The notes below the pieces were generated by a model. That model worked only from the letters and a program-made list of their open reading frames with translations, did not search any database and had not been told where the DNA came from. From positions 3,890,001 through 3,954,000 of the forward strand of contig NZ_CP099399.1 in assembly GCF_024721175.1 (NCBI RefSeq): a DNA stretch of 64,000 nt, read 5' to 3'. The position numbers were made by a program, and so were the translations under genes. Every line of letters begins with the position of its first letter. The first letter of the stretch is position 1. This DNA comes from Rhizobium sp. Pop5 (GTDB taxonomy: Bacteria; Pseudomonadota; Alphaproteobacteria; Rhizobiales; Rhizobiaceae). This document shows positions 1 through 64,000 of the stretch, in pieces.

Positions 1-318
1 GGTAAGATCGCAACCGAATCCGGTGCCGAACTCGTCGGCACTGACGGTTTCGACCAGTCGATCCAGCTCGTGCTCACCAAGCGCGCCGATGCGACGATCA
101 ACGACAGCCTCTCCTTCCTCGATTTCAAGAAGCACAAGCCGGACGCACCGGTGAAGATCGCCGCCGAGCAGGAAAATGCCGATTACTCCGGCGTCATCAT
201 CCGCAAGAGTGAGCCGGAGCTGCTTGAAGCAATCAACAAGGCGCTCGCCGACATCAAGGCCGACGGCACTTACAAGAAGATCGCCGATAAGTATTTCGGT
301 CAGGACGTTTCGAAGTAA
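1..318 (+). CDS. Amino acid ABC transporter substrate-binding protein, C-terminal part (5' end outside window)
   Basis: The reading frame is open from the first base and ends at a TAA at 316-318, leaving about 105 residues of the C-terminal lobe of a periplasmic binding protein. The tail (KIADKYFGQDVSK) and the preceding stretch about alternation of substrate and helix (LLEAINKALADIKADGTYKKI) are typical of family 3 (polar amino acid / cystine type) binding proteins. A permease and an ATPase of the same transporter class follow on the same strand, so it delivers an amino acid to that system in the periplasm. Signal peptide and most of the ligand pocket lie outside the window, so the substrate cannot be judged. 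Confidence 0.85.
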   Translation, partial: GKIATESGAELVGTDGFDQSIQLVLTKRADATINDSLSFLDFKKHKPDAPVKIAAEQENADYSGVIIRKSEPELLEAINKALADIKADGTYKKIADKYFGQDVSK

Positions 319-337
319 GTCCCGCTAAGAGAAAAGG

Positions 338-493
338 CCCCTCCCCAACCCTCCCCACAAGGGGGAGGGGCTTAGGCGGCGGACCGCCTCATTTCAAAAA
401 AATCGCCGCGGCCTGCAGCTCGGTTGCTATTTCGTGCCAAGCGAGCGACTAGATTAAGTCCCTCCCCCTTGTGGGGAGGGGGTTGGGGAGGGG
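338..493. repeat. Large imperfect inverted repeat between binding-protein and permease genes
   Basis: Arms at 338-374 and 455-493 are reverse complements over about 37 bases, with one substitution and two extra G in the second arm. They are separated by about 80 bases. Each arm is itself a run of CCCCTCCCC / GGGGAGGGG blocks. The element fills the gap between the binding-protein stop and the permease start. A stem this strong in the transcript would lower downstream expression or protect the upstream message, a common arrangement when binding protein is needed in excess. The purine/pyrimidine blocks resemble dispersed intergenic repeats of rhizobial genomes; copy number cannot be judged here. 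Confidence 0.75.
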
Positions 494-536
494 TATTTCG
501 AGATATCCCTGCTCAACCCCACGAGAGAGAATACCT

Positions 537-1217
537 GTGGCGCACTGGCTCCAACTGATGGCGGAATCACTTCCCTCGCTCCTCTGGGCGGGCCTGATCT
601 TCACGATCCCCCTCACCCTGCTGTCCTTCATCTTCGGCCTGGCTCTCGGCCTGATCACCGCGATCGCCCGCCTTTTCGGTCCGGCTCCCGTTGCGGCCAT
701 CGCCCGCTTCTATGTCTGGGTCATCCGCGGCACGCCGCTGCTCGTCCAGCTCTTCGTGATCTTCTACGGCCTGCCGAGCATCGGCATCCTGCTCGACGCT
801 TTTCCGGCCGCTCTCATCGGCTTTACATTGAATATCGGCGCCTATAGCTCCGAGATCATCCGTGCCGTTATCTCCTCGGTGCCCAAGGGCCAATGGGAGG
901 CCGCCTATTCGATCGGCATGAGCTGGCGCCAGGCGATGAGCCGGACGATCCTGCCGCAGGCCGGCCGCGTCGCGGTGCCACCTCTATCGAACACCTTCAT
1001 CTCGCTTGTGAAGGATACGTCGCTTGCAGCCGCCATCACCGTGCCGGAACTTTTCCAGGCCGCACAGCGCATCGTCGCCACCACCTATGAGCCGCTCATC
1101 CTTTATATCGAGGCAGCGCTGATCTATCTCGTCCTCAGCTCCGTCCTCTCGCAGTTGCAGGTGCGGCTGGAACGGCGTTTCGCGCGTTATGGCGGCATGC
1201 TGGAGGCAAATGCATGA
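537..1217 (+). CDS. Polar amino acid ABC transporter permease
   Basis: Inner-membrane permease of a histidine/glutamate/cystine-type importer, about 226 residues, the usual size. It has several hydrophobic segments (for example residues about 15-45 and 185-205). The EAA loop that docks the ATPase reads EAAYSIGMSWRQAMSRTILPQA. I place the start at the GTG at 537 (VAHWLQLMAESLPS) rather than the upstream ATG at 471, because the upstream codons come from the repeat region and a purine-rich GAGAGA site precedes the GTG. The stop overlaps the ATPase start as ATGA, so the two are translationally coupled. Substrate not determinable. Confidence 0.88.
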   Translation: MAHWLQLMAESLPSLLWAGLIFTIPLTLLSFIFGLALGLITAIARLFGPAPVAAIARFYVWVIRGTPLLVQLFVIFYGLPSIGILLDAFPAALIGFTLNIGAYSSEIIRAVISSVPKGQWEAAYSIGMSWRQAMSRTILPQAGRVAVPPLSNTFISLVKDTSLAAAITVPELFQAAQRIVATTYEPLILYIEAALIYLVLSSVLSQLQVRLERRFARYGGMLEANA

Positions 1218-1975
1218 TCGAGCTTTCCAACATCGAAAAGCGCTTCGGCGATGCCGTTATCCTGAAGGATATCAGCATCCGTATTCCGGAAGGCAGCGTC
1301 ACCGCCCTGGTTGGCCCGTCCGGCGGCGGCAAGAGCACGCTGCTGCGCTGCATCAACCTGCTTGAAATTCCGACATCAGGCACGATCCGTCTCGGAGAGG
1401 AGACGCTCTCCTTCGCGCCAGGCAAACGAACGGGTTGGCCAGCGATCCAGAAGATCCGCCGCCAGACCGGCATGGTCTTCCAGAACTTCCAGCTCTTCCC
1501 GCATCAGACGGCGATCGAGAACGTCATGGAAGGGTTGGTGACGGTCTTGAAGTGGCCGCAGGAAAGGGCACGCCAGCGCGCTACCGAGCTGCTGACCAAG
1601 GTCGGCATGGCGCACAAGACCGATGCCTGGCCGGCGACACTTTCGGGAGGCCAGCAGCAGCGCGTGGCGATCGCCCGGGCGCTTGCGCCTTCACCGCGCG
1701 TGCTGCTCTGCGACGAACCGACCTCGGCGCTCGATCCGGAACTTTCGGCGGAAGTGGTCGATGTGCTGGGCCAGCTTGCCCGCGAGGGCACGACGATGGT
1801 CATGGCGACCCACGATCTCCGCCTCGCCTCCAAGATCGCCAATGACGTCGTTTTTCTGGAAGCCGGCAGCGTGGTGGAAACAGGCAGCGCCAGAGCGATT
1901 TTCAGCGCGCCGGAGCGTGAACGCACCAAGCGTTTCATCTCGACGATCAACGCCGCCCATACTTACGATATCTGA
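1214..1975 (+). CDS. Polar amino acid ABC transporter ATP-binding protein
   Basis: Cytoplasmic ATPase (253 residues) powering the upstream permease. Walker A is GPSGGGKST (residues about 34-42), the Q-loop sits in TGMVFQNFQLFPHQ, the signature is LSGGQQQRVAIARAL, Walker B is VLLCDEPTSALDPE, and the switch histidine is in MATHDLRLA. These are the hallmarks of the GlnQ/HisP family. It starts four bases before the permease stop (ATGA overlap) and is the last gene of the operon. A perfect palindrome follows the stop. Function as an amino acid importer ATPase is secure at family level; substrate is unknown. Confidence 0.92.
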   Translation: MIELSNIEKRFGDAVILKDISIRIPEGSVTALVGPSGGGKSTLLRCINLLEIPTSGTIRLGEETLSFAPGKRTGWPAIQKIRRQTGMVFQNFQLFPHQTAIENVMEGLVTVLKWPQERARQRATELLTKVGMAHKTDAWPATLSGGQQQRVAIARALAPSPRVLLCDEPTSALDPELSAEVVDVLGQLAREGTTMVMATHDLRLASKIANDVVFLEAGSVVETGSARAIFSAPERERTKRFISTINAAHTYDI

Positions 1976-1977
1976 AT

Positions 1978-2009
1978 TGTCTCACGTGAATCGCGATTCA
2001 CGTGAGACA
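1978..2009. terminator. Perfect 30-base palindrome, likely bidirectional terminator
   Basis: Bases 1979-2008 are a perfect inverted repeat (GTCTCACGTGAATC plus its complement around a central GC), extended by one A/T pair on each side. It lies between the end of the ATPase gene (+) and the end of the flavin reductase gene (-), where a terminator for both is expected. No long T run follows on either strand, so termination efficiency is uncertain. Each arm contains CACGTG. Confidence 0.65.
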
Positions 2010-2045
2010 CTTTAAGCGTTATTTGGCCGCTTCTGCGCGGCCTGT

Positions 2046-2618
2046 TCAGGCCGAAGTGACGACCGAGCGCGCTGCCTTCAGCGCATTGCCCCACCAGATG
2101 AGCTGATCGAGCTGATTCTTCGCCGCCTCGTTGAGGTGCGGGTAATCGCCAAGGCTCTTGCCTTCCTTGAGCACGCTCAGATATTCGCTGAAGGCGATGT
2201 GCACGCCCGTCTTCACCGAAGCGGCGCCCATTTCCACGAAGATCAGGCGAAGCTGCTCGACGGCACGTGCACCGCCGACGCCGCCATAGCCGACGAAAGC
2301 GACCGGCTTCTGGATGAATTCGCCGAGATCGATGGCGTTCTTCAGAACCGCCGTCGGCGCATGATTGTACTCGGCGACGGTGAATATGAAGCCGTCAAAT
2401 TCGCGCAGCTTCTTCTTCCAGCGCTCGGCGGTGTCGCTTTCCGCCGTGGTGGCGCGTGCTTCGCCAAAGAAATGCATGGGATAATCGAGAAGGTCGAGAA
2501 CCTCGACTTCGAGATCGGAGCGTTGGCCGACGAGCTCGGAAATCCATTTTGCCGGATGTTCGGCGAAACGGCCAATACGAGTGCTGCCGACAATGACGGC
2601 GATCTTCAATTTGCTCAT
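2046..2618 (-). CDS. NAD(P)H-dependent FMN reductase family protein
   Basis: A 190-residue flavodoxin-fold flavin reductase, full length for the family. The N-terminal phosphate-binding loop reads VIVGSTRIGRFAEHP, and the second flavin-contact segment is FIFTVAEYNHAPTAVLKNAID, the usual PEYNxxxPxxLKNAID variant. It probably transfers electrons from NAD(P)H to FMN or a quinone in the cytoplasm. A ribosome site (CAGGAAACG) precedes the ATG. It is a single gene convergent with the amino acid transporter. Which electron acceptor it serves cannot be told from sequence. Confidence 0.85.
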   Translation of the reverse strand: MSKLKIAVIVGSTRIGRFAEHPAKWISELVGQRSDLEVEVLDLLDYPMHFFGEARATTAESDTAERWKKKLREFDGFIFTVAEYNHAPTAVLKNAIDLGEFIQKPVAFVGYGGVGGARAVEQLRLIFVEMGAASVKTGVHIAFSEYLSVLKEGKSLGDYPHLNEAAKNQLDQLIWWGNALKAARSVVTSA

Positions 2619-2666
2619 GAAATCGTTTCCTGATTGATCTTAGGAGGGCGGGCGCGCAAGTCTACG

Positions 2667-2700
2667 AAAAAGCCTCCCCACCGGGCAAGGCGAGGAGGCC
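2667..2700 (-). terminator. Probable intrinsic terminator of pyc
   Basis: Read on the minus strand, GCCTCC and GGAGGC arms (2694-2699 and 2672-2677) enclose a 16-base loop and are followed at once by TTTTT. It lies about 105 bases past the pyc stop and before the flavin reductase start. Confidence 0.6.
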
Positions 2701-2804
2701 GCTAGCTTCGAAAAAACCGGCCTTTTAACAGCCCAGCTCTACACAATCGGGTGATCAGCCCGACCTAGCAAGGACGGGCGGACGAAACCTTTCGTGCCCT
2801 TCGC

Positions 2805-5800
2805 TCATCCGCCGTAAACCACCAGCAGGTCCTTGGCGTCGATCTGGTCGCCGGCTTTGACCAGCACTTCGGCGATCGTCCCATCCTTTTCGGCATGGAT
2901 CGCGGTTTCCATTTTCATCGCCTCGATGGAGACGAGCACGTCGCCGGCATTGACGACCTGACCGGGCGAGACGAAGACACGGCTGATGACGCCGGGCATC
3001 GGCGCGCCGACATGGGCGGCATTGCCGACTTCAGCCTTGCGGCGGACGGCAGCACCGGTCGCCCCATGGGCCCGATCCGGCACCTTGATGCGGCGCGGCT
3101 GGCCGTTGAGCTCGAAGAAGATGGTCACCATGCCCTGGCTGTCGGTGGCACTCATCGCCTGGTTGACGATGACGAGTGTCTTGCCCTTTTCGATATCGGC
3201 AAACAGTTCCTCGCCATCCCCAAGCCCGTAGAAATAGGCCGGCGTCGGCAGCACCGAGACCGGGCCGTATGTATCGGAGGCGAGCGCAAAGTCGGTGAAG
3301 ACCTTCGGATACATGAGGTAGGAAGCGAATTCGAAGTCGCTGACCCCGCGCTCGAGCTTGGTCTCGATGACTTTACGCTCGGCATCGAGATCGGCTTCCT
3401 TGAGCAGCGAGCCGGGACGCACCGTATAGGGTTTCTCGCCCTTCAGCGCCTTCTTCTGCAGCGCTTCCGGCCATCCCGACGGCGGTTGGCCGAGGTCGCC
3501 CTTCAGCATCGAGACCACCGATTCCGGGAAGGAGACTTCGCGGTCCGGGCTGACGACATCGGCGACCGTCAGGTCCTGGCTGACCATCATCAGCGCCATG
3601 TCGCCGACGACCTTGGAGGACGGCGTCACCTTGACGATGTCGCCGAACATCTGGTTGGCGTCGGCGTAGGCCTGCGCCACCCGATGCCAGCGGGTCTCGA
3701 GGCCGAGCGAACGGGCCTGTTCCTTCAGGTTGGTGAACTGGCCGCCGGGCATTTCATGGAGATAGACTTCCGATGCCGGACCCTTGAGGTCGCTTTCAAA
3801 GGCGGCATACTGGTTTCGCACCGCTTCCCAGTAAAAGGAGATGCGGCGGATCCATTCCGGATCGAGGCCGGGATCGCGCTCGGACCCTGCAAGCGCCTCG
3901 ACGATCGAGCCGAGACAGGGCTGCGAGGTGTTGCCGGAAAGCGCATCCATTGCCGCATCGACGGCGTCGACACCGGCTTCGACCGCGGCAAGAACGGTCG
4001 CCGCTGCAATGCCCGAGGTATCATGCGTGTGGAAATGGATCGGCAGGCCGGTCGCCTCGCGCAGCGCCTTGAACAGAACCTTCGCCGCCGCCGGCTTCAG
4101 GAGGCCGGCCATGTCTTTCAGCGCGATGATATGCGCACCGGCCTTTTCCAGCTCGACGGCGAGGTCGGTATAGTACTTGAGATCGTACTTCGGGCGCGCC
4201 GAGTTCAGGATGTCGCCGGTATAGCAGATCGCCGCCTCGCAGAGCTTGTTTTCCTCGGCAATCGCATCCATCGACACCCGCATGTTCTCGACCCAGTTCA
4301 GGCAGTCGAAGACGCGGAAGAGATCGATACCGCCCTTGGCGGCCTGGCGGACGAAATATTTGACGACATTATCGGGATAGTTGGTGTAGCCGACGCCGTT
4401 GGCGCCGCGCAGCAGCATCTGTAAGAGAAGGTTCGGCGCCCCCTCGCGGATCAGCGCCAGCCGCTCCCACGGATCTTCCGTCAGGAAGCGCATCGAGACG
4501 TCGAAGGTGGCGCCCCCCCAGCATTCGAGCGACAGCAGGTTCGGCAGCGCATGCGCATAAGTGCCGGCGATGCGGGCGATGTCATAGGTACGCATGCGGG
4601 TGGCGAGCAGCGACTGGTGGCCGTCGCGCATCGTCGTGTCGGTCAGCAGCACGCGCTTCTCGTTGCGCATCCATTCGCCGAATTTCTTCGGGCCGAGCGA
4701 GTCGAGAAGCTGCTTGGTGCCGTCCTTCACGGTGTTGCCGTTGGTATAGGGCACCACCGGCTGGGCAGCATTCTCAAGCGGCCGCGGCCGATCCTTGGCT
4801 TCGGGATGGCCGTTGACGGTGACGTCGGCGAGATAGGTGAGCAGCTTGGTGGCGCGGTCCTGGCGCTTGACCTGCTGGAAGAGCTCCGGCGTCGTGTCGA
4901 TGAAGCGGGTCGTATAGCTGTTGTCCCGGAACTTGGCGTGACCGATGATCGCTTCCAGAAAGGTCAGGTTGGTGGCGACGCCACGGATACGGAATTCGCG
5001 CAGCGCCCGGTCCATGCGGCTGATCGCTTCGGACGGATTCGGCGCCCAGGCCGTCACCTTGACGAGCAGCGGATCATAGTAGCGGGTGATGATGGCGCCG
5101 GAATAGGAGGTCCCGCCGTCGAGACGGATGCCGAAGCCGGATGCCGAGCGATAGGCGGTGATGCGGCCGTAGTCCGGAATGAAGTTATGCTCCGGATCCT
5201 CGGTGGTGATGCGGCACTGCAGGGCATGGCCGTTGAGGCGGATGTCTTCCTGCTTCGGGACGCCCGATTCCGGCATGCCGATGGCGTAGCCGTCGAGAAT
5301 GTGGATCTGCGCCTTGACGATGTCGATGCCGGTGACGACTTCGGTCACGGTATGCTCGACCTGGATGCGCGGATTGACCTCGATGAAATAGAATTTGCCG
5401 GTATCGGCATCCATCAGATATTCGACGGTTCCGGCGCCGATATAGTTGGTCGCCCCCGCGATCTTCAGCGAATAGGCGGCCAGCTCCTGGCGCTGCGCTT
5501 CCGAGAGATACGGTGCCGGCGCGCGCTCGACGACCTTCTGGTTGCGACGCTGGATGGAGCAGTCGCGCTCGAAGAGATGCACGACATTGCCGTGAGTGTC
5601 GCCAAGGATCTGGCTTTCGACATGGCGAGCGCGCTCGACGAGCTTTTCGAGATAAACCTCGTCCTTGCCGAAGGCGGCCATCGCCTCACGCTTGGCCTCG
5701 GTCACCTCGCGGGCGAGATCCTTCGGATCGCGGATCGCGCGCATGCCGCGCCCGCCGCCGCCCCAGGAAGCCTTCAGCATGACGGGATAACCGATCTCTT

Positions 5801-6269
5801 CTGCCATCTTCGCCACTTCGGCCATATCGTCCGGCAGCGGCTCCGTCGCCGGCACGACGGGCACGCCGACCGAGATCGCCAGATTGCGCGCCGCAACCTT
5901 GTTGCCGAGCTGACGCATCGTATCGCCCTTCGGGCCGATGAAGATGATGCCGGCCTTGTCGCAGGCGTCGACGAATTCGGGGCTTTCCGACAGCAGGCCG
6001 TAGCCGGGATGAATGGCATCGGCGCCGGAAAGCTTGGCGACACGGATCACCTCGTCGATCGACAGGTAGCTTTCGATCGGCCCGAGATCACGCGCCAGAT
6101 GCGGGCCGCGGCCGACCTGATAGCTCTCGTCCGCCTTGAAGCGGTGCAGCGCGAGCTTGTCTTCCTCCGCCCAGATCGCCACCGTTTTTATTCCAAGCTC
6201 GTTGGCCGCGCGGAAGACGCGGATGGCTATTTCGGAGCGATTGGCAACGAGTATCTTGGATATGGGCAA
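2805..6269 (-). CDS. pyc: Pyruvate carboxylase, biotin-dependent
   Basis: Converts pyruvate, bicarbonate and ATP to oxaloacetate, refilling the TCA cycle. At 1154 residues it has the same length as the structurally known R. etli enzyme and matches it through nearly all recalled segments. Domain order is biotin carboxylase (about 1-450; glycine-rich loop KASWGGGGRGM, HPGYG), an allosteric linker, carboxyltransferase (about 530-1000; TDTTMRDGHQS, the lysine in ALKDMAG corresponding to carbamylated Lys718, metal pair HFHTHD) and the biotin carrier at the C-terminus. The carrier motif is EAMKMET, with the biotinylated lysine 35 residues from the end (Lys1119). The start is a TTG behind GGAGGAG. 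It is monocistronic, with expR upstream on the same strand. Confidence 0.98.
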   Translation of the reverse strand: MPISKILVANRSEIAIRVFRAANELGIKTVAIWAEEDKLALHRFKADESYQVGRGPHLARDLGPIESYLSIDEVIRVAKLSGADAIHPGYGLLSESPEFVDACDKAGIIFIGPKGDTMRQLGNKVAARNLAISVGVPVVPATEPLPDDMAEVAKMAEEIGYPVMLKASWGGGGRGMRAIRDPKDLAREVTEAKREAMAAFGKDEVYLEKLVERARHVESQILGDTHGNVVHLFERDCSIQRRNQKVVERAPAPYLSEAQRQELAAYSLKIAGATNYIGAGTVEYLMDADTGKFYFIEVNPRIQVEHTVTEVVTGIDIVKAQIHILDGYAIGMPESGVPKQEDIRLNGHALQCRITTEDPEHNFIPDYGRITAYRSASGFGIRLDGGTSYSGAIITRYYDPLLVKVTAWAPNPSEAISRMDRALREFRIRGVATNLTFLEAIIGHAKFRDNSYTTRFIDTTPELFQQVKRQDRATKLLTYLADVTVNGHPEAKDRPRPLENAAQPVVPYTNGNTVKDGTKQLLDSLGPKKFGEWMRNEKRVLLTDTTMRDGHQSLLATRMRTYDIARIAGTYAHALPNLLSLECWGGATFDVSMRFLTEDPWERLALIREGAPNLLLQMLLRGANGVGYTNYPDNVVKYFVRQAAKGGIDLFRVFDCLNWVENMRVSMDAIAEENKLCEAAICYTGDILNSARPKYDLKYYTDLAVELEKAGAHIIALKDMAGLLKPAAAKVLFKALREATGLPIHFHTHDTSGIAAATVLAAVEAGVDAVDAAMDALSGNTSQPCLGSIVEALAGSERDPGLDPEWIRRISFYWEAVRNQYAAFESDLKGPASEVYLHEMPGGQFTNLKEQARSLGLETRWHRVAQAYADANQMFGDIVKVTPSSKVVGDMALMMVSQDLTVADVVSPDREVSFPESVVSMLKGDLGQPPSGWPEALQKKALKGEKPYTVRPGSLLKEADLDAERKVIETKLERGVSDFEFASYLMYPKVFTDFALASDTYGPVSVLPTPAYFYGLGDGEELFADIEKGKTLVIVNQAMSATDSQGMVTIFFELNGQPRRIKVPDRAHGATGAAVRRKAEVGNAAHVGAPMPGVISRVFVSPGQVVNAGDVLVSIEAMKMETAIHAEKDGTIAEVLVKAGDQIDAKDLLVVYGG

Positions 6270-6325
6270 AACGGTCTCCTCCGTCGGTCAGACACGGGCA
6301 TGCTGCACCCGCGAAGAAAATTCTT

Positions 6326-6346
6326 AACTTCTTGTCACGAGAAGTT
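6326..6346. other. Inverted repeat in the expR-pyc gap
   Basis: AACTTCT (6326-6332) and AGAAGTT (6340-6346) flank a 7-base spacer, between the expR stop and the pyc start, both on the minus strand. It could be a weak expR terminator or an operator for pyc. No T run supports the terminator reading strongly. Confidence 0.35.
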
Positions 6347-6444
6347 CAATTTCTCTTGCGACTGCGAAATGCACTTTCTCGCCATGCCAACACATGCCGG
6401 CAGGAAGGTTCCTCCGGCTTTGGCGACAGGAGTGAAAGGGAAAC

Positions 6445-7185
6445 CTAGCTTATCAAACCGTGGCGAAAGGCGAGCGCCACCGCCTGCTGCCTGTTTTTGG
6501 CTTTCAGCTTGTCCTGCAGTCCATTCATATACCAATCGACGGTATGGTTCGAGATCTTCAGCATCTTGCTGATCTCCATCGAGGTCATGCCTTCGGCGAG
6601 ATGACGCAGGATTTCCATCTCGCGCCGCGTCAGTGGCGTTTCGGCCGGCAGTACGGTTTCCAGCGCCTGCGCCTCACCCTTCAGATCGAGCAGCCGCCAG
6701 AAGGCCTTGCGCGCCACAGCCTCGAACAGCGCAATCTCCACCGGCGACAGCTCTACCGGTTTGCCGCTTATGCTGAGGCCGCCAAGAATGCCGTTGCGCC
6801 CATGGATCGGAAAAATATAGCCGTCCTCCAGCCCATGACCGAAGGCATCGACCAACATTTGCTCCATGCGTCGCTCATGCGCATCCTTGCGAAACGCCGC
6901 CATGCTCTCCCGCCAGCGGAACGGCCGCTGCGCATGGGTGAGATAGCGGACCATCGGATCGACCAGGAGATATTTTTTCGCGGCATATATCTGCGGCCAT
7001 TGTTCCGGCCAGCGGCCGGCAAGCGCGCCGGCCCAGGGTTCCAGATTCTGCTGCGAATGGCGAGACAGACTGTAATATTCGAAGCCGCATCGAACGATAA
7101 CCTGCTCCAGCTCGCCGACGAGGGCCTCGGGTTTCGAGCACTCCTCCAGAATGACAAGCAATTGAATTAACGAATTAATATTCAC
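6445..7185 (-). CDS. expR: LuxR-family quorum-sensing regulator, ExpR type
   Basis: About 246 residues: an N-terminal autoinducer-binding domain (about 1-165) and a C-terminal LuxR helix-turn-helix (about 180-240; LTRREMEILRHLAEGMTSMEISKMLKISN). The ligand-pocket residues conserved in the TraR/LuxR group are visible: the W and Y of the WPEQW...IYAAKKY stretch, the LLVDPMVR Asp-Pro pair and the PFRW tryptophan. It should therefore bind an acyl-homoserine lactone. I choose the GTG at 7185 (VNINSLIQLL) over the ATG at 7269 because AAGGGG sits at the right distance before it. In Sinorhizobium meliloti expR also lies between pyc and ndvA, which supports the name. No luxI-type synthase is in the window. 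Confidence 0.87.
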   Translation of the reverse strand: MNINSLIQLLVILEECSKPEALVGELEQVIVRCGFEYYSLSRHSQQNLEPWAGALAGRWPEQWPQIYAAKKYLLVDPMVRYLTHAQRPFRWRESMAAFRKDAHERRMEQMLVDAFGHGLEDGYIFPIHGRNGILGGLSISGKPVELSPVEIALFEAVARKAFWRLLDLKGEAQALETVLPAETPLTRREMEILRHLAEGMTSMEISKMLKISNHTVDWYMNGLQDKLKAKNRQQAVALAFRHGLIS

Positions 7186-7509
7186 AAAAATTGCCCCTTG
7201 CCCGGACCCGATGTCCGCATCGAGGCCGTCGGCGGCTTTCCATATTGGTCGCGAAACGGTCTTCTTCAATAAAATGCAGTCTCTAATTTAATGCTGTGCT
7301 AAACATTGATTAAAATGCAAGTGCAAATTGTCGCGACATATACCTAAGCGGCAATTTCCCCGCCATGGTCATCTCGTCGCACCCTGCGATAGTACGTTTG
7401 TGTTAATCCACGCGCGGGGGAACCCTGAATGCTCCGTTAATCGCCGGTTCAGGTAACCTTTTGTAGCATCGCACGATCCCGTTATTCGCAGATGCACAAG
7501 AGGTTAGAC
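7186..7509. other. Divergent promoter region expR / ndvA
   Basis: These 324 bases separate two divergent genes and hold no convincing gene. They are more AT-rich than their surroundings near 7270-7330 and must contain both promoters. I could not assign -35/-10 pairs with confidence. A CTGAA / TTCAG inverted pair flanks 7435-7455. Confidence 0.5.
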
Positions 7510-9273
<1,764 letters not shown>

Positions 9274-9292
9274 TCGGTTCGAGTTTTACGAC

Positions 9293-9330
9293 AAAGGCCG
9301 GAAGGAGCAATCCTTCCGGCCTTTTTGTTT
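9293..9330 (+). terminator. Intrinsic terminator of ndvA
   Basis: Arms AAAGGCCGGAAGGA and TCCTTCCGGCCTTT close a GCAA loop and run into TTTTTGTTT. It lies 20 bases after the ndvA stop and is one of the clearest terminators in the window. Confidence 0.92.
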
Positions 9331-9516
9331 GCCGCGAGGCCGCCTTACCGTGTGGTACTCCCGTGGCCTTTCCTTGGCCATTGCCAACCTTAGTCGTCTT
9401 GCCGCGCCGCCCCCGCTGCTCCACCCGGCAACGTCTGCGATCTAAGCCGCGCTGATTGATCACCCCACGGATCTTTCCTATTTTCCCCTTGCCACTGCAC
9501 ATCCGGGAGAAGCCCC

Positions 9517-9870
9517 ATGAAGGTCCTGCGCATCGTCGCCAATATCGCGGCGCCCGACATCACGCCGGCCCGGCGCTTCTATCAGGAGATTCTCGGCCTC
9601 GACCTCATGATGGACCATGGCTGGATCGCGACGTTCGGCGCCGCCAGGCCCATGAACGTTCAGGTGAGCATCGCCAGCGAAGGCGGCTCCGGAACGGAGG
9701 TGCCTGACCTCTCTATCGAGGTCGACGATCTCGATTCCGCTTTCAAGGCAATGTCGGCCGCCGGCTTTCCGATCGTATATGGCCCGGCCGACGAACCCTG
9801 GGATGTCAGGCGGTTTTACGTGCGCGATCCGTTCGGCAAGCTGGTGAACATTGTTGCCCATAAAAATTGA
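9517..9870 (+). CDS. VOC (glyoxalase/bleomycin resistance) superfamily protein
   Basis: A 117-residue single-domain protein with the paired beta-alpha-beta-beta-beta repeats of the vicinal oxygen chelate fold. It opens with NIAAPDITPARRFYQEILGLDL and closes with VRRFYVRDPFGKLVNIVAH, the usual end of glyoxalase-like enzymes. The start ATG follows GGGAGAAGCCCC. Such proteins bind a metal between two half-domains and may act as lyases, dioxygenases or antibiotic binders; the specific reaction cannot be predicted. It lies between ndvA and convergent opgC without an obvious link to glucan metabolism. Confidence 0.82.
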   Translation: MKVLRIVANIAAPDITPARRFYQEILGLDLMMDHGWIATFGAARPMNVQVSIASEGGSGTEVPDLSIEVDDLDSAFKAMSAAGFPIVYGPADEPWDVRRFYVRDPFGKLVNIVAHKN

Positions 9871-9895
9871 GCCGGCGGGCACCAGCCACCGGCTC
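9869..9895. terminator. Hairpin between convergent VOC and opgC genes
   Basis: GAGCCGG (9869-9875) and CCGGCTC (9889-9895) form a 7-base stem with a 13-base loop, starting at the VOC stop codon. Only a modest pyrimidine tail follows, so it is a weak terminator candidate. Confidence 0.45.
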
Positions 9896-9919
9896 TGTCA
9901 TTTCACATAAATCCAATCT

Positions 9920-11155
9920 CTATTTCCGCTCGTTCCGGCGATAGTTTGCCGATCCACCGATGCGGACGGGAACGGCAATCGTCGCGGCCTCGGTGACGAG
10001 TCTTGCCTTGACCTTGCCCTGCCGGCGCTTGCGCTCGAGATAATAGGCATAGGCGAATTGGGTCGCGATCCCGACGATGACGAAGAGCGGGCCGACCAGC
10101 GGATCCTTGTTGGTGATGTAGAGCACCACTTGGCCGATCATGGCGAGGATCGTGCCGGCGACGAAGATGTTCAGCGAATGGCGGCCGAGGATCGTCAGCG
10201 GATTATTCGCCGGGCGGCGCAGGAAACGCGAGAACGCCGGAATGCTGATCACGAGATAAGTCAGCGCCAGCACATGCAGCAGCCGCGGCAGCGAAAGGAA
10301 CGTCTTGTCGAAGCCGGTAACGACAGTCGGCAGGCCAAGTGCCGCCAGCGAGTTGCCGAAAATCCAGAGCTGGCCCGTCACCCAGACGAAGGACAGGGCG
10401 ACATAACAGGCAGCGGCGGCAAACAGCATAGGATGGCGCGGGATCGTGCCACCGCGCCTGATATGCAGGATCGAGACGATGCCAATCGAAAACAGGAACT
10501 GCCAGGAGAGCGGGTTGAGGAACCAGTAGCCTTCGATCAGCATGTTGTGCGGGGCCACCTGATAGATGCCGGCAAGCAGCCACACCGTGGCCGACACGGC
10601 GAGCGCCAGAAGCGGGCTTCGCTCGTTCAGGAGCAGGATGACCGGTGCCATCAGCATCAGCGCGCCGTACATCGGCAGGATATTGTTGTAGCCGATCTGG
10701 TGGCCGAGCAGCAGCAGCGCCGGGATGCCTTCCTTCAGGTTCATCAGAACCGCCAGGATATTGATTTCGACGAGCAGCCCCGGCCGGTGGAACAGCCAGG
10801 CGCCAGAGATGAAAAGCGCCAACGTCATGAAGGTCGTGATCATATGGGCGAGATAAAGCGTGAAGGCGCGCCTTGCCGCCTTGATCGCCATTCTGAGCCG
10901 ATTACCCGTCTCGAAACGCGAGCCGTAAGCCAGACCGACGGCAATGCCCGATATCAGCACGAAGGCCTCGGCCGCATCGGAAAAGCCGAAATTCTTCGTC
11001 GTCGCATATTCGAAGATCTGCCCGGGAACATGATTGATGAAGATCATGATCAGAGCCAGGCCACGCAAGACATCTAGCCTTGTGTCACGTGCCGGTGCAG
11101 CTGCGGATAGGGAACTGCGCCCAGTGACGACGGCTTCGGTCGGCGTGCTTGCCAT
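9920..11155 (-). CDS. opgC: OpgC-like membrane acyltransferase (osmoregulated periplasmic glucan succinylation)
   Basis: An integral membrane protein of about 411 residues with roughly ten hydrophobic segments. It begins after a short cytoplasmic tail with the family hallmark RDTRLDVLRGLALIMIFINHVPG, followed by FGFSDAAEAFVLISGIAVG and the C-terminal LTILGRHSLNIFVAGTI. OpgC proteins transfer succinyl groups onto periplasmic glucans. The ATG at 11155 (MASTPTEAVV) has GGAGAGA before it. The long open frame upstream of it only overlaps the end of ndvB in another frame. It lies directly downstream of ndvB on the same strand with a hairpin between, so the likely substrate is cyclic beta-1,2-glucan (inference from position and family). 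Confidence 0.85.
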   Translation of the reverse strand: MASTPTEAVVTGRSSLSAAAPARDTRLDVLRGLALIMIFINHVPGQIFEYATTKNFGFSDAAEAFVLISGIAVGLAYGSRFETGNRLRMAIKAARRAFTLYLAHMITTFMTLALFISGAWLFHRPGLLVEINILAVLMNLKEGIPALLLLGHQIGYNNILPMYGALMLMAPVILLLNERSPLLALAVSATVWLLAGIYQVAPHNMLIEGYWFLNPLSWQFLFSIGIVSILHIRRGGTIPRHPMLFAAAACYVALSFVWVTGQLWIFGNSLAALGLPTVVTGFDKTFLSLPRLLHVLALTYLVISIPAFSRFLRRPANNPLTILGRHSLNIFVAGTILAMIGQVVLYITNKDPLVGPLFVIVGIATQFAYAYYLERKRRQGKVKARLVTEAATIAVPVRIGGSANYRRNERK

Positions 11156-11189
11156 GGGTCTCTCCTTATCATCCGATTTGCAAACGCGA

Positions 11190-11221
11190 CGACGGCCAAA
11201 AGGGTTCCCTTTTGGCCGTCG
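11190..11221 (-). terminator. Strong stem-loop between ndvB and opgC
   Basis: GACGGCCAAAAGGG (11191-11204) pairs perfectly with CCCTTTTGGCCGTC (11207-11220), plus one further closing pair. It lies between the ndvB stop and the opgC start on their shared strand. No T run follows, so it may attenuate or protect the ndvB transcript rather than stop it fully, leaving partial read-through into opgC. Confidence 0.65.
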
Positions 11222-11255
11222 CGAGTCGCCGTGTTTTTCAGCGTGGAGAACGCTG

Positions 11256-14200
11256 TTATCCGAGCGGATATCCCTCTTCGGGATCGGTGACTTCGCTGCC
11301 GTTGATCGACAAAGTGTAGCCGCTGGCATTGGACGCTTTTGAGACCGAAATGCGGTATTTACCGCCGCCCTGCTCCACCTCTGCCGCAAATCCGTCCCAT
11401 TCGGAAGGAAGCGACGGCTGCACGTAAAGCCGGCCTGCCTTCAGGCGGATACCGAGAATGCCTTCGACGGCGGCGCGGTAAAGCCAACCGGCGGAGCCGG
11501 TGTACCAGGTCCAGCCGCCGCGCGACGTATAGGGATCATGCCCGTAGACGTCGGCCGCCACGACATAGGGTTCGACGCGGTATTGCTCCGCCGAAACCTT
11601 GTCGAGCGCATGGGTGATCGGGTTGAGGATCTGGAAGCAGCGGAAGGCGTCGTCACCGCGCTTCAGCTCCGCCAGCGCCATCACCACCCAGGTCGAGGCA
11701 TGGGTATATTGCCCACCGTTCTCGCGCACACCCGGCGGATAGGCCTTGATATAGCCGGGGTCCCTGGCGGAATTGACGAAGGGCGGGGTGAACAGCCGGA
11801 TGATGCGGGCATCCTCGTCGACCAGCTGATCGAGCACGGCATCCATCGCCTTGACCGCCCGGGTGGGATCACCTTCGCCGGACAGTACGCTCCAGGACTG
11901 CGCGATCGAATCGATCCGGCATTCCGGGCTTTCCTTGGAGCCGAGCAGCGTCCCGTCGTCGAACGTGCCGCGGCGATAGTAGCTGCCATCCCAGGCCGCA
12001 GTTTCGAGCGCCTTTTTCAATTCGCCGAGATGCGCCGACCAGCGCTCCGCGCGCGCCGTGTCGCCGCGCTCTTCGGCATAAGGAATGAAGGAGCGCAATG
12101 CGCCGGCCAGGAACCAGCCGAGCCAGACGCTGGTGCCACGCCCGCCGATGCCGACACGGTTCATGCCGTCGTTCCAGTCGCCTCCGAGGAAGAGCGGCAG
12201 GCCGTTCTTCCCCTTGCGGGCAATGGCGAGATCGAGTGCCAGCGCCGCGTGTTCGTAGACGCTCGCCTTATCCTCGGAAATCTCCGGCTTGTAGAAAGAA
12301 TCGTGCTGGCCTTCGAGAAGGGCCGGGCCTTCCAGGAAGGCAAGCTCCTCGTCGAGCACGCTCTTGTCGCCGGTGACGCTGCAATAGTGATGAATTGCAT
12401 AGCTCAGCCAGACGACGTCGTCCGAGATCATCGTGCGGACGCCCGCACCCGTTCCCGGCAGCCACCAATGCTGCACGTCGCCCTCGCGGAATTGGCGCGA
12501 GGCGGCATTCAGAATCTGCCGGCGGGCGATCGAAGGCTCGTGCAGCACGAAGGCCAGCGTATCCTGCAGCTGGTCGCGGAAGCCGAAGGCACCGCTTGCC
12601 TGATAGAATGCGGTACGGGCCATGATGCGGCAGCCAAGGCTCTGATAGGGCAGCCAGGTGTTGACGAGATTGTTCATCCCGCGGTCCGGCGTCGAAATCT
12701 GAAGCCTGCCGGTGAAGTCCTGCCAGAAGGCGCGGTTCGCCTCGACGGCATCGTCGAACGAAGCACCGCGTATATCGGCGATGACGGCGCGCGCTTCCTC
12801 TTCCGTTCGGGTATCGCCAAGGAAGAAGGTGAAGTCGCGCTCCTCGCCGGCAGCGAGCTCGATGTCGATCGCCAGAGCCGCGGCCGGATCGCCGTCCAGT
12901 TCCGTCGAGCCCGAGAGGACGGCCGAAGAGATAACGGCCTGCGGCGCATGGATCGTCCCCGCCTTGCCGATGAATTCGCGCCGGCTTGCCGAGAAGCTCG
13001 AAAGCGTCTCGCTCGCCGCGAAGAAGGCGGTGCGGTTGGAATAGTCGATGCTGTAGGGATTAGTGGCAAACAGCGCCCCCGTCTCCTCGTCATGCTTCGA
13101 CAGGATGAAGGATGCCGTGCGTCCCGGATTGTTGCCGAGGATCCATTCGACATAACCGTAGAGGCGCAGCCTGCGGCCGGTCGAGCCGGTGTTGCGCAGG
13201 CGCAGGCGCTGCAGCTTCACCGGCTTCTCGCGGGCGATCGTCTGCGTCAGTTCCAGTGCGATATCGTTCTGGACACTGGAGAAGACGGAATAGCCGAGCC
13301 CGTGGCGGGCTTCGAAACGGATGTCCGGCCGGCGGGAAAGTGCCGCGAACGGCGTCATCGCGGCGCTGCTGTCGAGATCGGCGAGATAGAACGCTTCACC
13401 CGAACGGTTGACCACTGCGTCGTTCGACCAGGAGGTCAGCTGGTAGTCGCGCGAGTTGGCGCTCCAGGTAAAGCCAGCACCTTCCGCCGACACATGGAAG
13501 CCGAACTTGTCGTTGGCGATGACGTTGATCCAGGGCTGCGGCGTTGCATGGCCGCCGGGCAGGCGCACGACATATTCGCGCCCGTCGCGGGCAAAGCCGC
13601 CGATGCCGTTCCAGAAATCGAGATCGCCTTCCTCCTCGATGACGACGGCGGGCACGACGGGCGGCGGCACCGGCGCGACGCGCTTGACGGGGACCTTGTT
13701 GCGCTCGGCCCGTTCCATCTCCTGCAACTCCTCCTTGGAGGGTGCAAAGAGCGCAACGGCGCGGTTGATCTGGTCCACCACCTTGCCGTTCTTCGCATGC
13801 AGGGTGACGCGGGAAGCCGCGATCAGCGCGTGATAGGTGGCTTCCTCCATCAGGTCCTTGCGGACAGCGAAGATATGCTGGCGCAGGCCGTCGGCCTGGC
13901 CCATGCGGCGCACGTTTTCGCACATGGCGTCGAGCGCGTGCTGCATGTCCTGCGCATAGGAAGAGGCGCGTTCGTTCATGATGACGAGATCGGCGGTGAC
14001 GCCGCGTGAGCGCAGATATTCCTGCGCCAGCAGTGCCTCGCGGGCGATCTCGAGATCCATGTCGTCGTTGATGCGCAGCGTGAAGATCGGGAAGTCGCCG
14101 GAGATCGCCAGGGGCCATAGCGCCGATTGCGACTGCAGCCCGGCCTCGACGGTCACCTGATCGCTGCGCAGCTGCATGTCGGGGTAGACGAGGTAACGAC

Positions 14201-17200
14201 CGAGATGCTGGAAGGCGGCCGCCTGCTGCGAGGTGACGCCGACGTGGCGCATCTGCACCTGCGTGCGCGTCCAAGCCTGGACGAGCTCGTGGTTGAAGGC
14301 GTCGGGATGACGATAGCGGTTGACCGCCTTGTCGACCTCGTCGCGGGTCGGCGCCGCGATCGTCCAGAAGAACACGCTGACCTTCTTGCCGGCCGGCACA
14401 CGCACGGTGCGACGCAGCGACATGACGGGATCGAGCACGAAACCGTCGCTGCCGGAAAGTGTTGCGCCCGGATCGAAAGCGGCGGCATCGGCAAGGCTGC
14501 GGCCGCGGCCGATGAACTTGCGACGGTCGGTCTCGAATTCGGTGTGGCGGGTGTCGCCGGCATTGTCGACGATCAGATGCGCGATGCTGATATTCGGCTC
14601 GTTCGGATCACGCTTGTTGCGTTCCGCCCGGATCACATCGCCACGCTTGCCGATCTCGGTCTTGACGAACATCCGGGCGAATGCCGGATGCGCGTTGTCG
14701 GTGTCATCAGAGGTGATGACAGGTTCGAGGTAGGAGGTGACTTCGATGAAGCGATCTTCCGTGCCCATGTTGAGCAGGGTGACGCGGCGGGCCTCGGCAT
14801 CATGCTCGGTCGCGATGATGCACTCCACCTCGCTCGTGAGGTCCCCGACTGTCTTGGTGAACTGCGCCTTCTCGTCGGCGAATTCGACCTTGATCTTTTC
14901 GCCTTCGACACCCTTCGGCTCATAAGTCGTCGACCACCATTCATTGGTGGCGGTATCGCGCAGGAAGATGAAGCTGCCCCAACGGTCTTCCGTCGGATCG
15001 GCTTTCCAGCGGGAAACGGAAAGGCCGTTCCAGCGGGAATAGCCGGCGCCTGTCGCCGTCAACATCAGCGAATAGTGGCCGTTCGACAGGAATACGAGTT
15101 CGCGGTCGCGTGACGCCGGATCGCTGATCTTGCGAAGCTCCGGTCGCAGCAGATCGTCCTGAATGCTGGCGGGCGTATCTGATTCATGCTTGCCGCTCAT
15201 GACGGGAATGTCGCGCGGCGCCTTTTCCTGCAGCAGCAGCTCGGCCGCCTCGATGACCGGATCGGAGTGGAAGAGCTCGCGCAGATGGCCGTTGAAGGCG
15301 ACGTTGGCGACGGCTGCAATCGACATGCCGTGATGGTGGGCATAATAATTGTAGACCACCGCGCATTTCTTGCCTTCCGGCACGCGCGTCGGCGTGAAGT
15401 CGACGGCGTCGTGGAAGCCGAATTTGCCGAGCGCGCCGACCTTGCGCAGCCTCTGCAGGTTTTCGAGCGCACCCGGCGGGTCGTACTGGCTGGCCAGCAG
15501 CGATGCATAGGGTGCAATGACGGCATTGTGGCCGAGGCCACGCTTCAGGCCCAGCGTCGGTACGCCGAAATTCGTGTATTGATAGTTGAGGTTATGGTCG
15601 CGGGCATTGAAGGCCGCTTCCGAAATGCCCCACGGGATGCCGAGCTTGCGGGCGTAGTTCATCTGCTCGATGACGACCAGATTGTTGGTCTGGTTGAGGA
15701 TACCCCCACCGCGCTCCTGCATGACGAGCGGCGGCATCAGATATTCGAACATCGAGCCGGACCACGAAACCAGCGCACCGCGCGATCCCACAGGCACGAC
15801 CTGGCGGCCGAGGCGATACCAGTGCTCCGTCGGCAAGTCGCCCTTGGCGATGCCGAAGAGGCTGGTCAGGCGGCATTCCGATGCGAGAAGATCGTAGCAG
15901 GCTTGGTCGAGTTCGCCGCTTTCGACGCGATAGCCGATCGACAGCAGGCGTCGCTCCGGCCGGAACAGGAAGCCGAAATCCATCGAAAAGGCGAGATCGC
16001 GGGCCTTGTCGCGCAATGCCACCAGGCGCGGGCGAAGCGCGTCGATGTTGGAAAGGTCGAAGGTGCTGTCTGATATATGCGCCTCGCAGACCTTCACCAG
16101 CGATGCCGCCCACAGCGTCACCTCTTCGCTCTGCTTCGACTTGACCTCATGGTCCAGATTGGCCGCGAGCTTCTCGATGTCGCGCGCGAGAACGGCGAGG
16201 TTGATGATCCGGATCGAGGCGAATTCGTGCTCGCGCTTGACCGCGGCAAGCGCATTCTGGAAACCGACGATTCGCTCTTCAAGCCGGCGGCGCAGCGGAC
16301 GCACGGTCTTGCGGTCGTCAGGCAGGTCCGCCAGCACTTCACCGAGAATGCCGGCCGTGTCGCCGACGCCGTCGAGATTGCCCTGCATATGGGCAGACGG
16401 CGCCTCGGCCCAGTTGCGGCAGGCCGACGAAATGGCGATCAGGTGACCGGCGAGATTGCCGCTGTCGACGGCCGAGACATAACGCGGCCCAAGCGTCTGC
16501 AGCGTATCGGTGTGATACCAGTTAAAGAGATGGCCGCGGAACTTCTCCATTCTGTCGATCGTCGCGATCGTCTGTTCCAGACGCTCGAGCGTCTCTTCGA
16601 AGGAGAACCAGCCGAAATGCCGGCCGGAGACGACGGAAAGCAGATAGACGCCGATATTGGTCGGCGAAGTGCGCGCCGCAACGATGACATGCGGCGTTTC
16701 CTGGATATTGTCCGGCGGCAGGTAGTTCTGCTCCGCCGTCGTGAAGGTCTCGAAATAACGCCAGGTGCGCCGGGCGATCTTGCGCAGCTCGCTCGACACG
16801 GAATCGGCCACTTCCAGCCGGTCCTCGGTCTCCGCCGACTGGCTGACATACCAGGCGACGACAGGCGACAGGATCCACAGCAACGCGAAGGGAATGCCGA
16901 CGAAGAAGGCGCTGCCGCCGGGAAGGGCTGCGAAACCGAGCGCCAGCAGCGCCAGCACCGGCGCATGCCACATCGCCTTGTAATAAGAGATCAGCGTTCC
17001 CTGGCGGCCGGCTTGAACGCTGGCGGCGGTGCGCCATTGCAGCATCAGCTTGCGGCTGACCAACAGGCGGTAGAGCGAACGGCCGATCGCATCCGCCATC
17101 ATGCAGGCAGAGTCGGCGATGAAAACGATGCGTAGCGCGACCTGCGCATTGGCAGCCGTAATATCGGACCAGACCGTATAGAGATGGGCACGGGCGACGA

Positions 17201-19775
17201 TATCGCTGGTGCGCGGGATGATGCCGTTGATGAGCGACAGCGTCGGCGCGACGAAAAGGCAGAAGATCAGGAGAATCTGCCAGATGAGCGCGCCGAGCGG
17301 ACCCATGAAATACCAGCCGAGAACCGAGGCGAAGAACCAGGCGATCGGCGTCAGCGAACGGCGCAGATTGTCGAACATCTTCCAGCGGCCGAGCGCGGTC
17401 ACGCCGTATTTCGGATTGAACATATAAGGCAGAAGCTGCCAGTCGCCGCGCGCCCAGCGATGCTGGCGCGAGGTTTCCACCTCGTAGCGGATCGGGAAAT
17501 CCTCAACCAGCTCGAGGTCGGTGACGAGCGCGCAGCGCGCCATCGAGCCTTCGAGAAGATCGTGGCTGAGAACCGAGTTCTCCTCAATCCGGCCCTTCAG
17601 CGACGCTTCGAATGCATCGACATGATAGAGGCCCTTGCCGGTGAAGGTGCCCTCGCCGGCGAGATCCTGATAGACGTCGGACACGGTGAAGACGTAAGGA
17701 TCGAGGCCGCGGTTGATCGAAAAGACGCGCTGGAAGACCGAGGCATCCTTGCCCGTCGTCAGCGATGGGGTGACGCGCGGCTGCAAGACGCCGTAGCCGC
17801 TTTCGACGCGGCCGGTTTTCGGATTGATAACCGGGCGATTGATAGGATGATAGAGCTTGCCGACGAGCTTGGTGACGGCGTCACGCATCAGGCGCGTATC
17901 GGCGTCGAGCGTCATGACATATTGCACGTTGGCCGGCACGGCGTTGGCGCCCGGCAGATAGGTCGTGTCGCGATCGCCGCGGAGCAGCATGTTCAGCTCG
18001 TGCAGCTTGCCGCGCTTGCGCTCCCAGCCCATCCAAACGCCTTCAGAGGGATTGTAGAGGCGGCGGCGATGCAGCAGGTAGAAGCGCGTCTTGCCGTCAT
18101 AGGCATAGCGGGCGGAAAGATTGGCGATTTCGCGCCGGGCATAGTCGAGAACTTCGAGGTCGGCGGGCGTTTCCTCGGCATCGCTGTCCGGCCAATCGCT
18201 GAGCAATGCGAAGTAGATTTCGCCGCGCGGATTGGCGAGATAGTGAACCTCGAGATTGCGTACCTGGTCGTCGACGCTGTCGCGGTTCGAGATCAGGCAG
18301 GGCACGACGAGCAGTGTGCGCGCATCCTCCGGAATGCCTTCCTTGAACTCGTAACCGACGAGGCGGGCCGGCGTCACGAAGAAGGACAGCACGGTGTTGA
18401 AGAGACCTGTTGCGCCTTCCGAGGCCGGCAGCGAGAACATGATCAGCAGTACGGCGATTTCGATCGGGCCCATGCCGGCATTCGCCATGAACTTGCCGAC
18501 GATCGCCATGGCGAGGATCGTCAGCAGCATGACGGGCACGGCGATCGACAGCCAGTTGAACCGGCGCACGGCGCGCACGAAATGCTGGGTGATCGTCGGG
18601 CGATAGCTCGCCCGCGCCTCGAGCTTCGGCCGTTGCGCGCCGGACAGGAATCCGCCCACGTTCGGTTCATGCGGCTGCGGCTCGCCCGAGGCCTTGGCGG
18701 CGTCGGTCATGTCGAGCGCCAGCTGAGCAATTTCCATTTCCGTCAGCGGCGAACGCTTGGCGAGCTTTTCGATCTGCTTGCGGTATTTGTTGCGCGAGCC
18801 GGAATCGAGAATGCCGTAGTCCGAATGCTCCCAGAGCAGCTTGTCGACATGGCTCACCTGCTCGACCCAGACCGACCATTCGGTATCGTCGATCTCGCGA
18901 AGGCTGCGGATGATGTTGCCCATCGTCACGTTGCCGGAAGAGAGGCGGCTGTGTTCGGCCGTCGTCGCCTCTTCCGTATTGCGGCCGAGTTCCTCCAGCC
19001 GCTCGTCGAGCCAAGTGATCGCCAGGCTCGAGGTCTGCGAGCCGTCGCGCAGGCGATAGAGGAATTGCGTCGAGAATGTATTGTCCTCGGCAAGCGGCTC
19101 CAGCGTCTTCAGATAGGCGGCGGCTTTCGCCGGATCGGACAGACGCACCAGCTCGTCGGCCGCCTCGTTGGCGCGGCGGCGCAGGCGGCGGCTGGCTTCG
19201 ACGCGGCTCGAAATGCGGCGAAGGTTCTCCACGAGCACGTAGCGCACGAGCGAGGGCAACGCCCAGAGTTCGCCGATCCTGAGCGTCTCGTTGGCCTGAA
19301 AGCCGTCGACCAGCGCCGTCAGGCTCTCCTGCGAGATCGTGCTGTGGGTGTGGGCGACGTAGAGCCAGGCAAGAACGAGAGTGCGCGGCACCTCGACGCC
19401 GCCGACGGGCATGGTCGGCAATTCGCGGTAGAAGCGGCGGGGAAAGTCGCGCCGCACCTCCTGGATCGCCTCTTCGACGATATAGTGATTGTCGAGCAGC
19501 CATTCCGCCGCCGGCGTGATGGTCTCGCCGGCTTCGACGTCCGTCGCCGTGGTGCGGTAGACGCGCAGGATTTCCTTCTCGTTTTCCTTGTGACGCGCGA
19601 AGAAGTCGAACGAGGTGAAGGCCGGCAGCTTATCGACGCCGTTGCGGGCGACCGCATCGCCCATCGCCTTGATGTCCTCGATGGAAAGGTATGTCGAGCG
19701 GATCGAATCGTTGTGATCGATCTGCTTCATCTCGGGTTCGCGTGGAAGGCTCGGAGAAAGATTGGCAATGGACAT
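11256..19775 (-). CDS. ndvB: Cyclic beta-1,2-glucan synthase
   Basis: Giant inner-membrane enzyme (about 2839 residues; family members are near 2830) that initiates on itself, elongates, cyclises and trims beta-1,2-glucan from UDP-glucose. Visible order: N-terminal cytosolic region (1-400); first membrane segments (about 410-480); glycosyltransferase domain (about 500-800) with ALLSDWPDSD, VMTLDADTRLM and the RQHRWARGDWQL motif; more membrane segments (about 810-1000); a glycoamylase-like domain (about 1020-1550; NYLPPDNIQETP, SWSGSMFEYLMP); and C-terminal GH94 phosphorylase-type modules with FLGGDWNDGMNRVG and YVVAADVYGHDPYTSRGGWTWYTGSAGW. I use the ATG at 19775; a TTG at 19799 is an alternative. 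It occupies 8.5 kb without interruption. Confidence 0.97.
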   Translation of the reverse strand: MSIANLSPSLPREPEMKQIDHNDSIRSTYLSIEDIKAMGDAVARNGVDKLPAFTSFDFFARHKENEKEILRVYRTTATDVEAGETITPAAEWLLDNHYIVEEAIQEVRRDFPRRFYRELPTMPVGGVEVPRTLVLAWLYVAHTHSTISQESLTALVDGFQANETLRIGELWALPSLVRYVLVENLRRISSRVEASRRLRRRANEAADELVRLSDPAKAAAYLKTLEPLAEDNTFSTQFLYRLRDGSQTSSLAITWLDERLEELGRNTEEATTAEHSRLSSGNVTMGNIIRSLREIDDTEWSVWVEQVSHVDKLLWEHSDYGILDSGSRNKYRKQIEKLAKRSPLTEMEIAQLALDMTDAAKASGEPQPHEPNVGGFLSGAQRPKLEARASYRPTITQHFVRAVRRFNWLSIAVPVMLLTILAMAIVGKFMANAGMGPIEIAVLLIMFSLPASEGATGLFNTVLSFFVTPARLVGYEFKEGIPEDARTLLVVPCLISNRDSVDDQVRNLEVHYLANPRGEIYFALLSDWPDSDAEETPADLEVLDYARREIANLSARYAYDGKTRFYLLHRRRLYNPSEGVWMGWERKRGKLHELNMLLRGDRDTTYLPGANAVPANVQYVMTLDADTRLMRDAVTKLVGKLYHPINRPVINPKTGRVESGYGVLQPRVTPSLTTGKDASVFQRVFSINRGLDPYVFTVSDVYQDLAGEGTFTGKGLYHVDAFEASLKGRIEENSVLSHDLLEGSMARCALVTDLELVEDFPIRYEVETSRQHRWARGDWQLLPYMFNPKYGVTALGRWKMFDNLRRSLTPIAWFFASVLGWYFMGPLGALIWQILLIFCLFVAPTLSLINGIIPRTSDIVARAHLYTVWSDITAANAQVALRIVFIADSACMMADAIGRSLYRLLVSRKLMLQWRTAASVQAGRQGTLISYYKAMWHAPVLALLALGFAALPGGSAFFVGIPFALLWILSPVVAWYVSQSAETEDRLEVADSVSSELRKIARRTWRYFETFTTAEQNYLPPDNIQETPHVIVAARTSPTNIGVYLLSVVSGRHFGWFSFEETLERLEQTIATIDRMEKFRGHLFNWYHTDTLQTLGPRYVSAVDSGNLAGHLIAISSACRNWAEAPSAHMQGNLDGVGDTAGILGEVLADLPDDRKTVRPLRRRLEERIVGFQNALAAVKREHEFASIRIINLAVLARDIEKLAANLDHEVKSKQSEEVTLWAASLVKVCEAHISDSTFDLSNIDALRPRLVALRDKARDLAFSMDFGFLFRPERRLLSIGYRVESGELDQACYDLLASECRLTSLFGIAKGDLPTEHWYRLGRQVVPVGSRGALVSWSGSMFEYLMPPLVMQERGGGILNQTNNLVVIEQMNYARKLGIPWGISEAAFNARDHNLNYQYTNFGVPTLGLKRGLGHNAVIAPYASLLASQYDPPGALENLQRLRKVGALGKFGFHDAVDFTPTRVPEGKKCAVVYNYYAHHHGMSIAAVANVAFNGHLRELFHSDPVIEAAELLLQEKAPRDIPVMSGKHESDTPASIQDDLLRPELRKISDPASRDRELVFLSNGHYSLMLTATGAGYSRWNGLSVSRWKADPTEDRWGSFIFLRDTATNEWWSTTYEPKGVEGEKIKVEFADEKAQFTKTVGDLTSEVECIIATEHDAEARRVTLLNMGTEDRFIEVTSYLEPVITSDDTDNAHPAFARMFVKTEIGKRGDVIRAERNKRDPNEPNISIAHLIVDNAGDTRHTEFETDRRKFIGRGRSLADAAAFDPGATLSGSDGFVLDPVMSLRRTVRVPAGKKVSVFFWTIAAPTRDEVDKAVNRYRHPDAFNHELVQAWTRTQVQMRHVGVTSQQAAAFQHLGRYLVYPDMQLRSDQVTVEAGLQSQSALWPLAISGDFPIFTLRINDDMDLEIAREALLAQEYLRSRGVTADLVIMNERASSYAQDMQHALDAMCENVRRMGQADGLRQHIFAVRKDLMEEATYHALIAASRVTLHAKNGKVVDQINRAVALFAPSKEELQEMERAERNKVPVKRVAPVPPPVVPAVVIEEEGDLDFWNGIGGFARDGREYVVRLPGGHATPQPWINVIANDKFGFHVSAEGAGFTWSANSRDYQLTSWSNDAVVNRSGEAFYLADLDSSAAMTPFAALSRRPDIRFEARHGLGYSVFSSVQNDIALELTQTIAREKPVKLQRLRLRNTGSTGRRLRLYGYVEWILGNNPGRTASFILSKHDEETGALFATNPYSIDYSNRTAFFAASETLSSFSASRREFIGKAGTIHAPQAVISSAVLSGSTELDGDPAAALAIDIELAAGEERDFTFFLGDTRTEEEARAVIADIRGASFDDAVEANRAFWQDFTGRLQISTPDRGMNNLVNTWLPYQSLGCRIMARTAFYQASGAFGFRDQLQDTLAFVLHEPSIARRQILNAASRQFREGDVQHWWLPGTGAGVRTMISDDVVWLSYAIHHYCSVTGDKSVLDEELAFLEGPALLEGQHDSFYKPEISEDKASVYEHAALALDLAIARKGKNGLPLFLGGDWNDGMNRVGIGGRGTSVWLGWFLAGALRSFIPYAEERGDTARAERWSAHLGELKKALETAAWDGSYYRRGTFDDGTLLGSKESPECRIDSIAQSWSVLSGEGDPTRAVKAMDAVLDQLVDEDARIIRLFTPPFVNSARDPGYIKAYPPGVRENGGQYTHASTWVVMALAELKRGDDAFRCFQILNPITHALDKVSAEQYRVEPYVVAADVYGHDPYTSRGGWTWYTGSAGWLYRAAVEGILGIRLKAGRLYVQPSLPSEWDGFAAEVEQGGGKYRISVSKASNASGYTLSINGSEVTDPEEGYPLG

Positions 19776-19820
19776 GGGTTCGGTTCTGGATCCAAACAAA
19801 GTTATGGCTGTTTTGCTCAG

Positions 19821-19920
19821 CCTTTTGCACTGCTTATCATGACTGCTACATGAACGGGGCTTGATTCTTCAAAGATCGATGAAGCAGGAGTGAACGGAGC
19901 TCCGCAAGCAATGCAAAAGG
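19821..19920. promoter_or_regulatory. Inverted repeat in the ndvB leader region
   Basis: CCTTTTGCACTGC (19821-19833) and GCAATGCAAAAGG (19908-19920) are inverted copies matching at 12 of 13 positions, about 75 bases apart. They begin 46 bases upstream of the ndvB ATG at 19775. They could be paired operator sites that loop DNA or a long-range stem in the 5' untranslated RNA. No confident -35/-10 pair was found for ndvB. Confidence 0.45.
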
Positions 19921-20137
19921 GTTAAGCCCCCGGTTCAGGGCACGGCCAGACGGGTGATGGAGATCATCGATATCCTCTCCGCGAAAGCCGTGTCGAAACT
20001 TGGACACCATCGCGACAATTCAAGTCAAGAGGCAGGAAACCGTAGCCCGGCAGGCAGGCCGGAGCGCGGAGATGAAGAAATAGCGAAGGCAACGACGCGG
20101 AAGCACGCCGTACGAGCAGACGTCGATACGGCGCGCT

Positions 20138-20215
20138 TTAAATGGCGTGAAAAAGATAAAGAAGAATGATGACCGGGATCGGGATGCCGATCAACCATAA
20201 TAGAATGCCTCTCAT
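20138..20215 (-). CDS. 25-residue single-span membrane peptide
   Basis: A very short open frame: it begins MRGILLWLIGIPIPVIIL, continues with more leucines and ends FHAI before a TAA. Nearly all of it is one hydrophobic helix with a central IPIP kink. Support for translation is strong: AAAGGAGA lies six bases before the ATG. A candidate general-stress promoter (GGAAC-N18-TT) lies just upstream, giving a leader of about 30 bases. It is transcribed toward ndvB. Short peptides of this kind occur in related rhizobia, usually unannotated because of size; no function is known to me. Confidence 0.7.
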   Translation of the reverse strand: MRGILLWLIGIPIPVIILLYLFHAI

Positions 20216-20248
20216 GACCATTCTCCTTTGGCTGACTGATGTCAGGAG

Positions 20249-20273
20249 AATGCAGAGACAAATGAGATGTTCC
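20249..20273 (-). promoter_or_regulatory. Candidate EcfG/RpoE2-type promoter of the 25-residue gene
   Basis: On the minus strand GGAAC (20273-20269) is followed after exactly 18 bases by TT (20250-20249), with CATT in the -10 position. The alphaproteobacterial general stress sigma factor recognises GGAAC and a CGTT-like -10 at this spacing. The -10 differs by one base. Confidence 0.45.
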
Positions 20274-20335
20274 GGAATTCAAAAAGCGGAAAACGCCACA
20301 GGCCCGGCGCCTACCGACTTTTATCGCCCGCCGGA

Positions 20336-20500
20336 TTAACCGACGACGCCGCAAACCATGGCGACGACGAACAGGAATGCTGCCGTGAAGATTGCTCCAT
20401 GCAGCACCGTCTGAAGCCTGTTCCGTGAGGAGAGCGGCTTCTTGTTCGATACGGAACCATAGTGGTTCACGTGAGTATGCGAAATACCCAGTTCTGCCAT
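20336..20500 (-). CDS. Small hypothetical membrane protein, 54 residues
   Basis: The ATG at 20500 is preceded by an excellent ribosome site (CGGAGGCAAC), much better than the longer frame that starts at 20614. The protein has a polar, histidine-containing N-terminus (MAELGISHTHVNHYGS), a basic middle and a single C-terminal membrane helix (AIFTAAFLFVVAMVCGVVG). The topology is therefore N-in with a tail anchor. It is one of three small genes on the ndvB strand upstream of ndvB. No recognised family. Confidence 0.65.
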   Translation of the reverse strand: MAELGISHTHVNHYGSVSNKKPLSSRNRLQTVLHGAIFTAAFLFVVAMVCGVVG

Positions 20501-20623
20501 ATGTTGCCTCCGTTGTTTCCTGCGGCCGGTTGTGCGGCTCACGTTATAATTATTTTCTCTATCAAGTAGGTAGAGATAAATTTCCGTCCAGAGCGAACGA
20601 AAGAGAAAATTCAACCAGCCCTT

Positions 20624-20812
20624 TTAGCAGAGCGTGCGCCATGCCCAGATCAACGAGCGTTCGACGACACTCTCGTTCTGGGGCGGATTAGCAGCGGTGT
20701 CGATCAGCCTGCGGTCCTTTTCCGCGGGAAGGGATACTGAAGCCTGTTCCCTGCGCTCGGCTTTGACAGGAGGATCGAGGTAACCCATGGTCATCCCACC
20801 GAGAAAGAACAT
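20624..20812 (-). CDS. Small hypothetical protein, 62 residues
   Basis: It begins MFFLGGMTMGYLDPPVK and is mostly polar and charged afterwards, ending IWAWRTLC with a terminal cysteine. The ATG has GGAGG eight bases upstream. A near-consensus promoter (TTGACA, 17-base spacer, ATGATC) lies at 20856-20884. An internal ATG at 20788 (MGYLDPP) is an alternative start. No domain or membrane helix is evident and I do not recognise the family. The combination of promoter, ribosome site and uninterrupted frame makes it a plausible gene. Confidence 0.5.
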   Translation of the reverse strand: MFFLGGMTMGYLDPPVKAERREQASVSLPAEKDRRLIDTAANPPQNESVVERSLIWAWRTLC

Positions 20813-20855
20813 GCCTCAACCTCCATCGATCACGAAAGCTAACAATCGTTAACAG

Positions 20856-20884
20856 GATCATGACAGAACCGGGGCAACTGTCAA
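20856..20884 (-). promoter_or_regulatory. Candidate sigma-70 promoter of the 62-residue gene
   Basis: Minus strand: -35 TTGACA (20884-20879), 17-base spacer, -10 ATGATC (20861-20856). The start codon is about 44 bases past the -10. The -35 is perfect, the -10 only partial. Confidence 0.4.
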
Positions 20885-20974
20885 TAGTCTAGTTGAATGG
20901 TCGTCTTTTAGGGAAGCATTATCCTTAATTCTGGCGCCGTCCTTTTCTTTTCAATGGCTTGAAAAGATTGCCTT

Positions 20975-21724
20975 TCAGGCTTTGACGAAACCCTTGCTGG
21001 CGATCATCAAATTTCTCGTATAATCCTGCTGCACCGCGCCTTTCGCCAGCTCTTCCGAGCTCAGCCGCTCGACGACGGCGCCGTTGCGCATCACCGCGAG
21101 CCGCTCGCACATATGGGTGATGACGCCGAGATCGTGACTCACCATCACGAAGGTGAGTTTGCGGTCGCGCCGGATCTGTTCGAGCAGGTTCAACACTTCC
21201 GCCTGCACCGAGGCGTCGAGCGCCGATGTCGGCTCATCGAGCAGCAGGATCGACGGTTCGACGATCAACGCCCTTGCGATCGCCACGCGCTGCCGCTGGC
21301 CGCCGGACAGCTGGTGCGGATAACGAAAACGGAAACCATTGCCGAGGCCGACTTCGTCAAGGGCGCGCGCGATGCGCCTTTCGCCGTCGCCAATGCCATG
21401 AATGGCAAGCGGTTCGAGCAGAAGCCGGTCGATTGTCTGACGCGGATGCAGGGAGCCATAGGGGTCCTGGAAGACCATTTGCACGCAGCGATAGAAAGCT
21501 TTGCTGCGCTTCGTACCTTTCAGCGCTTCGCCCTCGATATGGATCGTTCCGCCGCTCACCGGCGCAAGTCCGGCAACGGCGCGCAGCAAGGTCGACTTGC
21601 CCGAGCCGGACTCGCCGACCAGACCAAAGGATTCGCCGCTTTCGACGGCAATGTCGACATCCTTCAGCGCGTGAAACTGATCGTAGACGACACTCAGTCT
21701 ATCGATTGCGAGAGCTGCGTTCAT
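20975..21724 (-). CDS. Peptide/nickel-type ABC transporter ATP-binding protein (second ATPase)
   Basis: A 249-residue ATPase of the DppF/NikE group: Walker A GESGSGKST, Q-loop QMVFQDPYGSLHPRQT, signature LSGGQRQRVAIARAL, Walker B ILLLDEPTSALDASVQ, and MVSHDLGVITHMCERL. The ATG at 21724 overlaps the stop of the preceding gene as ATGA, so this start is preferred to 21733. It lacks the long C-terminal extension with the oligopeptide HPYT domain seen in typical DppF (about 330 residues), so in size it resembles NikE. It is the last gene of the five-gene transporter operon. Confidence 0.9.
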   Translation of the reverse strand: MNAALAIDRLSVVYDQFHALKDVDIAVESGESFGLVGESGSGKSTLLRAVAGLAPVSGGTIHIEGEALKGTKRSKAFYRCVQMVFQDPYGSLHPRQTIDRLLLEPLAIHGIGDGERRIARALDEVGLGNGFRFRYPHQLSGGQRQRVAIARALIVEPSILLLDEPTSALDASVQAEVLNLLEQIRRDRKLTFVMVSHDLGVITHMCERLAVMRNGAVVERLSSEELAKGAVQQDYTRNLMIASKGFVKA

Positions 21725-22554
21725 GCCGCCCACTCCGGCCTGCGGTCGAGCACCGGCAGCGGGTGGCGGCTTACGCCGACCTCGGGCATGCAGTTCAGCA
21801 ACCCTTTCGTATAGGGATGCTGCGCCTGTTTGAGATCGGCGGCCGCAAGCTCTTCGACGATCTTTCCGGCATACATGACGATGACACGGTCACAGAAGGA
21901 GGAGACCAGCCTCAGATCGTGAGAGACGAAGATCAGCCCCATGCCGCGCTCGGAGACCAGCCTGTCCATGATCCTCAGGACATCAAGCTGCACGGTCACG
22001 TCGAGCGCCGAGGTCGGCTCGTCGGCAATCAGCAGTTCGGGTCCGGCAACCAGCATCATGGCGATCATGGCGCGCTGCCCCATACCGCCCGAGACCTCAT
22101 GCGGATGCAGGTCGAAGACTCGCTTCGGGTCGCGGATCTGCACGGCTTCGAGCATGGCGAGCGCCCGATCGCGCGCCTCCGCCTTGCCGATCTTCTCATG
22201 CGTACGTAGCGTTTCGCAGATCTGCCGTCCGATCGTCATGACCGGGTCGAGCGAATATTTCGGATCCTGCAGGATCATGGCGATGCGCTTGCCGCGCAGG
22301 CTGCGCCTTTGCCCGGCCGAAGCCTTGAGGAGATCGATACCGCTGAAATCGAGCCTGTCGGCCGTGACGATGCCGTGTTTCGGCGTCAGCCCCATGATGG
22401 CCCGGCCGGTCTGCGACTTGCCGGAACCGGATTCGCCGACGATGCCGAGCCTTTCCTTGCCGAGTGTGAAGGAAACGCCGCGCACCGCCTCGATCACGCC
22501 GGTGCGCGTGGGGTAGCTGACCTTGAGTTTGTCGACCGTCAGAAGTGTCGTCAT
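21721..22554 (-). CDS. Peptide/nickel-type ABC transporter ATP-binding protein (first ATPase)
   Basis: A 277-residue ATPase of the DppD/NikD group. Walker A is GESGSGKSQ, with Gln instead of Thr/Ser as the final residue, common in this subfamily. The Q-loop is AMILQDPKYSLDP, the signature is VSGGMGQRAMIAMML, and Walker B is LLIADEPTSALDVTVQ. The C-terminus carries HPYTKGLLNCMPEVG, the start of the oligopeptide-transporter C-terminal module, but ends soon after, shorter than typical DppD. Start and stop are both in ATGA overlaps with the neighbouring genes, so the operon is tightly coupled. Confidence 0.9.
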   Translation of the reverse strand: MTTLLTVDKLKVSYPTRTGVIEAVRGVSFTLGKERLGIVGESGSGKSQTGRAIMGLTPKHGIVTADRLDFSGIDLLKASAGQRRSLRGKRIAMILQDPKYSLDPVMTIGRQICETLRTHEKIGKAEARDRALAMLEAVQIRDPKRVFDLHPHEVSGGMGQRAMIAMMLVAGPELLIADEPTSALDVTVQLDVLRIMDRLVSERGMGLIFVSHDLRLVSSFCDRVIVMYAGKIVEELAAADLKQAQHPYTKGLLNCMPEVGVSRHPLPVLDRRPEWAA

Positions 22555-23486
22555 TGGCCGCTCTCTTTCGGGTCGAGCGCGTCGCGCAGGCCGTCGCCGA
22601 GCAGATTGAAGCCGAGGCTGACGATGAGGATGGCGATGCCGGGCATGGCCGCAACCCACCATTGATCGAGGATAAAACGCCGGCCCGACGCGATCATCGC
22701 GCCCCATTCCGGCAGCGGCGGCTGCGCGCCGAGGCCAAGGAAGCCGAGGCCGGCCGCCGTCAGGATAATGCCCGCCATGTCGAGTGTCACGCGCACGATC
22801 AGCGAGGAAATGCAGAGCGGCATGACGTGGCGCACGATGATGCGCAGCGGCGAGGCGCCCATCAGCTTCACCGCCGAGATGTAGTCGGAACGCCGGACCG
22901 TCAGCGTCTCGGCGCGCGCGATGCGCGCATAGGGCGGCCAGGAGGTGATGGCGATGGCGATGATCGCGTTCTGGATGCCCGGTCCCAGTGCGGCGACGAA
23001 GGCAAGCGCCAGCACCAGCTTCGGAAAAGCGAGGAAAATATCGGTGATACGCATCAGCGTCGCATCCACCCAGCCGCCGGCATAACCCGAGACCGTGCCG
23101 ACGATCAGCCCGATCGGCGCAGAGATGATGGCGACAAGCCCGACGACGAGCAGCGTCAGCCGCGACCCATAGACCAGCCGCGAATAGATATCGCGGCCCT
23201 GGTCATCCGTCCCGAGCAGGTAGCCCGCCGTTCCGGGCGGCAGCAGGCGCGCATTGCGCAGATCGCCGACGACGGGATCGTGCGTGGCGATGAGACCGGC
23301 GAAAGCCGCGACCAGAAACAGCGCTACGATGACCAGCAGGCCGACGACGGCGAGCCTGTTTGCCGTGAACTGCCGCCAGGTGACGTAGGCGCGGCCGAGG
23401 CGGGCCTGCATGCGCGATTGCGGCCGATCGGAAAGCAGCCATTCACGGCGGCTCATCGCAGGAGATGGGCTGGCAGGGACCGTCAT
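22551..23486 (-). CDS. Peptide/nickel-type ABC transporter permease (DppC-like)
   Basis: A 311-residue inner-membrane permease with an N-terminal OppC-type cytoplasmic leader, a first membrane span near residues 38-58 and five further spans. The conserved periplasmic segment is LLGTDDQGRDIYSRLVYGSRLTL and the EAA-type loop is ARAETLTVRRSDYISAVKLMGAS. The ATG at 23486 overlaps the upstream permease stop (ATGA). The much longer frame extending to 23918 is only an antisense-type extension through the upstream gene. It forms a heterodimer with the DppB-like partner. Confidence 0.92.
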   Translation of the reverse strand: MTVPASPSPAMSRREWLLSDRPQSRMQARLGRAYVTWRQFTANRLAVVGLLVIVALFLVAAFAGLIATHDPVVGDLRNARLLPPGTAGYLLGTDDQGRDIYSRLVYGSRLTLLVVGLVAIISAPIGLIVGTVSGYAGGWVDATLMRITDIFLAFPKLVLALAFVAALGPGIQNAIIAIAITSWPPYARIARAETLTVRRSDYISAVKLMGASPLRIIVRHVMPLCISSLIVRVTLDMAGIILTAAGLGFLGLGAQPPLPEWGAMIASGRRFILDQWWVAAMPGIAILIVSLGFNLLGDGLRDALDPKESGQ

Positions 23487-24550
23487 CGGTTTCGCGTCCT
23501 CGGGTCGAGCGTCCGGTAAAGAAGATCGGACAGTAGGTTGATGCCGATGAAAACCGTGCCGATGACGATCGTGCCGCCGAGCACGGCGTTCATATCGGCA
23601 TTCTGCAGCGAATTGGTGATGTAGAGCCCGATGCCCGGCCAGGAAAACACGGTCTCGGTGAGGACCGAGCCTTCGAGCAGGCCGGCATAGGAAAGCGCGA
23701 TGACGGTGACGAGCGGCACGGCCGCATTGCGCAACGCGTGACCCCAGATCACCCGCGTTTCCGAAAGCCCCTTGGCGCGAGCGGCGACGATATATTCCTG
23801 CGAAAGCTCGTTCAGCATGAAGCTGCGCGTCATCCGGCTGATATAGGCAAGCGAGAAATAGCCGAGCAGGGATGCCGGCAGGATGATGTGGCGGAAGACG
23901 TCGTAAAAGACATCCCATTGCCCCTGCCAGGCGCTGTCGAGCAGATAGAAGCCTGTTATCGGCGTGAACGTATATTCGAAAACGATGTCGATGCGGCCCG
24001 GGAAGGCCACCCAGCGCAGTTGCGCATAGAAAATGACGAGCGAGATCAACGCCAGCCAGAAGATCGGTACCGAATAACCGATGAGGCCGACGACGCGCAC
24101 GATTTGGTCGGCGATGCTGCCGCGGCGCACCGCGGCAAGAACGCCGAGCGGCACGCCGACGAGAGCGCCAATCAGCGTTCCGAGTGTCGCAAGCTCGACG
24201 GTTGCCGGGAATGCACGGCGGATATCGACCATGACAGGATTGGTCGTCAGCACCGAATTGCCGAAATCGCCCGACAGGATGCCTTTGATATAGATATAAA
24301 ACTGCTGATAGAGCGGCAGGTCGAAGCCCATCTCGCGTCGTACGCGCTCGACGACATGCGCTGGCGCGCGATCGCCGAGAATGGCGAGCACGGGATCGAT
24401 CGGCACGACACGGCCGATGAAGAAGGTAACGGCCAACAGGCCGAAATAGGTCGTGACGGCGGCAAACACGAACCGCCCCAGCGCCTTTGCGAAGGCGCCG
24501 GCACGGCCCTTTCGGGGCCGCGCCTCCTGTGTTGTTTCCAGGGAACTCAA
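23483..24550 (-). CDS. Peptide/nickel-type ABC transporter permease (DppB-like)
   Basis: A 355-residue permease with the OppB N-terminal span followed by the periplasmic segment VPIDPVLAILGDRAPAHVVE. The EAA loop is TRSFMLNELSQEYIVAARAKGLSE and the C-terminal signature is FSWPGIGLYITNSLQNADMNAVLGG. The apparent start is a TTG at 24550 (LSSLETTQEA), with only a weak ribosome site. It lies 22 bases downstream of the binding-protein gene, so it may depend on read-through from that gene. It pairs with the DppC-like subunit. Confidence 0.9.
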   Translation of the reverse strand: MSSLETTQEARPRKGRAGAFAKALGRFVFAAVTTYFGLLAVTFFIGRVVPIDPVLAILGDRAPAHVVERVRREMGFDLPLYQQFYIYIKGILSGDFGNSVLTTNPVMVDIRRAFPATVELATLGTLIGALVGVPLGVLAAVRRGSIADQIVRVVGLIGYSVPIFWLALISLVIFYAQLRWVAFPGRIDIVFEYTFTPITGFYLLDSAWQGQWDVFYDVFRHIILPASLLGYFSLAYISRMTRSFMLNELSQEYIVAARAKGLSETRVIWGHALRNAAVPLVTVIALSYAGLLEGSVLTETVFSWPGIGLYITNSLQNADMNAVLGGTIVIGTVFIGINLLSDLLYRTLDPRTRNR

Positions 24551-24572
24551 GCCGTTCGATCCTGCCGGATTA

Positions 24573-26213
24573 TTACTTGGCGATCGGACCGACGAAATTG
24601 GTATCGAAGCTCGGACCCAGCTTGAAGTCCGTTACGTTCTTGCGGTAGCCGGCCACCTCGGTCTGCTGGAAGATGAAGACGAAGGGGCTGTTTGCCAGAT
24701 ATTTCTTCTGGATATCCTGATACATGGCGGCGCGCTTGCCGGCGTCACGTTCCAGAAGCGCGGCCTTGGCTTGCTTGTCGAGATCAGGCGCCTCCCACGT
24801 ATTGCGCCATGCGAGCGTCTTCACCGTGCCTGCATCGGAATTGTCCGGATTGCCGGTGAAGGTATCGGCGTTGGAATTCGGGTCGAAATAGTCCGAGCCC
24901 CACTGGCCGATATACATGTCATGGGTGCGGGCGCGGTACTTGGTCAGCGTCTGCTTGCCGTCGCCCGGAATGATTTCCATCTTCACGCCGGCCTGCGCCA
25001 GCGTCTGCTGCATGGATTCGGCGATACCCGTCACCGGCTGCGTGTTGCGCACATCCATCGTGATCGAGAAACCGTTGGGCACGCCCGCCTTGGCGAGCAG
25101 TTCCTTGGCCTTGGCGACGTCGAGCTTATAGGGATTTTCGTCGAGCGCGCCGAGCTGGCCCTTCGGCAGGAAGGTCTGGTGGATTTCGCCGATCCCCTTG
25201 ATCAGGGTCGCACCGATCGCATCGTAGTCGACCAGGTACTTGAAGGCTTCCTGGACCTCGGGCTTCTTCAGGTTCTCGTTCTTGTTGTTCAAGCTGACGT
25301 AGTAGATCGTGCCCTTGGGCGCGCTTGTCGTCGCCAGATCGGCATTCTTGGAAATGGCGTCGATGTCGCCTGGCTCCAGGTTGCGGGCGATGTCGATATC
25401 GCCGGCTTCGAGCGCCAGTCGCTGCGCCGAGCTTTCTTTCATGTAGCGGTAGATCACGCGGTTGAGCTTCGGCTTGTCGCCGTAATAATTGTCGTTGCGC
25501 TCCAGCACGACGACTTCGTTGGCCCGCCATTCGCGCAGCTTGAAGGCGCCGGAGCCGGCATAGCCGGTCTTCAGCCATTCATTGCCGAAATCATTGTCGT
25601 ATTTATGCTCAGCATCCGGCGTCACCGCCTTCACGTGGTCCAGCACCAGCTTCTTGTCGACGACGGAAGCGACCGTCGCCGTCAGGCAGTTCAGCACGAA
25701 GCTCGGCGCATAGGGCTTATCAACAGTGAAGACAAAGGTGTTGGCATCGGTCGCCTTGGCCTTTTCCGTGACATTGTCGCCGGTCAGGCCGAACTGGGTC
25801 AGGATGAAAGCCGGGCTCTTGTCGAGCTTGACAGCGCGCTCGAACGACCAGGCGACGTCTTCGGCGGTGATCGGGTTTCCGGAGGCGAATTTCATCCCTG
25901 ATTTCAGCTTGAACGTATAGGTCAGGCCGTCATCGGAAACGGTCCAGCTGTCGGCGAGATCGCCCTTCACCTTTGATGTATCGTTGATGTCGAGGCGAAC
26001 GAGAAGGCTGTAGCTGTTGGATGTGACCTCGGCGGTCGAAAGCTCGAAAGCCTCGCCCGGGTCCATCGTGATGATATCGTCGATGGCAAAGCCCTCGACC
26101 AGCGTATCCTTGGGTGTCTCGGCGAAGGCGCAGGGCGCCGCCATCATCAGGAGCGAAAGTGCTGCTCCAGCGGAAAGCAGGCGGAAATTATGGCTGAGCT
26201 TGGCGATCATCAT
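24573..26213 (-). CDS. ABC transporter substrate-binding protein, family 5 (peptide/nickel type)
   Basis: A 546-residue periplasmic protein. A cleavable signal peptide is visible (hydrophobic core SAGAALSLLMMAAP, cleavage likely after CAFA). Family 5 features follow: the LADSWTVSDDGLTYTFKLKSGMKFASGNPITAEDVAWSFERA region in two parts and the GSGAFKLREW segment. It binds a dipeptide, oligopeptide or related solute and hands it to the downstream permeases. The adjacent M19 dipeptidase gene upstream on the same strand suggests a small peptide ligand. Two ATG codons in tandem follow GGGAACAGACC. Confidence 0.9.
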   Translation of the reverse strand: MMIAKLSHNFRLLSAGAALSLLMMAAPCAFAETPKDTLVEGFAIDDIITMDPGEAFELSTAEVTSNSYSLLVRLDINDTSKVKGDLADSWTVSDDGLTYTFKLKSGMKFASGNPITAEDVAWSFERAVKLDKSPAFILTQFGLTGDNVTEKAKATDANTFVFTVDKPYAPSFVLNCLTATVASVVDKKLVLDHVKAVTPDAEHKYDNDFGNEWLKTGYAGSGAFKLREWRANEVVVLERNDNYYGDKPKLNRVIYRYMKESSAQRLALEAGDIDIARNLEPGDIDAISKNADLATTSAPKGTIYYVSLNNKNENLKKPEVQEAFKYLVDYDAIGATLIKGIGEIHQTFLPKGQLGALDENPYKLDVAKAKELLAKAGVPNGFSITMDVRNTQPVTGIAESMQQTLAQAGVKMEIIPGDGKQTLTKYRARTHDMYIGQWGSDYFDPNSNADTFTGNPDNSDAGTVKTLAWRNTWEAPDLDKQAKAALLERDAGKRAAMYQDIQKKYLANSPFVFIFQQTEVAGYRKNVTDFKLGPSFDTNFVGPIAK

Positions 26214-26314
26214 GGTCTGTTCCCTTTTTTGATTTGATTGCGAAAGCGTTTGGTCGGGTCATGCCCTTATAACTATTGTGCATTCTTCGGGTGTCCAGTG
26301 GGAGACGCGGCGCT

Positions 26315-27373
26315 TTAGGCTCGCCCCTCCCGCCAGGCTTGTGCCAGAATACGAAGCCAATTTTCACGGGCAAGTTTCGTGAGGTCGGCTTCACCATAAC
26401 CAGCCTCCCTGAGAGCGGCAATCAGCCTCTGATTGCCGGCCGCATCACCGATTTCCTCAGGAATTGTGGCGCCGTCGAAGTCCGAACCGAGGGCGACGCA
26501 GTCGATTCCGATGCGGTTCACGAGATAGTCGATATGGCGGATCATGTCTGCAAGCGGCGTGTCGCTGTCCGAGCGGCCGTCGGCGCGCAGCATGGCGGTT
26601 GCATAATTGATGCCGACGAGCCCGCGGCTTTCGCGGATCGCATCGAGCTGCTTGTCCGTCAGGTTGCGCGCGACCGGGGTCAGCGCATGGGCGTTGGAGT
26701 GGCTTGCGACCAGCGGCTGGTCCGTCGTCTTCGCCACATCCCAGAACCCCTTCTCGGTGATATGGGCAAGATCGATCAGGATGCCGAGGCGATTGCACTC
26801 CCTCACCAGCGCGAAACCGGCATCGGTAAGACCGGGTGCGGTATCCGGCGACATCGGGAAGGCGAAGGGCACGCCGTAGCCGAAGACATTGTGCCGGCTC
26901 CAGACCGGCCCGAGCGAGCGAAGCCCCGCCGCGTAGAACACCTCGAGCGCCGAAAGGTCGGCGCCGATCGCCTCGCAACCTTCCATATGCATGACGGCGG
27001 CGAAAATGTCGTCCGCCATGGCGCTGCGGATATCCTTGACCGTCCGGCAGAGCCGCCAGGCGCCCGCCTGGTCGAGCCGCAGCGCGATCGCCGCCATTTC
27101 ATTGGCGACGGCAAGTGAAGGCAGCGGATCGAGTGGTGCTGCCATCGGCGTCACGTAGCGGCCTTCCGCATCCGGGTCGGCGAAAACGAGATCGCCGGAA
27201 GGAATGTAGATGGCGCAGAGGCCGCCCGAGAGACCGCCTTCCCTCGCCCGGTGCGCATCGATATGGCCGACCGTCGTGCCGTCTTTGAATTCAGCGATCG
27301 GATCGCTGCCGTCCCTTGCATGTGTCCAGAGTCGAAGGAGAACGTCGTTGTGACCGTCGAATACGAATTGCAT
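26315..27373 (-). CDS. Membrane dipeptidase (peptidase M19, renal dipeptidase family)
   Basis: A zinc-dependent dipeptidase of 352 residues. The metal-binding FDGHNDVLLRLW lies at the N-terminus, followed by HMEGCEAIG with the bridging glutamate, LIDLAHITEKGFWDV, ASHSNAHAL and LGSDFDGA near the C-terminus. These make a complete M19 active site. The start at 27373 (MQFVFDGHND) has AGGAAG upstream and puts the metal ligands at the usual N-terminal position; the ATG at 27442 would add an unlikely tail. It probably hydrolyses dipeptides imported by the neighbouring ABC transporter. Some M19 enzymes prefer D-amino acid or beta-lactam-like substrates, which cannot be excluded. Confidence 0.9.
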   Translation of the reverse strand: MQFVFDGHNDVLLRLWTHARDGSDPIAEFKDGTTVGHIDAHRAREGGLSGGLCAIYIPSGDLVFADPDAEGRYVTPMAAPLDPLPSLAVANEMAAIALRLDQAGAWRLCRTVKDIRSAMADDIFAAVMHMEGCEAIGADLSALEVFYAAGLRSLGPVWSRHNVFGYGVPFAFPMSPDTAPGLTDAGFALVRECNRLGILIDLAHITEKGFWDVAKTTDQPLVASHSNAHALTPVARNLTDKQLDAIRESRGLVGINYATAMLRADGRSDSDTPLADMIRHIDYLVNRIGIDCVALGSDFDGATIPEEIGDAAGNQRLIAALREAGYGEADLTKLARENWLRILAQAWREGRA

Positions 27374-27495
27374 CTGTCTTCCTGCGCTGCCCGAGGCGGG
27401 CGTATGACGTGGCAGAATAGAAAAGCTGACGGGATTCGCCATACCTTTTTTAAAAATTTATCGTCGACTTCAAGAGCTTCGCTGCAAATCGAAAC

Positions 27496-27511
27496 GGGGG
27501 CCGAAGCCCCC
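27496..27511 (-). terminator. UUCG-capped hairpin ending the sugar ABC operon
   Basis: On the minus strand GGGGGC-TTCG-GCCCCC forms a 6-pair GC stem with a UUCG tetraloop, 30 bases after the permease stop. The T tail is short (CGTTTCG), so it is a good but not ideal intrinsic terminator. Confidence 0.65.
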
Positions 27512-27540
27512 GCGAAATGATCGGCTCGCACTGCCTGAGA

Positions 27541-28566
27541 TCAGTGCTTGCGGCGCTTCTTCTGCCTGTAGACGTCGATGACCACGGCCGCGACGATGAT
27601 GACGCCCTTCACGATTTCCTGGTAGTAGGCGTCGATTCTGAGGAAGGTGAAGCCCGACGTCATGACACCGAGGATGATGGTGCCGATGACCGTGCCGGTG
27701 ATGCGCCCGACGCCGCCGGTAAGCGACGTGCCGCCGATGACCGTCGCCGCGATCGCATCGAGTTCATATCCGACGCCCATGCTGGCTTGCGCGGTTTCCG
27801 CGCGCGCCGCCGTGACGATGCCGGCAAGACCGGCCAGCAATCCGGCTATTACATAGACCTTGACGAGATGCGCCTCGATATTGATGCCGGACACGCGCGC
27901 GGCTTGAGGGTTCGCGCCGATCGCATAGGTGAACTTGCCATAGCGTGTGTAGCGCAGCGCGATATGGAAAATCAGCGCGACAACCAGGAAGACCACAACA
28001 GGCCATGCCTTAGTTCCGATGAAATGGAACTGTTCGGTGATGCCCGAAACCGGCTGACCCTTTGTATACCACTTTGCAATGCCTCTCGCGGAGACGAACA
28101 TGCCGAGCGTCGCGATGAACGGCGGGATCTTCGTATAGGCGATGAGCGAGCCGTTTATGAGGCCGGCGACCGACCCGATCAGCAGGCCGATCATGATCGG
28201 CACAAGGGCCGGCAGATCGGTCAGCGAGGGAAAAACGGCACGGCCCCAGGTAGAGGACTGGGCAAAGCTCGTCGCAATCATCGCCGTCATGCCGACGACC
28301 GAGCCGGACGAAAGATCGATGCCGCCTGTTATGATGACCTGTGTCACGCCGACGGCGATGATGCCGATGACGGAGACCTGCAGGATCATGATCGTCAGGC
28401 GCTGCGAATTCAGAAGGAAGCTCTGGCCGATGAACAGCCAGCCGAGCACCTCATAGATGAGCGCGATCCCGACCAGCACGAGGAAGATGCTGAGCTCCGG
28501 CGGCATGCGCCGCCGTCTCGGCCGGGTTGCGAGCGGAGCCGTGCCCTCTGCTGCCTTGGTACTCAT
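27541..28566 (-). CDS. Sugar ABC transporter permease, ribose/inositol type
   Basis: A 341-residue membrane protein of the RbsC family with eight to ten hydrophobic segments. Key segments are GGIDLSSGSVVGMTAMI near residue 80, IPPFIATLGMFVSARG, and the ATPase-contact segment AIGANPQAARVSGINIEAHLVKVYV. It forms the homodimeric channel for the ATPase and binding protein encoded upstream in the same operon. AAGGGAGG precedes the ATG. See the binding protein entry for the argument that the substrate is myo-inositol (R. leguminosarum IntABC / S. meliloti Iat-Ibp type). Confidence 0.9.
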   Translation of the reverse strand: MSTKAAEGTAPLATRPRRRRMPPELSIFLVLVGIALIYEVLGWLFIGQSFLLNSQRLTIMILQVSVIGIIAVGVTQVIITGGIDLSSGSVVGMTAMIATSFAQSSTWGRAVFPSLTDLPALVPIMIGLLIGSVAGLINGSLIAYTKIPPFIATLGMFVSARGIAKWYTKGQPVSGITEQFHFIGTKAWPVVVFLVVALIFHIALRYTRYGKFTYAIGANPQAARVSGINIEAHLVKVYVIAGLLAGLAGIVTAARAETAQASMGVGYELDAIAATVIGGTSLTGGVGRITGTVIGTIILGVMTSGFTFLRIDAYYQEIVKGVIIVAAVVIDVYRQKKRRKH

Positions 28567-28600
28567 GTCAAACCTCCCTTGGGTGATCGCAGGCGGCGCA

Positions 28601-30142
28601 TCACTGCGCAGCCAGCTCCATCACCTTGATCTGCGTTGCTTCGTCGCGATTGAGGAAACCGGTCACACGCCCCTCATGCATGACCATGATGCGGTCGCTC
28701 ATGCCGAGCACCTCTGGCATTTCGGACGAGATCATGATGATCGCCACGCCGTTTCGCGCCATTTCGGTGACCAGCCGGTGAATTTCCGCTTTCGCGCCGA
28801 CATCGATGCCGCGTGTCGGCTCGTCGAGGATCAGGATCTTCGGATGGGTGAGCAGCCAGCGCCCGATCAAGACCTTCTGCTGATTGCCGCCCGAAAGATT
28901 TTCCACGCGCTCGTAAAGGTTCGGCGTTTTCACGCGTAGCCTCTTCGCCATGTCTTCGCAGGTCGCCTCGATCGCGCCCTGCTGAACGAAGCCGCCCTTG
29001 ACATATCTGTCCTGCAGCACGGCGATCTGCATGTTTTCGAGAATATCGAGGATCAGAAGGCAGCCTGTGTCTTTCCGGTCCTCGGTCAAGAAGGCCATCT
29101 GATGGCGGATGGCCTCGGTCGGCGAGGTGATCGTCACCGGCTTGCCAAAGAGTTCGACCGCGCCGGAGCTTGCCGGCGTCACCCCGAAAAGCGTTTCGGC
29201 GACATTCGAACGCCCGGAGCCGACGAGGCCGGCCACGCCGAGAATCTCGCCGGCCCTCACATCGAAGGAAACGTCGCGGAAGACTCCTTTGAGGCAGAGA
29301 TCCTTGACCGAAAGGACAACCTCGCCGATCGGCACCTCTTCTTTCGGAAACATCTGGGTGATCTCGCGCCCGACCATCATGCGGATGATGTCGTCGCGGG
29401 TGACCTCGGTCGAAGCATGCGTGCCGATATAGCGGCCATCGCGGAAGACGGAGAACTCGTCGGCGATCTCGAAGAGCTCGTTCATCTTGTGAGTGATGTA
29501 AACGATGCCGATGCCCTGGGATCTGAGATCGCGGATGATGCGGAAAAGATGTTCGACCTCGCGCTCCGTCAGCGCCGATGTCGGCTCGTCCATGATGAGG
29601 ACGTCGGAATTGTAGGAAACCGCCTTGGCAATTTCGACCATCTGCCGGTTGGCGACCGAGAGGTGGCGAACCTCGATATCGGGATCGATCGCGATATTGA
29701 GCCGGGCAAACAGTTCCTCGGTCATGCGATGCATCACGCCGTGATCGACGAAACCGAAGCGGTTCTTGGGTTCGCGGCGAATCCATATATTTTCCGCGAC
29801 CGTCATGAACGGCATCAGGTTCAGCTCCTGATGGATCATGGCAATGCCGTTCTCCAGCGCATCGAGCGGAGATTTCAGCCGGACCTCGACACCCTTCAGG
29901 CGGATATCGCCCTTGTCGGGTGTGTAGATGCCGGCGAGGATCTTCATCAGCGTCGATTTGCCGGCGCCGTTTTCGCCCATCAGCGCATGCACGGAGGCGC
30001 GCTTCAGCCGGAACTGCACGTCGTCAAGCGCGACGACGCCTGGAAATTCCTTGCGAACGCCTTCGGCGCTCAACAGATATTCCGCATTCGGAACTGCCCC
30101 GCTCGCGCGCACGGCGGCCATGGTTGTCGGGCTGACGGCCAT
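28601..30142 (-). CDS. Sugar ABC transporter ATP-binding protein with two ATPase domains
   Basis: A 513-residue duplicated ATPase of the RbsA/MglA type. The first domain has Walker [10 protein letters not shown] (about residue 55), a signature-like [15 protein letters not shown] and Walker [14 protein letters not shown]. The second, degenerate domain has GLVGSGRSN in place of a canonical Walker A, then [15 protein letters not shown] and [16 protein letters not shown]. This asymmetry is normal for the family. GGAGGAGATGAT precedes the ATG. It sits between binding-protein and permease genes, separated from the former by a strong hairpin. Confidence 0.92.
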
Positions 30143-30173
30143 ATCATCTCCTCCGGATACGGACAGGCGAAAA

Positions 30174-30196
30174 GGATGCGGGCAAAGCCCGCATCC
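30174..30196 (-). terminator. Intra-operon hairpin between binding-protein and ATPase genes
   Basis: GGATGCGGGC (30174-30183) and GCCCGCATCC (30187-30196) pair perfectly around a 3-base loop. On the minus strand TTTTCGCC follows. It lies 14 bases after the binding-protein stop and 32 bases before the ATPase start, so it should act as a partial terminator or 3' stabiliser. Confidence 0.7.
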
Positions 30197-30209
30197 CTGG
30201 CGCTTCGCC

Positions 30210-31139
30210 TCAGTTCTTCGTGACGAAGTCCTTGACGTTGGTAGGCGTGACGAGCTGGAAGGGAATATAGACCTTCTTCTCGGTCTTTTCGCCCTTGGCG
30301 ATCTTCAGCGCCGTGTCGAGCGCGCCCTTGCCCTGGCCGGCGGCGTCCTGGAAGACGGTGACGTCGAGGTCACCCGCCTGCATGGCGGCAAGCGCGTCCT
30401 GCGTTGCGTCGACGCCGCCAATGACGACCTTGGTCATGTCCTTGCCGGCAGCCTTCAGTGCCTGGATGGCACCGATCGCCATTTCGTCATTGTTGGAGAT
30501 CACGGCGTCGAATTCGATGCCGCTGGAGAGCCAGTTGGTCATCAGGTCGGCGCCCTGGGTACGATCCCAGTTGGCGGTCTGCTCTTCGACGATCTGCAGG
30601 CCCTTGCATTCATCCGTCTTGATGACGTCATGAACGTCCTGGGTGCGCATGCGCGCGGCCTGGTTGGAAAGCTCGCCCATGATGACGACGGCCTTGCCCT
30701 TGCCGCCGAGAATACGGCAGATTTCCTTGGTTTCCAGCGTGCCGGATTCCTGCTCGTTGGAAGCAACGAAGGCCTGCTTTTCCGGCAGCGTGTCGACGTT
30801 GACCGGCTGGCGGTTGACGTAAACCAGCGGGATCCCGGCGTCAGCGGCGAGCTTCGACATCGCCGTGGTCGCATCGGTATCGACAGGATTGACGATGATC
30901 GCATCGACCTTGGAGGCGATGAAATTCTGGATCTGGCTCTGCTGCTTGGAAACGTCGTTCTGCGCGTCTTCGACCTGCAGCGTGACGCCATTCAGCGTCT
31001 TTGCATAATCGGTCATGCCGTTGCGAAGAACGGTCAGGAAGTTGTCGTCGAACTTCGCCATCGAGACGCCAACCGTTTCTGCATGAGCCGCTGCCGACAT
31101 GACGAGCGCCATCGCAGTGCCCAGGATAAACTTTTTCAT
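30210..31139 (-). CDS. Sugar ABC transporter substrate-binding protein, probable myo-inositol binder
   Basis: A 309-residue periplasmic type I binding protein. The signal peptide is short ([20 protein letters not shown]). Diagnostic segments are [21 protein letters not shown] in two parts, [24 protein letters not shown] and the C-terminal [12 protein letters not shown]. These resemble IbpA/IntA inositol-binding proteins more than RbsB, judging from memory of the families. Independent support: a GGAA-N6-TTCC element, the motif reported for the inositol regulator IolR in S. meliloti, lies about 150 bases upstream. No inositol catabolic gene is in the window, so the substrate remains an inference. 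Confidence 0.88.
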
Positions 31140-31514
31140 TTCACTTCCTCCACAAAGCGGTGCCCGGCTGCACCCTCCTCACGCCGGAGCTCCAGGCAAT
31201 TTGCCCTGAAGCCGCAACCCTGCATGCGCCACCTCTCCCGCGGCACTCCGCAAAACGGAACAAACAAACCGTAAAATTTGATCCGCGGAATATTCATTCC
31301 ATTTTCTAGGAACGGCGTCAAGCCTCTTTAGCGGCGGCGTCGCGAGGAAGATGCGAGCGCAAATGCTGCTTTGCGGCCAGCGCGCGGATCTTCCGCATTG
31401 TGAAAGGCGAAGGGAGGTTCCATCTATGGGAGGGCCGAAGGCAGGCTCATGGCCGCGGTCGCCTTCGCCCTCTCACCGCGGCCGGATCATTTGAAGATTT
31501 TGGAGACAGGACAG
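31140..31514. other. Divergent intergenic region, no gene
   Basis: These 375 bases separate the minus-strand sugar operon from the plus-strand DUF1993 gene. Apart from the GGAA-N6-TTCC element and the ribosome sites at both ends I see no supported feature. The open frames here lack ribosome sites. Confidence 0.5.
31287..31300. promoter_or_regulatory. GGAA-N6-TTCC palindrome, candidate IolR operator
   Basis: GGAA-TATTCA-TTCC lies in the leader of the sugar ABC operon, 148-161 bases upstream of the binding-protein ATG. It matches the form described for IolR sites of S. meliloti inositol genes. The motif is short, so chance occurrence is possible, but its position in an inositol-like transporter promoter is suggestive. 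Confidence 0.45.
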
Positions 31515-32012
31515 ATGTCCATTTCGATGTATCGCCTTACCGTTCCAATGTTCCAGCGCGGCTTTGCCAGCCTGAAAACCTATCTCGACAAGGCCGAAGC
31601 CTATGCTAGGGAAAAGAACTTCGATCCCGTCATATTGCTCTCCTCCCGCCTTGCGCCTGATATGCTGTCGCTTTCCGGCCAGTATCAGCGCGCCAGCGAC
31701 AGCTCCAAATTTGCGCTCGCCCGCCTGACCGCGACCGAAGCCCCAAAATTCGAGGACAACGAGAAGACTTTCGATGAACTGCGCGAGCGCCTGGCAAAGA
31801 CCGAAGCCTATCTCGCCGGCTTCTCCGCTGAGGCGCTGGAAGGCACGGAAAGCCGCCAGATCACCATGCCGGGCAAGAGCGGCATTGTGCTGCCGGGCGA
31901 CGAATATGTCGCCACCTTCGCCCTGCCGAACTTTTATTTCCATGTCGCAACGGCCCATGCCATCCTGCGCAACCAGGGTGTGCCGATCGGCAAGCGCGAT
32001 TATCTCGGCTAA
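31515..32012 (+). CDS. DUF1993 family protein
   Basis: A 165-residue protein beginning MSISMYRLTVPMFQRGFASL, with the family's ending YFHVATAHAILRNQGVPIGKRDYLG. DUF1993 proteins are helical and distantly related to the DinB/YfiT metal-binding four-helix fold. The histidines in FHVATAHAI are candidates for metal contacts. The ATG at 31515 is chosen because GGAGACAGGACAG precedes it; the longer frame from 31449 has no site. It is monocistronic, with an excellent terminator after it. Function unknown. Confidence 0.85.
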   Translation: MSISMYRLTVPMFQRGFASLKTYLDKAEAYAREKNFDPVILLSSRLAPDMLSLSGQYQRASDSSKFALARLTATEAPKFEDNEKTFDELRERLAKTEAYLAGFSAEALEGTESRQITMPGKSGIVLPGDEYVATFALPNFYFHVATAHAILRNQGVPIGKRDYLG

Positions 32013-32018
32013 AACAGG

Positions 32019-33563
32019 CTAGGGCCGGCGCGTCGCCGGCCCTTTTTCCGTCAGCTCGGTATAGGCGAGCGTCTGGTCCAGATGCCGGGCTCTCAGCGAA
32101 AGCAGCTTTTCGGCATAATCGAGCCGTATCGCCGCAAAGTTCGGATCCGCGGCGACATTGTCGAGCTCCATCGGATCGTCGCGGAGATTGAAGAGCAGCG
32201 GCGGCAGCGCGGTAAAATGCACATATTTGAACTGCGCGTCGCGGATCACCGCGAGATTGCATTCATTGGACCTCAGCCCGAAATGCCGCTCCGCCTCACC
32301 GCCCGCGATATCGCGGAAATCGAATTCCCAGAAGGCCGCATCCCGCCAGCCCTCTGCCCGCCCGGCCTTGACGAACGGCATCAGCGACCGGCCGTCGAGC
32401 CCGTTCTTCGCTTCGATGCCGAGCCTTTGGCACAGGGTGGGAAAAATGTCCGCAGCGCTGGTGAAATCGTCGACGACCCCACCCTGAGCACCGCTTGCGG
32501 GATCGCGAATGACAAGCGGAATATGGTAACTGCCGTCGAAGAAGCCGCCCTTGCCGAGCGTCCAGTGGTCGCCCATCATCTCGGCATGGTCGGAGGTGAA
32601 GATAACAAGCGTATTTTCCCAGGCGCCCGCGTCTTTCAGGGCCTGCCAGATGCGGCCGAGCTGCGCATCGACCTCCGATATCATGCCGTAATAGATCGCC
32701 CGGATTGCCGCGAAATCCTCCGCGCTCCAACCGCTGAACGGCCCCGTCGCACCATAGACGAAGTTGCCCCTGTCGGAGCGCGGCATGGCATAGGCAAGAT
32801 AAGGGTGACTGTTCTCTTCCGTTTGACCGCTTGCCGCACGCGCAAAAGCCGGTCCGTCACCGGCCTCGAACATCCGGTTGAACGGCTCCGGCACGGAAAA
32901 CGGCGGATGCGGACGCAGAAAAGAGACATGGGCGAACCACGGCCTGTCCTGCTCGCCCAGCCAGCGGATGAACTCGCCGGCCAGGAAGGCCGTCTGCGTC
33001 TCGTCGCGCGAATAGGCCGGCGCCGCATCGGAAATTTCTCCCGGCGCCACACCGACGGGAATGTGTATGTCGCGGCTAACGGCATTCGCGTGGCCGCGGG
33101 ACCTTAGCCAGGAGAGCCACTGTCTCTCATGCTCCGGCAGAAGCTGGCGGGCCGTAAAACCCGGCAGCACGCCTTCATAGGTCGTCAGATGCGGATCCTT
33201 GGCATCCATGCCGCGCGGATCGGGCGCCGTATCGGTATAGCCGAACAGTGTCGAATCGTATCCCGCCCGCCGCGCCGCGAGCGCCAGATTGTCGAAACGC
33301 GCGTCGAGCGGCGAACCGTTGCGGCAGACGCGATGGTTCATCTGATAGAGGCCGGTATAAAGCGTCGCCCGCGCTGGCGAGCAGGGTGCTGCCCCGGCAT
33401 AATGGCGCCGGAAGAGCGTGCCTTCCCGCGCCAGTGCATCGACAGCAGGCGTTTTCACGCAAGGGTGACCGACGGCCGACAGGCAATCGCCGCGCCACTG
33501 GTCCGCCGTGATCAGCAGAATATTCGGCCGGCGGCTCTTCTCAATGCTGGTTGGATTTTGCAT
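32019..33563 (-). CDS. Alkaline-phosphatase-superfamily hydrolase, phosphonate monoester hydrolase / sulfatase type
   Basis: A 514-residue enzyme, the same length as the characterised phosphonate monoester hydrolases of R. leguminosarum and Burkholderia caryophylli, and similar in its ALPPLLFNLRDDPMELDN C-terminal region. The nucleophile motif is CSPAR (Cys at about 61), the sulfatase consensus in which cysteine becomes formylglycine. Metal ligands are in TADQWRGD at the N-terminus and FTSDHAEMMGDH. It probably hydrolyses phosphonate or phosphate diesters and sulfate esters. The start MQNPTSIEKS at 33563 overlaps the galE stop by 23 bases, so translation may be coupled. An arylsulfatase annotation would also be acceptable. 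Confidence 0.85.
   Translation of the reverse strand: MQNPTSIEKSRRPNILLITADQWRGDCLSAVGHPCVKTPAVDALAREGTLFRRHYAGAAPCSPARATLYTGLYQMNHRVCRNGSPLDARFDNLALAARRAGYDSTLFGYTDTAPDPRGMDAKDPHLTTYEGVLPGFTARQLLPEHERQWLSWLRSRGHANAVSRDIHIPVGVAPGEISDAAPAYSRDETQTAFLAGEFIRWLGEQDRPWFAHVSFLRPHPPFSVPEPFNRMFEAGDGPAFARAASGQTEENSHPYLAYAMPRSDRGNFVYGATGPFSGWSAEDFAAIRAIYYGMISEVDAQLGRIWQALKDAGAWENTLVIFTSDHAEMMGDHWTLGKGGFFDGSYHIPLVIRDPASGAQGGVVDDFTSAADIFPTLCQRLGIEAKNGLDGRSLMPFVKAGRAEGWRDAAFWEFDFRDIAGGEAERHFGLRSNECNLAVIRDAQFKYVHFTALPPLLFNLRDDPMELDNVAADPNFAAIRLDYAEKLLSLRARHLDQTLAYTELTEKGPATRRP
32021..32047 (+). terminator. Intrinsic terminator of the DUF1993 gene, lying inside the convergent gene's coding end
   Basis: AGGGCCGGCG (32021-32030) and CGCCGGCCCT (32034-32043) close a CGT loop and run into TTTTT. 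The same bases encode the last residues (GPATRRP) and overlap the stop codon of the minus-strand hydrolase. Confidence 0.9.
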
Positions 33564-34524
33564 GCCAGTTCCAAGCGGAGCGGATGATCTCCGACAGATC
33601 ATATTGCGGTACCCAGCCGAGCACGTCGCGCGCCTTGTCGTTATTGGCGACCAGCGTGTGCGAATCGCCTTCACGCCGGCCGATATATTCGACCGGGAAA
33701 GGCCGGTTCGATACGTCCTCGATCGCGCCGAGCAATTCCTTGACGGTCGTGCCCGTGCCCGTGCCGAGGTTGAGCGCGACGGATTCTCCGCCCTTCAGCA
33801 GATATTCGACCGCGCGCACATGCGCATCGGCAAGATCCAGCACATGAATATAGTCGCGCACGCAGGTGCCGTCGCGCGTCTCGTAATCGCTGCCGAACAC
33901 CTTGAAACCCTGACGGCGGCCGAGCGCGGCATCGATCGCCAGGGGTATCGCATGCGTCTCCGGCTGGTGCCATTCGCCGATCCGGCCCTCGAAATCGGCA
34001 CCGGCCGCATTGAAATAACGCAGCACCACCGACCGCAGACTTCTATATTGGTCGTAATCGGCAAGCGCCTGCTCGACGATATATTTCGTCCGCCCGTAGG
34101 GATTGATCGGCACCTGCCGGTGCGTCTCGTCGAGCGGTACGCTCTGCGGCAGACCGTAGGTCGCACAGGTCGAGGAGAAGACGAAGGCGTTGATATCAGC
34201 CGCCTGCGCCGCCGAAAGCAGCGTCAGGGTACCGATCACATTGTTCTCGTAGAAGGAGACCGGATCCTTGACCGATTCGCCGACCTCGATCAGCGCCGCG
34301 AAATGCAGGATCGCTGCCGGCTTGTGCTTGGCGAGCACCTCATCCAGCCGGGCGCGGTCGCGGATATCGCCCTCTTCGGCCGGTCCCCACTTGACGAATT
34401 CGCGATGGCCGTTCGAAAAATTGTCGAAAACGACAGGCTTATAGCCCTTGTTCGCCAGGTCGAGGCACGTATGCGAGCCGATATAGCCGGCGCCGCCGAC
34501 CACAAGAACCGTTTCACCTGCCAT
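33541..34524 (-). CDS. galE: UDP-glucose 4-epimerase
   Basis: Interconverts UDP-glucose and UDP-galactose for exopolysaccharide and LPS synthesis. It is a 327-residue short-chain dehydrogenase fold: NAD loop VVGGAGYIGSH at the N-terminus, FSSTCATYG with the catalytic Ser/Thr, and NPYGRTKYIVEQ with the Tyr-x-x-x-Lys pair. RDGTCVRDYIHVLDLADAH is the usual GalE signature, and the C-terminal VLGWVPQYDL is present. The ATG at 34524 (MAGETVLVVGG) puts the NAD loop at residue 8, as expected. It is upstream of the phosphonate hydrolase gene, whose start lies inside the last codons of galE. Confidence 0.95.
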   Translation of the reverse strand: MAGETVLVVGGAGYIGSHTCLDLANKGYKPVVFDNFSNGHREFVKWGPAEEGDIRDRARLDEVLAKHKPAAILHFAALIEVGESVKDPVSFYENNVIGTLTLLSAAQAADINAFVFSSTCATYGLPQSVPLDETHRQVPINPYGRTKYIVEQALADYDQYRSLRSVVLRYFNAAGADFEGRIGEWHQPETHAIPLAIDAALGRRQGFKVFGSDYETRDGTCVRDYIHVLDLADAHVRAVEYLLKGGESVALNLGTGTGTTVKELLGAIEDVSNRPFPVEYIGRREGDSHTLVANNDKARDVLGWVPQYDLSEIIRSAWNWHAKSNQH

Positions 34525-34721
34525 GCACCACCCTTGTTTTTCAATGAGAGATAGGCGGAACCTAGACGAGATACACGTCAATAAAAAGAAAGAATTACAA
34601 TCGGCGTGACCGGACAATACGTCGATTGCCGGAGGTGCTTTCAGTTCATGCATATTATTCGCGTGATTTGCATGATCGTCTGATCTAGTCGGCGAAGAGC
34701 GATTTCAGCGGAGGATAGGAG

Positions 34722-35366
34722 ATGAAAAAGGCGATCATCGTCTGGGGCGGCTGGCAGGGTCACGAGCCCGAACAATGCGCCGGCATCGTCGCCGATCTCC
34801 TGCGCGAGGACGGATTTGCCGTCGAGGTGACCGGTGATCTCGACATATTCGCCTCATCTCGGCTCGCGAAGGCCGATCTTCTCGTGCCTGTCATAACGGG
34901 CGAAACGCTTGAAAAACCCCATGCCGCCGCCCTGGTCGAGGCGGTGCGCGGCGGGCTGGGGCTCGGCGGCCATCACGGCGCACTCGCCACCTCCTTCAAG
35001 GAAAGCGCCGCGTTCCGTTATGTCTCCGGCGTCACCTGGGTCGCCCATCCCGGCAACATCATCGATTTCCGCGTCGGCGTCACCCGCCAGGACGATCCTG
35101 TCATGGAGGGCATTCCCGATTTCGACTATCACTCGGAACAATATTACCTCCACTACGATCCGAGTGTCGAAATCCTCGCGACGACGACCTTTACCGGCGC
35201 CTACGATCCAGCGGCGCGCAATGTCGTGATGCCCGTCGCCTTCAAGCGTCATTTCGGCGCCGGCCGCATCTTCTATTCCGCCCTCGGCCATGTCGCCGCC
35301 GAATTCGACCACCCTTATATGCCGCTGATCCTGCGTCGCGGCCTCGGCTGGGCCGCCCGCCAATAG
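34722..35366 (+). CDS. ThuA-like (trehalose utilisation) family protein
   Basis: A 214-residue protein with the ThuA fold, a class I glutamine amidotransferase-like sandwich. It begins KKAIIVWGGWQGHEPEQCA. GGLGLGGHHGALATSF contains the characteristic glycine/histidine loop, and the C-terminal FKRHFGAGRIFYSALGHVAAEF is the family hallmark. GGAGGATAGGAG precedes the ATG. In S. meliloti ThuA participates in trehalose catabolism, but many paralogues of unknown role exist and no thuB or trehalose transporter is adjacent, so the physiological role is open. Confidence 0.85.
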   Translation: MKKAIIVWGGWQGHEPEQCAGIVADLLREDGFAVEVTGDLDIFASSRLAKADLLVPVITGETLEKPHAAALVEAVRGGLGLGGHHGALATSFKESAAFRYVSGVTWVAHPGNIIDFRVGVTRQDDPVMEGIPDFDYHSEQYYLHYDPSVEILATTTFTGAYDPAARNVVMPVAFKRHFGAGRIFYSALGHVAAEFDHPYMPLILRRGLGWAARQ

Positions 35367-35427
35367 AGTTGGCGGGTGGAGAAGCAGTCGCTTGCCGATC
35401 GCCGGCCCGCGCCATATTTTCCCCGGC

Positions 35428-35997
35428 ATGCAGGATCGTTTTTCTTTCTTCCCAGCAACCGCCGACCGTCTGGACGATATCGAAACAGTCTTCGACGATT
35501 GCTCCGGCGGCCGGAATTGCCGCTGCGCCTACTGGTACCTTCCAAACGCCGACTACAAGGCGGGATGGGGAGAGGGAAACCGCCACTGGTTTCGAAAACT
35601 CATCGCTGAGCCGCGCCCGCCCGGCATTCTCGGCTGTCATGAGAACGAGCCGGCCGGATGGTGCGGTGTCGCGCCGCGCACCGTCTTCGACCGGTTGCGC
35701 CGCTCGAAACCCTTCGCTCCGGTCGATGACAGGCCGGTCTGGTCGATCAATTGCTTCATCGTCCGCAAGCCATTCCGGCGGCAGGGCTTCTCACGATTGC
35801 TGCTGAAACATGCCGTCGAATTTGCAAGGGCGAACGGCGCCGAATGTCTTGAGGCCTACCCGATCGATCAGGCAGCCCGCGCTTCGAACGGAGCGGAACT
35901 CTATCCCGGAACGCTTTCGATGTTCCTCGATGCGGGTTTCGTTGAAGTGGCGAGACGCCTGCCGGCAAGACCGATCGTCCGCCTGGATTGCCGCTGA
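35428..35997 (+). CDS. GNAT family N-acetyltransferase
   Basis: About 189 residues. The acetyl-CoA binding motif A reads IVRKPFRRQGFSRLLLKHAVEFA (R-x-x-G-x-x type); motif B follows with ECLEAYPID and MFLDAGFVEVARR. A cysteine-containing segment CSGGRNCRCAYWY at about residue 25 belongs to a known subgroup of GNATs. I use the ATG at 35428 (MQDRFSFF); the TTG at 35392 is possible and neither has a good ribosome site. It follows the ThuA-like gene by about 60 bases on the same strand and may share its transcript. Acceptor substrate unknown. Confidence 0.82.
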   Translation: MQDRFSFFPATADRLDDIETVFDDCSGGRNCRCAYWYLPNADYKAGWGEGNRHWFRKLIAEPRPPGILGCHENEPAGWCGVAPRTVFDRLRRSKPFAPVDDRPVWSINCFIVRKPFRRQGFSRLLLKHAVEFARANGAECLEAYPIDQAARASNGAELYPGTLSMFLDAGFVEVARRLPARPIVRLDCR

Positions 35998-36079
35998 CTA
36001 TTCTCGTTCCGGGAACGATCCGCGATTTCCTCGCGCCGTTCCGGCACGAAACCGCTCAGCACCTCTGATGAAATTATCT

Positions 36080-36334
36080 CTAGAGAGCCGCTTTCCGCTG
36101 CCGCTCGTTCTCGACTTCGAGGACCGGCTCGTCATAGACTCGCATCAGCCTCCCCGCGGCCTTCAGCTTCTCGATGAGATCGTTTCCATCGGGCGAGGCC
36201 TTCGTAAGCTCCAATTGCTCGAATTCCTTGAGCGCCTGCATCCAATGGCTTTCGCCGCGCCCGTCCGGCCGGCCTTCCGATTCCCACAGCGAATAAGCGC
36301 GCTGGCTGACCCAGGCGTCCCTATTGTAACTCAT
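36080..36334 (-). CDS. DUF2934 domain protein
   Basis: An 84-residue protein. The N-terminal 35-residue DUF2934 signature is clear: AWVSQRAYSLWESEGRPDGRG, then HWMQALKEFEQ. The rest is a charged helix ending NERQRKAAL. DUF2934 proteins are common in rhizobia and of unknown function. The ATG at 36334 (MSYNRDAW) is chosen so the domain begins at once; the frame extends to 36382 without a better start. It is monocistronic. Confidence 0.8.
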   Translation of the reverse strand: MSYNRDAWVSQRAYSLWESEGRPDGRGESHWMQALKEFEQLELTKASPDGNDLIEKLKAAGRLMRVYDEPVLEVENERQRKAAL

Positions 36335-36672
36335 AACAAACCCCAGCCGAAAAATTTGGAAGCAAATATCGATCGGCAACAAGGTGCCAAACCTCGCTTT
36401 AGGAGTCGTTACGAGGCAGCGTTATTTTTTAGATAATGCGAAACGACGCGAATACTTAGGAGCAGTTAAATCTCTGATCAAAGGGAGGTTTTACGACGCA
36501 ACGCCCTGCGGAAGAAGCAGGATTACCTGGCTCAGATCAATCATTACTGAGCCATCCCGATCGCTGATCGGAAAACAGACCGGGACGTGCAGGGGAGAGA
36601 ATGTTGACCCGTCGCAATCAACTTGACTAACCTCAGATTCAGCAGCTGATGACGATCAAGGAGAGAAGCAAC
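36335..36672. other. Intergenic region without a supported gene
   Basis: These 338 bases lie between divergent genes. A plus-strand open frame (36384-36626) has no ribosome site and no recognisable protein. The sequence near 36410-36480 is clearly more AT-rich than the surroundings, consistent with promoters for both neighbours. The ribosome site AAGGAG of the next gene is at its right edge. Confidence 0.5.
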
Positions 36673-37233
36673 ATGGCAGATACCTCCTGGCACGCAGACC
36701 CGCTGATTTGGGGCAATGGCCCGCGCATCTTCGAGGCCTTCCTCGAACCGACCGACCCTTACTCCGCTAAAGCATTCAACAAGCTCGACGCCCTCCTCGA
36801 TCAAGCCGGTCGGGACAAGGTCACCGTCAAGATTCGCCTGCAGTCGCAGCCCTGGCATATGTATTCCGGCGTGATCGTCCGCTGTATCGTCGCAGCCTCG
36901 ACGCTGGAGGGCGGCAGGGAGACGGCAAGAAAGGTCATGGCGTCGGTTGCCGCGCATCGAGAGGAATTCGAGTTCGAGCATCATGCGGGCGGCCCGAACA
37001 TGGATGTGACGCCGAACCAGATCATCGAGCGGCTGGAAGATTACAGTGGCGTGAAGCTGAAGGAAGCCTTCGCAATCCCGGACCTCGACCGGGAAATCAA
37101 ATGGCATTGCAAATATGCCCGGCAAAACGGCATCCACGTGTCGCCGACCTTCATGATCGATGGTCTGGTACGGGCAGATCTAAGCAGCGGTGACGAGGTT
37201 GCGGTCTGGGTCGAGAAGCTGCTGGGCAACTGA
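36673..37233 (+). CDS. Thioredoxin-fold (DsbA-like) protein lacking the CxxC motif
   Basis: A 186-residue protein with a DsbA-type arrangement: beta strand IFEAFLEPTDPYS, an inserted helical region and the cis-proline loop HVSPTFMIDG near the C-terminus. Where catalytic members have CPxC the sequence reads TDPYSAK, without cysteine. It therefore should not act as a thiol oxidant; it may bind a ligand or protein, or act like glutathione-transferase-like DsbA relatives. The only cysteines are in IVRCIVAA and WHCKYA. The ATG at 36673 has AAGGAGAGAAG before it. No signal peptide, so cytoplasmic. Confidence 0.78.
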   Translation: MADTSWHADPLIWGNGPRIFEAFLEPTDPYSAKAFNKLDALLDQAGRDKVTVKIRLQSQPWHMYSGVIVRCIVAASTLEGGRETARKVMASVAAHREEFEFEHHAGGPNMDVTPNQIIERLEDYSGVKLKEAFAIPDLDREIKWHCKYARQNGIHVSPTFMIDGLVRADLSSGDEVAVWVEKLLGN

Positions 37234-37268
37234 CGCTGGATACGCGGGCGTCCCGACTGCCGCCGCTC

Positions 37269-39068
37269 TCAGGGACGGGTGATCCGATAGACCAGCAAAT
37301 CGTCCGTATCCACAAGCTTGGTTGCGGTCTTGTTGAGATAGTCGATGACCCCGGCATGATGGTCGACGAACAACAGGTTCTGCTTGTCGGTGGCGTTCTT
37401 GGTCGCGCCGAACAGATCCGCGCCCTGCGCGCGCAGTTCCTCGAGCTGCGCGATCGCGGTAGCGTCATCCGCGACGAATTTCGACCATTCGGCATCGCCT
37501 CCGCCAGGCGGGAACACCCAGCCGCGCGCCCTGCTATAGTAGACCGCGACAGGATCGCCGACCTCGGGCGCGATGGCGACGACGAGGTCGCCCGGCTGCG
37601 CCAATCGCGCCAGTTCCTCGCCAAGCAGCTTGCCCTTCATAGCGATTGGTTTCTTCATCGTGTGAACGAGGGGAAGGGTCGACCAGGAAAGCGTCACGGC
37701 TAGGATGCAGATCGCGCGAAACACGACCGCGGGCGTTAGACAGGTTCTGGATGCAAGCGTTGCCAGCAGAAGCGCGCCGCGGCCTGAAAATATCGCGATC
37801 GGCACGTGGAAGATGTGGAAGTTCCACACATTTCCGGTGATCTCACCCGCCCCCGCCAGATAGACGATCATCGCCCCTGCCACCCACATATAAGGAATGC
37901 GCGAAAGGATACGTTGCTGAGGGTCTTCGGCGGGTCTGGGCGGTACCCACAAGCCGACCGCGAACAGCACCATGAACGGATAGCCATAGAACCACAAGAC
38001 CGACGTGTTCCACGCGGATTGGAAGTAGAACCTGTCTCTGAAATATGCCCGAAAGCCGTCATCCCAGATATAGCCGCCGCTGCCGGCGACATGAAACGGC
38101 GGATAGCTGCGACCGAGATAGATCGCCCAGCTGAAATAAGCGCCGATGATGGCGAGGCTCAGGAGCCCCGACAGGAAGACTGAGGTCGCCTGCTTTCGCT
38201 TCCCCTCCAGAATCCAGCAGACCATCAGATAGAAAATGACTGCGCCGGAGGCGAGTCCTGGCGGCTTTGACAGCACGCCGAGCGAGAAGCAGACCGTGGC
38301 GAACGGCAAGAGCCAGCCGCTGCCGCCAACCCAGTATTTGACGAACAGCCAGACGCCTAGCGTCACCAAGGCCAGCATCGCGGGATCGGGAAGAAACGAG
38401 CTGTCGATCATAATCGCCGCCGGCATCAGCGCATAGGTAAGTGCCGCCGCGTGCGCGTGCGTCTCGCCCCAGCACAGCGCGGTCAGCCTATGCAGCGAAA
38501 ACACCGTCACCAGACCGAAGAAGGCCGCAACCACGCGGCCGAACCAGTCGTGCCAGCCGAAGAGCTGGTAGAGCAGGGCTGTGACATAGCTGACGATCTG
38601 GAACTCACGGCCCTGATAACTTGGCCCCGGCCCGGTCCAGCTGACCTCCGGAAAGAAGATGTTCCAGCTGCGCTGCTGGAAATTGTCGGCCATCATGGCG
38701 GTGCTGACCTCGCGCCAGCTGAAGCCGTCGACCAGCGGTAAGGTGATCTTGTGGAATCTGAAGACGATCGCAATAAACAGGATCCCCAGCAAGATCGCCA
38801 TATCGAGGGTCAGATACTTGCGGGCCGCCATGTCCCGGTCAGTCGTCTGCTGCAGGTATTGCTGACCCTCGGCCCGATTCAATTCCGGGCCGTTCGTCAT
38901 CTGAAACCGTGTCCTGCCTGACGCTGGACGCGGCGCGATACGCGCCGGCATCGGATCGAGAGGAACATCAGGCTGAGCGGGATCTCGCCGCCGGGGCGGT
39001 CGGCTGCGGAACCGCGCGTCGGGATCACCAAGCGGCGGCTTGGAAGGCTTGCGGGGCGGCTTTGTCAT
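37269..39068 (-). CDS. ArnT/PMT-family membrane glycosyltransferase
   Basis: A 599-residue protein with a proline- and arginine-rich cytosolic N-terminus (about 80 residues) followed by some 10-12 membrane helices. The first periplasmic loop contains the GT-C acidic motif region FSWREVSTAMMADNF. TSVLWFYGYPFMVLF and the final soluble part (about 480-599) resemble ArnT-like enzymes that move a sugar from a polyprenyl carrier to lipid A or another envelope glycan. An internal ATG at residue 57 (MTNGPELN) would remove much of the tail. The acceptor is unknown. It is adjacent to the IS element but intact. Confidence 0.8.
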   Translation of the reverse strand: MTKPPRKPSKPPLGDPDARFRSRPPRRRDPAQPDVPLDPMPARIAPRPASGRTRFQMTNGPELNRAEGQQYLQQTTDRDMAARKYLTLDMAILLGILFIAIVFRFHKITLPLVDGFSWREVSTAMMADNFQQRSWNIFFPEVSWTGPGPSYQGREFQIVSYVTALLYQLFGWHDWFGRVVAAFFGLVTVFSLHRLTALCWGETHAHAAALTYALMPAAIMIDSSFLPDPAMLALVTLGVWLFVKYWVGGSGWLLPFATVCFSLGVLSKPPGLASGAVIFYLMVCWILEGKRKQATSVFLSGLLSLAIIGAYFSWAIYLGRSYPPFHVAGSGGYIWDDGFRAYFRDRFYFQSAWNTSVLWFYGYPFMVLFAVGLWVPPRPAEDPQQRILSRIPYMWVAGAMIVYLAGAGEITGNVWNFHIFHVPIAIFSGRGALLLATLASRTCLTPAVVFRAICILAVTLSWSTLPLVHTMKKPIAMKGKLLGEELARLAQPGDLVVAIAPEVGDPVAVYYSRARGWVFPPGGGDAEWSKFVADDATAIAQLEELRAQGADLFGATKNATDKQNLLFVDHHAGVIDYLNKTATKLVDTDDLLVYRITRP

Positions 39069-39352
39069 GACCGCAATTCATCAGCAACGGCTTAAAAAGC
39101 AATTCGCCCAGATTGATTACTGACTGGCGGTGGTTGATTGACGGGTGTTGCTGCCGGAAGCGAAGAAGGTGGCGCGCGACTGACTCAGGCGCTCGTAGCG
39201 TCATGCTCTTGATCTCGGCAGCTAAGGTCTGGCGTCGCACCGATTCTCAAAGCATACCGAGCGCACTTCAATTTCGTCTGCCGAATCAGATCTGGGAGCA
39301 CAATTTGCCGAGATCCAAAAACAGCCTAACAAATGCAATGGCTTGAGCGCTC
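39069..39352. other. Region between glycosyltransferase gene and IS element, no supported gene
   Basis: These 284 bases hold only open frames without ribosome sites. It includes the promoter of the minus-strand glycosyltransferase gene. I see no remnant of a second transposase. Confidence 0.45.
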
Positions 39353-40650
39353 TGCCCGACCTGAGACATAGGTGACGTTTTGTACCGGAGACATGGGTAA
39401 CACTTTTCGGTTTTGGCGGGAGGTGTTGATGCCGTGGAAAGAGACTTCGGTGATGGAGGAACGTCTACGTTTTGTCGCCCGGCTGCTTGAGGGCGAAGGC
39501 ATGAGCGATGTGTGCCGGGAGTTCGGCATCTCGCGCAAGACCGGTTACAAGATCTTCAACCGCTACAAGGATGATGGCCTGGAGGCGCTGACGGATCGGT
39601 CTCGCCGGCCGGTGCGTTACGCCAATCAACTGCCTGAGCCGGTCGAGGCGATGATCATCTCGTGCAAGAAGAACAAGCCGCATTGGGGTGCCAGGAAGAT
39701 CAGAGAACTGCTGGTCAAGCGCCTGGCCGGCGATGTGCGCATTCCCGCCAAGAGCACGGTGCACGCGGTGCTCGACCGGCACGGGCTGGTCGCTCATGCC
39801 CGCAGGCGACACCGCTTTCGGGCTGAGGGAACGGCCCTATCGCAAGCATTGCTGCCGAACGATCTGTGGTGTGCCGACTTCAAGGGCGAGTTCAAGCTCG
39901 GTGACGGCCGATACTGTTACCCGCTGACGGTCACCGACCAGATGTCACGCTTCCTGCTCGCCTGCGAGGCCTTCGAATCGACAAAGGAGGTGGGTGTGTT
40001 CGAGGCGTTCCGCCGATTGTTTGCCGAACGCGGTCTGCCGGATGCCATCCGCAGCGACAACGGCCTGCCATTCGCCAGTCCCAACGGCCTCTACAATCTG
40101 TCGAAGCTGTCGGTCTGGTGGCTGCGGCTCGGCATCGGCCTCGAGCGCATCAGGCCGGGCCATCCGCAAGAGAATGGCCGGCATGAGCGCATGCACCTGA
40201 CGCTGAAGAAAGAGGCGACGCGTCCACCCGGCAAAAATATCCTACAGCAGCAGGCCCGCTTCGATGCATTCGTCAGCGAATTCAATACCGAACGGCCGCA
40301 TGAAGCCCTGGCGATGAAGGTGCCGGTCGATCTCTACACGCCATCGGCGCGCCGATATAACGGGCTACCGGAGATCGATTATCCGTTCCACGACCGTGAC
40401 GCACTGGTGACCAATTGCGGCCGCATCTGCATGCACCGCAAGAAGATCAATATCTCCACCGTGCTGGCCGGACAGAAACTCGGCATCAAGGAAGTCGACG
40501 ACGGTATTTGGCTCGTCAGCTTCATGCACTATGATCTCGGATATATCGACCTGGAGCAGAGGACCTTACAAACCATCGACAACCCGTTCGGCACGAGGTT
40601 GTCACCCATGTCTTAGGTACGATCTGTTACCTATGTCTCCGGGCTGGACA
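39353..40650 (+). mobile_element. IS481-family insertion sequence, about 1298 bp
   Basis: The ends are imperfect inverted repeats: TGCCCGACCTGAGACATAGG at the left and, reading inward on the other strand, TGTCCAGCCCGGAGACATAG at the right. They stay similar for about 50 bases. Each end carries two spaced copies of a GAGACATRGGTRAC-like block, probably transposase binding sites. A 3-base CTC flanks both sides, the only target duplication I can see. One complete transposase gene fills the element. The right end stops 10 bases from the 3' end of tRNA-Ser, beside its T-run terminator. Confidence 0.88.
39429..40616 (+). CDS. IS481-family transposase
   Basis: A DDE transposase of about 395 residues. 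The N-terminal helix-turn-helix is GMSDVCREFGISRKTGYKIF. The integrase-core acidic residues are in DLWCADFKGEF, AIRSDNGLPFAS and HPQENGRHERMH, in proper order and spacing. The C-terminal part is the IS481 type (NTERPHEALAMKVP). The ATG at 39429 (MPWKETSVMEERL) follows GGGAGGTGTTG and is preferred to 39372, which lies within the terminal repeat. The stop codon sits in the inner repeat of the right end. There is no frameshift, so the element is probably still active. Confidence 0.92.
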   Translation: MPWKETSVMEERLRFVARLLEGEGMSDVCREFGISRKTGYKIFNRYKDDGLEALTDRSRRPVRYANQLPEPVEAMIISCKKNKPHWGARKIRELLVKRLAGDVRIPAKSTVHAVLDRHGLVAHARRRHRFRAEGTALSQALLPNDLWCADFKGEFKLGDGRYCYPLTVTDQMSRFLLACEAFESTKEVGVFEAFRRLFAERGLPDAIRSDNGLPFASPNGLYNLSKLSVWWLRLGIGLERIRPGHPQENGRHERMHLTLKKEATRPPGKNILQQQARFDAFVSEFNTERPHEALAMKVPVDLYTPSARRYNGLPEIDYPFHDRDALVTNCGRICMHRKKINISTVLAGQKLGIKEVDDGIWLVSFMHYDLGYIDLEQRTLQTIDNPFGTRLSPMS

Positions 40651-40659
40651 CTCAAAAAA

Positions 40660-40749
40660 TGGCGGAGAGGGTGGGATTTGAACCCACGATACCCTTGCAG
40701 GTATGCCGCATTTCGAGTGCGGTGCATTCGACCACTCTGCCACCTCTCC
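40660..40749 (-). tRNA. tRNA-Ser (anticodon CGA), CCA encoded
   Basis: The 90-nucleotide class II tRNA starts GGAGAGGTGGCAGAGTGG and ends CCTCTCCGCCA. The anticodon stem CCGCA/TGCGG holds the loop CTCGAAA, anticodon CGA, reading UCG. The long variable arm is ATACCTGCAAGGGTAT and the T-loop GTTCAAATC. A TTTTTT run follows the encoded CCA. The IS481 element ends 10 bases beyond the tRNA's 3' end. Confidence 0.97.
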
Positions 40750-40784
40750 GCGGTCAGGTCGGCGCTTGTTCGGCGCGGGCGTTC

Positions 40785-40812
40785 TCATAACGGGCATATG
40801 ACAGGTTGGCAA
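40785..40812 (-). promoter_or_regulatory. Candidate promoter of tRNA-Ser
   Basis: Minus strand: -35 TTGCCA (40812-40807), 16-base spacer, -10 TTATGA (40790-40785). The mature tRNA begins about 35 bases past the -10. Confidence 0.5.
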
Positions 40813-40844
40813 GCCGAAAAGTCGAAGCATTCCATCCTTTTGCC

Positions 40845-40873
40845 TTGACACTTTTTTGTCGCTCGCGTATCTC
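40845..40873 (+). promoter_or_regulatory. Promoter of rplU-rpmA
   Basis: -35 TTGACA (40845-40850), a 17-base spacer and -10 TATCTC (40868-40873). A leader of about 170 bases follows before rplU. It contains CTCGTC (about 40911) and GACGAG (about 40943), able to form a long stem, so leader-mediated control by ribosomal protein is possible but not shown. Confidence 0.6.
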
Positions 40874-41052
40874 GGCTGCGCAATAGGTTTGGAGAAATCC
40901 GTGCCTAGCTCGTCTCGCGCTCGCGCGGGGCTTCACCGGCAGGACGAGTTCGAGGGTAGCCCTCTGAAATCCCTGCTTAACTTCGACTGATAAAAAGACA
41001 GCCACCTGCTGGATTAGCGGGGAGCGCTGGAACGAACATGAAAGGATAAAAA

Positions 41053-41370
41053 ATGTTCGCAGTCATCAAGACCGGCGGTAAACAGTACCGTGTGGCAGCC
41101 AACGACGTGCTGACCATCGAGAAGCTGGAAGCATCCGCTGGCGACTCCATTGAATTCACCGAAGTCCTCGTGATCGGCGAAGGTGCCGACGCAGCGATCG
41201 GTGCGCCCTTCGTAGCCGGCGCCTCCGTCAAGGCGGAAGTCGTCGATCAGACCCGCGGCAAGAAGGTCATCGCCTTCAAGAAGCGCCGTCGTCAGAATTC
41301 GAAGCGTTCGCGCGGCCATCGCCAGCATCACACGGTTGTCCGTATCACGGACATCGTGGCTGCCAAGTAA
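41053..41370 (+). CDS. rplU: 50S ribosomal protein L21
   Basis: A 105-residue large-subunit protein. The N-terminus [18 protein letters not shown] is diagnostic, and the C-terminal basic segment [21 protein letters not shown] contacts 23S rRNA. A purine-rich GAAAGGATAAAAA stretch precedes the ATG. It is the first gene of the conserved rplU-rpmA operon, with its own promoter about 180 bases upstream. Confidence 0.98.
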
Positions 41371-41403
41371 GATCAACGGGACAAGGTTTAAAGGAGAACT
41401 CCA

Positions 41404-41673
41404 ATGGCACACAAAAAAGCTGGCGGTTCCTCGCGCAACGGTCGCGATTCTCAATCCAAGCGCCTTGGCGTGAAGAAATTCGGCGGCGAAGCCGTCATCG
41501 CAGGCAACATCATCGTGCGTCAGCGCGGTACTGAGTGGCATCCCGGTTCCAACGTCGGCCTCGGCAAGGATCACACGATCTTTGCACTTACCGCCGGCAA
41601 TGTGGACTACCGAACGAAGGCCAACGGTCGCGTCTACGTGTCTGTCATGCCGAAAGCGGAAGCAGCGGAATAA
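41404..41673 (+). CDS. rpmA: 50S ribosomal protein L27
   Basis: An 89-residue protein beginning [20 protein letters not shown], the flexible tail reaching the peptidyl transferase centre. The classic [14 protein letters not shown] motif (here [17 protein letters not shown]) follows. There is no N-terminal extension of the Firmicutes type needing cleavage. AAGGAGAACTCC precedes the ATG. It is 33 bases downstream of rplU and followed by a strong terminator. Confidence 0.98.
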
Positions 41674-41743
41674 GCCGGTAGCGCTCAAAAACAGCCGGCG
41701 TCTCATCGACCCGGCTGGCCGTACCAGGTTCAGTTCAGAAAAC

Positions 41744-41773
41744 AGGGGAGATGGGGCGCCATCTCCCCTTTTT
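41744..41773 (+). terminator. Intrinsic terminator of rplU-rpmA
   Basis: AGGGGAGATGG (41744-41754) and CCATCTCCCCT (41759-41769) close a GGCG loop and run into TTTTTCTTT. The ribosome site of the next gene begins about 15 bases later. Confidence 0.92.
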
Positions 41774-41798
41774 CTTTGTCCAAACAGGAGGACTGAAC

Positions 41799-42455
41799 AT
41801 GCAAGGCGAATTGATAAGGGTCGACCAATCACGGTCGCCCAGGGAAGACCAGCGGTCTCCCAAGGAACGGCTGAGGCCGGAGCGGTTAAGGACCGATTGC
41901 CCTGTCTTGTTATCGGAAAGGCTCGTCATGCGCGCGCCCCACGAGGAAGACATCGACGCCCTTGCCCATCTCGCCAACAACGCCAAAGTCGCCACCATGG
42001 TATCGCGTATGCCGCACCCCTATACCGCCAATGATGCCGCCGACTTTGTTTGGCGTACGCGAAATGGCGAGATTGGTAAGTGCGTCTATGCCATCACCAA
42101 AGCCGAAAACGGCGCCTTCATGGGGTGCTGCGGCGTGGAACCGCATGCCGACGGCAAGACCGTCGAGATCGGTTACTGGCTCGGCGAACCCTATTGGAAC
42201 CAGGGCTATACCACCGAGGCCTGCCATGCCCTCGTCGACATGGTGTTCAGGACGCGGCAGCATATCGACCAGATCGACGCCCGCTGCCGGGTCATGAACG
42301 TCGCCTCCCGGCGCGTCATCCAGAAGTGCGGCTTCCAGTTCCAGGGATCGGGGCTCGCCGCCTCGCTGGCGCTCGGCAGCAATGTGCCGGTCGAATGGTA
42401 CAGGCTCGACCGCAAGACCTGGATGTCGCTTAGAAGCTGGGGGAGCATCTCATGA
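41799..42455 (+). CDS. GNAT family N-acetyltransferase (RimJ/RimL type)
   Basis: A 218-residue protein with the RimJ-type order: SERLVMRAPHEEDIDAL near residue 47, IGYWLGEPYWNQGYTTEAC holding the acetyl-CoA loop, and RVMNVASRRVIQKCGFQFQG at the end. The ATG at 41799 (MQGELIRVDQ) has CAGGAGGAC upstream; the frame before it is terminator sequence. The first 45 residues are polar and extra to the domain. Its stop overlaps the next acetyltransferase start as ATGA. Target unknown; ribosomal protein or small-amine acetylation are the family options. Confidence 0.85.
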   Translation: MQGELIRVDQSRSPREDQRSPKERLRPERLRTDCPVLLSERLVMRAPHEEDIDALAHLANNAKVATMVSRMPHPYTANDAADFVWRTRNGEIGKCVYAITKAENGAFMGCCGVEPHADGKTVEIGYWLGEPYWNQGYTTEACHALVDMVFRTRQHIDQIDARCRVMNVASRRVIQKCGFQFQGSGLAASLALGSNVPVEWYRLDRKTWMSLRSWGSIS

Positions 42456-43039
42456 GCACGATGGCACTGCAAAGGCCGGAAACCAAGCCGATGATGCCCG
42501 GCCCCGCGCCTGTTATCTCGACAGCCCGGCTGACGCTCCGCCCCCACAGGTTGAGCGATGCGCCTGCCATCGCGGAATCGCTTTCCGATTTCGCGGTGAC
42601 GCGCATGCTGTCCCGCGTACCCGCGCCCTTCGACAGGCAGGATGCGCTGGACTGGCTTGTCCCGATCACGTCTGGCACCCTGCCTGACTGGCCGCTCGCC
42701 ATCACCGGCAAGGACGATGTCCATATCGGGAACGTCTCGATCGAGCTGCGTCACGGCCGCTGGCACCTCGGCTACTGGCTGAACCGCTACTATTGGCGGC
42801 GCGGTTATATGAGCGAGGCGGTGGCAGCAATCATCGAGCGCTTCTCGCGCCGCATGCCGGAGACGCCTGTTCATTCCGGCGTCTTCGCAGACAACCCGGC
42901 TTCGCTGCGGCTGCAGGAGAAGCTCGGTTTTCGCATGACGGGCTGCGGCGAAATCTATTGTTTCGCCCGCAACACCATGGTGTCGCACATTGAAACCGTG
43001 CTGCAGCCGGGCACGCTGCAGCCGCGTAAGGTTGCCTAA
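42452..43039 (+). CDS. GNAT family N-acetyltransferase (second of a coupled pair)
   Basis: A 195-residue RimJ-type acetyltransferase: STARLTLRPHRLSDAPAIAE at the N-terminus, LGYWLNRYYWRRGYMSEAV with the acetyl-CoA loop, and FADNPASLRLQEKLGFRMTG at the end. It overlaps the upstream GNAT by ATGA. The two share layout but not close identity, so they look like an old duplication, possibly acting as a heterodimer. A GC-rich hairpin follows the stop. Confidence 0.86.
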   Translation: MSTMALQRPETKPMMPGPAPVISTARLTLRPHRLSDAPAIAESLSDFAVTRMLSRVPAPFDRQDALDWLVPITSGTLPDWPLAITGKDDVHIGNVSIELRHGRWHLGYWLNRYYWRRGYMSEAVAAIIERFSRRMPETPVHSGVFADNPASLRLQEKLGFRMTGCGEIYCFARNTMVSHIETVLQPGTLQPRKVA

Positions 43040-43041
43040 TC

Positions 43042-43075
43042 GAAAAGGAGATGCCGCCCGACTGGCGGCGTCTCC
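43042..43075 (-). terminator. Terminator between convergent GNAT and EEP-family genes
   Basis: Arms 43047-43058 and 43064-43075 pair over 12 positions with one G-T. On the minus strand the stem is followed by TTTTCG, so it fits the minus-strand gene ending at 43077. On the plus strand there is no T run. Confidence 0.7.
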
Positions 43076-43076
43076 G

Positions 43077-43943
43077 TCAATCCTCGATCTCGACCCATAG
43101 CGGGAAATGATCGGACCCGACGGATTGTGTATCGATCCGCGCGGATTTCAACCGGCTCTCCAGGCCGCAACTGACGAAGCAATAATCGATATGCATGCGT
43201 TTGCCGTGGTCCTCGGGATCCATCCAGCTGTAGCTCTCAGCCCCGTAAGCCTCGAGCGCCGCAAAGGCGTCGATCGGCGTGCCGATCCTCGCCACACGGC
43301 CGTAATATCCGCCGGCCGCTCCGGCAAGCGCGCAATATTCCGACGATTCCGGCTCCATGTTGAAATCGCCCATGATGACGTAATCCTCCGGCAGCGGTGG
43401 CTCCGGCTGCTCGAATTCGGCCGCCCCTGTCAGCGATCCGCCGTCGTGGACAAAGACGTTGATATGCGCGTTCAGGAATTGCAGCTGACGGATGCGCTCT
43501 TCGGGCGAGACATGGTCGAGATGGACCGAGTAGACGCGGATCGCCCCGCCGGGAGCGGCGATTACCGCCTCCGTTGCTCCGCGCTGCGGGTTGATCTTGC
43601 CGATCGTGCGGCTGCGCGGCAGAAGCAAAGTCCGGGTCGAAAGGATCGGCCAGCGCGACAGCACCATGTTGCCGAACTGGAACCGGGTACCTCGCACCGG
43701 CTTCAGACCGCTTTCATCGGCCTCGACGTGCATGTCGCAGGCCGGCCCATACACCCAGAAATAGTCGGGAAAGAAGGCTGCGACATCGTCCGGCATATTG
43801 GCAAAACCGTTGCGGGAGAAGCCGCGAGTCACCTCCTGCAGCGCGATGACGTCGGCGCCTTCGAGGCTGCGGGCAATGCGCGCCAGATCGTATCTGCCGT
43901 CGAGACCGAAGCCGTACTGTATGTTATAGCTCGCAAAAATCAC
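43077..43943 (-). CDS. Endonuclease/exonuclease/phosphatase (EEP) superfamily protein
   Basis: A 288-residue metal-dependent hydrolase. EEP signatures: ASYNIQYGFG at the N-terminus with the metal Asn, VIALQEVTRG with the catalytic Glu, YSVHLDHVSPEER, IMGDFNMEPES with Asp/Asn, and the terminal GSDHFPLWVEI with the Asp-His pair. All catalytic residues are present. The start is taken at the GTG at 43943 (VIFASYNIQ), about 12 bases after GGAGG. The class includes DNA nucleases, sphingomyelinases and lipid phosphatases; the substrate cannot be chosen. It is divergent from obgE. Confidence 0.87.
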   Translation of the reverse strand: MIFASYNIQYGFGLDGRYDLARIARSLEGADVIALQEVTRGFSRNGFANMPDDVAAFFPDYFWVYGPACDMHVEADESGLKPVRGTRFQFGNMVLSRWPILSTRTLLLPRSRTIGKINPQRGATEAVIAAPGGAIRVYSVHLDHVSPEERIRQLQFLNAHINVFVHDGGSLTGAAEFEQPEPPLPEDYVIMGDFNMEPESSEYCALAGAAGGYYGRVARIGTPIDAFAALEAYGAESYSWMDPEDHGKRMHIDYCFVSCGLESRLKSARIDTQSVGSDHFPLWVEIED

Positions 43944-43948
43944 GATAA

Positions 43949-46263
<2,315 letters not shown>

Positions 46264-46271
<8 letters not shown>

Positions 46272-47547
46272 TGCCGTTGCGCTAAGCCCTGACATTGACG
46301 CGCTGATGAACGACATCGGCCGCAAGGCGAAGGCTGCCGCGCGACCGTTGAGCTTTGCGTCCACCGAGGCGAAGAACAAGGCCCTGAACGCCATGGCTGA
46401 TGCGATCCTGGCGAACAAGGCGAATATTCTTGCGGAGAACGCCAAAGACCTCAAGGACGTCGAAGGCAGCGAAATGCTTACTTCCTTCGTCGACCGGCTG
46501 ACGCTGAACGACAAGCGCGTCGCTGAAATGGCCGAGGGAATCCGCGCGATCGCGGCTCTGGCCGATCCGGTGGGCGAAGTCATCGCGGCCTGGGACCGCC
46601 CGAACGGCCTGAAGATCGAGCGCGTCCGCACGCCGCTCGGCGTCATCGGCGTGATCTTCGAAAGCCGGCCGAACGTCACGGCCGATGCCGGCGCGCTCTG
46701 CCTCAAGGCCGGCAATGCGGTCATCCTGCGCTGCGGCTCGGATTCGCGCCGCTCATCTAAGGCTATCCATGCCTGCATGGTCGAAGGTCTGAAGGCGGCC
46801 GGCCTTCCAGAGCATGCTATCCAACTCGTCCCGGTGACGGACCGCGCCGCCGTCGGCGCCATGCTGCGCGGCCTTGACGGCGCGATCGACGTCATCGTCC
46901 CGCGCGGCGGCAAGAGCCTGGTTGCCCGCGTGCAGAGCGAGGCCAGGGTGCCGGTCTTTGCCCATCTCGAAGGCCTCTGCCACATCTACGTCGATGCCTC
47001 GGCTGATATCGAGATGGCGAAGAAGATCGTCGTCAACGCCAAGATGCGCCGCACCGGCATTTGCGGCGCGGCCGAAACGCTGCTCGTCGACGGTGCGGCG
47101 ATCGGCACGCATCTGACGCCGCTGCTTGAGATTCTGACAGAGGCCGGCTGCGAGATCCGCGCTTCGGCAACCGTGCTGAAAGTCGCACCTGGCATGAAGC
47201 CCGCCACCGAAGATGACTGGTCGACCGAATATCTCGACGCGATCATTTCGGTCGCAGTCGTCGACGGCATATCGGGCGCGATCGCCCATATCCAGAAATA
47301 TTCCTCGAACCACACCGAGGCCGTCATCGCCGAAGACCCTGCCGTCGTCGAGCGCTTCTTCACCGAAGTCGATTCGGCGATCCTGCTGCACAATGCCTCG
47401 ACGCAGTTCGCCGATGGCGGCGAGTTCGGCATGGGCGCGGAAATCGGTATTGCCACCGGCAAGATGCATGCCCGCGGCCCGGTCGGCGTCGAACAGCTCA
47501 CCTCCTTTAAATACCGGGTGCGCGGTGCCGGCCAGACCCGACCTTGA
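46264..47547 (+). CDS. proA: Gamma-glutamyl phosphate reductase
   Basis: A 427-residue NADPH-dependent reductase turning glutamyl phosphate into glutamate semialdehyde. It has an aldehyde dehydrogenase fold with the catalytic cysteine in [15 protein letters not shown], the nucleotide loop [14 protein letters not shown] and the C-terminal [20 protein letters not shown]. The start overlaps proB (translational coupling), and nadD starts one base after its stop. Confidence 0.97.
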
Positions 47548-47548
47548 C

Positions 47549-48187
47549 GTGACGACAGAAAACCTGGATCGACGTTATCTGCGCATGCCGCACAGCGAGC
47601 GCGGCATGATCGTCGGTCTGTTCGGCGGTTCGTTCAACCCGCCGCATCAAGGCCACGCGCTCGTCGCCGAGATCGCCATCAAGCGACTAGGCCTCGACCA
47701 GCTCTGGTGGATGGTGACCCCGGGCAATCCGCTGAAGAGCCGCAATTATCTTGCTCCGCTCGCCGAGCGCATCGCCGAGAGCGAACGGATCGCTGCCGAT
47801 CCGCGCGTCAAGGTCACAGCTTTCGAGCAAGCGCTCGGCGTCGGCTACACCGCCAATACGCTTGCCCGCGTCAAGGCCCGCAATCCGCATGTGCACTTCA
47901 TCTGGATCATGGGTGCCGACAGCTTGCAGACCTTTCACAAATGGCAGAAATGGCAGGAGATCGCCCGCACTTTCCCGATCGCGGTGATCGACAGGCCGGG
48001 CGCCACACTCTCCTACCTCTCCTCGAAGATGACACGGACCTTCGATTTCGCCCGCGTCGATGAGGATGACGCTCGTGTTCTCTGGAAGAAGCCGGCTCCG
48101 GCCTGGACATTCATCCACGGGCCGCGCTCCCGCCTGAGTTCGACGGCCATCCGCAACGGCTCATTGCCGGGCAGTTCTGATAGCTGA
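47549..48187 (+). CDS. nadD: Nicotinate-nucleotide adenylyltransferase
   Basis: Adenylylates nicotinate mononucleotide in NAD synthesis. Motifs: VGLFGGSFNPPHQGH (phosphate loop and HxGH), WWMVTPGNPLK, IMGADSLQTFHKW and the terminal SSTAIRNGS. I use the GTG at 47549, one base after the proA stop, giving 212 residues. The ATG at 47585 (MPHSERG, 200 residues) is also possible; neither has a strong ribosome site, consistent with coupling to proA. In many alphaproteobacteria rsfS follows directly; here an sRNA locus and the mod genes intervene. Confidence 0.95.
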   Translation: MTTENLDRRYLRMPHSERGMIVGLFGGSFNPPHQGHALVAEIAIKRLGLDQLWWMVTPGNPLKSRNYLAPLAERIAESERIAADPRVKVTAFEQALGVGYTANTLARVKARNPHVHFIWIMGADSLQTFHKWQKWQEIARTFPIAVIDRPGATLSYLSSKMTRTFDFARVDEDDARVLWKKPAPAWTFIHGPRSRLSSTAIRNGSLPGSSDS

Positions 48188-48204
48188 TTTTTGAGGAAAT
48201 CCCA

Positions 48205-48335
48205 GAAACGAGAAAGCCCGACGGGGGAGGAGATCCGTCGGGCTTATAAACTCGATCGACAACTGGGAGGAGGAGTGTTGCCGATCCTACCGAACGGCTA
48301 TGGGAGGAGGAGAAGCCGTTTCGATGGTTAAGTTC
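48205..48335 (-). ncRNA. Predicted trans-acting sRNA with three anti-Shine-Dalgarno loops (alpha-r14 / cuckoo type)
   Basis: On the minus strand three consecutive stem-loops form. SL1 is AACGGCT / AGCCGTT (48320-48293). SL2 is CGGCAAC / GTTGTCG with one G-U (48283-48257). SL3 is AAGCCCGACGG / CCGTCGGGCTT (48245-48214), followed by TTCTCGTTT as a terminator. Every loop exposes CTCCTCCC (SL1 and SL2: CTCCTCCTCCC). That motif is complementary to ribosome-binding sites and is the hallmark of the rhizobial alpha-r14 family and of cuckoo RNAs. The stems differ in sequence while the loops are conserved, as expected of functional RNA. The 5' end is estimated and no clear promoter was found. Confidence 0.82.
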
Positions 48336-48583
48336 TACCATATCTAGCAGGAAGGTGAATATCGATTTGTGCAACGCAGCAATGCGGGCGATGCAACACT
48401 GCGTATGACAAATCTTGAGATGCTGCCGTTTTTATCGGCATGACCGACGAAGTAGTCTTTACCGCCTCGAACCTCATAGTGGTGCCTTGGGCGCTTCCTG
48501 GCGGAGCTGCCCGATAGCGGATCTACTCTTCACGGAAAGCTATGCGCTTCAAGAATACGCGAATTCCGGACGATTGGCGATAA

Positions 48584-48651
48584 GGGTTATATTTTCTTGG
48601 ATATATCCCTAGCCAAAACGTGAAGGTCGTTATATTCGTCACGATATTTCG
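48584..48651. promoter_or_regulatory. Two ModE-like palindromes upstream of modA
   Basis: CGTTATATTCGTCACGATAT... at 48628-48651 resembles the E. coli modA operator (CGTTATATT followed by an inverted half). GGGTTATAT (48584-48592) and ATATATCCC (48601-48609) form a second imperfect palindrome. Both lie in the 90 bases before modA. A molybdate-responsive regulator is the natural candidate, and a ModE-like gene sits at the other end of the operon. Confidence 0.6.
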
Positions 48652-48669
48652 AACCTAGGGATAAGAACC

Positions 48670-49461
48670 ATGCAGAACCGCCGCCAATGGATGAAACTGG
48701 CAACCGCCGTAATCGCGGCTCTCTGGCTTGGCGCGGCAGCGCTTCCCGCGCCGGCCGCAGCCGCCGAAAAACTGACCGTCTTTGCGGCGGCGAGCCTCAA
48801 GGATGCGCTCGACGCGGCCAATGCGGCCTGGGCCAAGGAAAGCGGCAAGGAAGCCGTCACCTCCTATGCGGCAAGCGGGGCTCTTGCAAAGCAAATTGAA
48901 AACGCGGCTCCCGCCGACATCTTCATCTCGGCCGACCTCGACTGGATGGATTACCTCGCCAAGAAGGACCTGATCAAAGCCGACACCCGCTCCAACCTGC
49001 TGGGAAACCGGATTGTGCTCGTTGCCGAAAAGGAAAAGGCAAAGCCGGTCGAAATCAAGCAGGGTTTCGATCTCGCCGCTTTGCTCGCTGACAGCAAGCT
49101 TGCCATGGGTGAGCCGAAGTCGGTCCCGGCAGGCAAATACGGCATGGCCGCGCTCGAAAAGCTCGGCGTGTGGAAATCGGTCGAGAGCAAGGTCGCCGGC
49201 GCCGAAAGCGTGCGCGCCGCTCTTGCGCTTGTCTCCCGCGGCGAGGCGCCCTATGGCATCGTCTACCAGACCGACGCGGCAGCCGATAAGGGTGTTGCAG
49301 TGGTCGGCACCTTCCCCGCCGATTCCCATCCGCCGATCATCTATCCGATCGCAATCCTGGCTTCGAGCAAGAATCCCGATGCGGCAGCCTATCTCGACTT
49401 CCTGAAATCGGATAAGGCAGCCGCCTTCTTCACGGCGCAGGGCTTCACCATTCTGAAGTGA
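48670..49461 (+). CDS. modA: Molybdate ABC transporter, substrate-binding protein
   Basis: A 263-residue periplasmic molybdate/tungstate binder. A signal peptide is clear (basic MQNRRQWMK, hydrophobic core, cleavage near AAAA-EKLTVF). Ligand-contact segments are VFAAASLKDAL (two serine/alanine contacts), AASGALAKQIENAAPADIFISAD in parts and GEAPYGIVYQTDA. It is the first gene of modABC; a hairpin after its stop precedes modB. It supplies molybdenum for cofactor synthesis (nitrate reductase, nitrogenase). Confidence 0.96.
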   Translation: MQNRRQWMKLATAVIAALWLGAAALPAPAAAAEKLTVFAAASLKDALDAANAAWAKESGKEAVTSYAASGALAKQIENAAPADIFISADLDWMDYLAKKDLIKADTRSNLLGNRIVLVAEKEKAKPVEIKQGFDLAALLADSKLAMGEPKSVPAGKYGMAALEKLGVWKSVESKVAGAESVRAALALVSRGEAPYGIVYQTDAAADKGVAVVGTFPADSHPPIIYPIAILASSKNPDAAAYLDFLKSDKAAAFFTAQGFTILK

Positions 49462-49508
49462 TTGAGAATCTGAGATGATTGCGGAATTGATCACCGCAGC
49501 TTAGCGTG

Positions 49509-49530
49509 AAGGCTCGCCTCAGCGAGCCTT
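49509..49530 (+). terminator. Hairpin between modA and modB
   Basis: AAGGCTCGC and GCGAGCCTT close a CTCA loop and are followed by CTATTTAT. Lying inside the operon, it probably attenuates modBC relative to modA. Confidence 0.65.
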
Positions 49531-49555
49531 CTATTTATCAGGGAGACGGCTGCAT

Positions 49556-50257
49556 TTGGACGCACTGGGCTTGAGCAACGAGGAATGGACGGCGATCCTG
49601 CTCAGCCTGCGCGTTTCGATCGTCGCCATGCTGGCAAGCCTGCCCCTCGGCATTCTCGTCGCCCTGCTTCTGGCCCGCGGTCGCTTCTGGGGCAAGTCGG
49701 TGCTGAACGGCATCGTTCACCTGCCGCTGATCCTGCCCCCCGTCGTTACCGGCTTCCTTCTCCTCATCCTCTTCGGCCGCCGCGGCCCGATCGGCAGCCT
49801 GCTCGACCAATATTTCGGCATTGTCTTCTCCTTCCGCTGGACGGGTGCGGCGCTCGCCTGCGCCGTCATGGCGTTTCCGCTGATGGTGCGCAGCATCCGA
49901 CTGTCGATCGAAGCGGTCGACCGCAAGCTGGAAGAGGCGGCCGGAACGCTCGGCGCCGGCCCTGTCGCGGTCTTCCTGACGGTCACGCTGCCGCTGACGC
50001 TCCCCGGCATCATCGCCGGCATGATCCTATCCTTCGCTAAGGCCATGGGTGAATTCGGCGCGACGATCACCTTTGTCTCCAATATTCCGGGCGAGACCCA
50101 GACGCTGCCGGCCGCCATCTACACCTTCACCCAGGTGCCGGGCGGCGATGCCGGCGCGCTGCGCCTGACACTTGTTGCCATCGTCATTTCCATGACAGCA
50201 CTTCTCGCCTCCGAATTCCTTGCCCGTCTCGCCGGCCGGAGGATCGATCCGGAATGA
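49556..50257 (+). CDS. modB: Molybdate ABC transporter permease
   Basis: A 233-residue inner-membrane permease with five to six helices. It begins [21 protein letters not shown], and the ATPase-contact loop is [23 protein letters not shown]. The [24 protein letters not shown] segment, in two parts, is the ModB signature. The start is a TTG at 49556, a little far (about 12 bases) from GGGAGA. The stop overlaps modC as ATGA. Confidence 0.95.
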
Positions 50258-51321
50258 CGCTGATCGTCGAGGCAAGACAAAGGCTCGGGGCTTTTTCGCT
50301 GGACTCCGCCTTCACCTCCGAACGCGGCGTGACCGCGCTTTTCGGCCGTTCAGGCTCCGGCAAGACCTCGCTGATCCGCATCATCGCCGGCCTTGCCCGG
50401 CCCGACGAAGGCCGTGTCATGCTTGACGGGGAGGCCCTGACCGATACCGCCAAGGGCATCTTCGTCCCCAGGCACCGGCGTCGTTTCGGCTATGTCTTCC
50501 AGGAGGCACGGCTGTTCCCGCATTTGAGCGTCTGCGCCAATCTTTCCTACGGCCGCTGGTTTGCGCCGAGAGCCGCGGGCAGCGAGAGTTTCGATCGCGT
50601 CGTCGATCTGCTTGGTATCGAAACGTTGCTCGCGCGCAGCCCCGCCAAGCTTTCCGGCGGCGAGAAGCAGCGCGTCGCGATCGGCCGAGCCCTTCTCTCC
50701 TCACCCCGCCTGCTGCTGATGGACGAGCCGCTCGCCGCCCTCGATGAGGCACGCAAGGCGGAGATCCTTCCCTATCTCGAGCGATTGCGGGATGAAACCG
50801 ACATCCCGATCGTCTATGTCAGCCATGCGATCGCCGAAGTGGCGCGACTGGCAAACCAGGTCGTCGTCATCAACGACGGCAAGGTGGAGGCTATAGGTCC
50901 GGCGGTCGATATATTGAGCCGTCCCTCTGCTGCCGCCGATCGGAGAGAGGCAGGTGCGCTGTTGGAAGGCACCGTCGAAAGCTTCGATGCGCGGCACCAC
51001 CTGTCGATCGTTGCCCTGAAATCTCGCCGGCTGCATATTCCCAGTGCCGCCCTTGCATCAGGCAGGCCGGTCCGCATCCGCATCCCGTCCCGCGATGTCA
51101 TGCTGGCGACCGCAAGGCCCGAAGGTCTCAGCGCATTGAACATTCTCGAAGGCAGGATCGAGCAGATGTCGCCGGACGAGGATGGAACGGTTGAAATCCG
51201 GCTGGATTGTGGGGGCGACGTCATTCTCTCGCGCATCACCGCATTGTCTTGCGAGCGCCTCGATCTTCAACCCGGCAAACAGGTTTTCGCCATCATCAAA
51301 ACGGTTGCCCTGGAGGCGTGA
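50254..51321 (+). CDS. modC: Molybdate ABC transporter ATP-binding protein
   Basis: A 355-residue ATPase. Walker A is GRSGSGKTS, the signature [15 protein letters not shown], and Walker [17 protein letters not shown]. The C-terminal molybdate-binding (TOBE/mop) domain spans about 285-355, with [12 protein letters not shown]. It ends directly against the ModE-like gene on the opposite strand: the two stop codons are adjacent with no spacer. Confidence 0.95.
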
Positions 51322-51693
51322 TCAGCCGCCGTGACCTGAATTGCGCTTGCCTTCGAGCCAGGCGAGATCCTCGGCAAGGCTTTCCCGCACGGTTCTTTCC
51401 ATCCGCCGGAAGCGTTGGAGCAACTGCTCGCCGAACGGCGTCAGCGCGGCGCCGCCGCCCTTTTGCCCGCCACGTTGCGATTCAACCACCTGTTCGCTGA
51501 ACATCCGGTTCATTTCGCTGACCAGCAGCCATGCGCGGCGGTAGGACATGTCCATCGCCCGGCCTGCCGCCGAGATCGAACCGGTGGTGCGGATGTGCTC
51601 CAGGAGCTCCATTTTTCCGTGACCGAGACGATCCTCGTCCGGGAAGCTGATTCGCAGGATGGGGACGAGTGTTTTTGCAGCTGGATCGGTCAT
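51322..51693 (-). CDS. ModE-like winged-helix regulator without molybdate-binding domain
   Basis: A 123-residue protein corresponding to the N-terminal DNA-binding half of ModE. LLEHIRTTGSISAAGRAMDMSYRRAWLLVSEMN in two parts is the LysR-like winged helix, followed by the GGQKGGGAALTPFGEQLL wing. E. coli ModE continues with two mop domains that sense molybdate; here the protein stops after the dimerisation helix. ATG at 51693 (MTDPAAKTLV); an ATG at 51738 would add 15 residues. It presumably regulates modABC, but ligand sensing must differ or come from a partner. Confidence 0.87.
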   Translation of the reverse strand: MTDPAAKTLVPILRISFPDEDRLGHGKMELLEHIRTTGSISAAGRAMDMSYRRAWLLVSEMNRMFSEQVVESQRGGQKGGGAALTPFGEQLLQRFRRMERTVRESLAEDLAWLEGKRNSGHGG

Positions 51694-51902
51694 CGAATTC
51701 GCGGATTGTGGAATTTGCGGCACTTTACGCTTCCGCATGGAAACTGTACACGCCCGCCAGAAGCGGCTCGCGTGGCAATATTCTGCAATTCGGCCGCAAG
51801 ATCGGATTTTAGGCCGTTCCGTACCTTAGCATGTCTTGAAACATTAATGGTTTGATGCCTATCTTAACCATGATCCGGTCGTTATCGGATCTCGTGTTGT
51901 GC

Positions 51903-52346
51903 ATGGTTTGTCATTCCAGGAAAGGGAAAGCACTGACAACAGTACACGCCAAGGGGAAAACGTTCGCCGTTGTCCCGAAGAGTGCGGAACGTGGCGCCGA
52001 TGCCGCTGCCCGCGCCTTAGAAGCCGTCCTCACCAGCCTTGAGGACTCCAAAGCTGAAGATATCGTCACTATCGACATTGCCGGAAAATCGGCGCTTGGA
52101 GACTACATGATCGTCGTCTCCGGTCGCTCGAACAGGCATGTCATGGCGATCTCGGATCACCTGCTCACCGATCTCAAGGATGAGGGCTTCGGACCAGCCC
52201 GCGTCGAAGGTCAGGAAGGCGGCGATTGGATCCTGATCGACACCGGTGACATTATCGTGCATGTGTTCCGTCCCGAAACCCGCGAGTTCTACAACATCGA
52301 AAAGATGTGGGCGGCTCCGGATATGGATGAAGAAACACGGCACTGA
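51903..52346 (+). CDS. rsfS: Ribosomal silencing factor RsfS
   Basis: A DUF143/Iojap protein that binds L14 and blocks 30S-50S joining in starvation. Core motifs: DIVTIDIAGKSALGDYMIVVSGRSNRHV in parts and RVEGQEGGDWILIDTGDIIVHVF. The start is uncertain. The ATG at 51903 (MVCHSRKGKA) has no ribosome site. A CTG at 51933 (LTTVHAKGK) sits just after AGGAAAGGGAAAG and may be the real start. An ATG still further upstream at 51852 is unlikely. It lies 120 bases before rlmH, as in other bacteria. Confidence 0.93.
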   Translation: MVCHSRKGKALTTVHAKGKTFAVVPKSAERGADAAARALEAVLTSLEDSKAEDIVTIDIAGKSALGDYMIVVSGRSNRHVMAISDHLLTDLKDEGFGPARVEGQEGGDWILIDTGDIIVHVFRPETREFYNIEKMWAAPDMDEETRH

Positions 52347-52466
52347 CAGGCGGGCCGGCATTTCGCTCGCTGCCTGAGACGTGGCATTGACTGGCCGGAA
52401 ACCACAGCAAGCCGGCCGGTAGCGCACCGCGCGCCTGAAAGTGCCGCCATGAACGGGAGCGGATAA

Positions 52467-52949
52467 ATGCGAATTGGTCTTTTTGCGGTGGGACGGCTGA
52501 AGTCCGGCCCCGAAAAGGATCTTGTGGCCCGTTACCTCGATCGTTTCGCCAAGGCCGGCTCGGCGGTCGGCCTCGAATTTAGCCGCGTTGCCGAAGTGGC
52601 AGAAAGCCGCGCCTCCAATGCGGAAACCCGCAAGCGCGAAGAAGCCGCGATGCTTTTGAAATCGCTGGCCGAAGGCAGCATCCTCATCCTTCTCGACGAA
52701 CGCGGCAAGGCGCTGGACAGCGAAGCCTTCGCAAACCTGCTCGGCAACTATCGTGACCAGGGCAAGCGTGAACTGACGATCGCGATCGGCGGCGCCGACG
52801 GCCTCGACCCCTCGCTTTATGACCGTGCAGACGCCACGCTCTGTCTCGGCAAGATGACCTGGCCGCACCAGCTCGTCCGCACGCTGATCGCCGAGCAACT
52901 CTATCGCGCCGTCACCATCCTGTCCGGCCACCCCTACCACCGCGTCTGA
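52467..52949 (+). CDS. rlmH: 23S rRNA pseudouridine1915-N3-methyltransferase
   Basis: A 160-residue SPOUT methyltransferase that modifies helix 69 of 23S rRNA in the 70S ribosome. It begins MRIGLFAVGRLKSGPEKDL. The cofactor knot contains ILLDERGKALDSEAFA, TIAIGGADGLD and LGKMTWPHQLVRTLIAEQLYRA, with the conserved YHR-type end PYHRV. GGGAGCGGAT precedes the ATG. Confidence 0.97.
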   Translation: MRIGLFAVGRLKSGPEKDLVARYLDRFAKAGSAVGLEFSRVAEVAESRASNAETRKREEAAMLLKSLAEGSILILLDERGKALDSEAFANLLGNYRDQGKRELTIAIGGADGLDPSLYDRADATLCLGKMTWPHQLVRTLIAEQLYRAVTILSGHPYHRV

Positions 52950-53110
52950 GGCCGTGTCGGTTCCCGTGCGTCGGCCCATCTGTCGGCCCATGCGTCGGAT
53001 TGTCACGCAGCCGTGTTTTGCCTGGCCGCCCGTTCTCCCTCAAACTTTCTGGCAAAGCGCGTCAAATCAGCTTAGTCTCCGCGCGATTTGAGAGAGTGCC
53101 CAGATAAGCA

Positions 53111-54556
53111 ATGACGAGAACAGCAACCAGGCGACGTCGCATGATCCTGCCGGCTATTGCGGCAGGCATTGGTGCGGCAGCGATCACCGTCTCGGCAAGC
53201 CCCTTCTCCGTCAGGGCACAGGATGCAGCACCCGAAGCGGCGCAACCCTCGGCCGAGCCGGCTTCGAGCCCGCCGATAGCCGAAGCGCCGCCACCCGATC
53301 CGGCGGCCCAACTCGCCGCCAAACGCGACCAGACCCGCGCCGAACTCGAGGCGCTGTCGAAGACCATCAGTCTTTCCTCGGACAAGGTGAGCGAACTCCA
53401 GCAAAGCATCGCCAACCTGGAAAAGAGCACGCAAAGCGTCCGCCAGGCGCTGATCGATTCCGCCGCTCGCCGCAAGGGGCTCGAAAAGCAGATCCTCGAC
53501 AGCGAGAAGAAGCTCGCCGATCTCGGCGTCAAGGAGGATGGCATCCGCCGTTCCCTGCACGAGCGTCGCGGCCTTCTGGCCGAGGTGCTTGCCGCGCTCC
53601 AGCGGATGGGCCGTAACCCGCCGCCGGCCTTGCTCGTCACCCCTGACGACGCGCTCGCTTCCGTGCGCAGCGCCATCCTGCTCGGCGCTGTCGTGCCTGG
53701 TATCCGCAAGGAAACCGACAAGCTTGCCGCAGACCTCGCAAGCCTTGCCGCATTGCAGAGCGCAAGTGCTGCCGAAAAGGCCGGCCTGACGTCGACGATG
53801 ACTGATAGCATCGAGGAAGAGCGGCGCATGGACCTGCTGCTTGCCGAAAACGACAAGCTCAGCCGCAGCAACGCCGCCGAACTCCAGGCCGAAAAGAAGC
53901 GTTCGGAGGAGTTAGCCGGCAAGGCGACCAACCTCGAGGGCCTTGTCGCCTCGATGGAATCGGAGATCGCCTCGGTGCGCGACGCGGCTGCCGCCGCCCG
54001 CCAGGCGGAGGAGAATCGCAAGCTCTTGACGGACGAGCAGCGTGCTCAGGCCAAGGCGCTGGCCGACAGCGGCGTGCCCGATAAAAACCGCATTGCGCCC
54101 GCATATCCCTTCGGAGAATTGAAGGCGAAATTGGAGCTGCCCGTGGCAGGCGATATCCTGCGTCAGTTCGGCGATGCCGACGGTACCGGGCACGAGGCCA
54201 TGGGAATGACTGTCGCCACCAATGCGGAGACGGTGGTAACGGCGCCCGCAGACGGCCTGGTGGTTTTCGCCGGCGCTTTCCGCAGTTACGGCCAGATGAT
54301 CATCCTCGATACAGGCGACGGATACCACTTGGTCCTCTCGGGAATGGATACGATCAACACCCGTCAGGGAAAATTCGTTTTCTCAGGCGAGCCGCTCGCC
54401 GTGATGGGGGCGAAAAGAGTGGCAAGCGCAACTGCATTGGCGCTGGAAACAGACCGGCCAACGCTTTACATTGAATTTCGAAAAGACGGTAAACCGGTCG
54501 ATTCCCGACCGTGGTGGACCGCCAAAGACACTGGAAAGGCACGCAATGATTCGTAG
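53111..54556 (+). CDS. EnvC-like murein hydrolase activator (coiled coil plus degenerate LytM domain)
   Basis: A 481-residue periplasmic protein. An N-terminal export signal follows a basic start (TRTATRRRR). An alanine/proline-rich linker, two long coiled-coil regions (about 75-145 and 215-310) and a C-terminal M23/LytM domain (about 335-475) complete it. In the LytM domain the zinc ligands of active enzymes are not all present: GHEAMGMTVATNAETVV replaces HxxxD, and YHLVLSGMDT replaces the H-x-H strand. That is the pattern of EnvC, which activates amidases at the division site rather than cutting peptidoglycan. Its last 11 bases overlap ctpA. Confidence 0.88.
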   Translation: MTRTATRRRRMILPAIAAGIGAAAITVSASPFSVRAQDAAPEAAQPSAEPASSPPIAEAPPPDPAAQLAAKRDQTRAELEALSKTISLSSDKVSELQQSIANLEKSTQSVRQALIDSAARRKGLEKQILDSEKKLADLGVKEDGIRRSLHERRGLLAEVLAALQRMGRNPPPALLVTPDDALASVRSAILLGAVVPGIRKETDKLAADLASLAALQSASAAEKAGLTSTMTDSIEEERRMDLLLAENDKLSRSNAAELQAEKKRSEELAGKATNLEGLVASMESEIASVRDAAAAARQAEENRKLLTDEQRAQAKALADSGVPDKNRIAPAYPFGELKAKLELPVAGDILRQFGDADGTGHEAMGMTVATNAETVVTAPADGLVVFAGAFRSYGQMIILDTGDGYHLVLSGMDTINTRQGKFVFSGEPLAVMGAKRVASATALALETDRPTLYIEFRKDGKPVDSRPWWTAKDTGKARNDS

Positions 54557-55868
54557 GGCTTCTCTTGTTCTGGTCGGCGCATTGATGGGTGCGACCGCCA
54601 TGAGCGTCATCTACTCGGCGGGTGTGCCGGCAGAAGCGGCCGGATCCTCCACATACAAGGAACTCTCGATTTTCGGCGATGTCTTCGAACGGGTGCGCGC
54701 GCAATATGTGACGCCGCCGGCCGAAGACAAACTGATCGAGAACGCCATCAACGGCATGCTGTCCTCGCTCGACCCGCATTCGAGCTACATGAATGCGAAG
54801 GACGCCGAGGATATGCGCACCCAGACCAAGGGTGAGTTCGGCGGCCTCGGCATCGAAGTCACGATGGAAGACGAACTCGTCAAGGTCATCACACCGATCG
54901 ACGATACGCCTGCCGCCAAGGCCGGGGTTCTTGCCGGCGATTACATTTCCGAGATCGACGGCCAGTCCGTGCGCGGCCTGAAGCTCGAAGACGCCGTCGA
55001 GAAGATGCGCGGCGCCGTCAACACGCCGATCAAGCTGACGTTGATCCGCAAGGGCGCCGACAAGCCGATCGAGCTGACGATCGTCCGTGATGTCGTTGCC
55101 GTCCAGGCCGTCAAGTCGCGTGTCGAGGACGATGTCGGATACCTCCGCATCATCTCCTTTACCGAGAAGACCTATCCGGACATGGAAAAGGCGATCAAGA
55201 AGATCAAGGACACCGTTCCGGCTGACAAGCTGAAGGGTTACGTCCTCGACCTGCGCCTCAATCCGGGCGGCCTGCTCGACCAGGCGATCAATGTCTCCGA
55301 CGCGCTGCTGGAGCGCGGCGAGGTGGTTTCCACCCGCGGCCGCAATCCTGACGAAACCCGCCGCTTCAACGCCGGCCCGGGCGACCTGACGGACGGCAAG
55401 CCGGTCATCGTGCTGATCAACGGCGGTTCGGCTTCCGCATCGGAAATCGTCGCCGGCGCTCTTCAGGACCTGCGCCGCGCCACTGTTCTCGGCACGCGCT
55501 CTTTCGGCAAGGGCTCGGTCCAGACAATCATCCCGCTCGGCGAAAACGGCGCGCTGCGCCTGACCACGGCGCTCTACTACACGCCGTCGGGCCGCTCGAT
55601 CCAGGGTACGGGCATCACGCCCGACATCAAGGTCGACGAGCCGCTGCCGCAGGAACTGCAGGGCAAGATGGTGACCGAAGGCGAATCCAGCCTGCGCGGC
55701 CACATCAAGGGCCAGAGCGAGACGGACGAAGGTTCGGGCTCGGTCGCCTATGTCCCGCCGGACCCGAAGGACGACGTTCAGCTGAATTACGCGCTTGATC
55801 TTCTGCGCGGCAAGAAGACCGATCCGGCCTTCCCGCCGAACCCGGACAAGGCCGTCGTCGCCAAGTAA
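54546..55868 (+). CDS. ctpA: Carboxyl-terminal processing protease, peptidase S41
   Basis: A 440-residue periplasmic or membrane-anchored protease. N-terminal signal anchor (RRASLVLVGALMGATAMS); PDZ domain (about 85-170; FGGLGIEVTMEDELVKV); and S41 catalytic core with the nucleophile in NGGSASASEIVAGAL and the lysine in RSFGKGSVQTIIPL. LRLNPGGLLDQAI is the usual substrate-strand motif. Start ATG at 54546, inside the end of the envC-like gene, with GGAAAGG before it. The adjacent placement of EnvC-like factor and CtpA fits joint control of peptidoglycan hydrolases. Confidence 0.96.
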   Translation: MIRRASLVLVGALMGATAMSVIYSAGVPAEAAGSSTYKELSIFGDVFERVRAQYVTPPAEDKLIENAINGMLSSLDPHSSYMNAKDAEDMRTQTKGEFGGLGIEVTMEDELVKVITPIDDTPAAKAGVLAGDYISEIDGQSVRGLKLEDAVEKMRGAVNTPIKLTLIRKGADKPIELTIVRDVVAVQAVKSRVEDDVGYLRIISFTEKTYPDMEKAIKKIKDTVPADKLKGYVLDLRLNPGGLLDQAINVSDALLERGEVVSTRGRNPDETRRFNAGPGDLTDGKPVIVLINGGSASASEIVAGALQDLRRATVLGTRSFGKGSVQTIIPLGENGALRLTTALYYTPSGRSIQGTGITPDIKVDEPLPQELQGKMVTEGESSLRGHIKGQSETDEGSGSVAYVPPDPKDDVQLNYALDLLRGKKTDPAFPPNPDKAVVAK

Positions 55869-55878
55869 TCATCATGCC

Positions 55879-55903
55879 AAGGCCGGGCACTTCGCCCGGC
55901 CTT
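55879..55903 (+). terminator. Hairpin after ctpA
   Basis: AAGGCCGGGC (55879-55888) and GCCCGGCCTT (55894-55903) enclose a 5-base loop, followed by GATCCTTTTGCTGTTT. It acts as a probable full or partial terminator before the deacetylase gene. Confidence 0.7.
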
Positions 55904-55943
55904 GATCCTTTTGCTGTTTCCCGGTTTTGGAGCGGGCGAGAAA

Positions 55944-57143
55944 TTGGGAACGGACCTGCATGCGCCTTTGGGCCGCAACCGCAAAACCGGCAATCGGCGC
56001 CCGGGCGTCCTACGCCTGGGCCGCATCGCCGCCAGCCTATGCCTTTTCGCGATAGGCGGCTTTTCCCTCTATACCGCGTTTCGCGGCGACGGGCTCGAAC
56101 GCACCCATCCACCAGCAGCCGAACAGGCGGCAACGCCGCCGTCCGGCACGCCTCAACCGCCGCCGCAGACCCCGGCCGGCCAGGCCGCAAGCGGCATGCC
56201 CCGCGCCGAACCGCGCTCGGGCGCCAATGTCGAGCAGATGATCACCGGCGACGGCTCCGTCGTGACCAAATACAGTCCGCGTCCACGCGACGGTAGCGGG
56301 CCGGTTCTGGTCGACGCAATGCAGGTGGGCCAGGATCCGCGCATGGCGGCAATGCCCAATGAAACGTTATTGGAAGAAACGCCCTATGGCAGGCTGCCGA
56401 TCGTCGGCCCTGACGGCCGGCGACCGATGGACCAATATGCCCGGCCCTCATCCGGGGCGCGCGGCGTCCGCATCGCCATCGTCGTCAGCGGTCTCGGGCT
56501 GAGCCAGACCGGAACGCAGCGCGCCATCGCCGAGCTGCCGGAGGAGATCACGCTGGCCTTTGCCGCAAGCGGCAACAGCCTGCAGCGCTGGATGCAGGAG
56601 GCCCGCCGCGGCGGCCATGAGATTCTTCTGCAGGTGCCGCTCGAGCCCTTTGATTACCCGACCAACGATCCGGGTCCGCAAACCCTGCTGACTTCCAAGC
56701 CGGTCGCGCGCAATATCGAGAACCTGCACAAGGCGATGGGCGAAATCACCAACTATACCGGCGTCATGAATTATCTCGGCGGCCGGTTTCTCGCCGATCC
56801 CACCGCCATGGAGCCCGTCATGCGCGATATCGGCAAACGCGGCCTGCTCTTCCTTGACGACGGCAGCTCGGCACAGTCGAAGACGGCTGATGTCGCCAAG
56901 GGCACCGAGCTGCCCTATGCCTTCGCCGACCTGCAGCTCGACGGGCAGCTCGATGTCAGCGCCGTCCTGCAGAAGCTCGACGAACTCGAACGCATCGCCC
57001 GCAAGAACGGCCAGGCGATCGGCGTTGCCTCGGCTTTCGACGAAAGCGTCGACGCTATCGCCAAATGGAGCCAGGAGGCGGCAATGCGCGGCATTGAAAT
57101 CGTCGGCATCGCCACCCTGACGAACGATCCCCGCAATCCCTAG
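55944..57143 (+). CDS. Divergent polysaccharide deacetylase family protein (YibQ/DUF610)
   Basis: About 399 residues. A short cytosolic N-terminus and one membrane anchor (IAASLCLFAIGGFSLYTAF) are followed by a proline-rich linker and a NodB-like deacetylase-fold domain (about 170-395). Features of the divergent family are IAIVVSGLGLSQTGTQRAI, LQVPLEPFDYPTNDPGP and LLFLDDGSSAQS. The start is a TTG at 55944 (LGTDLHAPLG) just after GGCGAGAAA; the ATG at 55902 would lie in the terminator hairpin. In other bacteria this family sits beside envC and ctpA, as here, suggesting a role in envelope remodelling; the chemical activity is unproven. Confidence 0.87.
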   Translation: MGTDLHAPLGRNRKTGNRRPGVLRLGRIAASLCLFAIGGFSLYTAFRGDGLERTHPPAAEQAATPPSGTPQPPPQTPAGQAASGMPRAEPRSGANVEQMITGDGSVVTKYSPRPRDGSGPVLVDAMQVGQDPRMAAMPNETLLEETPYGRLPIVGPDGRRPMDQYARPSSGARGVRIAIVVSGLGLSQTGTQRAIAELPEEITLAFAASGNSLQRWMQEARRGGHEILLQVPLEPFDYPTNDPGPQTLLTSKPVARNIENLHKAMGEITNYTGVMNYLGGRFLADPTAMEPVMRDIGKRGLLFLDDGSSAQSKTADVAKGTELPYAFADLQLDGQLDVSAVLQKLDELERIARKNGQAIGVASAFDESVDAIAKWSQEAAMRGIEIVGIATLTNDPRNP

Positions 57144-57145
57144 AG

Positions 57146-57184
57146 CATGATGCGAAAGCGTAAGCGGTTTCGCATCATGTTTTG
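57146..57184 (+). terminator. Terminator after the deacetylase gene
   Basis: CATGATGCGAAA (57146-57157) and TTTCGCATCATG (57168-57179) pair perfectly around a 10-base loop, followed by TTTTGA. The motif (GCATGATG...CATCATG) resembles a dispersed intergenic palindrome common in rhizobia. Confidence 0.8.
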
Positions 57185-57225
57185 ATGACCTAATTGAGAA
57201 CCGGAATTCCTGAACGGAGAAGAAA

Positions 57226-57759
57226 ATGAGCCAGGCGACCGTGAAAGCAGAGGATCTGCCCTACCGCCCCTGCGTCGGCGTGATGATCTTGAACCGTGAC
57301 GGTCTCGTCTGGGCGGGACGGCGCATACCTGACGGCAATTCCGAATATGACGGCTCGCCGCAACTCTGGCAAATGCCCCAGGGTGGCATCGACAAAGGTG
57401 AAGATCCGCTCGATGCCGCCTATCGCGAGCTTTATGAGGAGACCGGCATCAGGACGGTGACGCTGCTGGCCGAAGCGAGTGACTGGATCAACTATGATCT
57501 GCCGCCGCAGCTGATCGGCATCGGGCTGAAGGGAAAATTCCGCGGCCAGACGCAACGCTGGTTTGCCTTCCGGTTTGAGGGAGACGAGGGCGAGATCGCC
57601 ATCAACCCGCCTCCTGGCGGCCATGAGCCGGAATTCGATGCGTGGGAATGGAAACCGATGCAGGAATTGCCGGGTCTGATCGTGCCCTTCAAGCGGTCCG
57701 TCTACGACCGGGTGGTCGCCGAGTTCCAGCATCTGGCGGCACTTCAGCCGGAAGACTGA
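57226..57759 (+). CDS. rppH: RNA pyrophosphohydrolase (Nudix)
   Basis: A 177-residue hydrolase that removes pyrophosphate from 5'-triphosphate RNA, starting mRNA decay. The Nudix box is [23 protein letters not shown], complete with the REx2EE core. Other features are [16 protein letters not shown] at the start, WQMPQGG, and the C-terminal [31 protein letters not shown] precedes the ATG. Alternative family roles (diadenosine polyphosphate hydrolase) overlap with this assignment. Confidence 0.95.
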
Positions 57760-57913
57760 GACGGGCAGAGTGGCGCTTCCAGTTTTGCCCGGCAAGCACG
57801 CGGAAAGGTCGCCGCGTCCGTGATCCGGCAAAGTCTGGAGCGACTTGTTTGCGGGCGGTGGCCTGATCAGGCAATACCGGCCGCCGAAGAGGCAGCCGGC
57901 ATCTTGTGAGAGA

Positions 57914-58399
57914 TTACTCGGCTTCGTCGGCGGAATCGGCGTTGAGCTGGCCGTATTTGCTTTCGCCGATTTTCTCGAGCAGATCGAGCTGTGTTTCGAG
58001 GAAGTCGATATGACCTTCCTCATCCGCCAGCAGCTCTTCGAAGAGCTTCATCGAAACGTAGTCGCCGGCCTCGTGACAAATGTCGCGCGACTTCTTGTAG
58101 GCCGTGCGGGCGTCATACTCGCCGGCAAGATCGGCTTCCAGAACCTCCTTGACGTTCTGACCGATGCGCAAAGGGGCGAGCGTCTGCAGATTGGGATGGC
58201 CTTCGAGGAAAATGATGCGTGCGACAAGCCGGTCGGCGTGGTGCATCTCTTCGATGGATTCGGCGCGCTCCTTCTTGGCGAGCTTGGTGTAGCCCCAGTC
58301 TTCAAGAAGGCGATAATGAACCCAATATTGATTGACCGCGCCAAGCTCGAGGAACAGTGCCTCGTTAAGCCGCTCGATGACTTTTTTGTCGCCTTTCAA
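57914..58399 (-). CDS. bfr: Bacterioferritin
   Basis: A 161-residue haem-containing iron storage subunit (24-mer). Ferroxidase ligands are all present at standard positions: Glu18, Glu51, His54, Glu94, Glu127 and His130. The haem-axial Met52 is in IEEMHH. The start is a TTG at 58399 behind AGGAGAG. It follows bfd on the same strand; the bfd stop lies 35 bases inside bfr, so the two are coupled. Stores and detoxifies iron in the cytoplasm. Confidence 0.97.
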
Positions 58400-58676
58400 T
58401 GTCCGCTCTCCTGCTTTCCTCGTGGAATTGTTTCAAGCGTGACATGAAATCAAATATCTCGGTTTCCGTCGAGTGGCGACGGGCGTGATATTCCTCGGTC
58501 GTCTGGATGATGATATCAACCACGTTAGGGAAACAGCCGCAGCAGCGACCGCGCTTTTCCATGGCGTGATAAACCTTCGCAGGCACGATAAGCTGCCAAC
58601 AGTCTTGATCGAGAAGGTCGACGATGACCTGCCGGATTTCCTTGTCGGTTATGTAATTGCAGCTGCAGACGAGCAC
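58365..58676 (-). CDS. bfd: Bacterioferritin-associated ferredoxin
   Basis: A 103-residue [2Fe-2S] protein that reduces ferric iron in bacterioferritin for release. Cluster cysteines are Cys4 and Cys6 (LVCSCN) and the pair in RCCGCFP. The C-terminal 50 residues are a charged helical extension not found in the 64-residue E. coli protein, and they overlap the start of bfr in another frame. GTG start at 58676 after GGAACGAAGAC. A near TGA-N9-TCA element (one mismatch) upstream could be an iron-response box, but this is weak. Confidence 0.92.
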
Positions 58677-58891
58677 GTCTTCGTTCCAAACATGACACTG
58701 ACTATCGTGTTTTTCTGCTAAAGAAGATGGTGGTTGTCAAGAAAAATTCGAGTCCCTCGCCATCGAGCGGCGACGGTGGGCAAACCCTGTTGCAGTTTGT
58801 CCGAAATTCGACGGCGGTTGAGGCGGCGACATCAAACGGGCATGGATATCTATGAAAGCGCGCCGGCATGATCCGATCGGCAAAACGCGCT

Positions 58892-61800
58892 TCAATGAAA
58901 ATTCCGCCCGCGGGGCATGACACCGGCGGTCTCCGCCACGCCTGCATGGCGGCCTGTAGAAATCACAGTTTTTTCCAACCCCGCCCCTCTCCGAGCATCC
59001 GCAATCTTCCGCTGGTCGCCTCCCGGCCTCAGCACTTCGTCGGCCCGTTCGCAAGCGCCGAAACGGCGGGCCTCGCGTTGCAGGAGGCCAAGGGCAGGCG
59101 TCATGTCCTCGATATGCTCGACGACGGTATGGATCACGCCGCTATGGCTTTGCAGCCTGCCGCGGATTTTCACGAGACGGGCGCCCATGACGACCGCGCG
59201 GTACTTGTCGAAAACCTTGTTCCAGACGATCGCATTGGCGACCCCGGTCTCGTCCTCCAGCGTCATGAAAATTACGCCCTTGGCCGAACCCGGCCGCTGG
59301 CGCACCAGCACCAGACCAGAAATCGTCACCCTCTTTCCGTTCGGCACTCTGAGAAGATCGACATTGCGCGTGATGCCCATCTTCTGGAATTCCTCTCTCA
59401 GGAAGGAGACTGGATGCGCTTTCAGCGACAGGGAGAGATAACGATAATCCTCGATCACCTGCTCGCCCGGCTGCATATCCGGCAACTTCGTCACAGGCTC
59501 GGCCTGGAGGTCGATATGACGGACCGGTTCGAAAAGCGGCAGCTCTTCGGCGGCACTCTTCACATCCAGTGCCCGCACCGCCCAGAGCGCTTCGCGCCGT
59601 GACAGATGGATGGAGCGGAACGCATCCGCGTCCGCCAGCCGCTCGATGACGGATTTCTGCAGGCCGGAGCGCAGCCAGAGATCACGCACCGAACCGTAGC
59701 CTTTGCCTCGATTGCCGATGAGCCGTTCCATATCGGTTGATGAGAGACCCTTGATCTGCCGAAAACCGAGCCGCACAGCGTGCCGGGTCTTGATGATCTC
59801 GCGCATCTCGCCATGCCGGAAATCGACGGCCTGCCGATCGAAGGTAGCCTCTTCCAGGGTACAATCCCAGTCCGATTCATTGATATCGACCGGCAGGATC
59901 TTTACGCCATGCTCGCGCGCGTCCCGCACCAGTTGGGCCGGCGCGTAAAACCCCATCGGCTGGGAATTCAACATCGCCGCGCAGAAGACATCGGGATAAT
60001 AGGCCTTCAGCCATGAAGAGGCATAAACAAGCAGTGCGAAGGAAGCGGCATGGCTTTCCGGAAAACCATATTCACCGAAACCTTTGATCTGATTGAAGCA
60101 TTGCTTTGCAAATTCTGGATCGTAGTCCTTTGAGACCATCCCCTCGATGAAGCGCTTCTCGAAATCGCCGATCGTGCCGGTTCGCTTGAATGTGGCCATC
60201 GCTCTGCGAAGCTTGTCGGCCTCCGCCGGCTTGAAGCCTGCAGCGGTGATCGCGATCTGCATCGCCTGCTCCTGAAACAGCGGCACGCCGAGCGTTCTTT
60301 CGAGCACCGCTTCGAGTTCCTTGCTCGGATATTCCACCGGAATGTTCTTGGCCTTCTGCTCCCGGCGCTTCAAATAGGGATGAACCATATCGCCTTGGAT
60401 CGGCCCCGGCCTAACGATCGCCACCTCGATGACGAGATCGTAAAAAACTCTGGGTTTCAGGCGAGGCAGCATGCTCATTTGCGCCCGGCTTTCGATCTGG
60501 AAAACGCCGAGTGTATCGGCCCGGCCCATCATGTCGTAAACCGGTTCACCCTCCTCTCCGTGCTCCCTGTTGCCGAGGTCGGCAAGCGTCTTCTTCACCT
60601 CGTAATGCAGTTCGAGCAACGAAAAGGCTTTCCTGAGGCAGGTCAGCATGCCGAGCGCCAGCACATCCACCTTGAGGATTTTGACGTTGTCGAGATCGTC
60701 CTTGTCCCATTCGATCATGTAGCGATCCGGCATCGCCGTCTTCATGATCGGCACCACCTCGTCGAGCCTGTCCCGGGTGATGACGAAGCCGCCGACATGC
60801 TGGGTGAGGTGTCTGGGAAAACCGAGAAGCTCGGAGGCATATTTCAGCACGTTCCGTGTTACCGGATCCTTGATGTCGAGGCCGGCCGCCCTTGCATCCC
60901 GCTCCGAAAGATTATCCTCCGACCAGCCCCAGACGAGGCTGCTGATCGCCGACTGGACATCCTCCGAGAGCCCAAAGGCCTTGGCGACCTCGCGGCCGGC
61001 CGAACGGGTGCGGTAGGTAGTCACCCCCGCCGTCAGCCCCGCATGCTCTCTCTTGTAATTTTTATAAATGAACTGGATGACCTCTTCGCGCCGGTCATGC
61101 TCGAAATCGACGTCGATGTCAGGCGGTTCGTCCCGGTCCATCGAAATGAAGCGGTCGAAAAGCAATGTGCTCTTTCGAGGATCGACTTCCGTTATCTCGA
61201 GGCAATAGCAGATGACCGAATTCGCCGCCGACCCGCGCCCCTGGCACAAGACCTTGAGTTCATAGCGGGCGTGTTGGATGATCTTGTAAACCGTCAGGAA
61301 ATAGGAGGCGTATTTCTTCTGGCGAATGAGATCGAGTTCATATTCGATCTGCGGCGCCACCTTGGCCGGAATGCCCTCAGGATAGCGTTTCGCCGCTCCC
61401 GCTCTCGTCAGCCTTTCCAAGGTCTCCTGCGGCGTTTCACCGGGATCGTTTTCCGGCGGGTAATTGTGCTCCAGTTCCTTCAACGAAAAGGTCAATTTGG
61501 CGAAGAAGGCCTGCGTATTCTCGACCGCATCAGGATAATCCCGGAAGATCCGGAGCATTTCACGTGAATCCTTGAGATAGCGTTCGGCATTCGGCGCCAG
61601 CAGGAATCCGGCTTGCGATATCTGCACATGCTCCCGGATCGCGATCACGACATCCGAAAGCGGCCGGCGTTCGGGATGGTGGTAGAGCGGCTGGTTGGTC
61701 GCAATTAGCGGCACGCGGTTTCGGGCGGCAAGCATGGCAAATACCGCAAAAACCTGTCTGTCGCGACCGTCATAGGCGGGGGCCAGCGCCACATGGAATG

Positions 61801-62350
61801 CTTTGCCGAACCGTTTGCGAAAGCGTTTCAAGTAATCTTCCAACCCCGACTGGCCAGCCTGGCTATCGACAAGAATACGATCGGGAACGAGGGCAAGCAT
61901 CATCTCGTCGCCCCATTCCATAAGCTCGGCTTCCGTCAGGATGCAGCTTCCCTTGACCGCCTCCTCCTTCAGATTACCCGCACTGAGAAGGCGACAGATG
62001 TTTGCCCAGCCCCGCCGGTTGCACGGATAGGCGAGGATATCAGGCGTTCCATCGCAAAAGACGAGACGGGCGCCCGGCTGAACCCGGATAGGATCGAGGA
62101 TTACCTCCTTTTTTCCTTCCTTCTTAGCCTGGGCCAGAATCTCTTCTCTGTTCCTGTATTTCTCCTGAAGCTGTTCTGCCTGTGCATGCGCCCGCACCAC
62201 ACCGGCAACCGAATTCCGGTCCGCAATGCCGAGCCCTCCAAGCTTCAGATAAGCGGCCTGCACGACCATCTCCTCAGGGCTGGAGGCGCCTTCGAGGAAC
62301 GAAAAATTCGTTCGTGTACCGATCTCGAAGAATGCGCGTACGGGTTTCAT
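58892..62350 (-). CDS. dnaE2: Error-prone DNA polymerase III alpha subunit
   Basis: A 1152-residue SOS translesion polymerase of the ImuABC mutasome. PHP domain at the N-terminus ([23 protein letters not shown] in parts), then the polymerase core with the catalytic acidic motif [21 protein letters not shown] in parts and GRGSAANS. The fingers and OB-fold follow ([30 protein letters not shown] in parts). The C-terminus ends VMPRGRNFH, typical of DnaE2. ATG overlaps the imuB stop (ATGA). It fills the gap of UmuDC in bacteria of this class, under LexA control outside the window. Confidence 0.96.
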
Positions 62351-63960
62351 GCAAAAACTCCGTGCATGAACCAGCGGGGATCGAGTTCCTCACCATAAAA
62401 ACCGCGGCGATAGATCCAAAAGCGATGCCCGGCCTCATCCTCAATACGGAAATAATCACGTGCCTCGGCGTCGCTTCCGTCGATCCACCACTCCATGGCA
62501 ATCCGCTCCGGACCTTCGCTTTTTGCCACCTGATGCTGCATGCGCCGCCAACGAAAAACTTGCGGGGGACCATCGGGCACTTCGGCGAGCACAGTCTCGA
62601 CAGGCTCCGGCGTTGCAAAAAGCCGCAACGGCCGCTCTTCACGGAAGGGAAGAGGACTGTCCCGCTCCGCCTTCCGCCGTCTCGAAAGATTGTCCATCGC
62701 CGGAACCGTGATGACGGCACGTTCCGGCACGTGGCTCTCGCGGAGCTGAAAGCTTTGCAAGCAATCCGCACCAAGCCGGGCCGAAACCCGATCGACGAAA
62801 ACAGAAAGCGAGATTTCCCCCTGGCGGTCGCCTTCGAAATCACCTTGCGCCTCGTTGAACGGCTCATGCCGCAACACATTCAGCCGGAGGATCTCGAAAC
62901 CATAGCCAGCATCGATATCGTCATAGACCGCCTGCAATCGCTCGGAAAAAAGCCCGGCGATGAATTTCGGTTCGCGAAGCGGCTGCGAAGCGCCGACGGA
63001 AATGCGAAAAACCCTGCCGTCGACGCGGAACAGGACCAGTTCGAACACACGCCCGCCGGCTCCCCGCGCCTCCAGCGACGGCTGCAGCGACACGGCGACC
63101 TGTCTGGTGACGGAGAGGATCTGCTCTTCCGTGCCGATGGGCTCGATCAGCCGGCTTTCGGCCGAGAGGCTGGCGACGGGACGCCGGGGCGACACCGGCT
63201 CCTCTTCGCGTCCCAGCGCCTGGTCGAGACGCAGGAGCAGCTCCGGGCCGAATCGGCGGGTCAGCGGCGCTCGCGGCGCATTGATGACGTCACCGACATA
63301 TTTGAGACCGAGCTTCTTCAGGGCATCGACGGTTTGCCCTTCCAGCCGCAAGGCAGCGACCGGCAGAGGCGCCAGCACAGTATCGGTTTCCTCATCCCCA
63401 ATCACACCGCCTTGCCCGAAGCGGGACATTGCCCAGGAAAGGCCCGGAGACGATGAGATCGCTCCCCGTGCATCGAACCCCATGTGAAAGAGGCGCGCCA
63501 GCACATCCTTGAGAAGCGCCTTTTCACCACCGAAAAGATGGGCGCAACCGGTAATGTCGAGAAACAGGCCATCCTTGCCGTCGAACGCCACCAGCGGCGT
63601 ATAACGGTCGCACCAATCGGCAATTGCCTCCAGCAACCGACGGTCGGCCGCAGGATCTTCTTCCACGACATCGAGCGCCGGATACATGGCGTGTGCTTCG
63701 GCAACGCCCTGCTCCTTCTTCAGCCCCAGCCTCTCGGCCAACTCGTCCAGTGCCGTCAGCCGCATGGCATTGTTGAGCTTGCCGGAACAGACGATCGGCG
63801 GCTCCTCAGGACGCCCTCTCGAACGCCAGGAGAGCCCCCATCGCCTGCGAGCGATGCGATCTGTTGGCAGATGCGGAAAGCTGAGCGCCAGAATGCGCTG
63901 ACTGTTCGCCTGGAGGACGAGCGAAGCCTGGTTCGGCAACAGGGAGAAATTCGCGTTCAT
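62347..63960 (-). CDS. imuB: ImuB, catalytically inactive Y-family polymerase-like protein
   Basis: A 537-residue hub of the mutasome, linking DnaE2 to the sliding clamp. The Y-family fold is recognisable in [18 protein letters not shown] at the start, [14 protein letters not shown] and the [13 protein letters not shown] helix-hairpin-helix. The acidic triad of active Y-family polymerases is not intact: the usual DxD/SxDE segments are replaced, as in known ImuB. GGAGTGG precedes the ATG at 63960. Its stop overlaps dnaE2 and its start overlaps a frame ending as imuA would. Confidence 0.94.
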
Positions 63961-64000
63961 GGGGATTCCACTCCAGAAGAAAGGAGAGCGGGGCCGGATT
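63957..64000 (-). CDS. imuA: Probable 3' end of imuA (truncated by window edge)
   Basis: One frame is open from the window edge to a TGA at 63959-63957 that overlaps the imuB ATG as ATGA. It would encode about 14 residues ending SSGVESP. The coupled position before imuB and dnaE2 is where imuA is found in rhizobia. The fragment is too short to identify by sequence. Confidence 0.45.
   Translation of the reverse strand, partial: SGPALLSSGVESP

Follow-up and report, generated by a model that had tools for sequence, protein, structure and literature searches.

The window, that is, the whole stretch of 64,000 nucleotides analysed here, carries between nadD and modA a short sequence predicted to fold on the minus strand into three hairpins with one shared loop. 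Which RNA is this, does this copy act in the cell, and under which control would it stand? We consider it highly probable that the locus encodes a trans-acting alpha-r14 (RF02344) small RNA, one of the six in this genome that pass the cut-off. The initial annotation had located a small RNA between nadD and modA, and NCBIfam matches confirmed both neighbours. The locus is arranged as follows.

47585..48187, plus strand: nadD, convergent neighbour, stop at 48187 (NF000845, 366.4 bits)
48209..48329, minus strand: ar14 small RNA, NfeR1-like (cmscan RF02344, 113.3 bits, model positions 1-123)
~48330 to ~48205, minus strand: predicted extent of the RNA
48670..49461, plus strand: modA, divergent neighbour (NF007958, 274.3 bits; TIGR01256, 207.9 bits)

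The minus strand of this gap contains CTCCTCCC three times, at exactly the loop positions listed below, and all three lie in hairpin loops. Motif positions and fold together confirmed the three stem-loops presenting the same anti-Shine-Dalgarno (aSD) loop that had been noticed in the letters alone.

48289..48325, minus strand: hairpin 1, aSD loop CUCCUCCC at 48309-48302 (RNAfold centroid; mean unpaired probability 1.00)
48254..48286, minus strand: hairpin 2, aSD loop CUCCUCCC at 48272-48265 (RNAfold centroid; mean unpaired probability 1.00)
48214..48245, minus strand: hairpin 3, the terminator stem, aSD loop CUCCUCCC at 48232-48225 (RNAfold centroid; mean unpaired probability 1.00)

The 124-nt minus strand folded at -48.1 kcal/mol (z = -5.54), and 0/200 shuffles were equally stable. 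Loops 1 and 2 contain CCUCCUCCC; loop 3 contains only CUCCUCCC and is one base short of the motif. The T-rich tail claimed past the last hairpin is present as GGGCTTTCTCGTTTC, reaching ~48203, but it is interrupted, and a terminator scan with the rule of 5 T in 8 detected no terminator at the 3' end of the sRNA. On the plus strand, hairpin 3 (48214-48245) directly follows the 3' end of nadD, whose transcription it may also terminate. On that strand its loop reads GGGAGGAG, so an RNA reading through from nadD could pair with the sRNA.

An Rfam cmscan of the window gave ar14 as the sole match here at the gathering threshold. The model was matched over its whole length at nearly twice the cut-off (113.3 vs 58.8 bits), which bears out the proposed alpha-r14 identity. 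A CcsR1 (RF02791) match appeared when E was allowed up to 1, and with 39.5 bits it stays below the cut-off of 65.3, so that membership of the CcsR1/cuckoo group was rejected; the suggested link to Rhodobacter cuckoo RNAs is one of resemblance only. Three hairpins, identical aSD loops and stems of unrelated sequence match the published alpha-r14 description, and the sRNA is a member of the already described rhizobial ar14 (NfeR1-type) family.

The genome (6.74 Mb, 5 contigs) has six ar14 loci over the cut-off and a seventh, weak one at 33.1 bits. The pattern CTCCTCCC-N(15-45)-CTCCTCCC occurred 10 times genome-wide, each occurrence lay within, or overlapped, one of five loci among the six over the cut-off, and the reversed control pattern occurred 0 times in the whole genome. 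Exact CTCCTCCC was present three times in 4/6 copies, twice in the tig-side copy and once in C5:34251. Another copy (L003, G000:C3:304219-304358) has a fourth aSD hairpin in front and is SmelA099-like. Three exposed motifs, which had been called notable, are the family norm according to passages of PMC10746234; four-hairpin relatives are described in part of PMC3927594 and, as just noted, occur in this genome. The weak match (G000:C2:4163872-4163984) lacks exact CTCCTCCC and resembles two sequences from two relatives (L141 and L152); it is possibly a distinct RNA.

Conservation was examined at the best 80 of at least 530 relatives found by a NadD scan; these 80 are all Rhizobium or Rhizobiales/Rhizobiaceae records. 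NadD identity of up to 95-96% places the organism in the etli/leguminosarum group of Rhizobium. In 80/80 of these best-matching loci, ar14 lay immediately 3' of nadD and on the opposite strand, and modA was found in the fetched flank of 78/80. Three CTCCTCC motifs were present in 59/80 loci, and loop 3 was shortened to ATCCTCCC in the other 21/80. This shortening was seen in several Rhizobium species (within L018-L097), with loops 1 and 2 intact.

The 80 loci gave 75 distinct sequences, and with the window 76 (alignment A1). Compensatory change in the stems was a point on which the initial annotation held that the RNA could fail; the stems proved to be kept in this way, with 97.5% of cells pairing and compensatory change in 13/32 pairs across the 76 distinct nadD-locus sequences, whose related rows are not independent. 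The observed covariation values were reached by 0/500 shuffles in four of five measures and by 39/500 for further pair types. When the partners were slid by 1-3 columns, pairing fell to 19-48%, a comparison that favours the unslid version because the structure was derived from the window sequence. Among the 76 sequences, compensatory change was found at 6/11, 4/10 and 3/11 pairs of hairpins 1, 2 and 3, with 92.9%, 99.7% and 100% of cells paired, respectively. In some relatives hairpin 1 is broken in its outer part (three stem pairs in 11-14/76), which is also missing from the RNAalifold consensus; the innermost pair of hairpin 1 is broken in 17/76. Unconstrained RNAalifold kept 24 pairs, only three of them within hairpin 1, with both-side changes at 8. 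The structure is firm for hairpins 2 and 3, and its covariation is weakest for hairpin 1.

The idea of conserved loops on variable stems stood in part. It applies to the three hairpins of one RNA and to paralogs, where mean column identity was 0.93 for loops vs 0.68 for stems (33 author-chosen sequences). It is less clear for copies of the same locus, whose stems are nearly as conserved as their loops (0.95 for loops vs 0.92 for stems, 76 sequences). Alignment A2 did not include this genome's C5:34251 copy.

The family is widespread. ar14 matches were found in 25/25 genomes of the genus searched, with 3-8 in each, and in 78/81 genomes of the family, 73 of them over the cut-off; 0/14 control genomes had a match. 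In 12 author-chosen genomes of other genera, drawn from 79 such genomes, ar14 lay within 4 kb of a trigger-factor domain (tig) in 12/12, with two or three tandem copies in 7/12. A match beside nadD was found in 0/12 of these, as was an aSD motif of the kind sought in the nadD loci and their ~1.5 kb flanks. The tandem genes stand 2-3 head to tail, with start-to-start distances of ~150-310 bp, in several other genera (L163, L164, L165, L166, L167, L185 and L186). The genome of the window has its tig-side copy at C2:1449227, with tig (C2:1451779) 2.4 kb away.

We take SMc02051 to be a neighbour of tig in S. meliloti, and tig appears to be the position that NfeR1 holds there. S. meliloti NfeR1 (smrC14, sm7) itself adjoins SMc02051, in an intergenic region with a second predicted sRNA, as given in passages of PMC2573895. 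Since ar14 lies near tig and not nadD in other genera, and NfeR1 lies beside SMc02051, the nadD copy does not correspond to S. meliloti NfeR1 by position; family membership is independent of position. Of the two sites, the one at tig appears to be older, and the one at nadD appears to be an addition, found here only in Rhizobium.

The region upstream of the sRNA contains four candidate elements. The box positions of the window copy are counted from the start of the ar14 model.

48337..48342, minus strand: weak -10-like hexamer TATGGT, ~7 nt before the predicted start (inferred from sequence)
48376..48385, minus strand: conserved ar14 promoter element GCATTGCTGC at -56 (sequence comparison)
48382..48395, minus strand: LsrB-type box TGCA-N6-GCAT (TGCATCGCCCGCAT) at -66 (exact match to the motif published for PnfeR1)
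48424..48440, minus strand: NtrC-type box TGC-N11-GCA (TGCCGATAAAAACGGCA) at -111 (exact match to the motif published for PnfeR1)

A consensus promoter scan found no sigma-70 site upstream of the sRNA, where the weak -10-like TATGGT can be read; the sigma-70 -35/-10 promoter of NfeR1 is CTTAGAC-N17-CTATAT. The GCATTGCTGC element was present in 7/7 nadD-class and 7/7 C2:85k-class copies compared and in 72/77 parsed nadD loci. In S. meliloti, passages of PMC10746234 place the LsrB box of PnfeR1 (TGCA-N6-GCAT) from -72 and the NtrC box (TGC-N11-GCA) from -116. The starts of the two boxes are 45 nt apart in the window copy vs 44 in S. meliloti.

A stricter pattern dropped L075, L082 and L087 of the 80 nadD loci and left 77 parsed. 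The NtrC-type box was found at -109 to -112 in 45/77, the LsrB-type box at -65 to -67 in 39/77, and both in 34/77. In the loci most like the window (L018-L059) the counts were 39/42, 35/42 and 32/42, respectively; in L060-L097, with mostly R. tropici/rhizogenes/lusitanum-like names, they were 6/35, 4/35 and 2/35. As judged from motif matches, box presence at nadD is split by clade. The core letters of the NtrC-type box vary among these loci while TGC...GCA is kept; the background rate of TGC-N11-GCA is 267 in 526,018 bases of the same loci. In 16/77 parsed loci, all within L060-L091, the region upstream of the sRNA contains another block, AGCGTTTTTTGGGCAG, roughly where the NtrC box would lie.

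Paralogs were compared through 41 ar14 copies in seven genomes, 7 of them nadD-class by best BLAST match and 34 others; from the six relatives, 34 of 37 ar14 matches were used and three weak ones (G001, G016 and G023) were left out. With the window copy included, the nadD class had the NtrC-type box near -110 in 4/7, the LsrB-type box at -66 in 5/7 and both in 3/7. Both boxes in this layout were found in 0/34 of the non-nadD copies. TGC-N11-GCA lay between -105 and -120 in one of these 34 (L134, with a G+C-rich core), and the LsrB-type box lay at -66 in two (L135 and L146). The tig-side copy C2:1449227 has neither box. Outside the nadD class the pattern TGC-N11-GCA also turns up at other positions: C1-class copies have it near -95, overlapping the GCATAGCTGC element, and C3-class copies have it at -69 to -73. 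By motif comparison, the putative NtrC box of the nadD class is set apart only by its place and its A/T-rich core.

In other genera, both boxes were found at -71 and -115 in G110, on the tig-distal copy of its tandem pair, and at -67 and -121 in a single copy of G093, and most other-genus copies listed had neither. Outside the boxes, the G110 and nadD promoters gave no alignment (z 0.6), against z 4.3 and 5.1 for the promoters of the window genome's own C2:85k and C1:103k paralogs, respectively. This alignment gives no support for an origin of the nadD promoter in the tig-side promoter of that other genus. The shared boxes may be convergent; convergence, gene conversion and old descent are all possible origins.

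The nadD copy may be the nitrogen-regulated copy in Rhizobium. A tentative reading, which we would place somewhat short of probable, is that in part of Rhizobium the nitrogen-controlled function of NfeR1 would reside in the nadD-modA paralog, that the copy at the tig position, where Sinorhizobium seems to have the boxes, lost or never had them, and that NtrC control would have shifted between paralogous loci. If this is true, a redundant sRNA family would be split by promoter rather than by RNA sequence. The literature passages on the family made no mention of a two-box promoter of the nadD copy. PMC10746234 refers to a supplementary figure (Fig. S1) in which promoters from Sinorhizobium and Rhizobium are aligned, so the promoter finding may already be in print there.

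Is this copy active at all? In S. meliloti, which has six copies, only one was reliably detected by Northern according to part of PMC7143759, so the window copy could be silent. Three R. etli papers (PMC2881028, PMC4167512 and PMC3188799), in the main-text passages covered, gave no transcript pointing to the locus; the first of them likens ReC11 of R. etli to an sRNA of S. meliloti with high expression in symbiosis. The window RNA would then be a family member whose nadD copy is redundant or silent, with another copy active, for example the one beside tig. This agrees with the position of NfeR1 beside SMc02051 and with the chosen other-genus genomes, in 12/12 of which an ar14 is at most 4 kb from tig and the ~1.5 kb around nadD has none. 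However, structure and loops are kept at nadD, and the NtrC- and LsrB-type boxes are on the nadD copy and not on the tig-side copy C2:1449227. We regard silence of the nadD copy as rather unlikely and infer, by analogy, that it is probably expressed and would act like NfeR1.

Passages of PMC10746234 describe NfeR1 as an Hfq-independent RNA that uses the redundant motifs of its aSD loops to base-pair with, and silence, the mRNAs of ntrB and of two ABC transporters (SMc03121 and SMb20442). Its transcription is repressed by NtrC and activated by LsrB, and its loss impairs osmoadaptation and symbiosis (PMC10746234, same passages). The suggestion that the window RNA pairs with ribosome-binding sites gains support from the family match and from this published aSD silencing. 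Its action is most likely Shine-Dalgarno occlusion in trans, as judged from the NfeR1 model. The sRNA would probably be transcribed from its own promoter and end at hairpin 3; each of its three loops would keep CUCCUCCC open, and any of them could pair with a purine-rich Shine-Dalgarno sequence and block ribosome binding.

A candidate ntrB ORF of the same genome directly precedes ntrC and starts after GGGAGGCGGC. It has HisKA/HATPase/PAS domains, and its best NCBIfam match is NR(II), at 194.5 bits vs a cut-off of 240. In predicted duplexes, its start region GGGAGGCGGCAUG gave -15.6, -16.6 and -13.3 kcal/mol with loops 1, 2 and 3, respectively. The strength of the loop 2 duplex was matched by 22/3000 random 36-mers of the window, and the ntrB pairing is a generic Shine-Dalgarno match. 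The modA and nadD starts gave -7.9 and -5.2 kcal/mol with the sRNA, so that neither neighbour stands out as a target.

Decoy RNAs typically carry repeated identical loops, as this RNA does. The loops could in that case titrate a protein, as a CsrA-like decoy, instead of pairing with mRNAs. CsrA decoys expose GGA, which the CUCCUCCC loops do not contain, and the proposal of the initial annotation that the RNA titrates a protein found no support. Moreover, NfeR1 mutated in all three loops loses ntrB silencing, as described in part of PMC10746234. We consider a protein decoy very improbable. The last alternative, that the stretch is coding and its hairpins incidental, was rejected, for although an open minus-strand frame of 87 codons exists in the window (48374-48111), it has no NCBIfam or Pfam match, is open in only 12/80 relatives, and is crossed by loop-to-loop spacings that vary by lengths not divisible by three.

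With six copies, a study of the family in Rhizobium has to choose among them. For the R. etli/leguminosarum group, the promoter comparison points to the nadD-modA copy as the likeliest to be controlled by NtrC. With this copy, the feedback loop between NtrBC and the sRNA could be tested in a genus other than Sinorhizobium.

Among known systems, the predicted trans-acting ar14 RNA of the window is closest to NfeR1 (Smr14C2, SmelC397; S. meliloti, RF02344), which by its published description, the basis of this comparison, has three hairpins with CCUCCUCCC loops in ~123 nt. NtrC- and LsrB-type boxes stand upstream of both at nearly the same spacing, here as motifs only. The two genomes are also alike in having six family copies and a candidate ntrB pairing. 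Unlike NfeR1, which is beside SMc02051 in S. meliloti, the window copy is between nadD and modA. SmelA075 and SmelA099, three- and four-hairpin aSD RNAs described in passages of PMC3927594, share the same module and loop motif; the four hairpins of the SmelA099 type are shared by the C3:304219 copy of this genome, unlike the window copy. CcsR1 (RF02791) and RS0680a of Rhodobacter also have tandem hairpins with CCUCCUCCC loops, but their hairpins number two (for RS0680a according to part of PMC3927594, for CcsR1 in the Rfam model). AbcR1/2 (ar15, RF02345) silence transport and metabolic mRNAs via similar aSD motifs, as stated in passages of PMC10746234. They are nevertheless a distinct family, and the four ar15 loci of this genome lie elsewhere.
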